The notes under the pieces: model-generated
Database searches by the model: none
Seen by the model: the letters and a program-made list of their open reading frames with translations, nothing else
Told to the model about the DNA's origin: nothing
Assembly: GCA_016795105.1 (NCBI GenBank)
Contig: JAEUIH010000012.1
Coordinates: 62,001-126,000 of the forward strand
Source: Planctomyces sp.
GTDB lineage: Bacteria; Planctomycetota; Planctomycetia; Planctomycetales; Planctomycetaceae
Length of the DNA stretch: 64,000 nucleotides
Direction of reading: 5' to 3'
Made by a program: the position numbers and the translations under genes
In this document: piece by piece, positions 1-64,000 of the stretch
How the letters are laid out: each line of letters starts with the position of its first letter
Numbering within the stretch: the stretch's first letter is position 1

Positions 1-1
1 T

Positions 2-208
2 CGCGGAACCGGCATCGGACTGCCAGTCAGTCGAAAGATACTCAGGGAACATGGTGGACGCATTCGGATTGAAGGCGGCCCGGGAGAAGGTACTCGCTTT
101 GTGCTCAGCTGGCCTCGAGGATCAGCACCCATCGCCGGAGAACACGGGACACTCGACGGATTGACTCAGTTTCCGCGCGGGGGCAGTTCGGTTATTTCTT
201 CCAGATGA
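2..208 (+). CDS. Sensor histidine kinase, C-terminal end only (partial)
   Basis: The window opens inside a gene whose last 68 codons are visible. They begin RGTGIGLPVSRKIL and continue with GGRIRIEGGPGEGTRF, which is the G2 box and final strand of a GHKL ATP-binding domain (HATPase_c). The product is therefore the catalytic end of a two-component sensor kinase; sensing and dimerisation parts lie left of the window. After the ATPase fold there is a tail of about 25 residues with no recognisable motif. The stop codon (206-208) lies inside the 3' end of the convergent cmk gene, a 17 bp overlap. The call as kinase is solid; its signal and partner regulator cannot be seen. Confidence 0.8.
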   Translation, partial: RGTGIGLPVSRKILREHGGRIRIEGGPGEGTRFVLSWPRGSAPIAGEHGTLDGLTQFPRGGSSVISSR

Positions 209-836
209 TTCGCAGCATTTCTTCAACGACCTGAGGGATCGTCATGGGAGACGTATCAATCAGGACCGCATCAGCTGCCGGTTTCAGAGGAGCAACGGCA
301 CGAGTTTCGTCTCGGTAGTCGCGATCACGAATTTCTTCTCGCACTTGTTCCAATGGAACATCTCCACCTCTTGACAGCAATTCTGCCTGGCGGCGATGTG
401 CACGAGCATCGAGGTCTGCAGTCAGAAAAAACTTAAATTCAGCATTCGGAAAGACAACCGACCCCTGATCACGACCTTCCGTTACCAGACTTCCCTGCTG
501 ACCAATCGCTTTTTGAAGCTCCACGAGCCTGTTCCTGACCGCAGGTTGAGACGCAACGACAGATGAAACGGCTGATACTTCCGGAGAGCGAATTGCCTGT
601 GACACGTCTTCTCCATTCATCAGCAGACAGTGATCACGAAACTCCAGTTCGACGCTCGAAGCAATCCGGGCGACGCTGACTTCGTGATCCGGAGCAACAT
701 TGGCTCGAAGCACGGCGAGTGTCACTGCACGGTACATCGCGCCGGTGTCGAGAAACCGGACCCCAAGGCGTTCTGCCAGCAGTCTGGAAACTGTACTTTT
801 TCCGGATCCCGCCGGACCGTCAATCGTCACGATCAT
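192..836 (-). CDS. cmk: Cytidylate kinase (CMP/dCMP kinase)
   Basis: Cytidylate kinase transfers phosphate from ATP to CMP or dCMP in cytosolic pyrimidine nucleotide synthesis. The protein has 214 residues, slightly shorter than the usual 220-230. It starts MIVTIDGPAGSGKS, giving the P-loop GPAGSGKS at residues 7-14, followed by FLDTGAMYRA, the CMP-binding segment of the family. EGRDQGSVVFP near residue 120 and the Arg/Asp-rich RDRDYRDETR near residue 167 match the family's conserved substrate and lid regions. It starts 6 bp after the stop of the GH38-like gene, so the two are probably co-transcribed. In many bacteria cmk precedes rpsA or plsC; neither is present here. Function is confident. 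Confidence 0.96.
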   Translation of the reverse strand: MIVTIDGPAGSGKSTVSRLLAERLGVRFLDTGAMYRAVTLAVLRANVAPDHEVSVARIASSVELEFRDHCLLMNGEDVSQAIRSPEVSAVSSVVASQPAVRNRLVELQKAIGQQGSLVTEGRDQGSVVFPNAEFKFFLTADLDARAHRRQAELLSRGGDVPLEQVREEIRDRDYRDETRAVAPLKPAADAVLIDTSPMTIPQVVEEMLRIIWKK

Positions 837-842
837 GTTGCT

Positions 843-3821
843 TCAGGGGCTTTTTGGAAAGCGGAGACAAACAACTTTCAGTTCAAACCGATCCATCTTC
901 ACTGTAACACCCTGGTCGTCAACAGGCAGCTCCCGAATTGAGCGGTTTTCTCCATTTACAAGCCCTGCTGATTCCGGCCGACGCGCAGTTCTGATCATGC
1001 AGTCGGTCGATAATCCTTCTGTCTCGAGCAGCCAAAATCTGACCAGCAGAGCTGTGTTGTCTTCAGAATCGGTGGATTCGGTCCGAGCGATGATGACATT
1101 TCGAGCAGTGATTCCGAGCAGCCATGCAGATGAAACTTTTTCCGGAAATCGTCCAGGAACCTCACAGACGACAGGCTGAGAACGTGCGTCAAGAACTGTC
1201 CGCATGGGAAATTCCTGATCCAGATCAACCACAAATCTGAAACTCCGCTGTGTTTCGTTTTCGACGATCAGCAGACTGTCCATCATTCGCGGACCAGACA
1301 GTCGGTGCCACGGTCTTCCATACGGAACAATCAGGAGACGAGATGCATCGTCCGAGACTTCCAGATAATCGGCCGACTCACATCGCTCCCCCGTGAACCC
1401 CGCTGCCTGGCCAAGCACGCTGCGAGTCACGGCTGCACTCTCGTTTTCCCATGCAAAGCGGCAGCCATAATATGTGAGCCATGGATTTCCTCGCGGTAGT
1501 TCAATGACTTCATCGAAGAACAGTTCAATTTGAATTAATGGACGAAGCCGATCGATCGAAACGACCTGTCGACACGTGGCAATGACTTTCTGATCCGACG
1601 GAGAAATCAGATCAATGACGGTCTCAACCGCTCCTGTCATCAGCCCGTTATCCACGACACGGAACTTCTGGAGTTGAGGAACAGCGTAATGAGTTTTCTC
1701 GGCGGGCTGACCATCGCTAAAGATGACCTGTTCACGCTCATATCGGAACGTCACCATCTGGCTGAATCGATTTGCTCGAGTGTTTTTCAGACTAACAGAC
1801 GCGATGCCGCCGGTTCGTTCATTGAATGAAATCGTCAGGAAGTGATTTTGAAGCACAAAGTCCTGAGCGATTGGCAGGTCACGTCGTGACTTCTGTAAGA
1901 CAGAGTGGGGCGAATTCCCTGTGTTTGACTCTCGCAGCCACGTAAAGCCCCCGGGGGGGAGCTTGACCAGAGCCTGAGTTCGCCCGTGTTCGGCCGCCAG
2001 GCATTCGATCTGATCTGAGTTCGCTGGCAGATTCCATGACGTCGGCCACTGAATCAAACTGGTACGGGAGAAGGGCAACAGGTTCAGGATGGCCAGAGCA
2101 CGACTTCCATCGGCTGGTTTGCTGATTCGATCGGCAACAATCTTCGCCAGAGTCTTCAGCTGCACTGCGATCCGTTCGCCCAGTGCTTGACATTCGGCAC
2201 AGAGTTCCGAAATGCGATTTTCATCAGGATCGCCGGGTTCGCACTGCTTATCTTCCTGATCAAGGAGCAGATCGCGGATGAGCCGCAACTCCTGTTGGCA
2301 GGATTCCGGAATGCTGCATTTCAGAATTCGAGCAGTGGAAAGGACGGCAGCACAGCGATCGAGCTGAAAATGCAGTTCATTCAGCTGAGCCGGCCCACTG
2401 ACCGGAGCCTCCAGCCGCAGAACGGACGATTGAATCAAAGCCGGGCTGAGGTATTCACCCTCTTCGAACCGAAGACTGGTGCGATAGGCTGAACACAGAT
2501 GAAAGAAGGACTCCAGAGATACGAACTCTCCAAGGACCGGAGCGAACTTAGCTGTGATTCGCAGGTCATTGAGCCATGGTGAAGTCAAAGTTGGCATGCG
2601 GGCCAGCAGGAGCGATGCAACCGTATCATCCTGCATGCTCTCGTTGTACCTGTCCGCGAGTCGCAGAACGGACGAGGCACTGTCAATGGCGACTGGAATT
2701 CGGGACGTTGCCGAAACGTGATCGCCACTGCCGGACATCCAGTCGAACTGAGATCGTTCTTTGTCCGGATAGAGACCATCATCGAGCGCAACGTGGAATG
2801 CGGACTGGAAACCGAAATGTTTCAGGACCATTGGGAGCGATGTGATCAAACCGAAACGACGTCGAGCCCAGTGACGTGGAGAAATTCCGAGGGACGATAT
2901 CAGTTCTTCACGACCTGCCTGAAGGTCATCGACTAATGCGCTGAGAGAACCGAGTACTGTACGAACTTCACGCGAATGTCCGGTCAGGAGGCAAAGCGTA
3001 CCGGAATCCACAGCATCGCGAATTACGCCACTGGCGTTCGCTGGAGCATGAGCCACTGGAGTATTGGCAGATGAATCCGGGGAAGAGGACGTGGGCTTTG
3101 GCGAGCACCAGTCGTGGAGTTGACGTGTTGAGGCGACGAGCGAGAGGTTTGGAGACGCCTTGATGCAGTCCACAATTTCCTGAGGTGAATTTCGGGACGA
3201 GGGAACGCAGAGATCAACGAGATAGCAATTGAGCGGATAGAATCGTTCGCGGGTTTCTCTAAGTTGTTCGAAGCAGGCCTTGAGATGCAGTGCGGTCTGA
3301 TCGGTGTCTCCGGAGAGAGACGCAGCGGCTGCGAGATGAATTTCGCGGGACAGGAGAATTTCGTCGGGGTCGACGAAGTGGTGCATTCGACGACTAAGCA
3401 GTCGCGTGAGGAGGAATGTGGTCCCGAATGCCAGGAATTCATCAACCAGAACGGGTGAAGAATCCGGGTCATGCGACGGCAGTGACTGGCGGATTTGATC
3501 CAGATATTCCGAACGATCTGAGCAGCCCGAAAGAACGGCCCAGTTCTGTCGGGACGCATCCTGACGCCAATCATGAGGCAGCCAGCCATCCGTTGAAGAC
3601 GGCACAATCAGGATTTGGCGGCCGGACATTTGGTGAAAGGAGTCTGCGTGACGAAACAGTGGAAGACCTGGAACTCGGATCAGAAGCAGCGGGTGCCATG
3701 CGACGGAGAATGCGTTGAGCAGACTGGCTGCAGCGTCTTCCTCGAGGTCGGTTGGGAGATCTTCCACCGAGTAGCCTGGGATGAGGACGTTGAGATCGTC
3801 AAATTCGGTGAGACGCGACAT
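843..3821 (-). CDS. Large GH38 (alpha-mannosidase)-like protein
   Basis: A 992-residue protein with no obvious signal peptide. The middle contains HFGFQSAFHVALDDGLYPD (about residues 335-355) and the last third (about 650-960) contains NHFLTISFNERTGGIASVSL and further beta-rich segments. This resembles the C-terminal beta-sandwich of glycoside hydrolase family 38 and related GH57-like proteins, where an E-x-x-G-G-I segment is typical. The N-terminal half lacks an obvious canonical GH38 metal-binding H-x-D start, so the catalytic domain is either very divergent or inactive. It lies upstream of cmk with a 6 bp gap and diverges from the pil-like operon across a 277 bp spacer. Role (glycan turnover or glycan binding) is inference; membership of the GH38 superfamily is moderate. 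Confidence 0.5.
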   Translation of the reverse strand: MSRLTEFDDLNVLIPGYSVEDLPTDLEEDAAASLLNAFSVAWHPLLLIRVPGLPLFRHADSFHQMSGRQILIVPSSTDGWLPHDWRQDASRQNWAVLSGCSDRSEYLDQIRQSLPSHDPDSSPVLVDEFLAFGTTFLLTRLLSRRMHHFVDPDEILLSREIHLAAAASLSGDTDQTALHLKACFEQLRETRERFYPLNCYLVDLCVPSSRNSPQEIVDCIKASPNLSLVASTRQLHDWCSPKPTSSSPDSSANTPVAHAPANASGVIRDAVDSGTLCLLTGHSREVRTVLGSLSALVDDLQAGREELISSLGISPRHWARRRFGLITSLPMVLKHFGFQSAFHVALDDGLYPDKERSQFDWMSGSGDHVSATSRIPVAIDSASSVLRLADRYNESMQDDTVASLLLARMPTLTSPWLNDLRITAKFAPVLGEFVSLESFFHLCSAYRTSLRFEEGEYLSPALIQSSVLRLEAPVSGPAQLNELHFQLDRCAAVLSTARILKCSIPESCQQELRLIRDLLLDQEDKQCEPGDPDENRISELCAECQALGERIAVQLKTLAKIVADRISKPADGSRALAILNLLPFSRTSLIQWPTSWNLPANSDQIECLAAEHGRTQALVKLPPGGFTWLRESNTGNSPHSVLQKSRRDLPIAQDFVLQNHFLTISFNERTGGIASVSLKNTRANRFSQMVTFRYEREQVIFSDGQPAEKTHYAVPQLQKFRVVDNGLMTGAVETVIDLISPSDQKVIATCRQVVSIDRLRPLIQIELFFDEVIELPRGNPWLTYYGCRFAWENESAAVTRSVLGQAAGFTGERCESADYLEVSDDASRLLIVPYGRPWHRLSGPRMMDSLLIVENETQRSFRFVVDLDQEFPMRTVLDARSQPVVCEVPGRFPEKVSSAWLLGITARNVIIARTESTDSEDNTALLVRFWLLETEGLSTDCMIRTARRPESAGLVNGENRSIRELPVDDQGVTVKMDRFELKVVCLRFPKSP

Positions 3822-4046
3822 ATTGTCAGAATCGGGCTGAAATCAGGAGCAGGAAGAGTCTGAGTGGCTCGGTCTGACCCTGATTTTACGACTTGAACGG
3901 CAAATTCCGAGTTTTCGGGAACACTGGATTTGAAAAAGGCGTCGAATAAGAGGGTTGAGCCGTGATTTCCTGAGCAGTTTTCCTGGAATAGGTTGACGAG
4001 ACCGGAAAACGGCTGATACCTTTGACTTGCGTTGATTCTGTGAAAC

Positions 4047-4094
4047 TCCACCAAACGACAGGGTGGATGGTCCACCAAACGACTGGGTGAGGCG
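4047..4094. repeat. 24-bp tandem duplication just before the pil-like operon
   Basis: The segment beginning TCCACCAAACGAC at 4047 recurs at 4071, giving two adjacent 24 bp units that match at 18 of the first 19 positions and diverge at the end. The second copy ends in GGTGAGG, the likely Shine-Dalgarno sequence of the first operon gene (ATG 4099). The first copy contains an in-frame GTG at 4063 that could extend the reading frame by 12 codons. Either a recent slippage duplication or paired operator sites would explain it. Confidence 0.6.
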
Positions 4095-4098
4095 AATT

Positions 4099-6459
4099 AT
4101 GGCGGAAGCAAAGAGTGCGTGGGGCATCGATATTGGTCAGGCCGGGTTGAAGGCGATTCGTCTTCGATCAACGGAAGACGGGCGAAAAGTCGTTGCCACA
4201 GCCTTTGACTATGTGCCTCATCCGAAGATTCTCAGCCAACCGGACGCGATTCCGGACGAGTTGATCAAGCAGGCGATTACAACGTTTCTTGAGCGGAACA
4301 AGATTGGTCGCGACCCAATTGCGATTAGCGTACCTGGGCAGACATCTCTGGCGAAGTTCATCAAGCTGCCGCCGGTGGAATCGAGCAAGATTTCTGAGAT
4401 TGTGAAGTACGAGGCTCGGCAGCAGATTCCATTCGACCTTGCCGATGTGATCTGGGACTACCAGCCCATCGGAGGCGGTGTTGAAGAAGGCGGCTTCATG
4501 CTGGAAGCAGAAGTCGGCCTGTTTGCAATGAAGCGGGACCTGGTCTATGAAGCCATGAAGCCATTCACTTCCAACAAGAAGGAAGTGGAGATCGTGCAGC
4601 TGGCACCTCTGGCTCTGTACAATTATCTCTCGTACGACGTGCTTGCATTTCGCAAGTCGGCCGAAGTTCCTGAACCGCCGGCCTCTGAAGATTACTATGT
4701 ATTGCTGGACATGGGGGCAGACAATACGACTCTGCTGGTTTCAAACGGCCGCAGTATCTGGATTCGAAACGTCCCAATCGGCGGCAATCATTTTACTCGC
4801 GCTTTGACTCGCGAGATGAAACTGACATTCGCAAAAGCCGAGCATCTGAAGTGTAACGCAACGAAGTCGCCGGATCCGAAAGCCGTGTTTCAGGCGATGC
4901 GTCCGGTGTTCAATGACTATGTGACGGAGATTCAGCGATCGATTGGATTCTTTGGCAGCGTGAATCGATCGGCGAAAATCAAGAAGTTAATTGGAATAGG
5001 AAATGGATTTCGTCTGGCAGGTCTGCAGAAGTTTCTGCAGCAGAATCTGCAATATGATGTCGAACGATTGGAAAGTCTGCACGGTGTGTCGGGCGATCCG
5101 GTGCTGACCGACCCGATCTTCATGGACAACATCATGACATTTGCTGTTCCTTATGGACTGGCACTTCAGGCCATTGGACAGACTCGGATCCGTACCACCT
5201 TGCTTCCTCCGGAAATTGCAATGGAACGAAAGATCCGAACGAAGAAGCCATGGGCAGTTGCCGCTGCCGCAGGAATGATGCTGACGATGGGAGTCAGCAC
5301 GATGGTCAGTGCGAATGTGCTTTCGTCAGTGAGCAAGGCCAAATGGGAAAAAGGCGAAGGAGCCGTGTCTCAGCTCACTTCTGCCATCAGCAGCAATGAC
5401 TCGGCGTATAAGAGCGAAGAGTCGACTCATCAGAAGGCAATCGACGACATTGCACAACTGGTTGCTCCGCTGGAGAAACGAGTCCTGTGGATGGAGATGT
5501 TGAAGGCTGTGAACGAGTGTCTTCCGCGGGATGAAGGCAATGAGCTTGATCAGACGGATCTTTCACTTCAGAAGAAGATCCGAATCGATTCGATTGCTGC
5601 CAAGAAAGTGGCAGACGTGGGAGAATGGCATAAAGCCATTGTTGATGGCGGGCTTGGCGAAGACTTCCAGGGAGATGATGCAGCGAACGCTCCAACAGGC
5701 GAAGGCTACATTGTGACTCTGCGAGGATTCCACCTGTACAACAACGATAAAGTTCCGTACGAAGAAAAGGGGCGACTGTTTACAGAGGCAACTCTGGGTG
5801 CGAATCTTCGGAAGTGGATCATGGACCGAAACGGTGTCCAGACACCTGTCGGCCAGATTGGCATTTCACATCCACTGGTTGTCTATTCAATGGAACGTCC
5901 CTACCAGCATAATCCGAATGCTCCGGCTGGACAGCAGATGACGTTTGGAGGTGGGGGCATTGGTGGAGCTCCGGGGATGGGGGCAGGGGCTGGAGCCGGA
6001 ATGGCCATGGGGTCTGGCATGGACCCGCGTGCGGGCGGCGGAGCGGGAGGTATCGGTGGCGCGCCGGGGATGGGAGCTGGCGGAGCCGGTATGCCCGGCG
6101 GTGCGCCTGGAATGGGTTCTGGCATGGATCCGCGTGCGGGCGGCGGTGGTGGAATTGGTGGAGCCCCCGGAATGGCTGGCGGAGGTGGACTACTGGGCGG
6201 TGCACCTGGAATGGGTGCTGGTGGTGGAGGACTGCTGGGAGGTGCCCCGGGAATGGGAGGAGCCGCAGGCGGTGCGGCCGCAGGCCAGCAGGGTGTGATG
6301 TTTGAAGAAGAACAGTTAAAGGAAATTCAGAACTACACAATGACGGAATTCGTTCTGCAGTTTGTGTGGAAGCCAACAAAAGAACGTGATCGCCTGGAGT
6401 CGCCGCCGGCGACTGCACCCGTCGACGGGGCAACAGAGAGTTCAGCCGCGACTCCCTGA
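4099..6459 (+). CDS. PilM-PilN fusion protein with Gly-rich tail (type IV pilus/T2SS-like inner-membrane assembly)
   Basis: In type IV pili PilM is a cytoplasmic actin-like ATPase that binds the N-terminal tail of membrane protein PilN. This 786-residue protein appears to contain both. Residues 1-350 show PilM features: WGIDIGQAGLKAIRL at the start, a segment ending EARQQIPFDLADVIWDY, YVLLDMGADNTTLLV and IGIGNGFRLAGL. Then TTLLPPE (LLPPE at 368-372) matches the conserved NLLP-type start of PilN, followed by a membrane helix (about 386-408) and a PilN-like helical segment with LEKRVLWMEMLKAV. Residues 618-731 are Gly/Met/Pro/Ala-rich with GGAPGM repeats; a short conserved-looking segment ends the protein. 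ATG 4099 is preferred over GTG 4063 because TGAGG precedes it at good spacing. First gene of a three-gene operon. Confidence 0.82.
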   Translation: MAEAKSAWGIDIGQAGLKAIRLRSTEDGRKVVATAFDYVPHPKILSQPDAIPDELIKQAITTFLERNKIGRDPIAISVPGQTSLAKFIKLPPVESSKISEIVKYEARQQIPFDLADVIWDYQPIGGGVEEGGFMLEAEVGLFAMKRDLVYEAMKPFTSNKKEVEIVQLAPLALYNYLSYDVLAFRKSAEVPEPPASEDYYVLLDMGADNTTLLVSNGRSIWIRNVPIGGNHFTRALTREMKLTFAKAEHLKCNATKSPDPKAVFQAMRPVFNDYVTEIQRSIGFFGSVNRSAKIKKLIGIGNGFRLAGLQKFLQQNLQYDVERLESLHGVSGDPVLTDPIFMDNIMTFAVPYGLALQAIGQTRIRTTLLPPEIAMERKIRTKKPWAVAAAAGMMLTMGVSTMVSANVLSSVSKAKWEKGEGAVSQLTSAISSNDSAYKSEESTHQKAIDDIAQLVAPLEKRVLWMEMLKAVNECLPRDEGNELDQTDLSLQKKIRIDSIAAKKVADVGEWHKAIVDGGLGEDFQGDDAANAPTGEGYIVTLRGFHLYNNDKVPYEEKGRLFTEATLGANLRKWIMDRNGVQTPVGQIGISHPLVVYSMERPYQHNPNAPAGQQMTFGGGGIGGAPGMGAGAGAGMAMGSGMDPRAGGGAGGIGGAPGMGAGGAGMPGGAPGMGSGMDPRAGGGGGIGGAPGMAGGGGLLGGAPGMGAGGGGLLGGAPGMGGAAGGAAAGQQGVMFEEEQLKEIQNYTMTEFVLQFVWKPTKERDRLESPPATAPVDGATESSAATP

Positions 6460-6587
6460 TTCCGTTTGGTCGCTGAGTGAAGTGTGTTTGGTTCTGCGTT
6501 TTTTATGATTTGCCATCTCGGTCCTGCTGATCACCGTTTGCCGTGTCATACCGCTGATGGAAGAGTTCATCGAAAAGGAACTGTGTC

Positions 6588-8594
6588 GTGGATAAACTTC
6601 AACCGATCCTGAAACAGAAGTACTGGATCTGCTTCGGTTTTGCATTGATCTTCGTGTTCACCGGCTGGTGGCTCGGCGGAAGTGCGATCGGGACGGAAAT
6701 TGAAGCCCGAAAGCAGGTCATTACAACGGCGTTCTCGACGGCATCTCAGGGGGCCGACAAGCCGAATCAGAAGTGGATTGAAGGTGCCAAGGCGCTGAAT
6801 CTAAAGGACAAGAAAGCCTTTGATGAATCCTCCCATAAGTTGTGGGAACGTCAGAAGGCCGCTCGAATCTGGCACCCGGAAGTCCAGAAAGAGATCGAGA
6901 AGATCCCATATTTCGGGAAGATTCCTCAACTGTCGACTCGAGCAAAATGGGCATCACTTTACGGTCGGCAATTTGATGAACTGCTGAAGATTGTAAAACC
7001 GTTTGAGATCAAAGATGGATCCGGTCTCGTGATTGTGAATCCGGCAAGAATCACGCACCGACCTTACAATTCCTGGGTTGCAAAACGACCCGTTTCAGAA
7101 GAGATCTGGAAGAATCAGGAAGACATCTGGTTGCTGAAGTGTTTGTTGACATCAATCGCGAATGTAAACGCAGATGCTCAGCGAATTACAGATGCATCCG
7201 TTCGTGAAATTGTGGCACTTCAGCTGCGTGGCGGTGATCCTGAAGCAAAACCAGGAGCAACATCGGCTGCCGGTGGATTCGGTGGAGGCGGCGGTCCGGC
7301 ATTCGGTGCTGCGGGCACTGGTGGTGGTGAAGGATCAGCTGGCGCAGCGTCAGGTATGTCTGGAGGCAATAGTGGTCCCTGGAAGTCGTTCGAAGGCGTC
7401 GTCGGCATGGACCTTTTGACCGAAGAATTTGGCTCTGCTGATGGAGCTGCCGCAGGTGGCGGTGGTGGCGGTCCCGAAGAGGGTGGAATGCTTGGTGGTG
7501 GTGGCGGCGGATTTGGCGCCGGCGGCATGACTCGAAGCGGGTTTGGCGGAGCTGGTGGTGCAGCTGCAGCAGAAGAGAAGGATCGCTATGTCCACGATGC
7601 TGAAGGCCTGCCTTATAAGACTCGGGCGTTCTTTCTCCATGTCAAAATACGTGAAGAACAGGTCGCAGAATTGCTGGCCTCGCTGACCGATTCAGACTTC
7701 CCGGTTCAGATTGTGCGAGTTGACCTGAGAACAAATGCAGGCAGCGGAACAACAGGAATGGGCGGCGGGCTCGGCGGTGGCCTGGCAGGCGGCGGTGTTG
7801 GTGGTGCTCCTGGCATGGGTGGCGGCGGTATCGGTGGCGCTCCCGGAATGGGTGGTGGCGGTATCGGTGGCGCACCAGGCATGGGAGGCGGTGGTATCGG
7901 CGGTGCTCCAGGAATGGGCGGCGGCGGTATCGGTGGTGCTCCAGGAATGGAATCGGGTGAAGAAGGTGGCATGCTGGGAGGCGGTGGACTGGGTCCCGAT
8001 GGTGGTAATCCATATGAAGGTTTTGGCGGCGCTCAGGAGAACATGACCGGACAGCAGGCAAGAGCGAACGCGATGTCTGATCCGTTCCTGATTGATCTCC
8101 GAGTTGCTGGCCTGATGACGCTGTATCAGACGGTTGAAGAAGTGGTATCACAGACAGAGACCGAAGCAGGTGCTGCTCAGGAAGCTGCAACGTCCGGAGG
8201 CGGCACGGTACCTGCTCCCGCAGAAGGTACAACAACAGAATCGGGCACGGCTCCACCAGCGGACGTTGCCCCGGCAACTGATGGAAGTACGCCAGTAACG
8301 GATGGAAGTACTCCGGCGACAGAGACAACCCCGATTGAAGGAGCAGCTCCCGCAGAAGGCACCGTGCCTCCAACGGGTACAGACTCAGGCACTGTGCCTC
8401 CGGCAGGCACAGACTCAGGCACTGTGCCTCCGGCAGGCACAGACTCAGGCACTGTGCCTCCGGCAGGCACAGATTCTGGGGCAGTGCCGCCGAGTGCAGG
8501 GGAGACATCCGGAACCCCAGCGACACCAGCCGACGGAGCCGGTTCGCCGACTCCGGCAGCCAGTGGCTCTGGAGAATCAGGCACATCGCCCTGA
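6588..8594 (+). CDS. PilO-like single-pass membrane protein with Gly-rich and Pro/Thr-rich repeats
   Basis: A 668-residue protein with a short cytoplasmic start, one membrane helix (about residues 14-32, ICFGFALIFVFTGWWLGG) and a charged helical region after it. This topology and its place directly after a PilM-PilN fusion suggest the PilO role in the pilus inner-membrane alignment complex; sequence similarity alone is weak. Two Gly-rich blocks (about 225-328 and 388-475) flank a short structured segment with TRAFFLHVKIREEQVAELLA, which resembles a small ferredoxin-like fold as in PilO. The tail (about 535-668) is Pro/Thr/Gly/Ser-rich with tandem GTVPPAGTDS units. GTG 6588 is chosen because AAAGGAA lies 7 nt upstream. 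Gap to the previous gene 128 bp. Confidence 0.6.
   Translation: MDKLQPILKQKYWICFGFALIFVFTGWWLGGSAIGTEIEARKQVITTAFSTASQGADKPNQKWIEGAKALNLKDKKAFDESSHKLWERQKAARIWHPEVQKEIEKIPYFGKIPQLSTRAKWASLYGRQFDELLKIVKPFEIKDGSGLVIVNPARITHRPYNSWVAKRPVSEEIWKNQEDIWLLKCLLTSIANVNADAQRITDASVREIVALQLRGGDPEAKPGATSAAGGFGGGGGPAFGAAGTGGGEGSAGAASGMSGGNSGPWKSFEGVVGMDLLTEEFGSADGAAAGGGGGGPEEGGMLGGGGGGFGAGGMTRSGFGGAGGAAAAEEKDRYVHDAEGLPYKTRAFFLHVKIREEQVAELLASLTDSDFPVQIVRVDLRTNAGSGTTGMGGGLGGGLAGGGVGGAPGMGGGGIGGAPGMGGGGIGGAPGMGGGGIGGAPGMGGGGIGGAPGMESGEEGGMLGGGGLGPDGGNPYEGFGGAQENMTGQQARANAMSDPFLIDLRVAGLMTLYQTVEEVVSQTETEAGAAQEAATSGGGTVPAPAEGTTTESGTAPPADVAPATDGSTPVTDGSTPATETTPIEGAAPAEGTVPPTGTDSGTVPPAGTDSGTVPPAGTDSGTVPPAGTDSGAVPPSAGETSGTPATPADGAGSPTPAASGSGESGTSP
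7786..7950 (+). repeat. 33-bp tandem repeats coding for GGGGIGGAPGM
   Basis: About five head-to-tail units of 33 bp inside the PilO-like gene, each encoding an 11-residue GGGGIGGAPGM unit (the first has V for I). Third-position changes between units (GGT/GGC, CCT/CCC/CCA) show the amino acid pattern is kept while the DNA drifts, so this is a protein-level repeat and not a very recent expansion. Confidence 0.85.
8361..8490 (+). repeat. 30-bp tandem repeats coding for GTVPPAGTDS
   Basis: Just over four units of 30 bp near the 3' end of the PilO-like gene. Units at 8391 and 8421 are identical, while the outer units (8361, 8451) carry substitutions. The encoded 10-residue Pro/Thr/Asp/Ser unit resembles an extended linker. 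Identical central copies point to recent slippage, so the copy number is likely to vary between strains. Confidence 0.85.
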
Positions 8595-8709
8595 CGTTCT
8601 GGAAAAATAAATTCAGTGGAGGCTCTGTCTGCAACACAGAAGACCTTCAACACGACAATTGCGAAGATGTTTGTTCCGAATGACCTGAGTGGATTCAGGA
8701 GCGTATGAA

Positions 8710-11235
8710 ATGAAGAAGATGAAGAGCCTCGATTTTAAAGCACTGCTGGTCAACCACGGTGAGAAGATTGGTGCCGTCGTTGTGGCTCTGCTTGGCGTCA
8801 TGGGACTGACATCCGCATATTGGCAGCCGGAAAGTCGAGTTGAAGAGCAACTCGCGAAGATCGCAACGGACACGAAGACCAAGATGGAGTCCAGTGTCTG
8901 GCCGGAAGAGAAGCGAAAAGTCTTCGAACAGACTCCGGACGTAGCCGAGTTGACTCATCAGATGTCGACACCACAGGAAGATGTCGCTCGATATTCGCCA
9001 TCGATCCCGTTCCGGGAGCCGATGCATGCGTTGAGAGAGAAACGATCGGCTCCGGTCATCCTTCCGCCGATATCGCCGGAATCGTCACTGGTGACAGTGC
9101 CACTGGCATTGATTCCGGAAGAGAAGGAAGAAGACTCAGACGCAGATTCAGCGGACCCGGACAAGAAGAATGACAAAGACACAGAGAGCGAAGAGGATCG
9201 CGAGCGTCGCGAGCGACTCGGGCAGGTCGCCGGTGGAGGAATCGGCGGCGATCTTGGCGGTGGACTCGGTGGAGGTCTCGGCGCGGGCGGTGGTCTTCTC
9301 GGTGGCGGCGGCGTTGGTGGTGCTCCTGGAATGGGCTCCGGAATGGATCCACGTGCCGGCGGTGCTGGTGGTGTCGGCGGACCTCCAGGAATGGGCGGCG
9401 GCCCGGGACTCGCTGGTGGAGGTCGCGGCAGTGATCCCCGCGGAGGCGGCGCTGGTGGTGGTCGCGGCAGTGATCCTCGCGGAGGCGGTGGCGGTCGCGG
9501 TGGAGCACCGGGCATGGGCGGCGCTCCTGGAATGGGTGGTGCGCCCGGCATGGGAGGTGCGCCCGGCATGGGTGGCGCACCTGGTATGGCTGGTGGTGGC
9601 ATCGGTGGCGCACCGGGCATGGACCCTCGAGGCGGTGGCGGTATGATGGGCGGCGGTGCCCTCGGCGATATGTTCGGAAACTACAGCGACTACAGCGGGA
9701 TGCTGGGAACTCAGGTTCAGGAGAAACGCATTCGATATGCGGCTGGCGTATCAGTTCGAATGCTGTTCGATCTCCGCGAACAACGGAAGAAGATTGCAGA
9801 AGCTCTGCATCTGAACCCAGGCGATCCTCGAGTTGCTAAGTACGCGGAAGACTTCTCCCAAATTCATATTGAGCGAAAGCAGGCTATTCCTGCAACCGAT
9901 CCATGGTCGGGGGAGTGGCAGCCGCTTCCAATCGAAGACCTTGAGGAATTCATGGAGGAGTCGCTTGGATTCGACCTTGAGATCGTAAATCCGATGGTGA
10001 CTCGTCCCGATATTACAATGCCACTTCCACGGCGAGTGATCGGACGCTGGGGAAAGAAGGAAGCGTCTCACAAGATGCTCGATGACTTTGTTCTGACTGC
10101 AGAAGAACAGGAACTGATTCGTAAACGTGACGAGAAACTGGCCAGGGAAGCCGAAGAACGCAAAGCGAAATTGCCTCCTACAAAGCAGAGGGGGGGGTTC
10201 GCAAATCTTAGAGGAAACGCCAGTGACTACATGAACAGCATGTACGGTCAAGGGCAGGGTCAGGATGAATTCTATAATGATCTCATCGATGACTATTCAG
10301 GAGAACTGGCCGCCAAAGACGGGGAAGACTCCGGCTCTGATGATTCGAAGAAGAAAAAGACAAAGCAGAAGCTGGAAGAAATGAAGAAGAGGCTGTTTTC
10401 GGCCGTGGACCGATTGCTGCTTGTTCGGTTTATTGACTTTACCGCAGAACGCGGTCAGCAATATATCTACAGAGTCCGCATTGAGATGTGGAATCCGAAC
10501 TTCAGGACGCCGGTCGATGAATTGGTAACTCCTGAACTCGCCGAACAACTCACGATCTTCTCAGACTGGAGTGTGGCAACTGCTCCGGTCACAGTACCAA
10601 TGGACTATCGCTACTATGTACAGAAGGTTACCGGACAGCCTGGAGCTGAAGAATCAGCTCACCTTGCAATCTACTACGAAGTGCCGGAACTCGGTACGCC
10701 AATTATGACTGACGTCACTGTTCCAATTGGACTTCGAATTGGAGGAGAGAAGGAAGTTGATGCGGTTGATCTTTCGAAGTCCGTGCTGGATAAGACAAAG
10801 ATCGACATCAGATCACGAGATTTGCTGTGTGCGGTGGTTGAGTCGCCAAAGATTACGGCGGGTGATCATCCGGATCTTCAGGCCATACTCAACAAGCTTC
10901 CTCGAGGAACAAAGGCAATTCCTGATCAGGTCACAGTGGTTGACTCCAGCGGCGCCATTGTTGTCCGTGCAACTCGTGATGCGGAATCTTCTCAGAAATA
11001 CGACTCTGGAGACGTTGCATTCCTCCTGAAGGAATACGAAAAGGCCGGATGGCGGAAAGGCGACACACCTGCCGAAGGTGATCCGTTTAATCTCTCTGGT
11101 GCCGATGGTGCAGCAGGTGCCGGTATGGGACTTGGAGCTGGTGGTGGCATGGGAATGGGGTTCGGCGATCCACTGGGTGGCGGCGGACGGAATTCGGGCC
11201 GCAACAAAGGTCGAGGTGGTCGCGGACCTCGTTAG
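8710..11235 (+). CDS. Third protein of the pil-like operon: single-pass membrane protein, acidic and Gly-rich linkers
   Basis: An 841-residue protein of unknown family. It has a short basic start, one membrane helix (about residues 20-38, IGAVVVALLGVMGLTSAYW), a helical stretch, and an acidic linker (EEKEEDSDADSADPDKKND). A long Gly-rich block follows (about 175-325) with GGAPGM and SDPRGGG repeats. The large C-terminal region (about 330-800) looks folded and includes RLLLVRFIDFTAERGQQYIY. A second Gly/Arg-rich tail ends GRGGRGPR. By position it could replace PilP or a periplasmic scaffold; I do not recognise a named domain. ATG 8710 is chosen over GTG 8689 because AGGAG (8697-8701) lies 8 nt upstream. 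The operon ends at a strong terminator 54 bp later. Confidence 0.72.
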   Translation: MKKMKSLDFKALLVNHGEKIGAVVVALLGVMGLTSAYWQPESRVEEQLAKIATDTKTKMESSVWPEEKRKVFEQTPDVAELTHQMSTPQEDVARYSPSIPFREPMHALREKRSAPVILPPISPESSLVTVPLALIPEEKEEDSDADSADPDKKNDKDTESEEDRERRERLGQVAGGGIGGDLGGGLGGGLGAGGGLLGGGGVGGAPGMGSGMDPRAGGAGGVGGPPGMGGGPGLAGGGRGSDPRGGGAGGGRGSDPRGGGGGRGGAPGMGGAPGMGGAPGMGGAPGMGGAPGMAGGGIGGAPGMDPRGGGGMMGGGALGDMFGNYSDYSGMLGTQVQEKRIRYAAGVSVRMLFDLREQRKKIAEALHLNPGDPRVAKYAEDFSQIHIERKQAIPATDPWSGEWQPLPIEDLEEFMEESLGFDLEIVNPMVTRPDITMPLPRRVIGRWGKKEASHKMLDDFVLTAEEQELIRKRDEKLAREAEERKAKLPPTKQRGGFANLRGNASDYMNSMYGQGQGQDEFYNDLIDDYSGELAAKDGEDSGSDDSKKKKTKQKLEEMKKRLFSAVDRLLLVRFIDFTAERGQQYIYRVRIEMWNPNFRTPVDELVTPELAEQLTIFSDWSVATAPVTVPMDYRYYVQKVTGQPGAEESAHLAIYYEVPELGTPIMTDVTVPIGLRIGGEKEVDAVDLSKSVLDKTKIDIRSRDLLCAVVESPKITAGDHPDLQAILNKLPRGTKAIPDQVTVVDSSGAIVVRATRDAESSQKYDSGDVAFLLKEYEKAGWRKGDTPAEGDPFNLSGADGAAGAGMGLGAGGGMGMGFGDPLGGGGRNSGRNKGRGGRGPR
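9500..9622 (+). repeat. 18-bp tandem repeats coding for GGAPGM
   Basis: A run of GGAPGM hexapeptides (five near-perfect 18 bp units, then a longer AGGGIGGAPGM unit) inside the third operon gene. The same hexapeptide occurs in both upstream genes, so the three proteins share one repeat vocabulary. Confidence 0.85.
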
Positions 11236-11289
11236 TATCTCGCAGGAATCCTCAGGAATTCCTCAACGAACAGTTGAAGTGATTTCTCT

Positions 11290-11327
11290 GCGGCTCAACT
11301 GGTGATCCAGTTGAGCCGCATTTTTGT
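11290..11327 (+). terminator. Rho-independent terminator of the pil-like operon
   Basis: A perfect 11 bp stem (GCGGCTCAACT at 11290-11300 pairing with AGTTGAGCCGC at 11309-11319), an 8 nt loop and then ATTTTTGTT. It lies 54 bp after the stop of the third operon gene and only 3 nt before the first possible start codon of the glycosyltransferase gene at 11331. Confidence 0.9.
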
Positions 11328-11330
11328 TCA

Positions 11331-12512
11331 ATGTCAGAATCTTGCCCCATGCGCGTCGCACATGTGATAACTCGACTCATCCTCGGAGGTGCGCAGGAAA
11401 ACACTCTGCATACAGTTGACGATCAGCACCACCTGCACGGGGATGAAGTCTGCCTGATCACCGGCCCCGGACTGGGGCCTGAAGGAAGTCTTGAGGGAAA
11501 AGCAAAACAGCGCAGTCTGGATGTGAGACTGATTCCTGAGATGAGACGGTCACTCCATCCGATTCGCGACTGGAAGGCATATCGACATCTCGTGAAGATC
11601 CTCAGAGAGTATCAACCGGATATTGTCCATACTCATAGTTCAAAAGCCGGAATCCTGGGTCGACGCGCCGCATGGAAACTGGGAATTCCGGCAGTTCACA
11701 CAATTCATGGTGCTGCTTTTCATTACGGACAACGGGCCATCGCCTACTATGCCTATCTGGCTGCCGAGAAGCTGGCTGCTCGATGGTGTCAGCACTTCAT
11801 CAGCGTCTGCGATGCAATGACTCAGCAGTATGTCGACGCAGGAATTGCGCCTCGGGAGAAGTTCACGACAATCTACAGCGGTATGGATGTCGATGCGTAT
11901 CTTTCTCCGTCAGTACCAGCAGACGAGATGCGCCAGCGACTGGGACTCCACCCGGACGATATCGTAGTCGGCAAAGTTGCACGCCTGTTTCATCTGAAGG
12001 GACATGAGTACCTGATTGAATCAGCGCCTGAAGTTGTGCGACGGAACCCCAACGTCCGATTTCTCCTGGTCGGAGATGGGATTCTGCGTCAACAGTTCCA
12101 ACAGCGAATTGATCAGCTTGGCCTCACTCCCCATTTTGTATTCGCGGGTCTTGTCGCTCCGGAAGAGGTGAGAAATTACCTTCATGCGATGGACATTGTC
12201 GTCCATTCAAGTGCATGGGAAGGTCTTGCACGCGTGCTTCCGCAGGGATTGCTCGCCGGAAAGCCTGTCATCAGCTTTGCCATCGACGGCGCACCGGAAG
12301 TCTGTATTGACGGCGAGACTGGTCTGCTTGTACCTCCGCGATCCGTCGAGGGACTTTCGCAGGCGATCATACAACTGGCTGAATCTCCACAACTAAGGAC
12401 GCAGTATGGTGATGCAGGTCGCCGAGAATGTGTGGAAAGATTCAGGCACCAGTTCATGACCGAGAGGATTCGATCGGTTTATGAAAATGTCCTGCAGGGT
12501 GGTACCCGCTGA
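11331..12512 (+). CDS. GT4-family glycosyltransferase
   Basis: A 393-residue GT-B glycosyltransferase of family 4, which transfers sugars from nucleotide donors to cell-envelope polymers or lipids in the cytosol. Seen: the N-terminal acceptor-domain start MRVAHVITRLILGGAQENT, the HTHSSKAGILGRRAA segment, VGKVARLFHLKGHEYLIE opening the donor domain (about residue 215), and the E-x7-E region around GLARVLPQGLLAGKPVISF followed by GAPEVCIDGETGLLVPP. Start could be ATG 11331 or ATG 11349; the second begins right at the conserved MRVAHVI, and neither has a clear Shine-Dalgarno sequence. The gene follows the operon terminator by 3 nt, so its transcript must start inside that hairpin, be nearly leaderless, or arise from read-through. 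Acceptor unknown. Confidence 0.9.
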   Translation: MSESCPMRVAHVITRLILGGAQENTLHTVDDQHHLHGDEVCLITGPGLGPEGSLEGKAKQRSLDVRLIPEMRRSLHPIRDWKAYRHLVKILREYQPDIVHTHSSKAGILGRRAAWKLGIPAVHTIHGAAFHYGQRAIAYYAYLAAEKLAARWCQHFISVCDAMTQQYVDAGIAPREKFTTIYSGMDVDAYLSPSVPADEMRQRLGLHPDDIVVGKVARLFHLKGHEYLIESAPEVVRRNPNVRFLLVGDGILRQQFQQRIDQLGLTPHFVFAGLVAPEEVRNYLHAMDIVVHSSAWEGLARVLPQGLLAGKPVISFAIDGAPEVCIDGETGLLVPPRSVEGLSQAIIQLAESPQLRTQYGDAGRRECVERFRHQFMTERIRSVYENVLQGGTR

Positions 12513-12587
12513 CAAAGGTCGCCGAAAATCAACTTCAGCCACTAATTTGCAGGCATAGCAGAGTTCAAATCCGCCCTGAACGAGACG

Positions 12588-12719
12588 CGTATGAACACTC
12601 ATAAGGACGAATATCGCTGATCGTCTGCTTAGAATTCCTGAGGTCTTTCGGTTCCGACTTGCTGGAGCCTGTACGGCAACGGTCATTATATTGCGGCATC
12701 GAAAGGCAGTGTTCATACG
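12588..12719. repeat. Widely spaced inverted repeat upstream of the hybrid kinase gene
   Basis: CGTATGAACACT at 12588-12599 is perfectly matched in inverted orientation by AGTGTTCATACG at 12708-12719, with 108 bp between. Short extra matches (GACG and CGTC) lie just outside the arms. It fills most of the non-coding gap between the GT4 and hybrid kinase genes. Purpose unknown: it may be paired operator sites, the ends of a small decayed element, or a large RNA stem. Confidence 0.5.
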
Positions 12720-12783
12720 TCCTGCGTCCTGTAATGCGTGATCGCATTTTTCCTGAAGAACAACAGACCAGATTTTGTTTCGA

Positions 12784-15700
12784 ATGAGAGACTACACATT
12801 GGGTTCAGAACACGGAATGCCACATCGGGAATATCTGATCTCTGAAAGTCAGACGTCTGTTCAGGACATTATCGGAGCGATTACAGGTTCAATTCCGGAT
12901 GCGATGTTCCTCAAGGGTCGTGACGGGCGATACCGTTTTTGTAATGCAGCAGGCGCGGAGTACCTTGGGAAGTCGTTGAAGGAGATTATTGGCGCGACAG
13001 ATGATGAGTTGTTCGGGGCTGCGGCGGAAGCGGTTCTTGCGTCCGACCAGCTGGTGATGGAGTCCGGTACAGATCATTCTGAAGAAATTGTATCGCAGGA
13101 TCGTGGTGCACCGAGGATACTCCGCATCCATCGGTCACCGAATCGTCGCAACGATGGGTTGATCGACGGCGTCTTTTGTGCCGTGCGAGACGTTACCGAG
13201 CAACGTGAAGCTGAATCAGCAATTCGCAAACTTCTAATCGGAAGTTCACTGACGGGAAGCGATTATTTTCGATCGCTTGCCACAGTACTCTGCCATGTCT
13301 GCGAAACGGATTTCGTGTTCATTGGAGAAATGTCTGAGGGCGAAACAGAAGCTGTGCAGACACTTGTGGTTGCTCAGGGCGATGAATTGATCGGAAACTT
13401 TCGATTTGAGCTGAGTGAAACGCCCTGTGTGCAGGTCATTGAGAAGTCTTTCTATCACTTCCCGGAGCACGTCAGCACACTGTTTCCTCGAATTGAGTTA
13501 TTGAGGGAGCTTGGCATTGAGAGCTATATGGGAATTGCGCTGAAGGCGTCCGATGGAACGACGTCTGGCCTGATTGCCCTGTTGAACCGCAAACCGTTTT
13601 CGAACCCTGGGATGGCGGAGTCTCTGCTGCGAGTCATTGCATCCCGAGCAGCCGCAGAGCTGGAACGTGAGCGAGCGGAGCGGACGCTGAGGCGAAATCT
13701 TCAGGAACTAACGGTACTCAATCAGGTTGGGCGGGTCTGTTCTCAGGCAACAACTCTGGATGAGATTCTGCAGCAGACAACTCGTGTGATTACCGATTCG
13801 CTGTTTCCTGACAACTGCGGGTTCATGATTCTGAATGCGACAGAAGAGTGGCTTGTCCCGCATGATTCGTTTGTGGTTTCGGATGAAACTGTGACCACGC
13901 ATGTGGTGTTCTTCAATCAGGGCATCATCGGAAAGACATTTCAAACAGGCCGAGTGCATCGGCTGGATGATATTCGCAATGACACCGATTACGTCCAAAC
14001 AGACAGTCGTACGCGTTCTGAACTTTGTGTGCCAATTCGGGCGAATGGACGGATCGCAGGTGTACTGAATATTGAGAGCGCTGCTTTGGGCGCGTTCAGG
14101 GATACAGAAGAAAAGTTAGTGATTGCCGTCGTGGATCTTGTTGCCGCAGCCTGGGAGCGAGTAACTGCGTCAGAGAAACAGAAAAGCAGTGATCAGCTGT
14201 TTCATACGTTGGTCAATCAGGCAGCAGACGGGTTCTTCCTGCACGACCACAACGGACGATTTCTGGACGTCAATCAGCGTGCCTGCGAGACACTGGGATA
14301 CACACGAGAAGAGTTGCTGACAATGTCAGTATTCGATATTGCTCAGGACCTCGAATTCAGTGAATCCGATCGTTGGTGGGATCAGTTTACTCCCGGGGAA
14401 TACGTTACGAGGGAAGGAATTCATTGGCGAAAGAATGGTTCAACACTCCCTGTGGAAATTCGGGTCGGTTGCGTTGAAACATCCGGACAGCGGATGATTT
14501 TGGCGCTGGTTCGAGACATCACAGCTCGAAAAGAAGCAGAACGACTGTCGCGACTGATGCATTTCAGTATTGAGCGAGCGGTGGACCCGGTGTTCTGGGT
14601 CGCACCCGACTCCACAATTCTCTATGCCAACGACGCTGCCTGCCGAGTGCTCGGATATCACCGGGATGAACTCATCGGAAATACTGTCCCCGGGATCGAT
14701 CCAAATTTTCCGGCAGAAGCCTGGCCGGACCACTGGAACGACCTGAAGACACGAGGTGCCTTCAAGTTTGAATCAGATCATAGAACTAAGGACGGGAGTT
14801 CTATCCGGACGGAAGTTACGGTGAACTATCTGCAGTATGAAGGTGAAGAGTACAACTGTGCCGTGATGCGGGACATCACCGAACAAAACCGTGTCGCCGA
14901 ACGACTTCGGAGAAATGAGGAGCATCTGAGGCTTGCCATGGGGGCGGCGCCGCTCGGAACCTGGGATAGGAATCTGGAGACGGGCGAGACATACTGGTCT
15001 GAGAACCTCTGGGCGATTCTGGGACATTCGTCATGCGACACTGTTCTCACGTTTGAAACCTTTAAAGAGGTCATCCACCCGGACGATCTTGATCGCGTTT
15101 TGAATCACCTTGAGCAGTGTGTGATTAGTGGTGGCCCATTTCGAAGCGAATTTCGGATCATCCGGGCAGACGGATCGATTGGATGGATCCTTGAACACGG
15201 CCAGGTATTGCTGGACTCGAATGGTAAAGCAACCCGAATCGTTGGAGTCAGCCTTGATCTGACAGATCGGTATCACGCGGAACGGACTCTGAAGGACAGT
15301 GAACTCCGTTTCAGAACGCTGTTTGAACGTTGTGCCGACGCGATATTTCTGCTGGACTCCAAAGGCAGGGTCACGGCTGGCAATCCTGCTGCTGCAGTTA
15401 TGCACGGCTATTCAGAAGACGAATTGACGGGACTGACAATCAGTGAGTTAGATGCCCCTTCGTGCCACAACGAAATTCCTGATCGACTGGGTCGGCTTCT
15501 GAATGGCGAGACGCTGCGATTCGAAATCGACCATCGGAGAAAAGACGGGACAATTTTTCCGGTGGAAGTTGTAGCGAGTCTACTCGAACTGAACGGTGAA
15601 CCGCTTATTTTGGCATTTGATCGTGATATCACAGAACGCCGAGGAGCGGCAGACGCTCTTCGAAAGTCAGAAGAGCGATTCTCAAAACTCTTCTACTTCA

Positions 15701-18009
15701 GCCCATTCTCTATCATGGTCGCCTCGTATCCCGATGGCAGAATCCTTGAAGCGAATGATGCATTCCTCAGACTGCTCGAATTTGAGAGTCACGAAGTTGT
15801 TGGAAAAACCACAGTGGACCTTGGGATTTGGGAGAATCCAAACGATCGACTTGTCATGCTCGAGAGCCTTAAGACAACTTCACGTCTAATGAATGGAGAA
15901 TTCTGGTTCCGCACAGGCCGCGGAAATCGACGCCTGCTTCTGCTTTCCGTTGAGATCATCCGAATTGGCGAACAATCTATGTCACTGGCAATGTCAATCG
16001 ACATCACAGAGCGTCGCAGAGCGCAGGATTCTCTTCAGCAGTCTCTGGCCACACTGCGAGCAACTCTGGAAGCAACGGCCGACGGAATCCTTGTCGTGGA
16101 CCTGAATGGTCGAGCAATTGACTACAATCGACAGTTCCTCGAGCTTTGGAATGTCAACTCCGTCATCGAAGCCAAATCGTCGCGATCTACACAAGCAGTT
16201 AACGCTTCTGAAATGCAGCAATTCGCAGATGACATCGTGCAGAGGATGCAACAGCACTCGCTGGACCAGCCGGGGTTTCGGAATCGACTGAAAGAATTAT
16301 TTGATTCTCCCGAAGCGTCTACTTTTGATGTGTTGGAGTTTGACGATGGTCGAGTCATTGAACGATATTCCCAGCCACAGCGGATTGCTGGCATTCCGAC
16401 GGGGCGAGTATTCAGTTTTCGTGATGTGACTCGACGGCGACAGGCGGAAACATCCCTGAAGGAAACAGCGGCACTCCTTCAGGCAATTTCAGCAGGGACG
16501 ACTGATGCACTGTTTGTGAAAGACCTGAATGGAAAATACCTGATGTTCAACGAAGCTGCCTGTCGTTTTGTAGGAAAGCCGCTCGACAGCGTGCTCGGTC
16601 ATGATGATACAGATTTGTTTTCGCCGGACAGCGTTCGCTTGATCAGAGATCGAGACAATGCCGTCATCACCTCGGGCGAGACAATCACCGCGGAAGAAAC
16701 CATAACATCGGCAGGTGTCACCAGAACATATCTTGCGACAAAAGGACCGTACCGGGATCACAACGGAGATGTCGTTGGCGTCATCGGAATTTCACGCGAC
16801 ATCAGCGACCAAAAGAAGCTCGAAGAACGTATCCGTGAATCGCAGAAACTGGAAGCTGTTGGCGAACTTGCCGGAGGTGTCGCCCACGACTTTAATAACC
16901 TGCTGACGATCATTAACGGTTACTGTGATCTCCTGATGTCCCGCATACCAAACGAAGACCTGAGTTACCACTGGGTCTCTGAGATTCGAGACGCGGGACG
17001 TCGAGCAGCACAGGTGACGCAACAGTTACTGTCATTCAGTCGAAAGGCCGTGCATGCGCCACTGGTTCTGAATCTGAGTGCTTGTGTGGCGGAGTCAGAA
17101 CGGCTCCTGAGACGATTGATTGGAGAGCACATTCAGTTGATCGTCTCGACGGATCCGGCGGCAAGCCCTGTTCGTGCAGACAGCGGGCAGTTGGATCAGG
17201 TATTTATGAATCTTGCAATCAATGCACGAGATGCGATGCCGAACGGAGGCATTCTTCAGATTTCGACCAAACGAGTCACGGCCGAAGAAATCCGCCGCAT
17301 TTCGTTCCAGAACGTGCCCTCAGGTCACTATGCACAAATCACGTTTGCTGATTCCGGTCACGGAATTCCGCCAGAAGTGCTTTCCAGAGTCTTCGAACCG
17401 TTCTTCACCACCAAAGAAAAGGGGAAAGGCACTGGCCTCGGACTCGCAGTCGTCCATGGAATTATCCAGCAGAGCGGCGGATGGATCCACGTCGACAGCG
17501 AGCTCAGAATGGGTACAACGTTCTTTATCTGGCTGCCGATCGCAACCGCAGAGGTTGGCAACACCTCCACCGAAGGTCAGCGTTCGGTGAAGCTTCTGCA
17601 CTCCGGCACGATCCTCATCGTTGAAGATGAACCTGGAGTGCGTCAGATGATCCGAATCAGCCTGGAAGCCTGCGGTTATGACATTCTGGAGGCGGAAGAT
17701 CCAAATGACGCGATGGAGCTGCTGCGAGAACAGCCGTGTCAGATTGATCTGCTTGTGTCAGATATTGTCATGCCGGGGATGAACGGACTGGGACTCGCAT
17801 CGATTCTTCGGAAAGATCATCCTCGTTTGCCGGTTTTGTTCATGAGCGGTTACAACGAACTGGAGGCACAGGATGCTCCTGTAACCGATGATAACAATGG
17901 TTTCCTGCCAAAGCCGTTCTCACCCGATTCGCTGATCGAGATGTGTGACCGGCTCATCCAGAACAGTCGCACGAGGATGGGTGATGGAGCCGTGAGTTCG
18001 GATCGCTGA
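12784..18009 (+). CDS. Hybrid sensor histidine kinase with 8 PAS and 2 GAF domains and a receiver domain
   Basis: A 1741-residue cytosolic-looking kinase with no clear membrane helix. Order by eye: PAS (25-135), GAF (145-300), GAF (305-455), then seven PAS units (about 470-1345; start motifs include DGFFLHDHNGRFLDVN, DAIFLLDSKGRVTAGN and DGILVVDLNGRAIDYN). Next come HisKA with LAGGVAHDFNNLLT (phospho-acceptor His 1368), an ATPase domain with NLAINARDAMPNG and GKGTGLGLAVVHGI, and a C-terminal receiver with VEDEPG, LLVSDIVMPGMNG (Asp 1660) and the lysine of FLPKPFSP. It senses several unknown signals and may pass phosphate to its own receiver. ATG 12784 is chosen over TTG 12775. The last 90 bp overlap the convergent GT2-GtrA gene. 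Confidence 0.95.
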   Translation: MRDYTLGSEHGMPHREYLISESQTSVQDIIGAITGSIPDAMFLKGRDGRYRFCNAAGAEYLGKSLKEIIGATDDELFGAAAEAVLASDQLVMESGTDHSEEIVSQDRGAPRILRIHRSPNRRNDGLIDGVFCAVRDVTEQREAESAIRKLLIGSSLTGSDYFRSLATVLCHVCETDFVFIGEMSEGETEAVQTLVVAQGDELIGNFRFELSETPCVQVIEKSFYHFPEHVSTLFPRIELLRELGIESYMGIALKASDGTTSGLIALLNRKPFSNPGMAESLLRVIASRAAAELERERAERTLRRNLQELTVLNQVGRVCSQATTLDEILQQTTRVITDSLFPDNCGFMILNATEEWLVPHDSFVVSDETVTTHVVFFNQGIIGKTFQTGRVHRLDDIRNDTDYVQTDSRTRSELCVPIRANGRIAGVLNIESAALGAFRDTEEKLVIAVVDLVAAAWERVTASEKQKSSDQLFHTLVNQAADGFFLHDHNGRFLDVNQRACETLGYTREELLTMSVFDIAQDLEFSESDRWWDQFTPGEYVTREGIHWRKNGSTLPVEIRVGCVETSGQRMILALVRDITARKEAERLSRLMHFSIERAVDPVFWVAPDSTILYANDAACRVLGYHRDELIGNTVPGIDPNFPAEAWPDHWNDLKTRGAFKFESDHRTKDGSSIRTEVTVNYLQYEGEEYNCAVMRDITEQNRVAERLRRNEEHLRLAMGAAPLGTWDRNLETGETYWSENLWAILGHSSCDTVLTFETFKEVIHPDDLDRVLNHLEQCVISGGPFRSEFRIIRADGSIGWILEHGQVLLDSNGKATRIVGVSLDLTDRYHAERTLKDSELRFRTLFERCADAIFLLDSKGRVTAGNPAAAVMHGYSEDELTGLTISELDAPSCHNEIPDRLGRLLNGETLRFEIDHRRKDGTIFPVEVVASLLELNGEPLILAFDRDITERRGAADALRKSEERFSKLFYFSPFSIMVASYPDGRILEANDAFLRLLEFESHEVVGKTTVDLGIWENPNDRLVMLESLKTTSRLMNGEFWFRTGRGNRRLLLLSVEIIRIGEQSMSLAMSIDITERRRAQDSLQQSLATLRATLEATADGILVVDLNGRAIDYNRQFLELWNVNSVIEAKSSRSTQAVNASEMQQFADDIVQRMQQHSLDQPGFRNRLKELFDSPEASTFDVLEFDDGRVIERYSQPQRIAGIPTGRVFSFRDVTRRRQAETSLKETAALLQAISAGTTDALFVKDLNGKYLMFNEAACRFVGKPLDSVLGHDDTDLFSPDSVRLIRDRDNAVITSGETITAEETITSAGVTRTYLATKGPYRDHNGDVVGVIGISRDISDQKKLEERIRESQKLEAVGELAGGVAHDFNNLLTIINGYCDLLMSRIPNEDLSYHWVSEIRDAGRRAAQVTQQLLSFSRKAVHAPLVLNLSACVAESERLLRRLIGEHIQLIVSTDPAASPVRADSGQLDQVFMNLAINARDAMPNGGILQISTKRVTAEEIRRISFQNVPSGHYAQITFADSGHGIPPEVLSRVFEPFFTTKEKGKGTGLGLAVVHGIIQQSGGWIHVDSELRMGTTFFIWLPIATAEVGNTSTEGQRSVKLLHSGTILIVEDEPGVRQMIRISLEACGYDILEAEDPNDAMELLREQPCQIDLLVSDIVMPGMNGLGLASILRKDHPRLPVLFMSGYNELEAQDAPVTDDNNGFLPKPFSPDSLIEMCDRLIQNSRTRMGDGAVSSDR

Positions 18010-19113
18010 AGAATCAACCGAAGACCGTGCGTTTGCGATCGGACGAAACACAAATCGAAGACACATTGCAAAATTCATCCCAGCCCCGGCTGAGATTCCA
18101 ACGACCGCTGCCAAAAGAGGATTTCTCTCAAATGCGGGTACGTTCGTCTGCAGCCCCATACTAATCAGCCAGTTCACCGTCGCCCCTGAAAGGCATGCAA
18201 CGACGAATCGAAAGAATTGCAGATGAACCTGCTTCGAACGACCGTCTTCAAAAGTGAAGTCTCGATTCAACCAGAAATTCCAGACAACTGCCGAGCAAAT
18301 GGCCAGGGGTCTTGCTCCATTAAATGGAAGAACCTGCATTAGCCCCCAAAGTACACACAGGTCAGCACATGCACCGGAAAGCCCCACGAGGCCGTACTCG
18401 ACAGCTTTTGCTTTCACACCGAATCGAAATCGATAGAGTCGTCGAAGATGGCGCAGGTAGCAGAGCTGTTCCCGAATGGACAGTTTACTGTCGCCGTAAA
18501 GCCGATTCGCAAATCGGATCGGTATCTCCTTCACGCACTGACAATTGCACTTGACCAGCAACTCCAATCCAATCTTGTAGCCAATCGGATTCAGATTCTC
18601 CGCACTCTGAAAAGCTGATGAACGAAGTCCGAAGAAGCCGGCCATCGGATCTCTGACCGCCGTCAGTGGGCGTGCCAAAAGTGTGGCTGATTTCGAATTC
18701 AACCATCGAAGCAATCCCCATCCGTCCTCTGTCGAACCACCTCGTACATACCGACTTCCGATTACAAAGTCCGTCTGAGGATTCTCAAGGGCAGCAACAA
18801 GTTCGGGAATCGCTTCGGGCGGGTGAGACAAATCCGCGTCCATGCAGACCAGCAGTTCTCCGGTCGCCGAGTTCATCCCCGCAACAACCGCACTCGACAG
18901 TCCACGTTCGGCCGTTCGTACAATCAGCCGCAAGGGGAATTTCTCTGCAAGTTCCTGGCAGATCTGCCGAGTCTCGTCAGGACTGTTATCATCCACAACG
19001 ATCATCTCATAATCAATTGACTCTCTGGACAGCACGTCGTGAACTCGATGCACCAGTTGCGGCAGATTTGCTGCTTCCTGAAAGGTTGGCACCACAACAG
19101 TCAGACGCGGCAT
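17920..19113 (-). CDS. GT2 glycosyltransferase fused to a GtrA-like membrane domain
   Basis: A 397-residue fusion. Residues 1-235 are a DPM1-type GT2 enzyme that probably moves a sugar from a nucleotide donor to a polyprenyl phosphate: VVVPTFQEAANLPQLV at the start, MIVVDDNSPDET, the metal-binding CMDADLSHPPE, and SRYVRGGSTEDGWGLLR. Residues about 240-365 form four hydrophobic segments of the GtrA type (KAVEYGLVGLSGACADL, WNFWLNRDFTFED), thought to flip polyprenyl-linked sugars. The final 30-odd residues after RFVF look unstructured and are encoded antisense to the kinase's 3' end, suggesting the frame was extended after loss of an earlier stop. With the nearby GT39-like gene it suggests polyprenyl-sugar-dependent envelope glycosylation. 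Confidence 0.93.
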   Translation of the reverse strand: MPRLTVVVPTFQEAANLPQLVHRVHDVLSRESIDYEMIVVDDNSPDETRQICQELAEKFPLRLIVRTAERGLSSAVVAGMNSATGELLVCMDADLSHPPEAIPELVAALENPQTDFVIGSRYVRGGSTEDGWGLLRWLNSKSATLLARPLTAVRDPMAGFFGLRSSAFQSAENLNPIGYKIGLELLVKCNCQCVKEIPIRFANRLYGDSKLSIREQLCYLRHLRRLYRFRFGVKAKAVEYGLVGLSGACADLCVLWGLMQVLPFNGARPLAICSAVVWNFWLNRDFTFEDGRSKQVHLQFFRFVVACLSGATVNWLISMGLQTNVPAFERNPLLAAVVGISAGAGMNFAMCLRFVFRPIANARSSVDSSAIRTHGSITHPRATVLDEPVTHLDQRIG

Positions 19114-19403
19114 CGGATTCAGTCAATTTCAAGGATCTTGGAGGCTGATCTGAACACGCTCTCCAAAAGTCGTGTTCGTACCCTCCAATCTAATGCGGGC
19201 CTAACGAAAATCCGGATGCTTCATTGACGACCAACAACTTTAAAAGTTGCCGGATTGCATCAGGTCCGAAGACCCGGAGCATCCGCTTTTCCAAATGACT
19301 CGCCACGCAAAAAACAATACTCACCCCTGGCGATGTTAGTTGCCGTGGCGCATCCTGATGCAAACGCCAATCTTGAACCTCAGGATCTCGAACCGAGCCC
19401 ATA

Positions 19404-20945
19404 ATGCGAACGATTCTGACAGAAACAGCAGTTCTGTTGATTATAGCAATCGCAGGAATCACATGCCTGCCACAACCGTTCGATGGAGACCAGGCACTCT
19501 TCGCTTTAGGAGCGGAAGAGTGGACGAACGGCTCAGTCTATTTCCGAGACTTCCAGGACTTAAAGCCGCCAGGAATCTATCTGTTCTATCTGGTGGGTGG
19601 TCAGCTTTTCGGATTCGACGAGAAGGGGATACACCTGTTTGAACTTCTCTGGAATCTTGTTTTTGCGTGGACAGTACTTCGCATCTCCGCCGGGTGGTTT
19701 GACTCTCCGGGATTTCGCTGCGCTGCACCACTTGCGACATGTGGTGTTTACTACTGTATTGCCGACACATGGCATCTCACGCAGATCGAATGGATCGTCG
19801 GACTACCCCTGTTGACATCACTCGCTCTCCTGTGTCCATTGCAGCAAAAATCTGGCCGTTCATATTTGCCTTATATTGCCGCTGGAATTCTTGGCGGACT
19901 GATTGGGCTCTTTAAGCCGCTGTATGGAATCCTGCCCGCATTGTTCTGGGTTTGCTCAATGCTCACGCTGCCGGTCAATGGGTTGAAGCATCGCTTCCGG
20001 CTCGCTGTCGAATACGGCGTGGCGTTTGCCTTCGGTGTGCTGATCCCACTCGCGCTGGCAGCAGCCTACTTCCGGGATCAACAGGCCCTGGCCGCAGCGA
20101 TCCGGACGATGTTCATCGATCCTCCGGCCGTCCTTGCTCAAAAGACTGATGGCTATGGAATGCTCGTTCAGGGAGTCCGTTGGTTCTTCAACATGTATGG
20201 ACCTCTGATTCCACTGACGTTTGCAGGCACAATCTTCACAATCAGGCATGATCGATCGGGATTCGGCCTGTCACTCATTGTATGGACGGTGGCCGGATTT
20301 CTGTTGATTCTGATCCAGAGAATGTGGTGGGAGTACCACTATCTGCTGATCCTGTCACCGATGGGACTGCTGTCTGTGAGAACACTTGATCGTGCCTTCG
20401 CATTCTTCGGCACTCTCGAGACCAGTTGGTGCAGGCGAAGGAACCGGATCACAGCATTCTGCACGTGTCTGTTACTGTTTTCAACCTGGCCTGTACTCAC
20501 TCTGCACCGTGTCGCAGTTCTGAGTCAGTTTGGATTTGCATGGTCGCCTGAAGATACCCTCAGATATCAACAGCGCCAACATCCTGAATATGCGGCTGCC
20601 GAACAGGAAACAAGGTTTCTGCACAATCCCGAAACAGTCGATGACAGTCTCTACGTTTTTGGTAACCCAATCTACTACCACTTTGCAAATCGCTGTCAGG
20701 CCATTCCGCAACAGGGGTGGTCTATTAAGGTCTATCTGCCTGATCAATGGTCAGAGATTGTGAGCCAGCTAAAAACGAACCAGCCGGGCCACATCTTTGT
20801 GGCAAACAATAAGCATGAACAGTTGCAGAAGGTGAGCGCTGAAACGCTCAATTTGCTTTCAACCAGTTATTCAATGACGAGCCAGTCAGTTCATGGAACC
20901 TGGTACCGGAGAAAGGCGATTACACCTGATCCAGAATTTCACTGA
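19404..20945 (+). CDS. GT39/ArnT-like integral membrane glycosyltransferase
   Basis: A 513-residue polytopic protein with about ten hydrophobic segments. It resembles GT-C glycosyltransferases (PMT/ArnT type) that use polyprenyl-phosphate sugars on the outer face of the membrane. Seen: PQPFDGDQALFALGAEEW (about residues 23-40), where the acidic residues after the first helix fit the catalytic loop of the family, and LKPPGIYLFYLVG, the typical K-P-P segment just before the next helix. A soluble C-terminal part starts near residue 390. It diverges from the GT2-GtrA gene (290 bp spacer), whose product could supply its donor. Its 3' end overlaps the convergent cyclophilin gene by 26 bp. Sugar and acceptor are unknown. 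Confidence 0.85.
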   Translation: MRTILTETAVLLIIAIAGITCLPQPFDGDQALFALGAEEWTNGSVYFRDFQDLKPPGIYLFYLVGGQLFGFDEKGIHLFELLWNLVFAWTVLRISAGWFDSPGFRCAAPLATCGVYYCIADTWHLTQIEWIVGLPLLTSLALLCPLQQKSGRSYLPYIAAGILGGLIGLFKPLYGILPALFWVCSMLTLPVNGLKHRFRLAVEYGVAFAFGVLIPLALAAAYFRDQQALAAAIRTMFIDPPAVLAQKTDGYGMLVQGVRWFFNMYGPLIPLTFAGTIFTIRHDRSGFGLSLIVWTVAGFLLILIQRMWWEYHYLLILSPMGLLSVRTLDRAFAFFGTLETSWCRRRNRITAFCTCLLLFSTWPVLTLHRVAVLSQFGFAWSPEDTLRYQQRQHPEYAAAEQETRFLHNPETVDDSLYVFGNPIYYHFANRCQAIPQQGWSIKVYLPDQWSEIVSQLKTNQPGHIFVANNKHEQLQKVSAETLNLLSTSYSMTSQSVHGTWYRRKAITPDPEFH

Positions 20946-23103
20946 TTGACGTGAACCGCACGAACTCCGAGTCGACAAGATTGTCGGTCCTTGCCTGAAC
21001 GTTCGACGCTGTCACTGTGGAATTTGCACTGACCACAAGCTGAGTATCAGAGGTGATGGACTGAACGTTGAAAATCGTGCCGTTGATGCTGATCCGTGAT
21101 CGAGATCCTCCGGGATTTCCATTGATCGACGTCAGTTCCTGAGTGAACACAGTGCCCGTTCCCGTCACTACATTGCTGCCATTTGATATTGAAACCGTAC
21201 CCGTGAGTGGCTGCTCCGGCTGTCCATTCACATCGAATGGTGCTCGTCGTGGCAGTTCATTCAATGCAGAGACACCCGTCACATTCGCAAAGTTGAATTT
21301 GTTCAGCGCTGCAATCGCATCGACAACCGTCATGCCGTTCCCGATAACGCGACCAAAGACAGTATGCGGTACTGCGTCGAGTGTAGAGCCGTTGTCCGCG
21401 AGATTGACAAACCATTGACTCGTACCGCTGTTTATGTCTCCACCCAACTGCGCCATTGACAGTGTACCACGAATGTTCGATGTCGTATTGTTGAACTCAT
21501 TCGTGATCGGAGCTGAAGTGTTGACATTGTCAATCACCCCGTTGTTGATCGTAAACCCACCTCCCTGAATCACAAAGTTACTCACGGATCGATGAATAAT
21601 CGATCCCGTATACTGGCTGAAGTAACTCATGAAGTTGGCAACGGTATTGGGGGTGATGTTGTCGAATAACTCGACTTCATACGTTCCCTCATTTGAAACC
21701 ATCCGAACCACAGTATTCTGTACAAGATCAACGGCCAGTGTCGCATTCTGGACAGAACCTGCTTCGTCCGTCGACCTGACAGCGAGAGTCTGAAACCCAT
21801 TTCGCTGGTCGTTTGCCACGGAATCGCCGGTATCGAGGTCACGACGGGTGAGAGTGACGGTCAGAGTAAACGCTCCGGCCCCGTCTGCTGTCGCAGTTCC
21901 ATCGTCAAACTGTCCATCGCCATCACTGTCAATTGTCACCGTCGATCTGGGAGTTGTTGTACCGTCGACAATGAACGATGTCGCTCGGGTAATCAAAACG
22001 TTTCCGGTTGATGAAACACCGGCATTCCGATTGCCATTTACGGTCAGCGTTTGCGGACTTGTCACCAGCAGCTGATTAAAGAATGTGTTTGAAGCTGTCG
22101 CTTTTCCAATAACACCCGTCGTTGTATTGTCGATTCGTGTGGACATCACCGAAGGTGATGCTGTATTGGATTCGTGACGACTGAATTCACGTCCGCCGTT
22201 AAACGTGTTTGGATTTACTACTTCCACGGCATCATTACTGCCGTCGCCTGACTTGACTCGAATCAGTCTGTTGAACGTGTTCGTGCTGCGAATCTGAGTA
22301 TTATCTTCTCCGCTTCCGGTGTTGAGTGAAACCGGACCGTTGAATGTATTCTCATCCAGCATCACAACGTCTGCATGGCGTTTCGTCCGAATCTTCAACC
22401 GCCCGCCGATCGTAGAACCCTGAATCGAAACATCGTCCTGATCAAGTCCCGTGTTCATCGTAACACGGTCCGTCACAGTGACTCGATTCAACGCGACTCC
22501 ATCGCTCCCTGTCCCGGTCTTCATCCAGATGCGGCCATTGATCGTCACGTCCTCAAGGCTGATCAGATCGTCTCCCTGATTCGTTCGGACCCACAACAAA
22601 CTCCCGATGGTCGAGTCCTGAAGGCTCAATCGGTCGTTTCCCGTCTCGCCCAAAAACGCAAAGCCCCCCGCGAATGTGGCTCCGGTTGAACCCACTGAAT
22701 CATTGCCGGCAGCGCCTTCGACTCCGGTGGCTCCCAGAATCTGCACATTTCTGCTGAAGAGAACAGTGTCATTTCCCGCATTAAGATACACAGCAACATT
22801 CCCATTGAATGATGCCGTCCCTGAGGCAACTACGAAAGCTGCGGTACCCCCATTGATTGTCGTATTCTCTAATCCCCGGACAAGAACCTGATTGTCCAGC
22901 GCTGTGATCTCGATCGTATTCGCCTCTGCATCACCAACGATCGTAAGCTGCGACCCTGCAAGAGTCACGACCGCGTTTCCCGCCAGCAATTCACGCGGCT
23001 CAAGAACCTGAACGGTCTCAGAGCAGTCACGGCTCGTCGGCTTTCGGTTCTGACGCTGGCGGTTCGATCGCGGAAACAGCATGGCGAACATCCTTTGAAT
23101 CAT
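20920..23103 (-). CDS. Secreted LEPR-XLL protein with cyclophilin-type peptidyl-prolyl isomerase domain
   Basis: A 727-residue exported protein. The basic N-terminus leads into LEPRELLAG (residues 34-42), a textbook LEPR-XLL motif found at the start of many planctomycete surface proteins. Residues about 45-330 are beta-rich with repeated NxDxxxL patterns such as TGNDRLSLQDSTIGSLLWV, suggesting a beta-helix. A calcium-like FDGDG segment (IDSDGDGQFDDG) follows, then a cyclophilin domain (about 462-620) with VELFDNITPNTVANF, IIHRSVSNFVIQGGGF and NSGTSQWFVNLADN. It probably catalyses prolyl isomerisation outside the cytoplasm. ATG 23103 (GGAG 8 nt upstream) is preferred; the open frame extends 53 codons further but that part looks non-coding. 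Confidence 0.88.
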   Translation of the reverse strand: MIQRMFAMLFPRSNRQRQNRKPTSRDCSETVQVLEPRELLAGNAVVTLAGSQLTIVGDAEANTIEITALDNQVLVRGLENTTINGGTAAFVVASGTASFNGNVAVYLNAGNDTVLFSRNVQILGATGVEGAAGNDSVGSTGATFAGGFAFLGETGNDRLSLQDSTIGSLLWVRTNQGDDLISLEDVTINGRIWMKTGTGSDGVALNRVTVTDRVTMNTGLDQDDVSIQGSTIGGRLKIRTKRHADVVMLDENTFNGPVSLNTGSGEDNTQIRSTNTFNRLIRVKSGDGSNDAVEVVNPNTFNGGREFSRHESNTASPSVMSTRIDNTTTGVIGKATASNTFFNQLLVTSPQTLTVNGNRNAGVSSTGNVLITRATSFIVDGTTTPRSTVTIDSDGDGQFDDGTATADGAGAFTLTVTLTRRDLDTGDSVANDQRNGFQTLAVRSTDEAGSVQNATLAVDLVQNTVVRMVSNEGTYEVELFDNITPNTVANFMSYFSQYTGSIIHRSVSNFVIQGGGFTINNGVIDNVNTSAPITNEFNNTTSNIRGTLSMAQLGGDINSGTSQWFVNLADNGSTLDAVPHTVFGRVIGNGMTVVDAIAALNKFNFANVTGVSALNELPRRAPFDVNGQPEQPLTGTVSISNGSNVVTGTGTVFTQELTSINGNPGGSRSRISINGTIFNVQSITSDTQLVVSANSTVTASNVQARTDNLVDSEFVRFTSISEILDQV

Positions 23104-23428
23104 GGTGCGTCTCCGTCGTTCTGGCTCAGCAGTACTCAAGTGCGCAAACAGCGCACCCCTCGCCGGAGACTCTCGCTGCTTGTCACAATCGACAAACACG
23201 GATTCGTCGGTAAAACCTAACAGGTCCCAACGGCAGAGTCTCCATAAACCTCCCTGCCACACTATTTAACCCATTTAACCAGACCAGCTCTCGTCAGATC
23301 GAATGCCGGTTCTCAAGTGGTTTTTGATTCAGCGTGACGAATCAGTTCGTCTCGAGGACCACCATGGTGTGCAATCCCGCGGGCTTGGGGTGGATCACGG
23401 AGTGATCCACGACGATGGGGACAGAAGC
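23104..23428. other. Non-coding gap between cyclophilin and Hsp20 genes, with a small hairpin
   Basis: The left part is the 5' region of the cyclophilin gene. The right part lies after the Hsp20 stop and holds a perfect 8 bp hairpin (GTGGATCA at 23390-23397, TGATCCAC at 23403-23410, 5 nt loop). It has no T tract on either strand, so a terminator role is uncertain. I see no other signal. Confidence 0.5.
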
Positions 23429-23881
23429 TTACTCGCGAGAAACTTCAATCCGGCGTGGTTTCGAACGGGGAGCGCGTGGGAGTTCAACTCGGAGCAGACC
23501 GTTGGTGAGTTTTGCCTGAATCCGTTCATGGTCCACTTCGTCGCTGAGAATGAACGAACGCAGGAAGTCGCCAACCTGGTACTCTTCGTGCAGCAACTGG
23601 CTTCCTTCGGGTTCCTTTTTTGAAACTCTGCCATACAGCGTAAGACGATTGTCCTGGACCTGTAATTCAAGACCTTCGACGGTCACTCCCGGAAGGTCAG
23701 CATAAAGGACGAGTCCATCTGTTGTTTCATAGATATCAATCGAAGGATTAAACAGCAGTCGTGGTTCCGCGGACTGTGCAGCAGGAACGGCCGATGGGAT
23801 CACAGGAGAATTCGAAACATTGTTCGCATCAGTTCGAATGATCGGAAGTTCGGAAGATGATGGCGGGATTTGATCACTCAT
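23429..23881 (-). CDS. Small heat-shock protein (Hsp20/alpha-crystallin), downstream copy
   Basis: A 150-residue Hsp20-family holdase, an ATP-independent chaperone that binds unfolding proteins. A Ser/Pro/Ala-rich N-terminal arm (about 45 residues) precedes the alpha-crystallin domain, which starts near [20 protein letters not shown] and contains [18 protein letters not shown]. The G-x-L signature appears as NGLLRVELP, and the tail is short. It lacks the classical I-x-I tail motif in obvious form (RRIEVSRE). ATG 23881 overlaps the end of the upstream Hsp20 gene by 8 bp, which suggests translational coupling. The two paralogues are clearly different in sequence, so they may form mixed oligomers or act on different clients. 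Confidence 0.92.
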
Positions 23882-24323
23882 GATTGTCTCCACTCACGAG
23901 AATCTGCCGTGGGGGAGTCGACACTGTTCGAGGCAACGAAATTCGAAGCACTCCGGCAGAATATTCTGCCTTCATTCGGTCTTCATCCACACGTTCCGGC
24001 AATTGGATCTTTCTCTGCCATGGTCCGTTGAATCGTTCCTGACGGCGAAACGAATCCGACCGAGCTTCCTCCGGCACAGGTCGTACACCTCGAATGGAGA
24101 GGTAACCTCCGGAAATTGTGACTTCAATCTGCGACGGGTCAACACCTGGAATCTCGGCCGTCAACAAATATCCATCGCCGGTCTCCAGCAGATTCAGCAA
24201 TGGAAACCGACGCCCAAACCGTACCCCGTGCAGGGATAGACTGACGCCCTGAAGCAGGCGATCAACCTCTCGCTCCAGATCCTGGAGAGGGTCCCAATGT
24301 TGTCCCCAACGAAAAATTGCCAT
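23874..24323 (-). CDS. Small heat-shock protein (Hsp20/alpha-crystallin), upstream copy
   Basis: A 149-residue Hsp20-family chaperone, the first gene of a two-gene sHSP operon. Residues 1-35 are an amphipathic arm ([17 protein letters not shown]). The alpha-crystallin domain runs from about residue 45 with [20 protein letters not shown], the loop [16 protein letters not shown], and the signature [10 protein letters not shown]. The tail contains RQILVSG, a possible I-x-V oligomerisation motif. The start at 24323 is preferred over 24335 because GGAGG lies 5 nt upstream. No CIRCE element is visible in the upstream 300 bp, so control is probably by an alternative sigma factor or another route. 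Divergent from coaD. Confidence 0.93.
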
Positions 24324-24631
24324 CAATTCCTCCACCTGTCAGATTCCAGCAAAACGCTGCAGTCCAGCCTTATACGCTGCATATGATGTTCCAAAAACAC
24401 GAATCGCGACTTTATCAGTAAACCGGCGACACCCAATTCCATAAATCAATACGTACAAACACTTTAGACACAAAGACTGCTTCGTTCAGGACGATTTGGC
24501 GAACAGAGTTCAACTGCCAATTTGCCAGTTTGCAATGATTTACGGCAAAGGAATTGCGGCGGTGCCTGTCATTTTCCGGATATATTGAGAATGAATCAGC
24601 AGTCGCACGATCTCGAAACAGCGAGGCAAAA
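24324..24631. other. Divergent promoter region between the Hsp20 pair and coaD
   Basis: About 308 bp without a credible gene, more AT-rich than its surroundings. TATATT at 24581-24586 could be a -10 element for coaD, but no well-spaced -35 box accompanies it. I looked for the CIRCE heat-shock inverted repeat and did not find it. Confidence 0.4.
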
Positions 24632-25159
24632 ATGGGCGGGACTTCTCAGAACATGTCATCTCACGCGGTGTATGTGGGAAGTTTCGATCCATTGACGCTG
24701 GGTCATCAGGATATCGTGCGGCGAGCATCCCGGATTTTTTCTCAGGTGACTGTCGGAATCGGCATGAATCCCGATAAACAGTCTCTCTTCACTCCGGAAG
24801 AGCGAGTCAATCTGTGTTGTTCGGCATTGGCCGAGTTCCGAAACGTCGAAGTCCGCACATTTGATGGTCTCGCCGTTGATTTTGTTCGCCAGTGCGGCAG
24901 TCGAATACTGCTGCGCGGTGTCAGAACACTTACCGACATTGATGCTGAATTCACGATGTCGCTTACCAATCGCGTGCTCGACGATGAGATTGAATCGGTC
25001 TTCCTGATGTCGGCCGAACGCTATGCCCATATCTCCAGTTCGCTCATCAAGCAGATTGCCCGAATGGCTCGCGGAAATGTGCGTGAAAGGCTGATGGACT
25101 TCGTTCCGGCAGAGATTATTGATGCTCTTACGGATCGACTTCGCACCAATTCGCTATAA
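24632..25159 (+). CDS. coaD: Phosphopantetheine adenylyltransferase
   Basis: CoaD joins ATP and 4'-phosphopantetheine to give dephospho-CoA, the fourth step of coenzyme A synthesis. The protein is about 175 residues, near the usual 160. It contains VGSFDPLTLGHQDIVRRA, the nucleotidyltransferase H-x-G-H-type signature (here T-L-G-H), then VGIGMNPDKQSLFTPEERV, LLRGVRTLTDIDAEF and the ATP-binding end SSSLIKQIARM. ATG 24632 has GAGG at about 6 nt; ATG 24653 (MSSHAVYVGSFDP) is closer to the typical family start and cannot be excluded. An in-frame extension to 24554 looks non-coding. A redoxin gene follows 90 bp later. Confidence 0.96.
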   Translation: MGGTSQNMSSHAVYVGSFDPLTLGHQDIVRRASRIFSQVTVGIGMNPDKQSLFTPEERVNLCCSALAEFRNVEVRTFDGLAVDFVRQCGSRILLRGVRTLTDIDAEFTMSLTNRVLDDEIESVFLMSAERYAHISSSLIKQIARMARGNVRERLMDFVPAEIIDALTDRLRTNSL

Positions 25160-25249
25160 TCCAGTTGTTCGTCGTCTGTGTCCACCATTGACGTCCTGAG
25201 TCAATCGTCCGGCCGGGTTCGTACCTGGTCCCAACAAGGTTTCTTCGTT

Positions 25250-25840
25250 ATGGTCAAAACTGCATCAACGATGCTGCCCCTCGGCACAAAAGCACCTGAA
25301 TTCGCTTTACCAAATGTCGACGGTTCAGTCGTTTCCCTCAGTCAATTCTCCGGAAAACCGCTACTGGTTGTTTTCATGTGCAACCACTGTCCATTTGTGG
25401 TTCATCTTCGATCGGCATTGAAGGAATTTGCTGTCGCATACAGCGCGAAGGGATTGGGAATCGTTGGGATCAGTTCAAACGATGCATCTGCTTATCCGCA
25501 GGACGGTCCTGATAAGATGAAGCTGGAAGCGATTTCCGCGGGATACACCTTCCCGTATCTGTTTGACGCATCTCAGGAGATTGCCAAGTCATACAAGGCC
25601 GCCTGCACTCCTGACTTCTTTTTGTTTGATGCAGATCACAGACTTGTGTATCGAGGGCAATTCGATAGCAGCCGTCCGGGCAATGGAGTTCCCATCACAG
25701 GAAGTGATCTGCGATCTGCCTGCGATGCTGTACTTGCAGGGAAAGAGCCGTCTTCTGAACAACGTCCCAGCATCGGCTGCAACATTAAATGGAAAGCCGG
25801 CGGCGAACCAGATTATTACACAGGCATTTCAGCGGTCTGA
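25250..25840 (+). CDS. Redoxin/AhpC-TSA family thiol protein
   Basis: A 196-residue thioredoxin-fold protein. It opens MLPLGTKAPEFALPNVDG, the typical start of AhpC/TSA and redoxin proteins, and has MCNHCPFVVHLRSAL near residue 50, placing a C-N-H-C pair at the catalytic site. CTPDFFLFDADHRLVYRGQ supplies the cis-Pro loop (T-P-D). This subgroup is widespread in planctomycetes and usually annotated as thioredoxin family. It probably reduces peroxides or disulfides in the cytosol; no signal peptide is seen. ATG 25250 is preferred; the frame extends upstream to 25178 but MVKTASTMLPLG is a better beginning and AAGGT lies about 9 nt before it. Confidence 0.9.
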   Translation: MVKTASTMLPLGTKAPEFALPNVDGSVVSLSQFSGKPLLVVFMCNHCPFVVHLRSALKEFAVAYSAKGLGIVGISSNDASAYPQDGPDKMKLEAISAGYTFPYLFDASQEIAKSYKAACTPDFFLFDADHRLVYRGQFDSSRPGNGVPITGSDLRSACDAVLAGKEPSSEQRPSIGCNIKWKAGGEPDYYTGISAV

Positions 25841-25912
25841 AACGCAGTGACCGGGCTTCCATCCTGACACGTGCTGCGTGGGGTTGGAAGCGTCCCCTGT
25901 GCATTGATTAGT

Positions 25913-25956
25913 GTTCTTCTCCGCCGGAGGCTCGCTAGAGTTCTTCTCCGCCGGAG
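25913..25956. repeat. 27-bp-period duplication at the 3' end of the reductase gene
   Basis: GTTCTTCTCCGCCGGAG occurs at 25913-25929 and again at 25940-25956. The second copy is the coding end of the FolM-like gene (encoding SGGEEL and its stop at 25935-25937) and the first lies just beyond the stop. The pattern is best explained by a small tandem duplication of the gene's 3' end. Confidence 0.7.
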
Positions 25957-26678
25957 ACATTAATAATTTCTCCGGTGATAAAGCGAGAGTTCAGCAGGAA
26001 GTTGATTGCGTCACACACGTCCTGTGGAGAACCCGTCCGCTGGAGAGGGATCGACTGGATTGCTCGCTGCTGATGCCAGTTCAGACGATCTTCCGGGGGA
26101 AGGATGGCTCCAGGGGCGATACCGTTGACAAGAATCTTCGGTGCCAGCTGCTGTGCCAGTGATTTTGTGACACTCGCCAACGCTGCCTTGGTCGCGGTAT
26201 AGATCAGATGATCCGGACCGGGTCGCTGAGCACGCCAGTCGAGGATATTGATGATGTGACCATACTCACCCTCGCCGAGCTGACGCGCAAACTGTTGAGC
26301 AAGGAACACCGGGGCGAGCAGGTTCACGTTAAGATGAACATTGCAGTGATACTGATCAATCCACGGCAAAGCTCGATCCTGAAAGACGGCAGCACAGTTG
26401 ACGAGGACAGAGACCGGTCCGAGTTCAACAGCGGCTTCAAACACTTTTGCAGCCGCATTTCGAGGATCTCTGAGATCGGCAGCCACGGCGACAGCAGTGC
26501 CGCCCTGACTGCGAATCTGCTGTACAAGAACACTGGCCTCTACGGATGAAGTTCCGTGGTGAATGACAACAGATAATCCGCGGCGCACAAGGGAATGGAC
26601 GATTTCTCGTCCCACTCGGCGCGCCCCACCTGTAACAACAGCAACAGTCGAAGGTGGAGGCGCGGATTCTTGATTCAT
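25935..26678 (-). CDS. FolM/PTR1-type short-chain reductase (pteridine reductase-like)
   Basis: A 247-residue SDR enzyme. The cofactor site reads VVTGGARRVGREIVHSL, a T-G-x3-R-x-G form preferring NADPH and typical of pteridine reductases. The active site is NILDWRAQRPGPDHLIYTATKAAL: Tyr and Lys of Y-x3-K are present, but the usual catalytic Ser is replaced by an Asp, as known for Leishmania PTR1 and E. coli FolM. The product therefore probably reduces dihydropterins such as dihydromonapterin or dihydrofolate. The end INVSGGEEL fits the SDR C-terminal segment. It starts 30 bp after the sigma factor gene and may be co-transcribed with it; folD, another folate gene, lies just upstream. No strong Shine-Dalgarno sequence. 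Confidence 0.8.
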   Translation of the reverse strand: MNQESAPPPSTVAVVTGGARRVGREIVHSLVRRGLSVVIHHGTSSVEASVLVQQIRSQGGTAVAVAADLRDPRNAAAKVFEAAVELGPVSVLVNCAAVFQDRALPWIDQYHCNVHLNVNLLAPVFLAQQFARQLGEGEYGHIINILDWRAQRPGPDHLIYTATKAALASVTKSLAQQLAPKILVNGIAPGAILPPEDRLNWHQQRAIQSIPLQRTGSPQDVCDAINFLLNSRFITGEIINVSGGEEL

Positions 26679-26708
26679 GGAGGCGATATCAACATCTGTT
26701 CGGCAGTA

Positions 26709-27554
26709 TTAAACTTCGCCGCTCAGGCTGCGATACAGCTTGCGAAGAGCCTCACTTTCAATCTGACGGACTCGTTCACGAGTCAGCCCCATTGATTCGC
26801 CAATCTCCTTCAGCGTCTTCGGCTCGCTGTCATCCAGACCAAATCGCAGTCGCAGGATCGTCGCCTCGCGGGGATCCATCTCGTCCAGCAGCCGAAATAC
26901 ATGAATCAGGTTATCAGAGTTGATCAGTTCGTCTTCGGGACCACGAACTCGTTCATCCGGCACAATATCACCCAGAGTCAACCCGGATTCATCCTGTTCC
27001 GACTGTGGAGAAGCGTTGTACAGTGTGATGGCCTTCTTGACAATCCGCAGCTTCTTTTTCGGAATTCCCAGCTCTTTTGCGATATCTTCTGCGGTCGGCT
27101 GACGGTTGAATTCCTCAGCCAGCTTCGCGGACGCTCGCCGCCACTTTGACAACAGTTCCACCATATAGGCAGGAATTCGAATTGTCTTCGCAGAATTGAC
27201 CAGAGCACGTTTGATCGATTGCTTGATCCAGTAACTGGCGTAAGTGCTGAATCGAGTATTCATGTTGGGGTCGAAGCCCTCGACAGCGCGAAGCAGTCCG
27301 AGGTTACCCTCTTCGATCAGATCCTGCAGTGGAAGCCCTTTACCCGCATAACCACGGGCAATATTCACCACCAGTCGCAGATTTGCTCGGACCATCCGAT
27401 CACGAGCCGACGCATCGCCGGCTGAAATCCGATTGGACAGTTCTTTTTCGTCGTCCGCAGTGAGCAATGCGGTTTCGTTGATTTCACGGAGGTACGTTTC
27501 CAGGGGCGTTTGGAGCCGGGAAATCGTTCGCTTCTTTCGAATCGTGTCGTTCAT
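26709..27554 (-). CDS. Sigma-70 family RNA polymerase sigma factor (RpoD/RpoS type, no region 1.1)
   Basis: A 281-residue sigma factor. It shows region 1.2 (LETYLREINETALLTADDE), region 2 (ANLRLVVNIARGYAGKGLPL, DLIEEGNLGLLRAVEGFDP, FSTYASYWIKQSI), region 3 with TAEDIAKELGIPKKKL, and region 4 (ILRLRFGLDD, TLKEIGESMGLTRERVRQIE). The promoter-reading parts closely match group 1 and 2 factors, so it should recognise ordinary -10/-35 promoters. The lack of region 1.1 and the short length suggest a group 2 factor or a compact planctomycete housekeeping factor; I cannot tell which. folD is 271 bp upstream, a FolM-like reductase 30 bp downstream. Confidence 0.95.
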   Translation of the reverse strand: MNDTIRKKRTISRLQTPLETYLREINETALLTADDEKELSNRISAGDASARDRMVRANLRLVVNIARGYAGKGLPLQDLIEEGNLGLLRAVEGFDPNMNTRFSTYASYWIKQSIKRALVNSAKTIRIPAYMVELLSKWRRASAKLAEEFNRQPTAEDIAKELGIPKKKLRIVKKAITLYNASPQSEQDESGLTLGDIVPDERVRGPEDELINSDNLIHVFRLLDEMDPREATILRLRFGLDDSEPKTLKEIGESMGLTRERVRQIESEALRKLYRSLSGEV

Positions 27555-27825
27555 GCGTCACAACCTGTGCTCGGAATACCTGAGGAATTCGTCTGCAACA
27601 GTTATCGTCGCTACTACCTTTCAGATTCAGAGCCGAACCGGCAGTTTCCGCCGAACGCGGCGGTTGCTTTTCACTGGTCCGAGGATTCCCGACGCCGGGC
27701 AGAACCGGACCATTCACAATCACCCGTACGATCCGGTAAAACCGAACGGCAGGCCCGCAAAACCCTGCGACACTATCACGGTTTCCGCTTGACAATCCCT
27801 AAAACCGCAACAGTCAGGAATTCCC

Positions 27826-28683
27826 TCATTGACCGGACAGAAGTCTGGCGGCCGTCAGAGTGTTTCTCAGCAGCATGGCAATTGTCATCGGACCGACCCC
27901 ACCTGGAACAGGTGTTATGGCCGATGCAACCTGCACTGCACTTTCAAACTGAACATCTCCAACAATTCGATCTTCTCGCCGATTGATGCCAACATCAATC
28001 ACCACAGCCCCCGGCCGAATCATCGCTCCAGTAACAAACTCAGGAATCCCAACCGCCGCGATCAGAATGTCGGCCTGTCGCGTGATTTCGCCAATATTCC
28101 GAGTACGACTGTGGCAAATTGTGACTGTCGCATCGACTCCCTTCTGCACAAGTAATGCAGCCATAGGCTTGCCGACAATGTCACTTCTTCCAATCACCAC
28201 AGCGTGTGCACCCACAGTGCTGACGCCAGTGGTCTGGATCAGCTTCATCACACCATGAGGCGTACATGGCAGAAAGCGAGGACGCCCCTGAAGCATTAAT
28301 CCAACGTTTTCCGGGTGAAAGCCATCGACATCTTTACCCGGATGAATTGCATCAAGCACTGCCATCGAATCAAGATGTGCAGGAAGGGGCAACTGAACCA
28401 GAATTCCATGGACCGAATCATCGTGATTCAGGGCAGAGATCTGATCCAGCAGTTCACTCTGAGTAATACTGGATGCAAGTCGAACAACATCCCCTGCAAT
28501 GCCAGCCTTCAGGCAGGCACGCTCCTTATTGCGAACATACACCTGACTCGCCGGATCTTCACCAACAATAATCGCAACAAGTCGGGGAACGATCGACTGC
28601 TCAGCCAGAATCGCAACTTCCGCTGCAACTTCCGCTTTCACGATTTCTGCGATCTGTTTGCCATCGATCAGCTGAGCAGTCAC
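27826..28683 (-). CDS. folD: Bifunctional methylenetetrahydrofolate dehydrogenase/cyclohydrolase
   Basis: FolD interconverts 5,10-methylene-THF, methenyl-THF and 10-formyl-THF using NADP in the cytosol. The 285-residue protein matches family length. Visible signatures: VGEDPASQVYVRNKERACLK, with the catalytic Lys in the Y-V-x2-K segment; GILVQLPLPAHLD; FLPCTPHGVMKLI; AVVIGRSDIVGKPMAALL; and the end TPVPGGVGPMTIAMLL. The start is GTG 28683, supported by GGAG 8 nt upstream. It follows the pfp gene by 51 bp on the same strand and may share its transcript. Confidence 0.97.
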   Translation of the reverse strand: MTAQLIDGKQIAEIVKAEVAAEVAILAEQSIVPRLVAIIVGEDPASQVYVRNKERACLKAGIAGDVVRLASSITQSELLDQISALNHDDSVHGILVQLPLPAHLDSMAVLDAIHPGKDVDGFHPENVGLMLQGRPRFLPCTPHGVMKLIQTTGVSTVGAHAVVIGRSDIVGKPMAALLVQKGVDATVTICHSRTRNIGEITRQADILIAAVGIPEFVTGAMIRPGAVVIDVGINRREDRIVGDVQFESAVQVASAITPVPGGVGPMTIAMLLRNTLTAARLLSGQ

Positions 28684-28734
28684 CCGTTCATCTCCGTTTT
28701 TAGGCCGACATCTCCGTCCTGGGGCTGTGACTGA

Positions 28735-29994
28735 TTAGTCGTTAATACTGGTTTCGAGGAATCTTGCCAGCCGATGGAAGTCACTCCCCGGAGGAATGAA
28801 GCGTACTTTTGTCACCAGCGTCTGCGGGTCCACCAGTTTGTCAAACGGGACGTAGTGAAGATCGAGTTGACCGGAGACTGAAACCATGACTCCATTCAGT
28901 TTTTCTTCGCAGAGTGCTCGATATGCTCCAACGCCCAGCTGACTTCCAAGCATGACGTCAAATGCATGAGGTTTCGCACAACGGCATTCATAACCGAGCT
29001 GAAGCCCCGTTACTTTACGTTTGACACCCGTCTGACTGCGGAATTCATCCGCAACACGCTTCGCGAACATTTTCCCAAGGTCAACATGTGCAACAGAAAC
29101 ATGGCCATGTTCATCCCTCGGTACATCTTTCAGAGCTTCCGGTGGCAGGTACTCTGCAAGACCTTCAGCCAAAACAATCACTCCGTATTCCTTGCCTTCC
29201 TGCTCCTGACGATATCGCATGACTCGTACGATCTTCTGAACAACCTTATCAACGTCCATGACTTTCCGAGTGGCTGTTGAGTCCGCCGAAAGATATTTCT
29301 CGTTCATATCTTCGACACTGATCACAAGGCTGGCTTCACCGGCGATCGCAGCCCCATACGCGAGCCAGCCTGCACTGCGGCCCATACTTTCGACCATAAA
29401 GTAACTTCGAGCAGCTTCAGCATCCGCGTGCAGATTGCTGATTTCCGTCCCAAGCGTCTCTACTGCCGTAAAGTAACCAAAGGTGAAGTCAATTCCCATA
29501 TAGTCATTGTCAATGGTCTTGGGGACATGCACGACAGGCATTCGCTTCTGGTCCGCTGGAAGCTGATCCTGATACATCTTCAGTTTGTTGGCAGTCTTGA
29601 GAGTATCATCGCCGCCGATAGAGACCAGGGCATCAACCCCGATTGACCGAAGCCCGTCATAAACTCGCTTCATCGGAGCCGACTTTTCCGGGTCCAGAAG
29701 GTCTGACGGAGCGGTAATCATCTTGCCCGGGTTTGCTCGCGCCGTTCCGATGAGGATACCCTGCTTGCTGCGAGTTCTGCGGAGCATCACTTCAGTGAGT
29801 TTCATATAATGAACGCCATCGATCAGCGGATGAGCAGGAGTGAAGTCCGTCAGATTCGAGTAACCGTATTTGATTCCTACGACTTCAATGCCATGTTTCA
29901 GGGCTGAAATGGCGCAGGTGGAAATCACAGCGTTCGCCGCCGGAGCCGGCCCACCAGCAAATAACAAAGCAACTCTTTTGATTCCGTGAGTCAT
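28735..29994 (-). CDS. pfp: 6-phosphofructokinase, PPi-dependent type
   Basis: Phosphofructokinase interconverts fructose 6-phosphate and fructose 1,6-bisphosphate in glycolysis. The 419-residue protein has SIGGDDTLKTANKL and VPKTIDNDYMGIDFTFGY. The Asp in G-G-D-D and the Lys in P-K-T-I-D-N-D occupy the two positions that are Gly in ATP-dependent enzymes; Asp/Lys there is the accepted signature of pyrophosphate-dependent enzymes, which work reversibly. The catalytic Asp of TIDND and the substrate loop MESMGRSAGWLA are present. PPi use is inferred from these residues. It lies between accC (145 bp upstream) and folD (51 bp downstream), all on the minus strand. Confidence 0.92.
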   Translation of the reverse strand: MTHGIKRVALLFAGGPAPAANAVISTCAISALKHGIEVVGIKYGYSNLTDFTPAHPLIDGVHYMKLTEVMLRRTRSKQGILIGTARANPGKMITAPSDLLDPEKSAPMKRVYDGLRSIGVDALVSIGGDDTLKTANKLKMYQDQLPADQKRMPVVHVPKTIDNDYMGIDFTFGYFTAVETLGTEISNLHADAEAARSYFMVESMGRSAGWLAYGAAIAGEASLVISVEDMNEKYLSADSTATRKVMDVDKVVQKIVRVMRYRQEQEGKEYGVIVLAEGLAEYLPPEALKDVPRDEHGHVSVAHVDLGKMFAKRVADEFRSQTGVKRKVTGLQLGYECRCAKPHAFDVMLGSQLGVGAYRALCEEKLNGVMVSVSGQLDLHYVPFDKLVDPQTLVTKVRFIPPGSDFHRLARFLETSIND

Positions 29995-30139
29995 GTCGTC
30001 TTTCCCTTAAGTAGAATTCGCAGCGATCGCAGCGACTAAATTTCTGTGTATTTCTGGTACTTCCGAAGCTCGCTTTTTCGCGAGCCCGCTTGTTTCCGAA
30101 TTCGACCGCTCAGATCGATTCGTACTTCGTTCGATGAAC

Positions 30140-31477
30140 TCAAAAAGTCCGTTCGACGAATGTCGTATCCACAGTGCCATCGGCAAACGCCGCATGATTG
30201 AACATCTTGCGAGCCAGTGGCAACGTTGTATGAATCCCCTCAACCACAAACTCCCGAATGCAGCGTTTCATGCACTGAATCGAATCATCACGAGTCGGTT
30301 TGTGGACGATCAGTTTACCGATCATCGAATCGTAATATGGGCTAATCGTATATCCTTCGTAAACGTGCGAATCAAAACGCACTCCCGGACCTCCGGGCAA
30401 CCGAAGCTTTGTGATCTTTCCCGGACTGCCGCGGAATCCATTGTCAGGGTCTTCTGCATTGACTCGAAGCTCAATCGCCGAACCGTTGCACGGAATATCC
30501 TCCTGACGGAACGGCAACTTCTCGCCCGCAGCAATCAGGATCTGCTGCTTGATCAGGTCAATTCCGGTGACCATCTCCGTGACAGGATGTTCGACCTGAA
30601 TTCGGGCATTCACTTCAATGAAGTAGAAGTTGAAATTCTTATCAAGAATGAACTCCACCGTGCCCGCATTTTGGTATCCGGCTTCGCGAACCAGTTTCAC
30701 AGCACATTCGCAAATCCGCAGACGAACGTCCTGCGGAAGATTTGGGGCAGGACTCTCTTCAATCAGCTTCTGGTGACGACGCTGCATCGAACAGTCACGT
30801 TCCCACAGGTGCACCACATTGCCGTGACTGTCGGCGAGAATCTGCACTTCTATATGCCGTGGCTTCTCGACATATTTCTCGAGATAGACGCCCGCATTCT
30901 TAAATGCCTTCTCGGCTTCTGCTGACGCTGCCTGAAGTCCTGCTCGCAGAGAAATTTCGTTTCCTGCAACACGCATCCCCTTACCACCACCACCCGCTGT
31001 GGCCTTGATCAAAACCGGGTAGCCGATGCGATCTGCAATCTTCACGGCTTCTTCGACATCTTCGATCAGTCCATCACTTCCCGGCACACAGGGAACGCCC
31101 GCCTTCATAGCGATTTCCCGCGCACTCACCTTGTCGCCAAGCTTGGCCATCGCATCATGTGGCGGCCCAATGAATTCAATATTGCAGCTGCGGCAGACTT
31201 CCGCAAAGTGTGCGTTCTCCGCAAGAAATCCATAGCCTGGATGCACTGCCTGAACATTGCCCACTTCGGCCACACTAATGATTCGATTAATCAACAAGTA
31301 ACTCTCTGATGCCTGTGCAGGGCCAATACACCAGGCTTCGTCGGCCAGTTCGAGATAATGAGCACCTCGATCGGCTTCGCTGAAAACCGCGACCGTCTCA
31401 ATTCCAAGCTCTCGACAAGCGCGGATAATTCGCAGCGCAATCTCGCCGCGATTTGCAATCAGAATTCTCTGGAACAT
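30140..31477 (-). CDS. accC: Acetyl-CoA carboxylase, biotin carboxylase subunit
   Basis: AccC carboxylates biotin on the carrier protein AccB using ATP and bicarbonate, the first step of fatty acid synthesis. The 445-residue protein matches family length. It begins [20 protein letters not shown], has the ATP-grasp glycine loop [11 protein letters not shown], then [20 protein letters not shown], and the metal and catalytic region [20 protein letters not shown] with the E-x-N-x-R pattern. It starts 26 bp after accB, so the two are an operon with the M24 peptidase gene upstream. Confidence 0.98.
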
Positions 31478-31503
31478 GAAGTTGCTCGCTCTTCGAGTAT
31501 GAC

Positions 31504-32004
31504 TCAGGCGGGTTCAATGCGAAACATGGGCTGACCAAATTCGACAGCAGCCCCATTCTCAACAAGGATTTCAACGATCCGCCCGGATTTCTCCGCCTGA
31601 ATCTGATTGAACACCTTCATCGCTTCGATGATGCAAACCACAGTATCCGGCTTCACCGTCGATCCAATCGCAACAAATGCCTCGTCGTCAGGACTTGCCG
31701 CCGAATAAAACGTCCCCACCGTCGGTGCATTAATTGTCACGCCAGGAGGACGCTCCGCCGGAGCTGATGCCACAACCGGTGCTGCCGCTGCAGCCACAGG
31801 AGCCGCTGCCATCGGCTGCGAAAATGTGACCGTCTCTGGCGCATAAGCAACCTGACGAGGTCCCCGGCGAACCTTCCACGACTCCTGATCGTTCTGCAGA
31901 TTCGCCTCAGTGACTCCGTATTTCTCCATCAACTGCAACAACTTGCGAAAGCGTTCCAGATCAAAAGAACCACCCTTATCCTCAGTTTCGTTTGGCTTAG
32001 CCAT
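31504..32004 (-). CDS. accB: Acetyl-CoA carboxylase, biotin carboxyl carrier protein
   Basis: AccB carries biotin between biotin carboxylase and carboxyltransferase. The protein is 166 residues from ATG 32004. Residues 10-60 form the N-terminal helical part ([20 protein letters not shown], typical of AccB). An Ala/Pro/Val-rich flexible linker follows, then the biotinyl domain with [15 protein letters not shown] and [12 protein letters not shown], where Lys 130 is the biotinylation site. GGAGG lies about 13 nt upstream, rather far, so a TTG at 32052 remains an alternative start. Gap to accC 26 bp. Confidence 0.97.
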
Positions 32005-32090
32005 GAACGTCTCAGTGCCTCCACGTCTTGCTGAAGCAGCAATCTTTTCCAAAATGACTTTGAGCGCGAAGATTCGCGAAGATGAACAAA

Positions 32091-33200
32091 TTATTCAAGG
32101 AATCCGAGCCGAGCTGATTCGAAATCCCGCGGAACTGTCGTCAAAACCTCGTTCCCTTCCGCCGTCACCAGAATATCGTCCTCAATTCGGACACCAAATT
32201 TTCCCGGAAGATAGATACCAGGCTCGACCGTAATCACCATTCCTGGTTCAAAAACCTGAGTCGAAAGTGGACTCATTCTCAATGATTCATGGATATCCAG
32301 GCCAAACCCATGACCCAGTCCATGACCAAAATATTTACCATATCCAGCGTCCTGAATATACCCACGTGCAATTGCGTCCACCTCTGAGCACTTTGCTCCC
32401 GGGCGGATGGCTTCGATTGCAAGCCTCTGAGCTTCAAGAACCGTGCGGTAAACGTCGTACATCTGACGAGTCGGCTTGTCTGTAAACAGCACGCGAGTCA
32501 GGTCGCTCCGGTAACCCGTTTCCGTCGCTGCGCCCCAATCCATCAGCAACAGCGAGTTCTCTCGTACAGGACGGTCTCCCGCGTGCGCATGAGGCAAAGC
32601 GGCCGTGGGTCCCACACCGATGATCGGTTCAAATCCCGGTCCGCTCGCACCAAAACTTCGCATCGCCTCCTCCAGGAGATACCGAATCTCCTTCTCGGTC
32701 TGATTCCTGCGAAGCATGCTTCGAACAACGTAATAACCTCGCTCTGCAAAATGAATCGCTTTCCGAATCTGCTCCAGCTCCCATTTGTCTTTGATCTCGC
32801 GGAATCGCTCAACCACTCCATTCAAAGCCGTTAATTCGCGGCCCGAAAGGCGCTGCTCCAGTGTTCTAAAGATCGAAACGGACGTCTGATCAGCCTCAAA
32901 TCCAAGCCGCGAAGCTCCACTATCAATCACCGCATCGGCAGCAGCATCAATCAAGTTCCGACTGGCATCCCGAATCACAACCGGTAGCCCGTCACATTCG
33001 TCGGCCAACTGAGTCTCATACCGAGTATCACTGATCAGCAAGACCGAATTTGAAGTCAACAGCAACCAGCTGGAGTCTCCTGTAAACCCCGTCAGATAAC
33101 GAACGTTGCTCAATCCGGAGATCAAGAACGCGTCAACCTGGAGTGACTTTAATTGTCGCTGAATCCTGGATCGACGCGATGTGTAGTTGGGCGAACTCAT
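32091..33200 (-). CDS. M24 family Xaa-Pro peptidase (PepP/PepQ-like)
   Basis: A 369-residue aminopeptidase that removes residues next to proline, with two metal ions, in the cytosol. The N-terminal creatinase-like domain contains SGLSNVRYLTGFTGDSSWLL. The pita-bread domain shows the metal ligands in order: LLMDWGAATE and YRSDLTRV (two Asp), GHGLGHGFGLDIHE (His), TVEPGIYLPG (Glu) and GVRIEDDILVT (Glu). ATG 33200 has AGGT about 7 nt upstream and is preferred to the frame start at 33221. A peptidase of this type before accB-accC is a common arrangement; the efp gene that often sits between is absent. Confidence 0.94.
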   Translation of the reverse strand: MSSPNYTSRRSRIQRQLKSLQVDAFLISGLSNVRYLTGFTGDSSWLLLTSNSVLLISDTRYETQLADECDGLPVVIRDASRNLIDAAADAVIDSGASRLGFEADQTSVSIFRTLEQRLSGRELTALNGVVERFREIKDKWELEQIRKAIHFAERGYYVVRSMLRRNQTEKEIRYLLEEAMRSFGASGPGFEPIIGVGPTAALPHAHAGDRPVRENSLLLMDWGAATETGYRSDLTRVLFTDKPTRQMYDVYRTVLEAQRLAIEAIRPGAKCSEVDAIARGYIQDAGYGKYFGHGLGHGFGLDIHESLRMSPLSTQVFEPGMVITVEPGIYLPGKFGVRIEDDILVTAEGNEVLTTVPRDFESARLGFLE

Positions 33201-33221
33201 GAAGGACCTCTCGAAGATCAC

Positions 33222-33262
33222 AAAAAAAGAACACGAATCCGCCGCACAGCAGATTCGTGTTC
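33222..33262 (-). terminator. Rho-independent terminator after the Gly-rich secreted protein gene
   Basis: On the minus strand an 11 bp perfect stem (arms at 33252-33262 and 33229-33239) with a 12 nt loop is followed by seven T residues (33228-33222). It ends transcription of the gene at 33419-34294 and sits immediately ahead of the M24 peptidase start. Confidence 0.88.
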
Positions 33263-33418
33263 GAAGAGTATTCCATCAGGTTCTGAAAAACCAGTATGAA
33301 GTCAAACCTCCAGCCTCATGGCTCATCACCACGAAACACTTTGCATCCAGCAATCCGTCCCCATTCCCGAACTCCAGGAACATCAGACGATTCGAGGAGC
33401 GGGAACTCCATCAGGTTT

Positions 33419-34294
33419 TCAAAAGAGCAGCCCTGGCTGATTGTCGTCATCACCAAACAATGAACCTCCCCCGCCGATGCCACCAAGTCCGCCAACGCCA
33501 CCTCCGCCGAACAGTGAACCTCCCCCAGGACCACTTCCAGGACTACCGCCCGGAGAGCCGCCTGGATTTCCACCCGGTCCGTTAAAGGTGTAGTATCGAG
33601 TCTCAGTGTTGCTGAATAGTTGCTGGTAAATCTGGTTTTCGCGAATCCTCACGAAGACGGGAACTGAGCCGTCGTTGTAGCCGAAACTGTGAGTCAAATC
33701 GAATTGCCCAAGCTGAACCACGGGACCGATTTGCTGAAACCCGTTTTCAATCGATCCGATGGCCGCTTCAATCGAATAGAATCCCTCATTCAACTTGTCG
33801 TCGTCAATCGCACCAAAAATTCGGGACTCCGTAACGGTCAGATGGACAAACGTTGGAGGATCATTCGGAACTCCCGGAATGGTCACCACCATCTTCGCAC
33901 CGGTGTGAGACTCAACACCGTTGGACTCCCTCGGAGTCAGCCCCACGTTGACGTCGTCAACTCCAAACTGCCCCGGAACAAACTGAAATGACCACTCGTT
34001 CGTTCCAAAAATCGGATGGAATGGAGCCGAAAGGGTATGGTCAACAGTCCCATCGTTGTGGATATCAATGTCCACTGAATAAAAATTGCCTTCACTGTTA
34101 TCGTTAATCAGCCCAGTGATGACGCCCGGTCGTACAAGCACTTCATCCAGTGTCGGCGCTGTACCCAGTGCAGACAACAAACATCGCATCTCACAAGACT
34201 CCGCGCCTCCACTCAGGCCCCGAAGTCCTTTGCGTTTGCGATTTCCAGCAACCATCTTCCATCCAGTCTTCAAAACTTCCCGCACGCTCTTCAT
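33419..34294 (-). CDS. Secreted planctomycete protein with LEPR-like motif and Gly-rich tail, function unknown
   Basis: A 291-residue protein without a recognised domain. The basic N-terminus leads to AESCEMRCLLSALG (about residues 31-44), which resembles a weak form of the LEPR-XLL export motif (here E-M-R-C-L-L-S). The middle is beta-rich and contains VDIDIHNDGTVDHTLSAPF and similar strands, compatible with an immunoglobulin-like or calcium-binding fold. The end is Gly/Ser/Pro-rich (GGNPGGSPGGSPGSGPGGG) and closes with GDDDNQPGLLF. ATG 34294 is preferred to GTG 34327. It has its own terminator and diverges from the MMPL gene. Likely surface or extracellular; role unknown. Confidence 0.7.
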   Translation of the reverse strand: MKSVREVLKTGWKMVAGNRKRKGLRGLSGGAESCEMRCLLSALGTAPTLDEVLVRPGVITGLINDNSEGNFYSVDIDIHNDGTVDHTLSAPFHPIFGTNEWSFQFVPGQFGVDDVNVGLTPRESNGVESHTGAKMVVTIPGVPNDPPTFVHLTVTESRIFGAIDDDKLNEGFYSIEAAIGSIENGFQQIGPVVQLGQFDLTHSFGYNDGSVPVFVRIRENQIYQQLFSNTETRYYTFNGPGGNPGGSPGGSPGSGPGGGSLFGGGGVGGLGGIGGGGSLFGDDDNQPGLLF

Positions 34295-34631
34295 ATTTGC
34301 CCCACTCTGTCCAATCCTCAAAACCACGTTTCACCACGCTGTCCCTTTTCGCATCGCAGTCGTGAGGGTCTCCCGGACAGTCAAAATTTGTGTCTTCCAC
34401 GGAATCTGAAAAATCGCCCCAGCTTAACTGTTCAAATGTCCATACTTCGCTCCGAATTGGTGGTGAACACCATTCATCATGCGTCTGAAAAAGCGGCAAA
34501 AACGGCGGTTCTGGTTCAATCCGTGTTCGCTTTCAAATTCTCCTAGAGCGCTTGTGGCGGTTGTGACGATCTTTCGATTACGGCGGGCTTCCGTCGGGTT
34601 TTGCTTCTCTCGAGTTTGACCTGGGACGGTC
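34295..34631. other. Divergent non-coding region before the MMPL gene
   Basis: About 337 bp between two divergent starts, presumably holding both promoters. No clear promoter boxes, repeats or RNA fold stand out. The short open frames across it look like chance. Confidence 0.4.
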
Positions 34632-37600
34632 ATGGCAGATTCCAGTGAGAGTGTGGTGCCGCGGACGCTGACAGCCCGCCTTCTGGGTGGACTGGTCAGT
34701 CTGGCCTCTGCGCGTCCACGTCTGACGCTCTGGATCATGCTGTTGCTCGCATGTGCTTCCGTCGGCTATACGGTTGCGAATCTCACGATCCGCACAAGCC
34801 GTTTCAGCCTCTCTGATCAGAGCTCACCTGCTTCAAAAACATGGGACACGTACGTCCGAAAGTTTGGTGCATCTCCCGATGTCGTAGTGGTGGTCGAAAC
34901 CAGTCAGGCAAACAAGCGGCTCATCGAGCAGGTCCTGAACGATCTCGGAAAACGGCTCGACCGCGAACCCGAACTGTTCCAGGGAGTGCTCTACCAGATT
35001 GATCAGCGATCACTCCGCCGAAAAGGTCTTCAGTTCCTCAGCACTGAAGAACTTCGCAAGACTGCTTCGCGTGTGACTGGATTTGAACCGGTTGTCCGGA
35101 ACCAGCAGTGGGACCTGCTTCGGCCGGAGAACCTCGCTTCCAATCTCCGAGCCCGCATTGAATCTGCGGAGAAGTCTGGTCCCGCACCTGAATCCCTGTA
35201 TCGATCCGCGGATCAGTTCTCGCAAAGCCTGAATCGCTTTGTTCAACAGTCGGTCACAGGTGGCCGAGTGGAAGGCGCGACGTTTCAGTCGCCGCTGCCA
35301 CCGCTGCTGACTGTTGCTGCTGAAAAGAACATGAGCGACTCTGATGTCGCCTATATGACGAACGCCGATGGCAACCTCGGAATGATTCAGCTCTTCGTCG
35401 TTCCGCAGTCGGGTGATTTTGATGAAAATTCCCGATCACTGGCTCGGTTGCGTGAAATCTCCGGAGACGTTGCAGACCACTATCGCAAAATTGCTCCGGA
35501 TCTCACCGTAACTTTGTCAGGAATTCCTGTCCTTGAGCATGATGAAATGCGACGGACATCAGCCGACATTCTCAACGCGTCTCTGATTGCGATGGTGATT
35601 GTCAGCTTCCTGTTGCTTTTTGGCTTTCGAGGTCTGAAGCATCCAATGCTCGCTCTCCTGACGCTCGTCGTCGGGCTGTGCTGGACTTTTGCCGCCGCCA
35701 CATTTGCTGTCGGCCATCTGAACATTCTCAGCATCGCCTTCACAGTGATCCTGATTGGTCTCGGCGTTGACTTTTCTATTCACTTCCTCACTCGATATCT
35801 CAGCCTGCGTCAGGAACTCTATGAACTGAAAGACGCACTTCGCCTGACCGGTGAATCTGCCGGGACAGGGATCGTCACGTCAGCACTCACCACAGCACTT
35901 GCCTTTGGAAGTGCGGTCTTCAGCGGCTTTCCCGGGCTGGCAGAACTTGGAATTATCTCCGGCATCGGTGTCTTGTTGTGCTCAGCCGCAACGTTCCTGT
36001 TTTTACCTGCCCTGATCGCTTTGTCCGATGCAGAACTGGATGTTGAAAAGCTGCCTCAACCGCTTTCTCACGGATTCTACCGTCGAGTTCTCGTGTCATG
36101 GCCACTGATCGTGATCGGTGTCGGAATATTGGCGATTGCAGGAGTCGGCAGTCGAGCGTTTTGGTATTCTGATGGAAGCATTGACAGTCGAGTTGCCTGG
36201 GATGCCAATCTCCTGAAAGTGCACGATCAGGACCAGCCATCCGTGAAAGTCCAAAAACGACTGTTCGATTCTGCAAATGAATCTTTACTGTATTCAGTTG
36301 CAATTGCAGACACATACGAACATGCGTTGACGCTTCGCAATCAACTGGTGCGTCTGCCTTCCGTTGGACGAGTGAGTGAGGTCGCAAGCCTGATCCCTCC
36401 TCGCCCGGACAACTCTCAGCAGGCCGCCATTCGCGACCTGTACAATCAGGTAGCCTCTGTTCCCAGGTCAAACCCGAACTTTCGTAGTGCAGACCATATC
36501 CGAGTTGGCAGAGAAGTCGAACGCCTCTATGCACTCCTGAAAAAATCCCCAAATCACACGGCACGCGACGCGGCAGCGCAACTCGACCAGTTTCTGACGT
36601 CACTCGAACAGCTTTCCGGTCCGCAGGCCATTGATATTCTGAATGCATTCCAGCTGCTCACGGCTCGCTCCGTCATCAACGAACATGCCAAGGTCGTCAA
36701 TGCAACCAGCATGGAAGAAGTGACATTCCGGGACGTCCCGGATGCTCTGCAGTCGCGATATGTTCGAGCTGACCAGGACAAACGGCAGTACTGGCTGTTG
36801 CGAATCTATCCAAAGCAGGATATCTGGGAGCCAGTGGCACTGGCTGCGTTTGTCAAAGACGTACAGTCTGTCGTCCCCAAAGCTGGTGGGATCCCGGTTG
36901 AGAACTTCGATTCCTCTCAGAAGATGATCGCCAGCTATCAAACGCAGGGACTCTATGCCATTGCCGTGATTGGCCTCGTGATACTGTTTGACTTCCTTCG
37001 CCCCGGTCAGAAGCTGCTTACAATCCTGCCACCGATCGCAGTCACGGGATTTATCGGATACACATATTTCCAGCGAACCGGCGCTGTTCACCCGACGTAC
37101 CTTGTTCTGATTGCTCTTGGACTTGTCGCTTTTATTGCAGCCGTTGTGGATTATCGCAACCTGCGCGACACCATCATTGCACTGATGCCCGCCGTCCTCG
37201 GAGGAATACTTCTGATGGGTTTCATGGCGATTGCCGGGCTCTCCTTCAATCCCGTCAACCTCATAGTACTGAATCTGCTGCTGGGAATCGGAGTCGATAA
37301 CGGAATCCTGTTACTGCACGACTATCGTCGTCAGATTGCCAGGGGGCAGAATGAGTATTCGCCGTCAGCAGACACGGTCAATGGAATTCTGATGACATCG
37401 CTGACGTCGATTATCGGATTTGGAAGCCTGATGATTGCATCTCACAACGGGCTGTTCAGCGTGGGCGTACTGCTTTCAATCGGGATCGCCGGCTGTCTGT
37501 TTGTCAGCCTTGCGGTATTGCCCGCACTCCTTGTAATTGTCGCCAAGTATCAACCGACAGTCCTGGAACCAATCCGCCTCAGAGCTCCAAAGTCGGAAAC

Positions 37601-37658
37601 CGGTGATGCCGCCGCAACCCAGAAGCAGGCGCCGGCAAAAGCAAAGAAGGCTGCCTGA
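34632..37658 (+). CDS. MMPL/RND-family transporter
   Basis: A 1008-residue inner-membrane exporter of the RND superfamily, MMPL branch. One helix near residue 33 (LTLWIMLLLACASVGYTVAN) precedes a large extracytoplasmic loop. A group of helices with VSFLLLFGFRGLKHPMLAL, LIGLGVDFSIHFLTRYLSL and TSALTTALAFGSAVFSGF follows, and the pattern repeats in the second half (FLGIGVDNG-type segment LLGIGVDNGILLLHDY, then TSLTSIIGFGSLMIASHNGL). The duplicated 1+5 helix design and the G-V-D motifs are typical of the family, including hopanoid transporter HpnN and MmpL. The cargo is probably a lipid or other hydrophobic compound, which is inference. The Lys/Ala-rich tail is cytoplasmic. No accessory adaptor gene is adjacent. 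Confidence 0.92.
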   Translation: MADSSESVVPRTLTARLLGGLVSLASARPRLTLWIMLLLACASVGYTVANLTIRTSRFSLSDQSSPASKTWDTYVRKFGASPDVVVVVETSQANKRLIEQVLNDLGKRLDREPELFQGVLYQIDQRSLRRKGLQFLSTEELRKTASRVTGFEPVVRNQQWDLLRPENLASNLRARIESAEKSGPAPESLYRSADQFSQSLNRFVQQSVTGGRVEGATFQSPLPPLLTVAAEKNMSDSDVAYMTNADGNLGMIQLFVVPQSGDFDENSRSLARLREISGDVADHYRKIAPDLTVTLSGIPVLEHDEMRRTSADILNASLIAMVIVSFLLLFGFRGLKHPMLALLTLVVGLCWTFAAATFAVGHLNILSIAFTVILIGLGVDFSIHFLTRYLSLRQELYELKDALRLTGESAGTGIVTSALTTALAFGSAVFSGFPGLAELGIISGIGVLLCSAATFLFLPALIALSDAELDVEKLPQPLSHGFYRRVLVSWPLIVIGVGILAIAGVGSRAFWYSDGSIDSRVAWDANLLKVHDQDQPSVKVQKRLFDSANESLLYSVAIADTYEHALTLRNQLVRLPSVGRVSEVASLIPPRPDNSQQAAIRDLYNQVASVPRSNPNFRSADHIRVGREVERLYALLKKSPNHTARDAAAQLDQFLTSLEQLSGPQAIDILNAFQLLTARSVINEHAKVVNATSMEEVTFRDVPDALQSRYVRADQDKRQYWLLRIYPKQDIWEPVALAAFVKDVQSVVPKAGGIPVENFDSSQKMIASYQTQGLYAIAVIGLVILFDFLRPGQKLLTILPPIAVTGFIGYTYFQRTGAVHPTYLVLIALGLVAFIAAVVDYRNLRDTIIALMPAVLGGILLMGFMAIAGLSFNPVNLIVLNLLLGIGVDNGILLLHDYRRQIARGQNEYSPSADTVNGILMTSLTSIIGFGSLMIASHNGLFSVGVLLSIGIAGCLFVSLAVLPALLVIVAKYQPTVLEPIRLRAPKSETGDAAATQKQAPAKAKKAA

Positions 37659-37779
37659 GTCCCTCTCCTTTCTGCTCAACATAGAGATCTTCCGGAATGC
37701 AGCTATCATTCCAGGTGATTGAATCCTGGCATTGAGTGCCTGACTCCTGTATTGAACAGTCTGGAATGGAAATCTCGCA

Positions 37780-38445
37780 ATGTCCGATAACGTCCGTAAG
37801 GCAATCGCTGAGTTCTTTGGAACATTTACGCTGGTGTTCTGCGGCACTGGCGCAATCGTTGTCAATGAGTCCTTCTCCAACGCGGTTACTCATCCCGGGA
37901 TCGCACTGACGTTTGGCCTGATCGTGATGGCCATGATCTATGCAATCGGTGATGTTTCAGGATGCCATCTCAATCCGGCCGTTACAGTCGGATTCTGGGC
38001 AGACGGAAGATTTTCACCGCGTTTGATCGTGCCATTTCTTGTATGTCAGTGTGGCGGCGCCATTCTTGCCAGCCTGACACTTCATCTGCTCTTTCCGGAC
38101 AACATCAACCTGGGTGCCACTCGCCCTGCAGGCACTCCACTTCAGTCCTTTGTTTTTGAATTCCTGCTGACTTTGTTTCTGATGTTTGTGATTCTCAATG
38201 TGTCCACTGGCCCAAAGGAAACTGGAGTTCTCGCCGGGGTTGCGATCGGTGGTGTCGTGGCCCTGGAGGCGATGTTCGCCGGGCCCGTCTGCGGAGCATC
38301 CATGAATCCCGCTCGCTCTCTTGGCCCGGCTCTGGTTTCGCAGCGAATGGACGTCCTCTGGCTCTACCTCGCAGCTCCCGTCCTCGGAGCTCTCGCGGCT
38401 GTCGTCGTGTTTCGTGCAATCCGCCCCAATGCTCCGAGTCTCTAA
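37780..38445 (+). CDS. Aquaporin (MIP family channel)
   Basis: A 221-residue channel with six membrane helices. The first pore half-helix has SGCHLNPAVTVGFW and the second CGASMNPARSLGPAL, so both NPA motifs are intact. The N-terminal AEFFGTFTLVFCGTGA is typical of the family. The Cys and Arg around the second NPA (MNPARS) and a compact length suggest a water-selective, AqpZ-like channel, though glycerol or small-solute passage cannot be excluded. It follows the MMPL gene by 121 bp and converges with the beta-propeller gene; no regulatory signal is clear. Confidence 0.94.
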   Translation: MSDNVRKAIAEFFGTFTLVFCGTGAIVVNESFSNAVTHPGIALTFGLIVMAMIYAIGDVSGCHLNPAVTVGFWADGRFSPRLIVPFLVCQCGGAILASLTLHLLFPDNINLGATRPAGTPLQSFVFEFLLTLFLMFVILNVSTGPKETGVLAGVAIGGVVALEAMFAGPVCGASMNPARSLGPALVSQRMDVLWLYLAAPVLGALAAVVVFRAIRPNAPSL

Positions 38446-38488
38446 AAAACAGTGCTCGATCGATTCGGGAGCAGCCGTATCTGTTTTC

Positions 38489-39841
38489 TCAATTCTCCGA
38501 CTTCCTGTCCCGGATGCAGTAGATTCTCGGCAGTGTCCTGATCAATAGACGATCACCTACAATTGCCGGAGTTGCCATCGCCATATCATCCTCAGCCAGT
38601 TCGTTACTATGTAATACCTCGAGCTGATCGCCGGCTTTGAGCACAAATGTGACTCCATCTTCATTGAGGCAGAACACCTTCTGATTGTAAGCCCAGGGAG
38701 ATGCCGTAAATGCTCTGCCATTCGAGAGCCGTTCCGGACCAAACAGTTCCTTGCCCGTGGATGCCTGAAATGCACTGACCAGACTTCTGTCATACAGTAC
38801 GTACAATCGATCTTCGTAGACCAGTGTAGACGGGTTGTACGGAGCGGCCTTTGGATTGGACCAGGCAATGAACTTACTGGAGGTTTCACCATCTTTCAGG
38901 CTGATATCCCCGGATGCCCCGGGACGAATGGCATAGATTGGCTTCAAAGGGTCCAGTACGTAGCCGGATGTCACATACAGCAACCCTTCGGCCTGATACG
39001 GCGTAGCAATCGTAATGCTCGACATACCCTCCAGCGACCAGAGCAGGTTACCATCGAGGTCGTATGACCGAACCTGTCCTGTCCCGGGAGTAACAATTTC
39101 CGTGCGTACAGAGTTCTGCCAGATATATGGGGTTGACCAATTACTCTTTTCTTCGCGAACCCGCTTCCAGATCTGTTCGCCGGTTTCACTGTTCAGGCAA
39201 ATGAGTGACGATTCGTCCTCGTTGTCGTCCACCAGATACAACCGTCCGTCAAACAATACAGGCGAGGCGGCTGTACCCCAGCCAAATCGCGTTGCATGCG
39301 GCTGAAGCTTATGTTGCCAAACAAGATTTCCGTCAAAGTCAAAGCAGAAAATCCCGAGGTTACCAAAACAGCAATAGACATGCTTTCCGTCTGTGACCGG
39401 TGTTTCGGATGCAAACGTGTTCTTGATATGAATAGAGGATTCCGGCTTTCCTTCATGCACCTGCTTCTCCCAGATGGTCGAGCCATCCTGCAGGTTCAGG
39501 CAGAATACTTTCCACTGATGAATCGCATCCGGTGGAACCAAACGCTCGCCGCCGAAATACAGACCCTTCTTAGGATCTTCGGCCGCTCCCTGATTTACGA
39601 CAGAGGTCAGGATGACCTTATCCCCCCAGACCACGGGAGACGACCATCCCCTTCCCGGAATTTCGGTCTTCCAGGCAACGTTTTCTGTCGTTGTCCAGCG
39701 ATCCGGAAGTTCGGCATTGTCGGCAATTCCGCGAGCCCCTTCGCCGCGAAACTGAGGCCAGTTTGTCTGGGCATCGGTGCTTCCGGCAAGGATCATTACA
39801 CACGCGCTGACAATGAACGATCGAAGTTGATACGACGGCAT
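38489..39841 (-). CDS. Secreted PQQ-type beta-propeller repeat protein
   Basis: A 450-residue protein with a signal peptide (SFIVSACVMILAGSTDA, cleavage near residue 25) and a chain of beta-propeller blades of the PQQ-like/BamB-like type. Blade cores include NWPQFRGEGARGI at the start, NVAWKTEIPGRGWSSPVVWG, LQDGSTIWEKQVHEG, FDGNLVWQHKLQPHA and STGKELFGPERL. NWPQFRG is the familiar opening of planctomycete proteins of this class. It lacks the residues expected of an active quinoprotein dehydrogenase, so a scaffold or binding role outside the cytoplasm is more likely. ATG 39841 is chosen because the signal peptide starts there; the frame extends 10 codons further. The DUF1501 gene lies just upstream. 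Confidence 0.9.
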   Translation of the reverse strand: MPSYQLRSFIVSACVMILAGSTDAQTNWPQFRGEGARGIADNAELPDRWTTTENVAWKTEIPGRGWSSPVVWGDKVILTSVVNQGAAEDPKKGLYFGGERLVPPDAIHQWKVFCLNLQDGSTIWEKQVHEGKPESSIHIKNTFASETPVTDGKHVYCCFGNLGIFCFDFDGNLVWQHKLQPHATRFGWGTAASPVLFDGRLYLVDDNEDESSLICLNSETGEQIWKRVREEKSNWSTPYIWQNSVRTEIVTPGTGQVRSYDLDGNLLWSLEGMSSITIATPYQAEGLLYVTSGYVLDPLKPIYAIRPGASGDISLKDGETSSKFIAWSNPKAAPYNPSTLVYEDRLYVLYDRSLVSAFQASTGKELFGPERLSNGRAFTASPWAYNQKVFCLNEDGVTFVLKAGDQLEVLHSNELAEDDMAMATPAIVGDRLLIRTLPRIYCIRDRKSEN

Positions 39842-39901
39842 TTCAGGAATTCCCGCAGCCCGCTGCGTCAAAAAGAACTTGAATCAGAACCAATTGAATC
39901 A

Positions 39902-41377
39902 TCACGAGATGATATCAGAAACGACGTTGCCATGAACGTCAGTCAAACGAAAGTCACGGCCGGCATGTTGATAGGTCAGCCGAGTATGATCCAGTCCAAG
40001 AAGGTGCAGGATTGTCGCATGCCAGTCATGAATGTGGACGGCTCCCTCAACAGCCTCATAACCGTAGTCATCTGTTGAACCATACGACAGACCGCTTCGA
40101 ACGCCGCCACCGGCCATCCAGACAGTATAACCCTTGTTGTTGTGATCACGTCCGGTACCACTTTGAGCATACGGAGTTCTCCCGAACTCTCCGGCCCAGA
40201 TTACGAGTGTGTCGTCGAGCAAACCATGCTCATGAAGGTCGGTCAGCAGAGCTGCAACCGGCAGATCGGTCGCATCACAACTTTTCTGGAGTTCGTCTTT
40301 CAGCATGAAGTGATGATCCCAGCCGACCGGCGAGGTAATCTCAACAAATCGTACTCCCGCCTCCGCAAGCCTGCGTGCCAGAAGACATTGTCGACCAAAT
40401 CGATCCGTTGGAAGACCGGAACCAATTCCGTAGCGTTCCAGAGTTTGTTGCGACTCGTGCTTCAGATCCAGCACATCCGGCAGCTCGTCCTGCATGCGAT
40501 AGGCAAGTTCAAATGATTGAATGACGCCTTCTACTTCCGGCTGATGGCCAGCCCTGGCAAGCAAACCACGATTCAGGTCCTGAATCAGATCCAGTTGCTG
40601 TCGCTGCTCAGATCGACTTCGAAACGGATTTTCAACGTTGCTGAGTGGTGGCCCGGGCTCTTCATCCACTTTCAACAGGGCTGCATAGAATCCAGGAATC
40701 TGGTTCGTTCCAACGCGAGTCCCCTGAAAGATGGCGGGAAGAAACGCACTCCCATAGTTTTGAGCGCCTCCATTGTCGGATGGGGGATTAATCGTCACAA
40801 ATCCCGGCAAATTGCTGTTCTCGGTGCCGAGCCCATACAACGTCCAGGCCCCGAGAGACGGCCTGACAAACTGGAAGCTCCCGGTGTGCATCTGCCCAAA
40901 CGCCTGAGAATGATTTGGCAGGTCAGTGTGCATGCTGCGAATCACACAAAGATCATCAGCGTGCTTCGACAATTGTGGAAGTGCGGACGACACCCACAGT
41001 CCCGATTCACCGTGTTGAGCAAAACTGAATGGAGAACCCATCAGCTTTGCTCCGGTAGCCTTGCCATCGTGCGTCTTTCCGGCTGCTGCGTCCTGGTTCA
41101 GCCGCGGCTTATAGTCGAACAGGTCCACATGTGAAGGTCCCCCGTTCATGCAGATGAAAATCACTCTGCGCGCACGCGCCGGCAACTGAGGAGGCCTGGG
41201 AGTCAGCGGGTTTACCTGATGCTCCGAGTCGCCACGACTAACAGACGCCAGCAGGCCGGCACGACCAACAGGCGCCAACAGGCCGGCTAGAGCAATGGAT
41301 GTCAATCCGCGAGCTCCCTGTCCAAACCACGAACGTCGGGTAAGCGATGCTGTCGGATTTATAAAATGTTGAGTCAC
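39902..41377 (-). CDS. DUF1501 protein (Tat-exported, sulfatase/phosphatase-like fold)
   Basis: A 491-residue DUF1501 protein, a large planctomycete family related to the alkaline phosphatase/sulfatase superfamily and almost always paired with a PSD1/DUF1553 gene as here. The N-terminus has a twin-arginine-type signal (SLTRRSWFGQGARGL). Family segments are VIFICMNGGPSHVDLFDYKP, RSMHTDLPNHSQAF, GRQCLLARRLAEAGVRFVEI, VIWAGEFGRTP and GRDHNNKGYTVWMAGGG, which hold Asp and His residues typical of the fold. Start is GTG 41377: GAGGAGG lies 7 nt upstream and the previous gene stops 18 bp before. The extension to 41425 would overlap that gene. Likely processes sulfated or phosphorylated glycans, but this is not proven for the family. 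Confidence 0.92.
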   Translation of the reverse strand: MTQHFINPTASLTRRSWFGQGARGLTSIALAGLLAPVGRAGLLASVSRGDSEHQVNPLTPRPPQLPARARRVIFICMNGGPSHVDLFDYKPRLNQDAAAGKTHDGKATGAKLMGSPFSFAQHGESGLWVSSALPQLSKHADDLCVIRSMHTDLPNHSQAFGQMHTGSFQFVRPSLGAWTLYGLGTENSNLPGFVTINPPSDNGGAQNYGSAFLPAIFQGTRVGTNQIPGFYAALLKVDEEPGPPLSNVENPFRSRSEQRQQLDLIQDLNRGLLARAGHQPEVEGVIQSFELAYRMQDELPDVLDLKHESQQTLERYGIGSGLPTDRFGRQCLLARRLAEAGVRFVEITSPVGWDHHFMLKDELQKSCDATDLPVAALLTDLHEHGLLDDTLVIWAGEFGRTPYAQSGTGRDHNNKGYTVWMAGGGVRSGLSYGSTDDYGYEAVEGAVHIHDWHATILHLLGLDHTRLTYQHAGRDFRLTDVHGNVVSDIIS

Positions 41378-41394
41378 GTTCGGGCCTCCTCGTT

Positions 41395-43953
41395 TCAGTT
41401 CAGGATGCGGAACTCGGCCGTACAAAACAACGCAGCACAGAGCGTGACCAGTCGACCGTGCTGAAGATCTTTAACATGTTCGGGTTTGGTATGTTCCGGT
41501 TGGTCGTGTTCTGTGTCTCTGTCGTTCGCTAAATCTTCTTCCGGCCTGAGAAACGTCAACAGCCTGGAATGTTCATCCGGTAAAGCCGGGCGACTGAAAC
41601 ACATCTCAAATGCCAGCCGAATCTGCTGCTCCTCGTCCGATGTCTCGGCCTTAACACGCAAGGCCAGAGCTTCAGCTCTCGCCTGAACGAATGAACTGTT
41701 CAGCATATACAAGGATTGTGTCGGTACATTGGTCACTTCTCGAACACCCGCAACCATTGATGGTTCCGGAAAATCAAAGACGTCCAGAACTTCGGGCAGT
41801 CGGTTTCTGATAACCGGCAGATAGATGGACCGATGAGTTGAACCATCAAGGTCCTTCGGGATACGTTCGTCGAGTCCGATCAGGGAAATCGGACGATCTC
41901 CGATCTGAATACCAACGAGTGACCCAACAGGTCGAGTTTGCTGAAGCTCTCCCGAAACAGCCAGCATCGCATCACGAATCGCTTCCGCCTCAAGCCGACG
42001 CGACGGAAACCGAGCATACCAGAGATTCTCCGGATCCCGTTCATGAATCTCCGGTCGCCATTCAGATGACTGTCGGTATGCATGTGTCGTCACAAGAGCA
42101 CGTACAAGTTTCTTCAGACTCCATCCATCCTCTATAAACTTCACCGTCAGATAGTCCAGAAGTTGAATGTGCTCGGGCCTGTGTCCTGCCGGACCAAAGT
42201 TATCTACAGTCCGAACCAGTCCATTCCCAAAGACATGCGACCAGACTCTGTTGACGAACACTCGGCCCGTCAATGGATGTCGATCATTCGTCAACCATTC
42301 GGCGAGCTGAAGTCTTCCACTCTGTTGTGCCGGAATTTCCAGTGAAGGCAGCCCTCCTCCAACTACCCCAGTGCGAAAGATCTCCGGAACGTTTCGACGA
42401 ACTGTCTCACCAGGACGAAGAACTTCTCCGCGAAGCAGGATTCTTGCGTCTTCCGGTTGAGACTTATCCGTGACCCCCATTCCCAATGCGAGAGGTTTCC
42501 CCGTGGCGTCATACTTTTCGAGTTCCCCTTCGATCGCACCCGACCGCCAGAAAATTCTCAGAGCATCCCGGATCGTAAACAAATCGCCGGGGTTTCGCCC
42601 TTCAGCGATCGCCTTAAACACAGCATCGGTTTTTGTCTTCTTTTCTTCCGTGAGAGTTTCGAGTTCCTTACTGAGTGCCTGAATGTGATCGGCGGTCGTC
42701 GCCTTATGGAATACAGGAGTCCAAGGACCTTCCGGAAGAATCAATGGATCGCCGGCGACTCTGTTCGAGGGAGATACGGCCGTTCCAAACCAGGTCTTGC
42801 TGCTGGAGAATATTCCCGCGAAAGCATAATAGTCCGACATGGTAAATGGGTCAGATTTATGATCATGACAGCGTGCGCAAGCAATTGAACTGGCAAGCAA
42901 TGATCGCGAGAGCGTGTCAATCTGCTCGTCAGTCACATCTGCTGCAAACTGCTGCTCGTTTCCTTCATCGAGATTCTTTGTACCGATGGCAAGGAACCCG
43001 GTGGCGATGAGCAGGCGAGCACGTTCCTGGTCCGAATCAGCCGGCAGCAGGTCCCCGGCAATTTGCTCCAGCAAAAATCGATTGTATGGGATGTCTCCAT
43101 GAACAGCATCAATCACGTAGTCACGATAACGCCATGCATACGGAAACGAGATGTTGGCTTCTTTGCCACTTGATTCGGCATACCGAGCAACATCCAGCCA
43201 GTGCCGCCCCCATCGTTCGGCAAACTGAGGCGTCGCAATGAGTCGATCTGTTTCCTGAGCGATCGCGAGTTCCACTCCATACGATGCGACCGACGTCTGA
43301 AATCTCCGAAGTGATTCAGGAACTGGCGGAAGTCCGGTTAAGTCATATGTCAGCCGACGAATCAAGGTTGCTGGATCTGCATCTCGAGCCGGAGACAATC
43401 CCTGACTCTCGATACCGTTCAAGATGTACCTGTCAATTTCAGAAATACACCACTCAGGATTTTGAACGTCGGGAAGCTCGCCCGTTTGTGGAGGCTGATA
43501 TGCCCAGTGCGACTTTCGCCGTGCAACAAGATCACCAGTCTCCGTTGCCGTGTCCGCATGATCGCGAGGATCAATGGCTCCGTCTTCAATCCATTGAGTA
43601 ATCAGGCGAATCGTTTCGGGGGCAAGCATCTTCTTTCGCGGAGGCATTCGAAGATCCGGGTCTGTGTGCTGAATCGCCGTCAGCAAAAGACTCTCCTTCG
43701 GGGCACCCGGAACCACTGCCGCACCTCGATCGCCGCCATGACGAATGGCGTCCCGCGAATCCACTCGCAAATTGCCTTCGGATTTTCCTGATGCCGCGGA
43801 ATGACACTCATAACACTCCCGGATCAACACCGGACGAATCTCTGACTCAAAAAAACGAATCTGCTCCGGTGTGCCGTGCTCTTCGCCCCGCAGCAATCCC
43901 GAAAAACAGACAACCGCTGCCGGGATACAAACACACATGAAAAGTCGATTCAC
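41395..43953 (-). CDS. PSD1/DUF1549-DUF1553 protein with planctomycete cytochrome c domain
   Basis: An 852-residue exported protein. After a signal peptide (MCVCIPAAVVCFSGLLRG) comes the planctomycete cytochrome c-like domain with one haem site CYECHS (about residue 45) and MPPRKKMLAPETI as a distal segment. DUF1549 follows (RLTYDLTGLPPVPES, WGRHWLDVARYAESSGKE, and a second C-x2-C-H in CARCHDHKSDP), then DUF1553 with NRVWSHVFGNGLVRTVDNFG, AYRQSS and the end region TNVPTQSLYMLN. Probably membrane-associated electron transfer coupled to the DUF1501 partner; the reaction is unknown. GTG 43953 has GGAG at good spacing. The longer frame to 44088 would run across the tRNA-Ser gene and is rejected. 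Confidence 0.93.
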   Translation of the reverse strand: MNRLFMCVCIPAAVVCFSGLLRGEEHGTPEQIRFFESEIRPVLIRECYECHSAASGKSEGNLRVDSRDAIRHGGDRGAAVVPGAPKESLLLTAIQHTDPDLRMPPRKKMLAPETIRLITQWIEDGAIDPRDHADTATETGDLVARRKSHWAYQPPQTGELPDVQNPEWCISEIDRYILNGIESQGLSPARDADPATLIRRLTYDLTGLPPVPESLRRFQTSVASYGVELAIAQETDRLIATPQFAERWGRHWLDVARYAESSGKEANISFPYAWRYRDYVIDAVHGDIPYNRFLLEQIAGDLLPADSDQERARLLIATGFLAIGTKNLDEGNEQQFAADVTDEQIDTLSRSLLASSIACARCHDHKSDPFTMSDYYAFAGIFSSSKTWFGTAVSPSNRVAGDPLILPEGPWTPVFHKATTADHIQALSKELETLTEEKKTKTDAVFKAIAEGRNPGDLFTIRDALRIFWRSGAIEGELEKYDATGKPLALGMGVTDKSQPEDARILLRGEVLRPGETVRRNVPEIFRTGVVGGGLPSLEIPAQQSGRLQLAEWLTNDRHPLTGRVFVNRVWSHVFGNGLVRTVDNFGPAGHRPEHIQLLDYLTVKFIEDGWSLKKLVRALVTTHAYRQSSEWRPEIHERDPENLWYARFPSRRLEAEAIRDAMLAVSGELQQTRPVGSLVGIQIGDRPISLIGLDERIPKDLDGSTHRSIYLPVIRNRLPEVLDVFDFPEPSMVAGVREVTNVPTQSLYMLNSSFVQARAEALALRVKAETSDEEQQIRLAFEMCFSRPALPDEHSRLLTFLRPEEDLANDRDTEHDQPEHTKPEHVKDLQHGRLVTLCAALFCTAEFRILN

Positions 43954-44055
43954 GCGATTTCTCCGAGAAAATGAAAAACGCTGGAGAATCCGAAAGGCGA
44001 GTGAACTTGTTTCCGAACCAAATCCGATTATAGTGTGTCCGCACGAAATGTGCAC

Positions 44056-44144
44056 GGAGAGATGGCAGAGTGGCCGAATGCGCATCATTGCTAATGATGT
44101 GACTCCAGAAATGGGGTCCGAGGGTTCGAATCCCTCTCTCTCCG
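44056..44144 (+). tRNA. tRNA-Ser (anticodon GCU)
   Basis: An 89 nt class II tRNA. The acceptor stem GGAGAGA (44056-44062) pairs perfectly with TCTCTCC (44137-44143), with G as discriminator. The anticodon stem-loop is CATCA-TTGCTAA-TGATG, giving anticodon GCT (GCU in RNA), which reads AGC and AGU serine codons. A long variable arm (GACTCC... GGGGTC) follows, then the T arm GAGGG-TTCGAAT-CCCTC. A full CCA end is not encoded. The gene is divergent from the PSD1 gene. Confidence 0.97.
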
Positions 44145-44153
44145 CATTTTATC

Positions 44154-44379
44154 GTAGCTTGGGCATTCCTGCCCGAGCCAACCCTGCGATTCATGTAGCT
44201 TGGGCATTCCTGCCCGAGCCGCCCAGCGATTCATGTAGCTTGGGCATTCCTGCCCGAGCCGTCCAGCGCCGCTCCAGCACTCGAACCCGGGTGGAGACGG
44301 GCAGGAATGCCCATCCTACGACTTGGCGCCGCGGCAGCAACCGAACCAGGGCGTGGACGGGCAGGAATGCCCATCCTAC
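44154..44379. repeat. Cluster of five REP-like repeats (three direct, two inverted)
   Basis: A 24-26 bp unit built around GGGCATTCCTGCCC occurs at 44154-44179, 44195-44220 and 44235-44260 on the plus strand, at 40-41 bp spacing. Inverted units (GACGGGCAGGAATGCCCATC and following bases) lie at 44296-44319 and 44356-44379, 60 bp apart. The core is an interrupted palindrome (GGGCA/TGCCC), so each copy can form a small hairpin, and oppositely oriented copies can form long stems. Similar units are scattered through many planctomycete genomes. The cluster lies between tRNA-Ser and the 3' end of phyH, and may act as a transcription end or as remnants of a REP-type mobile family. Confidence 0.92.
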
Positions 44380-45249
44380 TTATGGTTTCAACAGCGGAAA
44401 GAACTGGCCATCCAGCTTATGGCCTGGTTCAATCACAGGGACACCATCCAGCAGCGGCTGGTCGGACACGCTGCATACGCCGTCCAGTACAGTATTGATC
44501 ACAACAGCTCGTCGAGGTCGTTCGGTGCGGTTTTCGAATGAGCCGTGGACGGTCAACGGGTGATGAAAGACGCACTCGCCGGCTTTCAGTTCCACTGCAA
44601 CTGGCTTCTGAAACTGCTCCCACTGTTCAGGATTCAGGACATTGCGGATTGCATTCATATCTCCGGCCAATCCGGTAATGGGCAGCAGGTTCCATTTGTG
44701 ACTGCCGGGAACATAGTGAACGCATCCGTTGTCCACCGTGCTGTCATCCAGACCAATCCAGCAGGTCAGGTGAGCCATCGGTTGAGTGCGAGTCCAGTAT
44801 GAATAGTCCTGATGCCATGCCACAACACCACCATGCATCGCTGGTTTGCAGAACAGCTGATCGTGCCAGAACCGAACAGCTCCACCCAGTAGCTGACTGG
44901 CCGGCGTAGTGAACGCAGCATTCCAGAGAATATCGTGGAAGCCAGTTGTGATCCGCCAGGCGCCGAGTGCGTGGAACAGTACTTTTCCCGGATCCCTGGA
45001 TTCATTCGAATTGTATTCGTACCAAAGATCCTGCCCCAGATGACCCGGCTGCGTCAAAGCTGCCAGTTCACTCCGAAGAACTTCGATCTGTGCCGCATTC
45101 AGAATTCGAGGACCAGTAACGTATCCATGATCCAGAAAGAACTGCAGCTTTTCAGGTGACAGCATCCATTCACTGCAACGCTCTGAACTGGCATCGCAGT
45201 CGAATAGATTTCCGATTGGGTGGCCGTAGACTGACAGGTCACGTGACAT
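44380..45249 (-). CDS. Phytanoyl-CoA dioxygenase family protein
   Basis: A 289-residue Fe(II)/2-oxoglutarate-dependent oxygenase of the PhyH family, which hydroxylates or otherwise oxidises small substrates in the cytosol. The iron ligands are seen as H-x-D in [17 protein letters not shown] and a distal His in [20 protein letters not shown], with the 2-oxoglutarate-binding Arg shortly after. The start [16 protein letters not shown] is typical of the family. The substrate is unknown. It begins 5 bp after prfA, in the place normally held by the methyltransferase gene prmC, and its stop codon directly abuts the last repeat of the REP-like cluster. Confidence 0.9.
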
Positions 45250-45254
45250 AGGTT

Positions 45255-46334
45255 TCAGGATTCTCCGAGTTCACCAATTTTGAGCCGTTCTTCGCGGTCA
45301 AAGGAGAGCAGGGCAGTGATCAATTCATCCATATCACCGGCAACGATTCGATCCAGCTTGTAGAGCGTCAGGTTGCAGCGATGATCCGTCATTCGATTCT
45401 GAGGAAAGTTATAGGTCCGAATTCGTTCGCTACGGTCTCCGGATCCGACAAGCGTTCGACGCGCCTCTGCACGTTCTGCCTGAGCCTTCTGCTGCTGAGC
45501 CTCAAGAATGCGACTTCGAAGAACTCGCATCGCCTTCGCTCGGTTCTTGTGCTGACTCTTCTCGTCCTGACATTTGACAACGATGCCGGTCGGAAGATGT
45601 GTAATTCGAACAGCACTTTCTGTCTTATTCACCTTCTGCCCGCCAGGACCGCCGGCACGCATTGTGTCTACCTGAAGGTCTTCCGGATTGATGTCAATTT
45701 CGACCTCGTCTGCTTCAGGCAGTACAGCGACTGTTGCAGCACTGGTATGCACTCGGCCCTGAGTCTCCGTTGCTGGAACTCGCTGAACTCGATGACCACC
45801 ACTTTCGAACTGCAGCTGGTGAAATGCCCCATCGCCAGTGATCGAGAAAATCACTTCCTTCAGACCACCTAACTCAGTCGGACTGAATTCAATCAACTCT
45901 GTCTTCCAGCCTTTGTTGACACAATAGGCCATGTACATGTCGTACAGGTCCTTTGCGAACAGAGCCGCCTCATCACCGCCTGTACCAGCCCGGACTTCCA
46001 TGATGAGCGAACCGCGAGTAATCGAGTCGCCTGCTGTCGCTATGTCTTCCAGCTCAGTCTTCATCGCATCGCGTTTTGCCTTCAGCTCGTTCAATTCAGC
46101 CTGAGCATACTCGCGAGCGTCTCGATCAGTCTCCTCGTCCAGCATCAACTCGGCCGTCTCAATATCCGAGAGCAGGTTGTGCCACGAACGAATGGCCATT
46201 GCGATTCTGGCCAGACTGCCCATCTCCTTTTGAATCGCCAGCATGCGCGTAATGTCAGTCAGTACTGACGGATCCTGCAGCTGCTTTTCAAGTTCATCGT
46301 ATCGAGCTTTTTTTCGTTCAAGACCAGGGAACAT
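45255..46334 (-). CDS. prfA: Peptide chain release factor 1
   Basis: RF1 ends translation at UAA and UAG stop codons. The 359-residue protein has the family length. [20 protein letters not shown] contains the P-A-T tripeptide used to read stop codons in RF1 (RF2 has S-P-F), and [19 protein letters not shown] holds the GGQ motif that triggers peptide release. [18 protein letters not shown] and [19 protein letters not shown] are also characteristic. Classical gene order rpmE-prfA is kept, with rpmE 108 bp upstream and a terminator between them. prmC, which methylates the GGQ glutamine and usually follows, is not next to it. Confidence 0.98.
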
Positions 46335-46383
46335 ACAGCACCAGAGAGTCGGTTGACCGCTGAGTTTTGACGGACCGGGAAAC

Positions 46384-46420
46384 CAAAAACAAAGGACGTG
46401 CGCAAACCACGCACGTCCTT
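46384..46420 (-). terminator. Rho-independent terminator after rpmE
   Basis: Minus-strand hairpin with an 11 bp perfect stem (AAGGACGTGCG, 46410-46420 against 46392-46402) and a 7 nt loop, followed by TTGTTTTTGG. It separates rpmE from prfA, so the two may have separate transcripts or an attenuated one. Confidence 0.82.
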
Positions 46421-46442
46421 ACAGATTGTCCGGTTGTCGAAG

Positions 46443-46706
46443 CTACTCAGCGGCGTCCTTCTTGCCCCAGTTGTACTTCTTCTGGAACTTCTCAACGCGA
46501 CCCGCAGAGTCAACATACTTCATCTTACCGGTGAAGAATGGATGCGAAGCTGCACTGATTTCCACTTTAACCAGCGGGTACTCCTTACCGTCATCCCACT
46601 TCGTAGTCTCTTTTGACTTGATGGTCGACTTCATAAGAAACCGAGTTCCCGTCGATGTGTCCATAAAGACCACATCGCGATACTGGGGATGAATGTCCTT
46701 TTTCAT
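46443..46706 (-). CDS. rpmE2: 50S ribosomal protein L31, type B
   Basis: An 87-residue ribosomal protein that bridges the two subunits. It begins [20 protein letters not shown] and has [20 protein letters not shown], matching the L31 family. The two Cys pairs that bind zinc in type A L31 are absent, so this is the zinc-independent B type, often favoured when zinc is scarce. The tail is Lys-rich. It is the first gene of the rpmE-prfA-phyH series. AGAGG lies only 2-3 nt before the start, an unusually short spacing. Confidence 0.96.
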
Positions 46707-47400
46707 GACCTCTTAAACCTTTAGTTCACGGCAACCAGGTGGCAAGTGCACTCGGTTTTCGCCGCCAAAAAATGAAGCGTTGCCGACGCTGAGATCGAGT
46801 CACCCGAATCACGACGGACGACTCAACAGACGCCGGACCTGAAAATCAAGCCGGGAAGTGTAAACGGGTCCCCGCAAATCGGCAAGCAAAAACACAAATG
46901 TTCAATAATCTCGGTCGGTTTGATTACAATTTTTCAGGGTTTTCAAATCGTTTTTACAGATCGTTGATCCTTTCGAGTCAGAAAAAGCACCGGAAAATCG
47001 GTAATTTGCGTGAAACTCTCCGTTCAGTAAAAGACTGCCGATGAGCGAAAGCTGTTCGCTTTGTTCATCTGCGCGACGGGATTCGTTTCGTCTGCACAAA
47101 GAAGTCACAAAGTGCCGCGATGATCCGGAAATTTCGTCAGAATTTGACGATTTAATCTTCGCTGTGACTTTGTGTAGTTCCAACTCTCACGGAACTCTTG
47201 ATCAAGCGGAACCCAGTTGCCGTTTACGCCGCAGCCCCTGTCTCATCTCTGATTCACTACCTCCGGTAAGGATTCCGGAATTTGTCAGACTGCGAAAACG
47301 GAGCCTCGATTGACGTCTGGCGTCTCACATCTCGGGAAGCCCCCTGAGCGTTGAGCTAACGACGCCAGGTGTCGCTGCCCAAAAACGAGGTATCGCCCGT
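46707..47400. other. Long non-coding stretch between rpmE and the DUF1571 gene
   Basis: Nearly 700 bp with only short open frames of unlikely composition on both strands (for example 46902-47183 minus and 47041-47313 plus). It must carry the divergent promoters for rpmE and the DUF1571 gene. A short inverted pair, CACAAAGT near 47105 and ACTTTGTG near 47166, is visible. I recognise no structured RNA, riboswitch or repeat. Confidence 0.4.
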
Positions 47401-48408
47401 ATGCCGCAAAAGTTTTCTGGTACGACTTCTTCAAAACGTAACACGGCCGCTGCCTGCCTGACAGCTGCCAGTATTGCCCTGTTGTATGCCAGCTTCGATC
47501 CTGCTCCCGCAGGAGAAACCGTTCGCTCTGCAAGTGCCGTCAGCAGTTCTACCCTGGTCTTCTCCGAAGAAGTGCCGCTGCCGCCGGATACAAAACATCT
47601 CACAATTCAGAATGTCAGTCCCGATCAACTGACGCCCGCTACCGAACAAACACCTGCTGTTGTAACGGTGCCCAATGGTTGCGTCCTTTCAAACCTTGAA
47701 GCCATTCAGTTCTCCGCACTGATGCTTCAGGACGGTGCCCGGTTTCTGGAAAACGTTGACACCTACGGCTGCATGTTCGAAAAGCAGGAACGCATTAACG
47801 GTGATCTTGGCGAATCTCAGACAATTGAACTCAAAGTTCGCCACTCACCCAAGTTCAGCGTCTACATGAAGTGGAAAAACGGAGATACCGGTCGTCAATT
47901 GCTCTATAACGAAGAGTATGAAGATGGTCAGATGATCGTAAAACTGGGTGGCCTCAAAGGTCGCCTGATCCCCGGAATCAAACTCGATCCACGCGGTGAA
48001 CGCGCAATGTCAGAGGCTCGGTACCCGGCAACTGAAGCCGGTATCCTCGGCATGCTTCGCCAGATTCTTGCCGTCCGAAAGCAAGATATCGATCGGGGCC
48101 AGGGAGTGACATGCCGCAGATTGGCGAATCAGCAGTTTGATGAACGCGACTGTATGTGCTTCGTCTACGAATACGAGTCAAAAGAGTATTCTGAGGTCTA
48201 TCGCAAATCGATCATCCTGATCGATGCTCGATACCACATCCCTCTCATGGCACGAAACTATACGTGGCTGGACAAAACAGAAGGATTAACTCCCGAACAG
48301 ATCGACGAACAGTCCCTGATCGAAAACTACTCATTCTCCGGGCTGGATTTTGGTCGCGACTTCGTCGCAGAAGAATTCCGCCGCGATTTCCCTAAATATC
48401 GCATGTAA
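47401..48408 (+). CDS. DUF1571 family protein (secreted, planctomycete)
   Basis: A 335-residue protein with a basic start and hydrophobic stretch (TAAACLTAASIALLYASF, residues 16-33) that can act as a signal peptide or anchor. The conserved region begins near residue 108 and includes YGCMFEKQERINGDLGESQT and HSPKFSVYMKWKNGDTGRQL, then YPATEAGILGMLRQIL, as expected for DUF1571. The Tyr-rich beta strands hint at a LolA/LolB-like barrel for lipid binding, which is inference only. GAGG lies about 11 nt before the ATG. It is monocistronic, divergent from rpmE across a long spacer and closed by a strong bidirectional terminator. Confidence 0.82.
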   Translation: MPQKFSGTTSSKRNTAAACLTAASIALLYASFDPAPAGETVRSASAVSSSTLVFSEEVPLPPDTKHLTIQNVSPDQLTPATEQTPAVVTVPNGCVLSNLEAIQFSALMLQDGARFLENVDTYGCMFEKQERINGDLGESQTIELKVRHSPKFSVYMKWKNGDTGRQLLYNEEYEDGQMIVKLGGLKGRLIPGIKLDPRGERAMSEARYPATEAGILGMLRQILAVRKQDIDRGQGVTCRRLANQQFDERDCMCFVYEYESKEYSEVYRKSIILIDARYHIPLMARNYTWLDKTEGLTPEQIDEQSLIENYSFSGLDFGRDFVAEEFRRDFPKYRM

Positions 48409-48440
48409 TCACTGCGACTCCGGCAGCCCTGCAACAAATA

Positions 48441-48480
48441 AAAAGAGGTCAGGTTCTCGTTTGAGGACCTGACCTCTTTT
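48441..48480. terminator. Bidirectional rho-independent terminator
   Basis: A perfect 14 bp stem, AAAAGAGGTCAGGT (48441-48454) with ACCTGACCTCTTTT (48467-48480), and a 12 nt loop. Both flanks supply T residues on the proper strand, so it can end transcription of the DUF1571 gene (+) and of the lipoprotein gene (-). Confidence 0.92.
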
Positions 48481-48508
48481 ACTCTTGCACTCTTGCTTTT
48501 GCAGCAGC

Positions 48509-48979
48509 TTAGTCCTCCAGCTTGAACTCAAACGCATTTTCTCCATCTGCCTTCACTGTGGCAGTCAGTGGCGAGTTCTTACCGTCGGAATACTTCTCTG
48601 GGACGAGTTTCTTAAACTGCATCGCAGGGTTCTTTTTGAACTCCTCCATGATCTTCTGCATGTCCTGTTGCTCATTCTTGGTCACCGTCACAATGAACTC
48701 ACCGGGCGTTGCACCAGAGACTTCGTGTTGCGGGTCAATATATGTCGACAGGGTAAACTCACCGTTGGAATTCGTTGTCCCGCGAGCTGCGAGGACGTCT
48801 TTGTTATCGAGCTTCGACACGAACCCAACCAGAGCATCCGCAAGTGGTTGATCCTTGTATGTAACCTTGCCACTCACTGAGACAGTCTCCGGAATCCTTG
48901 GACCGCCTCCACAACCAATGGAGGCCAGCATTCCGCAGGCCGACAGAAGCGTCAGGATCGCTGAAAATCGGCAGAACAT
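48509..48979 (-). CDS. Lipoprotein with carboxypeptidase-regulatory-like beta domain
   Basis: A 156-residue protein. The first 20 residues form a signal peptide ending MLASIGCGGG, where the Cys can be lipidated; Ser rather than Leu at -3 is a little atypical. The rest resembles the transthyretin-like carboxypeptidase regulatory domain common in planctomycete lipoproteins: VSVSGKVTYKDQPLADALVG, then TTNSNGEFTLSTY and PGEFIVTVTK. Such proteins often follow DUF1559 genes, and here one is directly upstream (112 bp before this start), so co-transcription is likely. ATG 48979 has TGAGG 6 nt before it; the longer frame to 49084 is less likely. Confidence 0.85.
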   Translation of the reverse strand: MFCRFSAILTLLSACGMLASIGCGGGPRIPETVSVSGKVTYKDQPLADALVGFVSKLDNKDVLAARGTTNSNGEFTLSTYIDPQHEVSGATPGEFIVTVTKNEQQDMQKIMEEFKKNPAMQFKKLVPEKYSDGKNSPLTATVKADGENAFEFKLED

Positions 48980-49090
48980 AGTTATCCTCATGAGGCATAC
49001 AATTGATGATTGATGAAGGAACGGTGAATATTGAAGAAGGAACGGCAGCCTGAAGTCCAGGCTGTCGTTCACAACAACAGTCACACAACC

Positions 49091-50173
<1,083 letters not shown>

Positions 50174-50795
50174 CGCTCTGCTCCTCGTAAAAAGCCATGG
50201 ACAAACTCGCCACTCAACGATTTATGCATCGTGTAGAACGACAGCACACAATGGAATAACGCAGGAAACGAAGGCTCGGCCGGTTCTTCTGTGAAAACCG
50301 AACATGGAAACTCGATCAACACTCGCCAATCAATCAGGCATGAAAAATCAGGCGTGAATCAACGAACTCAGATGAATTTATCGAACGAGAAATGTCCGAC
50401 AAAATTCATGGGCAGCAGGCATCCGGGAATCAGGCTCAAAATCATTGACCCTGTCCGCTTAGTTTTCTTGAGTACCTGCTCGAATGTACCCATTGAACAG
50501 AATCCTGTCGATAACACCATTCGCGTTTTCCGGAAATTTGTGATGATGAGCGACCGAACATACTTACGAAAAGGGACTTCCTCCCCTTGGAATTAATAGA
50601 ACCCCTACTACTTAAGTAAATTAGTAAATCATACTTAACTGACTGCCTGCGAAATTCAAATCGCAGCATTTCGAAATGAATCGTATCGAGTATTCAAACG
50701 GCATTGAGTATCCTGCCTGAAGTCTTCCCGGATTCCGTCTGCTCCAAAAATCACCATCTCACACTGACCACATCCATACGAGGGAGTCGACCACC
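50174..50795. other. Divergent non-coding region between DUF1559 and SUMF1-like genes
   Basis: About 620 bp, with an AT-rich island near 50590-50645 that includes two AGTAAAT copies and ACTTAAGTAAATTAG. This is the likeliest place for promoters of the two divergent genes. The open frame at 50291-50596 (+) has no convincing start signal or family features. Nothing else is recognised. Confidence 0.4.
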
Positions 50796-51740
50796 ATGCT
50801 TCTTGATGCACAGCAACGAAACACTTTCCTGTACGTCGCGTGTTGCCTGGCGACCTGTCTCTCGGGCTGCTCCTCGGATTCAGCTGTTGATCCATCTCAG
50901 GCCACTACAACGGAAGTGACACCAACTGAACCGGTCTCCTTCGAATCCATTCCACTCAGCAAAGATTCGTCCTATGAGTCTCCGCCAATCCCCGCAGGCA
51001 CAGAAGCAGGTGAAGTCCGAGAATTCACTGCTCTAAAAATCCGTTTCTGCTGGTGCCCGAGCGGCACATTCCTGATGGGAAGTCCACCGGATGCACTCGG
51101 CAGCGAACGGAATGAACAACAATTCGAAGTCACGCTCTCCAAAGGATTCTGGATCCAGCAAACAGAATTGACCCAGGCCCAGTATCAGGCGTTGATGGGC
51201 GTCAATCCTTCACACTTCCGCGGAGATTCCAATCCTGTGGAAAGCCTGACTCACATGGATGCCAGAGAATTCTGTAAACGACTCTCTCAACTGCCCCCGG
51301 AACAAAAGTCCGGAAACCTGTACCGACTTCCAACCGAAGCCGAGTGGGAATATGCCTGCCGATCTGGTTCAACCACATCGTTCTGCTTCGGCGACGATGA
51401 GTCTCTGCTGGCAGAATATGGCTGGTTCAACGGAAATGCCGCCAGAACGACTCATCCCGTCGGTACCAGGAAGCCCAACGCGTGGAATCTCTATGATATG
51501 CATGGAAATGTGGCTGAATGGTGCAACGACGGGTACGCCGAATATCCAACAACTCCTCAAACGGATCCGATCGGTGCCGATGTCAGTGACCAGATTGTTG
51601 TTCGCGGAGGCGGTTGGTTCTTTGTTCCTCAGAATTCAAGATCAGCACATCGAGACGCCTACCCAGAAGGCGCCCGCTACGTTGGTCTCGGCGCCAGACT
51701 TGTCGCTCAGCCCACCATGCTGAGCCCCGAAACGCCATAA
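50796..51740 (+). CDS. SUMF1/FGE-domain lipoprotein
   Basis: A 314-residue protein with a lipoprotein signal (CLATCLSGCSSDS; lipobox L-S-G-C, Cys 25). After a Thr/Pro/Ser-rich linker the SUMF1 (formylglycine-generating enzyme-like) domain covers about residues 75-305: GTFLMGSPPDALGSERNE, FWIQQTELTQAQYQALMG, YRLPTEAEWEYACRSG, YDMHGNVAEWCNDGY and VVRGGGWF. The pair of catalytic Cys residues of true FGE is not evident near the end (NSRSAHRDAYPEGARYVGLG), so it is more likely a non-catalytic or differently acting SUMF1 protein. AGGGAG precedes the ATG by 9 nt. Confidence 0.92.
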   Translation: MLLDAQQRNTFLYVACCLATCLSGCSSDSAVDPSQATTTEVTPTEPVSFESIPLSKDSSYESPPIPAGTEAGEVREFTALKIRFCWCPSGTFLMGSPPDALGSERNEQQFEVTLSKGFWIQQTELTQAQYQALMGVNPSHFRGDSNPVESLTHMDAREFCKRLSQLPPEQKSGNLYRLPTEAEWEYACRSGSTTSFCFGDDESLLAEYGWFNGNAARTTHPVGTRKPNAWNLYDMHGNVAEWCNDGYAEYPTTPQTDPIGADVSDQIVVRGGGWFFVPQNSRSAHRDAYPEGARYVGLGARLVAQPTMLSPETP

Positions 51741-52008
51741 ATCCTGCCGGAACGCTTTGTCTGACGACGATCTGCCTCAACACAAGGACGCTGGACGGAC
51801 GTCAGTCCCAACAGCAGTCCGGCATTTGCACAAACCGGCGTATATCCTGTAATCTGGTCGCTGGCGCGATGTCACCTTTGCTGAGCGGACGTTGCTTTAC
51901 ATCTGTCTTATCTCCCACCTGCAATCGAAGTCCCCAGTGTCAGATCGCCTCCACATTCAAGAGAACACCACTCAGCATAATGCCCATCCTGCAATTCAGA
52001 GTTCAAAC

Positions 52009-53289
52009 ATGGATCATGGTATTCACTTTCGAATCCTGACTCCCAGAGGTCGCGGTGCTGTGGCAGTCATTGAACTTACGGCTCCCGTGATGTCGATTCT
52101 GATATCTCAACTGGAACGCTTCTTCGTCTCATCCAGCTCTGCAGGACTGACAGATGCTCCGGGAGGCCGAATTGTCTATGGGCGATGGGGCGCCGAAGAT
52201 GTGGTGATTGTAAAATGCGATCAACGTCATTCCCTGAAGCTGGTGGACGTCGCTATGGTTCCCCACCACTCGACAGCAGATCTGCCAGCCGTTGCGGAGA
52301 TTCACTGTCACGGAGGCGTCGCTGCGGTTGACTCGATCATCCGCGATCTTCGCAGTCTGCCCGCAACTCCCTGGCAGGAAGGCCTCTCAAAACGCTCAGT
52401 AACAGAACAACTGAATGAAGCACTGATCAGAACACTGACACGCCAAACTGCCACGTGGATCCTCCGACAGTCCGATGGAAGACTTGATCGGGCACTGAAC
52501 CGTATTCTGCTCCTGTGTCGGTCTCCTGAAGAACCAGGAAACATCTCGTCTGCGATCAGGCACGTTGAAGAACTACTCCGCTGGAGGTCGCTTGCAATTC
52601 ATTTGACTGAACCGTTCCGTGTACTCGTTGCAGGACCGCCGAATGTGGGAAAGTCGAGCCTTGTCAACAGGCTTGTCGGATATGACCGATCGATTGTATA
52701 CGACATGCCAGGCACTACTCGCGATCTCGTTGAAGCACTGACCGTGCTCGACGGATGGCCAGTTCTGTTTGTTGATTCTGCAGGCCTTCGTCAACACTCG
52801 AAAGACACAGTTGAAGAGCTCGGGATCAATTCTGTTCGTTCCGCTGCCTCTGCATGCGATTGCTGTCTGGTGGTGCTCGATTCCACAACTCCATCGTCCG
52901 ACGCAACAATGACCCCCGTAGACGTTGAAGATGATTCCGGCGTTGCACTGGCTGCGGTACTGAACGAACTCCCCGTCCAGCTTCCCATCGCAGTACTCCG
53001 CAACAAGTCCGACCTGAATCCGACTGCTTCCCGCACAATTGCAGAGCCCACAACAGTGCTCGTGGACAAACCGGTCCCAGTGTTTCTGACGTCAGCGAAG
53101 ACTGGTGAAGGGATTGCACAACTGTCCTCGTGGCTCATAACGTCACTCATCCCCGAAACTCCGGATCAGCAACAGGCTCTCCCCGTCGGCAGGCCAATGA
53201 TTGCATCGCTCGAGCAGCTTGCAGAACTTCTCAGGCAGTCTGCTCTTGATGTCGGCGTCTATCCATTGCTGAAGACATTTTCATTCTGA
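52009..53289 (+). CDS. MnmE-like GTPase lacking the C-terminal C-x-G-K motif
   Basis: MnmE is a tRNA-modifying GTPase acting with MnmG on wobble uridines. This 426-residue protein has the MnmE layout: RGRGAVAVIEL at the start and EIHCHGGVAAVDSIIRDL near residue 100 (the tetrahydrofolate-binding N domain), a helical region, and a G domain with GPPNVGKSSLVNRLVG (G1), MPGTTRD (G2), FVDSAGLRQ (G3) and LRNKSDL (G4). The family ends in F-C-I-G-K with a catalytic Cys; here the protein ends LLKTFSF, with a TGA stop just where Cys is expected. It is either a divergent paralogue without modification activity or a truncated gene. The frame can start at TTG 51892, but ATG 52009 matches the family. Confidence 0.85.
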   Translation: MDHGIHFRILTPRGRGAVAVIELTAPVMSILISQLERFFVSSSSAGLTDAPGGRIVYGRWGAEDVVIVKCDQRHSLKLVDVAMVPHHSTADLPAVAEIHCHGGVAAVDSIIRDLRSLPATPWQEGLSKRSVTEQLNEALIRTLTRQTATWILRQSDGRLDRALNRILLLCRSPEEPGNISSAIRHVEELLRWRSLAIHLTEPFRVLVAGPPNVGKSSLVNRLVGYDRSIVYDMPGTTRDLVEALTVLDGWPVLFVDSAGLRQHSKDTVEELGINSVRSAASACDCCLVVLDSTTPSSDATMTPVDVEDDSGVALAAVLNELPVQLPIAVLRNKSDLNPTASRTIAEPTTVLVDKPVPVFLTSAKTGEGIAQLSSWLITSLIPETPDQQQALPVGRPMIASLEQLAELLRQSALDVGVYPLLKTFSF

Positions 53290-53518
53290 GCACCAACGAC
53301 ATCGGGACATTCAGTCCACGGATCATGTTGCATTCCGGCAACAATCGTTGTTGATACGCATCACCGACCGTAAAGCTCCTGAAACAGGGATTCTGAATAA
53401 CGCCTGCGTTTTGATTCAAAATTCGCAGTGAAGCGTTGAACCGGTACGGTAGATGCAATGCCAGTGGAATCGGATAGTTGATCAATTGAGTGGACACCTC
53501 ATTCAGGCGATATCGTTC

Positions 53519-54013
53519 ATGTCAGGAAAACTCTGCAATTTTTCCACAGCTTTGCGGCTCCTGGGTTTCCTGACCGCGGTTGTATCGAGCAGCCAAATTC
53601 CATGCACAGCAGGTATGACGCCTGTACCAGGAAACCTTCTGAATGCTGCGGGGCTCGACCATTCACTCGATGCAGGTCTCTGGAGATCCGAATTTATGGC
53701 ACCTCAGGAAGGCGACTCCGAAAGTGCCGATTCAAAGTCAGAGCCAGGCATCAAACGTCTGCCTCAATTTGATTCTCCGAACACCCGACACAGTATGGCA
53801 TTGACGATACCAATGGAGTCTCTGGCGAACGGATTATCGCCGGAAGCAGACGACGAAGATCCTGCAACTGTCAGCGACTGGGACAATGCAGTGGCGAACC
53901 CAGCGACTGGCGGGAAAAAATCTCAGCAGGTCCCAGGCCCTTCGATCACGTCCTATATTGTAGGTCTTGTTTCAGCCATCGTGATCATTGGCGGACTGGT
54001 CTCAGGGAAATAG
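53519..54013 (+). CDS. Small exported protein with C-terminal membrane helix, function unknown
   Basis: A 164-residue protein with no recognised family. Residues 10-27 (TALRLLGFLTAVVSSSQI) look like a signal peptide with a possible cleavage site near PCTAG. The middle is hydrophilic, acidic and Ser/Pro-rich and looks unstructured. The end SITSYIVGLVSAIVIIGGLV forms a membrane helix followed by only Ser-Gly-Lys. A signal peptide plus a hydrophobic end with a single basic residue resembles protein-sorting or tail-anchor designs, but I see no PEP-CTERM or LPXTG motif. Weak start signals. It lies between the MnmE-like gene and the convergent esterase gene. Confidence 0.6.
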   Translation: MSGKLCNFSTALRLLGFLTAVVSSSQIPCTAGMTPVPGNLLNAAGLDHSLDAGLWRSEFMAPQEGDSESADSKSEPGIKRLPQFDSPNTRHSMALTIPMESLANGLSPEADDEDPATVSDWDNAVANPATGGKKSQQVPGPSITSYIVGLVSAIVIIGGLVSGK

Positions 54014-54043
54014 TCCCCAAGACCATCACCAAAATTACCCGAT

Positions 54044-55288
54044 TCACTGAAAACTGAGATCGAATTCAACAGGATTTGTGCTGTCTCCGACCTCGAGTAC
54101 AACGCTGTCAGCATCGGAAATCGGCACAGCGGTGTCGATTGTTGGCTGAGGTGCAACGTCTCCCATATTGACGAGCATGACCTTGTACTTGCCGGGGACC
54201 AGCCCCGCAGAGGCTGGAATCCTGAAACTCCCCCGCATCACCATACCCCAGCCCACTGGACGATCATCCGATTCAGGTACAAGCGTAATACTGCCCCAGG
54301 GCATTTTATTTCCATTCAGAGAAATACTGCCTTTGACTTCTACCTGTGGTTTGGAATTCAGGAACCCGTTTTGCCGGAGCCAGATCCCGCAAAGCTCGAT
54401 CCACTTTGAAAGTGCCGGGTGTCCATTGGCCAATCCAACACCATGTTGACCATGCTGAAACACATGAAGTTCGGCAGGTACGCCATGTGTCAGGCAGGCT
54501 GAAAACATCTGCACACTGTTCTGGGCAGGTACGGCCGTGTCTTCTGCTGTATGAAAGAAAAAGATCGGGGGTGTCTGTGGAGTGACCTGAGTCTCGTTCG
54601 ACAGGTTTTCGATCAACTCGGGCGATGGGGATTCGCCGAGCAGGTTTCGAACAGATCCCTGATGGGTATAGTCCGACTTGAACGTAACAACCGGATAGCC
54701 AAGTACGGCAAAATCGGGGCGAGACGATTGACGATCCACAACGTCCGTGGCCTCAGGCTTTCCACTGTCAAAGTGAGTGGCAGCCGTCGAAGCAAGATGC
54801 CCACCCGCTGAAAAACCCATAATCCCGACACGAGCAGGATCGACCTTCCATGTTTCCGAATTCGCTCGGACCCAACGGATTGCCCGCTGAGCATCTTCGA
54901 GCGGGACAGGGTGGCGATATGGACTGAGCCGATATCTCAACACAATTGCAGTGACCCCAATTGAGTTGAACCAGCGGGCGGGCTGAACACCTTCATGATC
55001 GACCGCATGAACGCCATACCCGCCCCCCGGACAGATCACTATCGCGGCTCCATTGGCATTTTCGCCAGCCGGATAGACCCAAACTGCCGGCTGATCGGCG
55101 GGTGTCTGCCCCATCGCCCCAGGGGCTCCCTCAGGCCAAAGCAGCACGGGCTCCTGCGATTCTGCATTCGACTCAGCATGCATACTACCGCCAAATGTCA
55201 CGTTGTGGCTGGCGACGAACGCCATAAATCCGACCAAAGCGATTCTCCCCAAACGAACTGCCACACTCTGAAACGCTGAACTCGACAT
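54044..55288 (-). CDS. Secreted alpha/beta-hydrolase (carbohydrate-esterase-like) with extra beta domain
   Basis: A 414-residue exported enzyme. A signal peptide (VRLGRIALVGFMAFVASHNV, residues 11-30) precedes an alpha/beta-hydrolase domain (about 50-310). It carries ICPGGGYGVHAVDHEG (oxyanion loop), GIMGFSAGGHLASTAATH (nucleophile Ser in G-F-S-A-G), HTAEDTAVPAQNS (Asp) and HGQHGVGL (His). This set resembles acetyl-xylan-esterase-like and BD-FAE proteins often found in polysaccharide-degrading planctomycetes. A C-terminal part (about 315-414), VKGSISLNGNKMPWGSITLV, is a carboxypeptidase-regulatory-like beta domain, an uncommon attachment. GAGGAG lies 6 nt upstream. Probably removes acyl groups from algal or plant glycans outside the cell. 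Confidence 0.9.
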   Translation of the reverse strand: MSSSAFQSVAVRLGRIALVGFMAFVASHNVTFGGSMHAESNAESQEPVLLWPEGAPGAMGQTPADQPAVWVYPAGENANGAAIVICPGGGYGVHAVDHEGVQPARWFNSIGVTAIVLRYRLSPYRHPVPLEDAQRAIRWVRANSETWKVDPARVGIMGFSAGGHLASTAATHFDSGKPEATDVVDRQSSRPDFAVLGYPVVTFKSDYTHQGSVRNLLGESPSPELIENLSNETQVTPQTPPIFFFHTAEDTAVPAQNSVQMFSACLTHGVPAELHVFQHGQHGVGLANGHPALSKWIELCGIWLRQNGFLNSKPQVEVKGSISLNGNKMPWGSITLVPESDDRPVGWGMVMRGSFRIPASAGLVPGKYKVMLVNMGDVAPQPTIDTAVPISDADSVVLEVGDSTNPVEFDLSFQ

Positions 55289-55828
55289 GTTAACTCCTCA
55301 ATCAAACCCGCGATCCCACAGCACGTGTCCAAACACCGCGACAAGTGTGGACGAACCACCCATAAAATCCAATCAATGCCCTCCAATTGTTGCCCGCGTC
55401 TCCGACACGCGACTACCCCTGCACGCCTCTTCTAACGCGATTGGTAACCACGAAATACACGAACCAAACGAAAAAGCAAAAAGCGAGTACTGGTGCGGTT
55501 CCTTCGCGTGCTTCGTGCTCGTGCTCAGGAATAACGGTGCTCGTGCTCGTCATCGACAGCGAATGGCACGGGTTTGGTGGTGCCCCTGAGTGTGTAACTG
55601 GTGATAGAACGGCGGCCTGAAATGCCGAAGCAAGGGGAACCGATTACGAGCACCGCTGCGGTTAGCACGAGCACGATGGGACGGAATGATCTTTCAGCCA
55701 GAACCGTCGCTATTGTTTCATTCCCGTTATCGGGCGATCCTGCATCCCCTGCGATTCATCCGTGTCATCCGCGTAGTCCGTGGTTAAAAAACGACATCCC
55801 TGCCTTCGATTCGAATTCAAACAGCCGC
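55289..55828. repeat. Non-coding island of dispersed-repeat sequence
   Basis: No credible gene in 540 bp. Three stretches look like members of widespread intergenic repeat families. The first is GGTAACCACGAAATACACGA and following bases (55443-55473) together with CCTTCGCGTGCTTCGTGCTC (from 55501). The second is alternating GTGCTCGTGCTCGT-type sequence (55515-55550), with inverted partners CGATTACGAGCACCG (55641) and TTAGCACGAGCACGATGG (55662). The third is ATTCATCCGTGTCATCCGCG followed by TAGTCCGTGGTTAAAAAA (55754-55790). They flank an apparently broken antitoxin gene and suggest a spot that collects repeats. Confidence 0.6.
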
Positions 55829-56017
55829 TCAATTCCCTCGACTGAACTTGGTTGCGGATGAGCGAAGCGAAGCCGCGCTGAGTGATTCAAGGATGCCATC
55901 CAAACTCAGGAATACCACGGGCGCAATCCGAATGGACTTTCCGTCTGTGGTCAGTTCAACCTGGGACTCAGGTGCAATCTTGAGTAAATCCAGGATGGGA
56001 CGATCTAAGTACATCAT
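55829..56017 (-). pseudogene. AbrB/SpoVT-type antitoxin, short or eroded
   Basis: The 62 codons starting MMYLDRPILDLLKIAPESQV, then ELTTDGKSIRIAPV, match the second half of AbrB-like antitoxins, whose family form reads roughly H-G-N-S-L-A-L-V-I-D-x-P-I-L-D-L-L. The leading G-N-S strand needed for DNA binding is missing or scrambled: upstream in frame one reads ENGSPLASECSRT. The start ATG overlaps the TGA of the 78-residue frame at 56014-56250 in the pattern ATGA, which would be typical of a coupled gene pair. No PIN or MazF-type toxin is adjacent. I lean to a remnant of a toxin-antitoxin locus but a short working protein is possible. Confidence 0.35.
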
Positions 56018-56250
56018 TGTCCTTGAACACTCTGAAGCCAAGGGACTTCCGTTCTCATCGCACGACGGTTGAGACGATCTGGTCCAAATCTGTAATATGG
56101 AACAATCACGTGCTGGGTTATGATGCTGTCCCCCGCTGCGATTTCCCAGCCACAATCAACGCCCGGGGCTTCAGGTCCTTCCAGAACTACCGTACTCGAA
56201 TCCTCTTCTTCTGCGGAAAACTCGATTTGATCCCTCAAAATGTTAGCCAC
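56014..56250 (-). CDS. Small open frame upstream of the antitoxin-like sequence, unknown
   Basis: A 78-residue frame from GTG 56250. It reads MANILRDQIEFSAEEEDSST and later DCGWEIAAGDSIITQHVIV, then PYYRFGPDRLNRRAMRTEV. The composition is protein-like and acidic at the start, but I do not recognise a family. It ends in an ATGA overlap with the following antitoxin-like sequence, the only argument that it is translated. It may be the remains of another gene; low certainty. Confidence 0.25.
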   Translation of the reverse strand: MANILRDQIEFSAEEEDSSTVVLEGPEAPGVDCGWEIAAGDSIITQHVIVPYYRFGPDRLNRRAMRTEVPWLQSVQGQ

Positions 56251-56396
56251 TAAATCCCGTGAAGAACCCTTTGATGAGCAGGATCGTGTTGTTGCAGTCT
56301 ATGTCTGTCCTGTTTGAACAATACGTTTCCTGATTTCATGAGCGGGTTGAGGTACTGGTGGAATCACAGGCAGGGGTTCGACACGCGGCGGAGTGG

Positions 56397-57218
56397 CTAC
56401 CCTCGCGGAGTCGTCGGATCATGGTTGCTGAGATCCGATCGAGGAGCAGTAAACATGAACAGGGCACTGACGCTGAAGAAGATCAGGTAAAGGACGAACA
56501 GGAAAATGGATTGTGGACCTGGAAACATCGCTGTAAATGGAAGTAGATCCAACGAGATACTGTCGAAAACGATGCCTTTCAGAAAGATGTCAAAGTCATA
56601 GGCGATGAGTCCTGCGATGATCGGGGCGATGAATAGCCAAACGTAACTGCTAATCGTTAATATCAGACCGCCGATTTGATCAAGTCGAAAGACTGTGCAA
56701 ACGCTGAGAATACCGCTGAAAACGATCACCGTCATGAGTACTTCCATGACATGAGGTATCCGGCGATTCCATCGATTAAGCCATTTTCCGTAGTGGGGTG
56801 GGAATTTGCTGCTGCCCCAGCCTGGGCGGGTTGAGAACGAGTAGCATGCGTCATTGTTGAACTTCTTAAGGAAGGATTCTCTCCTCGGCAGGTATGCCGC
56901 TCCCGCAAAGATCGTCGTGGCAATCAGAGTGAGTCCCAGAACAATTGCGATATGAGTACGCCGATAGAGAAACTTTGACAAGTCCTTATAAAAGAGGACG
57001 GGGGTTCCCAAGAGTGCGAGTCTCAATGGAATTGTCAGGAACATGAACACTCGCTGTTCAGAGAAACACCATGCAGTCCAAAGACCGATCGAAGCAATCG
57101 AAAGAAGCAGGCCAACATATACAGAAATCGGCAGACGACCTCGCAAAGATTTGAATGTTATTTGGTCCAGCGAATTCGATGGTTCGTAGGGGTTGGTGCT
57201 AGTTGTCGGCAAGTTCAT
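56397..57218 (-). CDS. Polytopic membrane protein of planctomycete 'NPYxxP/S' type, function unknown
   Basis: A 273-residue protein. The N-terminus has TNPYEPSNSLD, and an N-P-Y-x-x-P/S segment shortly after the start is frequent in planctomycete membrane proteins. Five to six hydrophobic segments follow: LPISVYVGLLLSIASIGLW, VFMFLTIPLRLALLG, IAIVLGLTLIATTIFAGA, VLMTVIVFSGILSVCTVF, LILTISSYVWLFIAPIIAG and SIFLFVLYLIFFSVSALF. A soluble loop between the third and fourth carries several Trp, Lys and Arg residues. ATG 57218 has GAGAGG 6-7 nt upstream; the open frame continues 126 codons further but that part does not look like protein. No enzymatic motif is visible. Confidence 0.7.
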   Translation of the reverse strand: MNLPTTSTNPYEPSNSLDQITFKSLRGRLPISVYVGLLLSIASIGLWTAWCFSEQRVFMFLTIPLRLALLGTPVLFYKDLSKFLYRRTHIAIVLGLTLIATTIFAGAAYLPRRESFLKKFNNDACYSFSTRPGWGSSKFPPHYGKWLNRWNRRIPHVMEVLMTVIVFSGILSVCTVFRLDQIGGLILTISSYVWLFIAPIIAGLIAYDFDIFLKGIVFDSISLDLLPFTAMFPGPQSIFLFVLYLIFFSVSALFMFTAPRSDLSNHDPTTPRG

Positions 57219-57659
57219 GTTTAGCCTCTCCAGAAGCGATGCACGATCTGACTCAAGGTCATACACGGTTATCATAATGCTGGTGAACACGACCAGAACT
57301 TTGTCGGTCAGATTGTGTTGTTCTGTAAAGCAGATGCAATACGCCGAGAGACTTATTTGTTTCCGGTCTCCAGCGCAGGTCGATGGCATGCAGGATTTCG
57401 TCGCAGTCAGTGACCGACTTGCAAATATCTGGGAGAGATTTATAGGGCTTGGATGTGCATTGTTCGGGACGACGTACATCGTTCGGATCGATTCCTCCCT
57501 CCAGGACCATTGCCTGATCTCCATCAGTTTTGCCCAGATCAGGGCCTGTGACGAAATTTTCTGAAAGATTTCTGTCCGGACCGGCAATTGAATCACGTTC
57601 GTCCTGTCGAGGCCCTCGGGAGTGACCTGAACAATTTCAATTTTGCCGGAAGTATGGCT
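57219..57659. other. Divergent non-coding region before the giant surface protein gene
   Basis: About 440 bp between two divergent starts. Open frames here are extensions of the flanking genes or short chance frames. The only signal I can name is GGAAG about 8 nt before ATG 57660. Confidence 0.4.
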
Positions 57660-60600
57660 ATGCGGCTCCGATCATGGATTCAGACGATGAGTACCCGTTT
57701 GCAACAGAGCTCCATCAACAGGAATCGTCGCCGTAAGACCAAAAGAGGCGAACAAACCTTACTGGCGGCTTCGGAATTTCTTGAAGACCGAATGTTGCTG
57801 GCAGCGTTCTCATGGAACACAGACTCCGACGGGGCTTGGGAGAATCCTGCCAACTGGACCGGTGGCACAGGAATTCCGGGCAGCACCGACACGGTGATCA
57901 TTGATCGTGGTGCAGCAAATCCAACGATTACGGTTTCATCCAATGTAACCGTGACCAGTCTGGTGACCACCGAAAACATCGTTCTCGCCTCTGGAAGACT
58001 GGCAGCAACCACATCGATTCAGATTAATGGCGGTGAATTGAGATGGGACGCAGGCACGCTCCAGGCCAACAACACAACCGGGATTACACTCAGCGCTGGT
58101 GCGTCCATTGAACTTGCCGGCAGCAGCGCCAAGACGCTCACCGGAGTTCTGCACAACTCCGGAACAGTCACAGTCACGGGTACCGGCACGATGAGCGGCG
58201 GTCGCGTGGAGAACGAAACCTCGGGCGTCTGGGATTTTCAGGCAGACGCAGGTTTCGGAGCTGTCTCTCCCACCACTTTCAACAATCGCGGAACGCTCCG
58301 CAAGTCTGCGGGAACGGGGCAATCGCTTCTGGGAGCATCCTCAGCCAGTCGAATTAATCATCTCGGCGGCACGGTCGAAGTGGAGTCCGGAACTCTGACC
58401 CTGGCACCTGCCGGAACCGGAATCAACTCCAGTCCAAGCACCGGAGCCACCTTTATTGTCGACAGCGGCGCCACACTCAGACTCAACAATGGCACGGGGA
58501 CACTCTTCTACTCGGGAACCTACACGGGCACCGGAGATGGACGCATTGAGCTTTCCGGAGGAACTCTGGATGCTCGGAGTACCGGCGGAGTGACGCTCAA
58601 CTTTCAGCCCGGTCTGTTTCATTGGACCGGGGGCACGCTGTTCACGGCGGGAGTCACTGGCGATTCCCTGACAAATCTCGGGCATATGTCGTGGTCCGGC
58701 AATGGTTCTCGCTCCCTGCAGGGCCAGTCGTTTCGAAACCTCGGCACAGTTGTTCAGACGGAAAGCGGGCAGAGCCTGTTCAATTCAACAGGTCTTGGAA
58801 CGTACTTCCACAACGAACCAGGCGCCGTCTTCGTGCACCAGGGAACCGGCAGTCTGGTGGGCGGAACAATGTTCAATAACAGTGTCGTTCGCAAGTCAGG
58901 CGGCGATGCGGAGTTCAACACGAAGCTCAACATGCTTGCAGGCAGCCGACTCGAGGCGACATCCGGAAGATTTCTGCTTTCACGAGGCGGCGACATCAGC
59001 AGTAGTACGTTTCACGTCACGGGCAACGCGATCGTTGAGTTGAATCGAGCCGCAGGGACTCCGGACTTCCGCTTACTCGATGGAACAACGCTCACCGGCG
59101 ACGGAAATGGTCGAGTGGAACTATCCGGCGGACGGCTTGATTCTGCTGGCAACAACGGTCGGCTCAACTTCGCTGATGGGCTGTTTCACTGGACGGGCGG
59201 AGACCTGGTTCGGGAAGTTACAAATGTCGGACAGATGCAGGTCTCCGGAACCGGCCAGAAGACCATTCTCAACAAACTCACGAATCAGGGATCCATCATT
59301 CAGTCGACAGGGTCTTCAATCGAAGTTCGCTCTCTCGGCATCCTGAATAACGTGGGTGCAGTGTTTGAGATGCAGGGTGACGCCATTCTCACTGGCCCGG
59401 CAGTTACCGGAGGGAGAATGAGCAACGCCGGGACACTTCGTAAGACAGGAGCTGGTGTCGCAAGCATTCGGAATAACGGGATTTCGCTGAGCCATCAGGG
59501 CGGGCGGGTAGAAGTGCTTCAGGGCGATCTCGTAGCCCGGCATTCAACAAGCGCCGGTTCCACAGGTGGACATTTTGTTGTCGCTGCCGGAAGTGAATTT
59601 GAGATCGCTGAACAGTTTGAAGCGACTGGTCGATTCACTGGCGAGGGATCCGGACTGATCAAAGCCACCGGTCATATACGCGGAACTGACAGGTCCCTGA
59701 CATTCGATTTTCCGGAAGGGCTCTTTCAGCTTTCTACGACGGGTCCGTTCAGCAGTGCAGGCACGATCAACAACGTGGGCTTCCTGACGATGCACAACCT
59801 GACAGAACCCATTCTGATAGGGGCAACGCTGATCAATCGGGGAACAATCGCCCAGACAGCCGGCACCAACGTAAGATTGGGCAATTTTTCGAACACCCTG
59901 AACTATGGTACATGGGAAATCGAGGGTGACAACACGATAGAGCTCGTTCAGTTCGATGGTCTCGCTGCCGACCTGACGAATTTCGGAACGATTCGCAAAA
60001 CCAACGCTGGTACGACCGAGTTAGTCGTGAGCGGTGGTTCCCAGGAGATGTTCAGCAATGTGGGAACGGTTGATGTAACAGATGGCGGCACGTTCGAGAT
60101 CGCGGCTGAATCACTTCAGCAATACAACGAAATCACCAGCTCATTGCTTGGCGGTACGTGGCGAGTCGGGCCTGGCTCTGAACTCAGACTGCTGGGGGAT
60201 ACGGGCGATCCGGTACAGATTATTCGCAGTGACGCCAACATCATTCTGGATGGGCCTGGTTCAACGTTCAGTTCTATCGACCGCTTCTGGCAGAACGGAG
60301 GTCATCTTGAACTTCGCAACGGTCGGGACTTTAACACGACCGGGAACCTTGGCGGTAATCAGTTAGTTAACGGGATCAATGTTGATCGAGTTCAGCTGGC
60401 AGATACGCAGTTGACCTTTTCGAACCGAATGGTTGGAATCGCAGTCGACCCGGCAACGGGCGATACGTTTACGCATAACCGCAACGAACAATTAAACGGG
60501 ACACACATCTTTCGTCGATTCTCGAGAGACGGCGCGTTCCTCGGGACGATTCCGCAACCGGGAGGCGCCATAGGTACATCTGGCCTGGACGTGATCACTC

Positions 60601-63600
60601 AGTCGTTCAACGTTGGCGGTACGATTGTCCCGGCCGGGACCCTGTTGTTCCTGCGGGCGGAGTCGCAGCCTGCGACGCTTTATGCCATCGATCCAGACAA
60701 CGGAACCGTGCTGGCATCGGTCAACCTCTTCGATGTATTCACGAATCAGGTTGGAATTGCACATCATCCGGGGCGAGGCTCTGTCTACCTGCTTCAACTC
60801 GGTGGCACAATTCGTGAAATCGATGCTGTGCAGGGAACAGTGCTTCAGACGTTTTCTGTAACCCCTTCCGGGTCTCCGGCATTTACATTGACCAACGGCG
60901 GTATTGATGTGATTGGCGCGTCAGGAGATTTGCTGATTGTTGGTAATGGTCAGGAGCAACTCCGACAGATGACGGCAAACGGGCAATATCTCAGGGATAT
61001 CAGTCTCGCCAATACGGGCACAATTATGAGGGATTTCAGCGATTTGTCGGTGAATGATGTCACCGGAGAAATCCTGATTTCTACGGAACAAGGCTACTTC
61101 TACCGGTTTGGTGGTATCGAAGAGGGAATTCAGGGACAGATCACAGTTGGTCGACAAAGTGAGTTGAACGTCAATGGCAATTACACTCAGACAGGTCAGG
61201 CGAGGTTCGAATTTGCTGGCACTTCTGCGTCAGGCAACTTTGGCAGGATTACTGTTGGCGGAACAGCGTCGCTGGCTGGCAGTGCTGATCTGCAGCTGGT
61301 GGATGGATTCGTACCTGCCGCCGGTGATGTCTACAACGTTCTGTCGTTTCCGTCCCGGACAGGTTCATTGAGCTTTCAGGGCGAGCAGGATCGACTTCTC
61401 CCGGAACTCACGAGTACTCAGCTTCGAGTCATAACAAGAGATGGTCTGGCCGATCTGGCAGTGACTGCGGTGAACGTGCCGTCAACAGGTGTGGCATCTC
61501 AGAATGTCACGATCAGCTACACAGTCAACAATCTCTCTGCGGGTGCGACCTTAAGCAGTGAATGGACGGATTCCGTTTACCTTTCCTCCGATGGTCAGCT
61601 GAGTGCGAACGACCTGCTCATTGGTCGAGTTACCCATTCGGGAGTTGTCAGTGGTAACGGTACATATACAGAATCTCTGACGGCATCACTGCCGGGCGTC
61701 CTGCCAGGTGAGTACTTTGTGATCGTGGCTGCCGACAGTCGCGGACTCTCTCCCGATGCAGCCCGGCCGAACAACGTTGCAGCCAGCGTTCAGAAGATCA
61801 CGGTAGACATCCCTGTACTGACGCCTGGAGTTTCGTTCCCTGGAAATATTTCAGCCGGGGAAGAGCTTTACTTCCGAGCAGACCTGTCAACCGATCTGAC
61901 GCCGATCATCCGAGCCATTTTGGCTACTCCGGGAGCGGTTGAGATCTTTGTGTCGCAGGCTGAGTTTCCGACGCGTTCAAAGCATGATCATTATGCATTT
62001 TCACCATCCGATCAGTCACTGTCTATCACACAGGAAGCTGGACAGACAGGGACCTTCTATGTATTGCTCCGCGGCACGCCGACTGCCGGATCGGGCGTCA
62101 ACTTCAACCTGATCGCGACCGATAGTGGCTTTGGTATCACACTGGTCAATCCATCGCGCGGCGCTAATGCTGGCAGGGTCTCAACGCAGATTCGAGGCGT
62201 AGCGTTCACGCCGGAGACGGAATTCGAACTGGTTGCCGGTAACGGTACGAAGATTGCCGCAATCACTACACGTTTGGTCAACAGTCAATCAGCGTGGGTG
62301 ACGTTCGATCTGAATGGAGCGGCAGTGGGACTGTACGATATTCGGGCAGTAGATCAGGGTAACGAAGCGGTGCTGGACGACGTTTACGAAGTGTTCGCCG
62401 GTGTGGAAGGGCGGATTTCATTGTCGTTTTCTGCTCCGGCCCACATCCGCGCACCGCGATGGGGTGAGGCGATCATCACATACGAAAACGTGGGTGACAC
62501 AGACATTGTGGCACCGATCCTGTTGTTTTACACCGATGATGGAGAAGTTCAGGTTCCGGGGCAAAGTACGTTTTCCACAGGCTCGGTGGAACTCATCGCC
62601 ATCAATCCCAATGGACCGTCAGATGTACTTCCCCCCGGCGCTCGTGGTGAAATCCGCATGCCCTTCCGTCCTGTTAACCTCAGTGCGGGAACGATGGTGA
62701 ATTACTCACTTCAGGTTGCAGGGGCTCCGGAAATCAACTGGCCAGCGGGTCAGCCCGAACTTGATTGGGACGTGCTTCGTGATGACCTCAAGCCTGCTGC
62801 AGTCAACCCTGCTGCATGGCAAGCCATCTTCGACAATTTCAAATTGTCCGTGGGTAACACATTTGAATCCTTCCAACGGCAGATGGCGTTGAACGCAGGT
62901 TACCTCTCCAGTATTGGCCAGCCCACGGTGGATGTCGGCCGCCTGATGGCATGGGAATTCGAAAAGGCCGGGAACTTTGGCGAGATCGAAAGCAAGTATA
63001 CGCTTGGGGCCATGGGACAGGCCGTGTTTCCTGCACTTGATTCCAGAGCGATGATCGATGGCGACCGCAATGTAACACTCACTTTCGGGAGCGAAATCCG
63101 CGGCTACGTGGTTTCGAATGGAAATTATCGTCCCGCCGGCAGCAACGGTTCCGGAGTGGTCACCATCGATCAGGACAACAATGTCACGCTGATCGATAAT
63201 GACGGGACAAGGTCTCGGTATCGAGGCAGCGATGGTCGGTTGATTTCCTTCAGCGATCCGAAGACCGGCGAAACAACGATAACACGCGACGGAAATGGAC
63301 AAGCCATCAGTATCAATGCCCCCAACGGAGATCAGACTGCGTTGCAGTACAACCTGGCGGGACTGGTCAGTCAGATTACCGACCCAGTTGGCCGAGTGAC
63401 GAGTCTGACGTATACGCCGGAAGGACGAATTGCCTCGATCTCTGATGCCTCTGGAACAGTCCACTATTCTTACGTTACCGGATCGTCGGCAGCAGCGAAT
63501 GGTTCGTTGAGCACAGCGAACTTTGCTGATGGAACCAGTCTGCATTACGAGTACAACATTCGCGGACAGCGAACTCGCAGTGCATTGCGATCTACTCTGG

Positions 63601-64000
63601 GCCAGGAAATTGTCTCCACATTCACGTACTCTGACCAAATGGCGGTCACCATGACTGACCCTCTTGGTCGTCAGATGCTGACGGAGTTTGGCCCCGGGGG
63701 AGAAATCGTCAAAGTCACAGACTCACTTAATCGGCAGACGAGATATCGCTGGACACCGTCAGGCCAGTTGACTTCGATTGTCGATCCGGACGGCGCGGTT
63801 GGGCGAGTTCAGGTGGGAAGTAACAACCAAATTTCAGTCGCCATCGACCCTGCCCAGAATCGAACGACATTCGGTTATGTCACAACAGCCGGAACTCAGA
63901 GACTGAGTCGGATTACCGATCCCACGGGCGCTGCCACGAATTATCAATATGACGCCCCAGGAAACATGACTCAGATCATGTATCCAAACGGGAATGTTAG
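57660..64000 (+). CDS. Giant LEPR-XLL surface protein with CARDB and RHS/YD repeats (5' part, runs off the window)
   Basis: The first 2113 codons of an open frame that continues past the right edge. MRLRSWIQTMSTRLQQ, a basic stretch and LEDRMLLAAF (from residue 41) form the planctomycete LEPR-XLL-type leader. Residues about 50-880 are Gly/Thr/Asn/Ser-rich beta repeats with recurring LFHWTGG, VELSGG and GTLRK motifs, probably a beta-helix. Residues 900-1160 look propeller-like (VGIAVDPATGDTFTHNRN). A CARDB adhesion domain (about 1262-1385) begins DLAVTAVNVPSTGVASQNVT. From about 1800 RHS/YD repeats appear: GDGTRSRYRGSDG-like segments, ITRDGNGQAISINAPNGDQ and YNLAGLVSQITDPVGR. It is probably exported for adhesion, or acts as a polymorphic toxin if the unseen C-terminus is a toxin domain. 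ATG 57687 is an alternative start. Confidence 0.9.
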   Translation, partial: MRLRSWIQTMSTRLQQSSINRNRRRKTKRGEQTLLAASEFLEDRMLLAAFSWNTDSDGAWENPANWTGGTGIPGSTDTVIIDRGAANPTITVSSNVTVTSLVTTENIVLASGRLAATTSIQINGGELRWDAGTLQANNTTGITLSAGASIELAGSSAKTLTGVLHNSGTVTVTGTGTMSGGRVENETSGVWDFQADAGFGAVSPTTFNNRGTLRKSAGTGQSLLGASSASRINHLGGTVEVESGTLTLAPAGTGINSSPSTGATFIVDSGATLRLNNGTGTLFYSGTYTGTGDGRIELSGGTLDARSTGGVTLNFQPGLFHWTGGTLFTAGVTGDSLTNLGHMSWSGNGSRSLQGQSFRNLGTVVQTESGQSLFNSTGLGTYFHNEPGAVFVHQGTGSLVGGTMFNNSVVRKSGGDAEFNTKLNMLAGSRLEATSGRFLLSRGGDISSSTFHVTGNAIVELNRAAGTPDFRLLDGTTLTGDGNGRVELSGGRLDSAGNNGRLNFADGLFHWTGGDLVREVTNVGQMQVSGTGQKTILNKLTNQGSIIQSTGSSIEVRSLGILNNVGAVFEMQGDAILTGPAVTGGRMSNAGTLRKTGAGVASIRNNGISLSHQGGRVEVLQGDLVARHSTSAGSTGGHFVVAAGSEFEIAEQFEATGRFTGEGSGLIKATGHIRGTDRSLTFDFPEGLFQLSTTGPFSSAGTINNVGFLTMHNLTEPILIGATLINRGTIAQTAGTNVRLGNFSNTLNYGTWEIEGDNTIELVQFDGLAADLTNFGTIRKTNAGTTELVVSGGSQEMFSNVGTVDVTDGGTFEIAAESLQQYNEITSSLLGGTWRVGPGSELRLLGDTGDPVQIIRSDANIILDGPGSTFSSIDRFWQNGGHLELRNGRDFNTTGNLGGNQLVNGINVDRVQLADTQLTFSNRMVGIAVDPATGDTFTHNRNEQLNGTHIFRRFSRDGAFLGTIPQPGGAIGTSGLDVITQSFNVGGTIVPAGTLLFLRAESQPATLYAIDPDNGTVLASVNLFDVFTNQVGIAHHPGRGSVYLLQLGGTIREIDAVQGTVLQTFSVTPSGSPAFTLTNGGIDVIGASGDLLIVGNGQEQLRQMTANGQYLRDISLANTGTIMRDFSDLSVNDVTGEILISTEQGYFYRFGGIEEGIQGQITVGRQSELNVNGNYTQTGQARFEFAGTSASGNFGRITVGGTASLAGSADLQLVDGFVPAAGDVYNVLSFPSRTGSLSFQGEQDRLLPELTSTQLRVITRDGLADLAVTAVNVPSTGVASQNVTISYTVNNLSAGATLSSEWTDSVYLSSDGQLSANDLLIGRVTHSGVVSGNGTYTESLTASLPGVLPGEYFVIVAADSRGLSPDAARPNNVAASVQKITVDIPVLTPGVSFPGNISAGEELYFRADLSTDLTPIIRAILATPGAVEIFVSQAEFPTRSKHDHYAFSPSDQSLSITQEAGQTGTFYVLLRGTPTAGSGVNFNLIATDSGFGITLVNPSRGANAGRVSTQIRGVAFTPETEFELVAGNGTKIAAITTRLVNSQSAWVTFDLNGAAVGLYDIRAVDQGNEAVLDDVYEVFAGVEGRISLSFSAPAHIRAPRWGEAIITYENVGDTDIVAPILLFYTDDGEVQVPGQSTFSTGSVELIAINPNGPSDVLPPGARGEIRMPFRPVNLSAGTMVNYSLQVAGAPEINWPAGQPELDWDVLRDDLKPAAVNPAAWQAIFDNFKLSVGNTFESFQRQMALNAGYLSSIGQPTVDVGRLMAWEFEKAGNFGEIESKYTLGAMGQAVFPALDSRAMIDGDRNVTLTFGSEIRGYVVSNGNYRPAGSNGSGVVTIDQDNNVTLIDNDGTRSRYRGSDGRLISFSDPKTGETTITRDGNGQAISINAPNGDQTALQYNLAGLVSQITDPVGRVTSLTYTPEGRIASISDASGTVHYSYVTGSSAAANGSLSTANFADGTSLHYEYNIRGQRTRSALRSTLGQEIVSTFTYSDQMAVTMTDPLGRQMLTEFGPGGEIVKVTDSLNRQTRYRWTPSGQLTSIVDPDGAVGRVQVGSNNQISVAIDPAQNRTTFGYVTTAGTQRLSRITDPTGAATNYQYDAPGNMTQIMYPNGNV

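Follow-up and report, generated by a model that had tools for sequence, protein, structure and literature searches.

A planctomycete operon with a predicted PilM–PilN fusion corresponds to the MUL2 locus of Akkermansia

Introduction

In type II secretion systems (T2SS), PulL/GspL has been described as PilM and PilN in a single chain (PMC10191384), which sets a precedent for joining two proteins that are separate in the PilMNOP complex of type IV pili, whose biology underlies the mechanism that we propose below (PMC4471445). In Akkermansia muciniphila, the MUL2 locus has been described as attachment- or pilus-like (PMC13174399), and the mul genes, said to include ones for pili and periplasmic complexes, are needed for the accumulation of mucin products in internal compartments (PMC12418764). 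Planctomycetes carry crateriform structures, in which press-stud connections run from the outer to the cytoplasmic membrane and which bear dextran-binding fibres; genetic tools are available for Planctopirus limnophila (PMC5394234). Here we describe a three-gene operon within a 64,000-nt stretch of DNA from Planctomyces sp. (the window; contig JAEUIH010000012.1, positions 62,001 to 126,000) and compare it with these systems.

Operon layout

The operon consists of three co-directional genes, which lie, like all features of the operon given below, on the + strand. ORF1 (4099–6459, 786 aa) encodes the PilM–PilN fusion and starts at an ATG at 4099 that the family alignment favours over an upstream GTG at 4063. 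ORF2 (6588–8594, 668 aa) encodes a PilO-like single-pass membrane protein. ORF3 (8689–11235, 848 aa) encodes a single-pass membrane protein in the PilP/GspC position; its true start is likely the ATG at 8710, judging from relatives. A preliminary description of this DNA had outlined the same operon, and its coordinates and its account of the open reading frames, the PilM features, the LLPPE segment and the membrane helix were accurate. It had also placed a terminator at the operon's end, and we find there, 3′ of ORF3, an intrinsic terminator (11289–11325) with a perfect 14-bp hairpin stem followed by TTTTT at 11289–11320. No pilin, PilB, PilC or secretin gene adjoins the operon in the window.

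Long Gly/Met/Pro-rich inserts are common to all three proteins (encoded at 5944–6288, 7240–8010 and 9230–9650), with units GGIGGAPGM and MDPRAGG. The insert of ORF1, made of GGIGGAPGM units, lies 5′ of the last conserved strand and varies in length among relatives. Very similar Gly-rich units (75–84% identity) occur in an open reading frame, possibly of a lipoprotein, on contig C40 of the assembly (L131, 1564–4812); we rejected this match as a fourth component, the likeness being a low-complexity similarity with a Gly-rich protein. Downstream of the operon, positions 12775–18009 hold a 1,744-aa frame that, by eye, looks like a sensor histidine kinase with multiple PAS/GAF domains and a receiver.

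ORF1 joins PilM to PilN

The first part of ORF1 is a predicted cytoplasmic, actin-like PilM domain (residues 9–357; 4123–5169). It scores 96 bits against the Pfam family PilM_2 (PF11104, cutoff 27) over these residues and 137 bits against the NCBIfam pilM model TIGR01175 (cutoff 133) over residues 6–357, and phmmer relates it to the solved PilM structures 3jc8, 2ych and 5eox. The model NF045709, 'Amuc_1101 family PilM-like pilus complex protein', extends over residues 1–478 with 212.6 bits (E = 1.3e-62), a score that lies below its 650-bit equivalog cutoff and so places ORF1 as homologous to that family and outside the equivalog.

Directly beyond the PilM domain, the segment TTLLPPE (residues 366–372; 5194–5214) corresponds to the former N terminus of PilN with its INLLP motif; less derived orthologues have INLLPxE at the junction, which is PilN's own N-terminal signature. 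A hydropathy peak just after the junction motif marks a transmembrane helix (residues about 385–405; 5251–5313), which leads into a periplasmic PilN-like region (residues about 406–600; 5314–5898) recognized by hhalign and by comparison of an orthologue profile with Myxococcus xanthus PilN. Beyond the Gly-rich insert, the protein retains a conserved terminal strand, EFVLQFVW (6346–6369), in which the F, F and W columns are invariant in 21 family members. The succession of a PilM end, an [I/T]NLLP-type motif and a membrane helix about 20 residues on recurs across 20 members of the window's family, 38 loci outside it and Akkermansia, with the junction motif kept in all 20 family members, in Akkermansia and in most of the 38 other loci, a few of which have no clean motif.

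Three sets of profile comparisons characterize the joined parts. First, a full-length profile of 13 planctomycete fusions and Amuc_1101 matches M. xanthus PilM at positions 1–339 (E = 6.4e-64) and residues 3–205 of PilN at positions 346–514 (E = 7.8e-8), these two proteins being separate chains of one solved machine (3JC8); the fusion profile also aligns through INLLP with 5EOU, a chimeric PilM/PilN chain from Pseudomonas aeruginosa, with a nearly identical linker. Second, when a profile is built from planctomycete C-terminal regions only, M. xanthus PilN ranks first among PDB sequences (1.7e-5), aligned from PilN residue 2, and PilN stays the top PDB match at 5.9e-9 when Amuc_1101 and more planctomycetes are added. 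Third, in profile–profile comparison with hhalign, the C-terminal part of ORF1 matches planctomycete PilN best (P = 1.1e-6), followed by PilO (1.7e-4), GspL (6e-4) and GspM (4e-3).

The window ORF1 by itself has no Pfam PilN match, a Pfam scan of 23 C-terminal regions returned a single weak PilN match (E = 0.023), and AlphaFold prediction of residues 354–786, from an alignment of the window and Akkermansia sequences only, gave a mean pLDDT of 35. The PilM and PilN profile matches, the junction motif and the separate pilM and pilN genes found elsewhere (below) strongly support the earlier proposal of a PilM–PilN fusion within an inner-membrane alignment complex; at the level of sequence, ORF1 is confirmed as a real fusion of the two proteins.

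ORF2 and ORF3

ORF2 has an N-terminal transmembrane helix, Gly-rich inserts and a Pro-rich tail. When its family was compared with four platform models, PilO was best (P = 2.5e-4), the match lying in the periplasmic part at PilO model columns 141–183. Amuc_1100 independently matches PilO columns 144–199 (P = 8.3e-4), and ORF2 relatives align to Amuc_1100 collinearly, if weakly (P = 0.0016). Neither Pfam nor the PDB gave a significant match for ORF2, its profile finds neither PilO nor Amuc_1100 in the PDB when Akkermansia is left out, and AlphaFold, again with window and Akkermansia sequences only in the alignment, gave a mean pLDDT of 38. Its position 3′ of ORF1 and a profile match that is weak but specific make ORF2 a probable, rather than a proven, PilO-like protein.

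ORF3 was initially described as an unrecognised single-pass protein, and it remains one, with an N-terminal transmembrane helix and no significant family match. The window protein matches nothing in Pfam, fn3 included, and sequence searches of Pfam and the PDB found no PilP/GspC or HR-domain match. Nor did these comparisons reveal direct homology to PilP or to Amuc_1099, with which ORF3 shares no significant similarity. Among the 15 members of the ORF3 alignment, 3 contain PF00041 fn3 (best E = 1.9e-7), and a pattern common to ORF3 relatives, Y.YRV...NP...WS...VP, is kept in the window protein as a degenerate fibronectin-III-like block (residues about 575–640; 10411–10608). From gene position we infer a PilP-like role. 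In one relative (L070, 240–3182), the ORF3 frame runs on into a sulfatase-modifying factor domain (Pfam FGE-sulfatase, 4.2e-43).

Conservation across Planctomycetota

ORF1 is present in 112 of the 120 genomes of the window's family and in 92 of the 94 of good quality, a frequency at which the gene is not a chance occurrence. Twenty family neighbourhoods have an ORF2 homologue as the next gene without exception and ORF3 in 19, the remaining one being at a contig end. An apparent natural split of ORF1 in one genome (G087) was rejected as a contig break.

Beyond the family, a phylum-wide search with the ORF1 profile found matches at E ≤ 1e-12 in 282/294 genomes (269/280 good ones), an upper bound for the fused form because GspL-like proteins and canonical PilM pass at this threshold too. 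By our reading of the search table, about 160 genomes have a match stronger than 1e-60, and all 38 loci inspected in this stronger group are fused-length open frames. Sixteen loci of weaker families comprise 5 of fused length (4 with a clear INLLP junction and 1 without) and 11 with separate pilM and pilN. The order ORF1–ORF2–ORF3 is conserved in other planctomycetes: across the 38 loci outside the family, ORF2 lies directly 3′ of ORF1 in every case (median gap, 23 bp) and ORF3 lies 3′ of ORF2 in 35 (median gap, 60 bp). Viral contigs scanned for relatives contained none.

The preliminary description had called this operon the best candidate for an undescribed system. That does not hold: the NCBIfam Amuc_1101 family already covers residues 1–478 of ORF1, and the genes are collinear with those of Akkermansia MUL2. 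As the same arrangement extends across much of the phylum and to Akkermansia, the machine is a known one in a widespread variant form and not an unknown one.

One complete genome of two contigs (G143, family f9) is without ORF1, and three congeners have it. This genome keeps PilT-like ATPases and five secretins, long ones among them; inheritance of the complex is therefore not strictly tied to theirs. Co-occurrence of ORF1 with PilT is itself uninformative because PilT is found in almost every genome tested.

Secretin and unlinked partners

The earlier statement that no secretin is adjacent is correct for the window. A secretin matching Amuc_1098 is the next or nearly next gene in 15 of the 38 distant loci, and the matching secretin of the window's own genome is unlinked. 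The one operon-linked secretin that was scanned has TPR repeats. Of the secretins in the window genome, a 1,473-aa protein on contig C210 is most closely related to the operon-linked ones (304 bits in comparison with the secretin of locus L082). Those on C326, C321, C77 and C122 are less close, and this comparison shows the C210 secretin to be the operon's predicted partner. With a secretin adjoining in 15/38 loci and a matching one elsewhere in its own genome, the operon is not an isolated system. Contig C391 carries PilB-type and PilT-type ATPases, a PilC/GspF-type platform protein and N-methylated pilin-like genes.

In several planctomycete lineages (L100, L106, L107, L114, L117 and L103), two proteins come after the secretin, one large (about 950–1,115 aa) and one smaller (about 345–400 aa); Pfam identifies both L107 proteins as TPR proteins. 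These proteins are candidates for extra components of the machine.

We consider it likely that the operon encodes the inner-membrane platform of a trans-envelope machine of the type-IV-filament class, with PilM and PilN fused and with the secretin, motor and pilins encoded elsewhere. It is possible, though unlikely, that the complex neither builds a pilus nor secretes, and that pilus platform parts without a motor form a structural envelope-spanning connector or a glycan-uptake device. Such a function would fit the inspected loci, in which no motor or pilin gene is linked to the fused gene, the requirement for Akkermansia MUL genes in mucin product accumulation (PMC12418764) and the TPR proteins 3′ of the secretin in several other lineages. 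However, gene dispersal is common in the phylum, the genome has PilB-, PilT- and PilC-type genes (C391), PilM normally recruits such ATPases, and one locus (L164) has pilin-like genes 3′ of the secretin.

Unfused relatives and T2SS-type proteins

Seven other planctomycete families have pilM (340–407 aa) and pilN as adjacent separate genes, in 11 loci (L156–L162 and L165–L168). At the eight loci with a clear pilN start, pilN encodes 203–246 aa and begins 4–25 bp after pilM; seven of these proteins start with a MIxxNLLP-like sequence and the eighth with MITVNLIP. 3′ of pilN come an approximately 470-aa protein with an N-terminal hydrophobic stretch and then a short (about 600–660 aa) secretin. 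This operon appears to be either the unfused form of the window system or its sister. Several planctomycete genomes (for example G038 and L144) have a canonical cluster of separate pilM, pilN and pilO with pilB-, pilT- and pilC-like genes nearby. T2SS-like clusters (L146, L147, L148 and L151) contain a GspL-like fused protein of about 490–540 aa beside GspG–K-type pseudopilin genes, with a related junction, ID[IL]TPEE. The window genome holds a second PilM-like gene, of the GspL-like fused form (484 aa; contig C177, L124 7479–10893), and the protein encoded after it (615 aa) has putative Ig and Rib domains; the two make an odd pair of T2SS type.

Trees of the PilM part unite the window type with Akkermansia in one group (support 88/82, or 86/73 with the unfused loci; 88–90% of bootstrap trees), which excludes both the canonical PilM and the GspL-like proteins of planctomycetes; the adjacent, unfused genes group separately (100/99). 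Because the tree has no root and its deep forks are moderately supported, one fusion event is favoured rather than proven. Given the related junction in planctomycete T2SS proteins, the T2SS fusion and the window fusion are either parallel solutions or of older common origin.

These results bear on the alternative in which ORF1 would be the GspL of a T2SS and the operon no more than one piece of that secretion system, which we regard as improbable. GspL shares the PilM-plus-PilN architecture of ORF1 (PMC10191384), and planctomycete GspL-like proteins of about 490–540 aa with a related junction do exist, but those proteins, beside their pseudopilin genes, constitute a separate clade, and the window genome has its own, separate GspL-like gene on C177. 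Further, ORF1 exceeds the PilM subfamily cutoff, has no T2SSL family match and no linkage to GspC–K or pseudopilin genes, and its C-terminal part is closer to PilN than to planctomycete GspL (P = 1.1e-6 versus 6e-4). That ORF1 is instead a plain PilM with an unrelated, non-PilN membrane anchor is largely refuted and very improbable: it would explain the lack of a Pfam PilN match in the window protein, the one weak match among 23 C-terminal regions (E = 0.023) and the lack of a usable AlphaFold fold, but PilN is the top PDB match of the C-terminal profile from PilN residue 2 onwards, the INLLP junction is conserved, and separate pilM and pilN occupy the matching position in other planctomycete families.

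Discussion

As an inner-membrane platform with fused PilM and PilN, the complex could work as follows. In ORF1, an actin-like PilM domain in the cytoplasm would be continuous with the membrane helix of PilN and its periplasmic domain, and the former PilN N terminus (INLLP), now internal, could dock in the PilM groove of its own or a neighbouring chain. With INLLP kept inside one chain, the non-covalent PilM:PilN contact would have become covalent and PilM would be unable to leave PilN; that the motif is kept at all suggests that contact at the groove is still of consequence. The role of the PilM domain would be to recruit an extension/retraction ATPase, and the PilN part would contact pilins and pair with ORF2 as a PilO-like subunit. 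ORF3, anchored in the inner membrane, would take the role of PilP/GspC and extend towards the secretin of the outer membrane. The secretin would be supplied from C210 (1,473 aa), and the ATPases, platform protein and pilins from other loci (for example C391). The docking of INLLP in the fused chain, the ATPase and pilins served and the output, surface attachment and/or glycan capture, are what we infer from these comparisons.

In our trees, the lineage in which PilM and PilN became one chain is separate from planctomycete T2SS GspL, and this covalent chain would offer a direct handle on whether pilus dynamics need the release of PilM from PilN. The platform encoded by Akkermansia MUL2 belongs to a machine conserved across much of Planctomycetota. 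Its Amuc_1100 is widely studied as a host-active protein. The operon and its partners also make a concrete candidate gene set for the envelope-spanning structures and glycan-binding fibres of planctomycetes. A link of MUL2 and the crateriform structures to the window operon is plausible. More doubtful is the specific proposal that the PilM–PilN fusion, ORF2, ORF3 and the secretin are the envelope-spanning core of crateriform structures and, with MUL2, a PVC-wide glycan-capture machine distinct from type IVa pili (T4aP) and T2SS. Among the open-licence papers searched, none describes Amuc_1101 as fused to PilN, and none mentions a PilM–PilN fusion in PVC bacteria, an absence that counts only weakly for novelty.

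Comparison with known systems

A man-made counterpart of ORF1 is the P. aeruginosa chain 5EOU, a PilM ending in INLLP to which the natural fusion profile aligns end to end; 5EOU stops after a short PilN peptide, whereas ORF1 is natural and continues into a transmembrane helix and a periplasmic domain.

In T2SS, GspL is likewise a PilM–PilN fusion and GspC likewise a single-pass transmembrane protein. ORF1, by contrast, is a member of the PilM subfamily, stands on a branch of its own relative to the GspL-like proteins of planctomycetes and has no linked pseudopilins. The PilMNOP(Q) systems of T4aP (M. xanthus 3JC8, Thermus thermophilus and P. aeruginosa) share PilM and PilN with the operon by sequence homology, probably PilO, and a secretin partner. 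They differ in that the operon has PilM and PilN in one chain and a membrane-anchored ORF3 with an fn3-like block in place of a recognisable PilP, and in that pilin and motor genes, rather than clustering with the window operon, are found at other loci (C391).

Akkermansia MUL2 (Amuc_1101-1100-1099-1098) differs from the planctomycete loci in that no Amuc_1102-like protein was recognised in the latter, the window proteins have long Gly-rich inserts, the secretin, downstream of the operon in Akkermansia, is unlinked in the window genome, and ORF3 and Amuc_1099 have no demonstrable homology. The likeness is in the gene order, which is the same, and in the first protein: Amuc_1101 is, like ORF1, a PilM–PilN fusion, its own junction reading NI[N/D]LEP and preceding a transmembrane helix, and the C-terminal regions of ORF1 relatives and Amuc_1101 are homologous (P = 3.6e-7). 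Judged by this order and homology, the window operon is the planctomycete form of Akkermansia MUL2.
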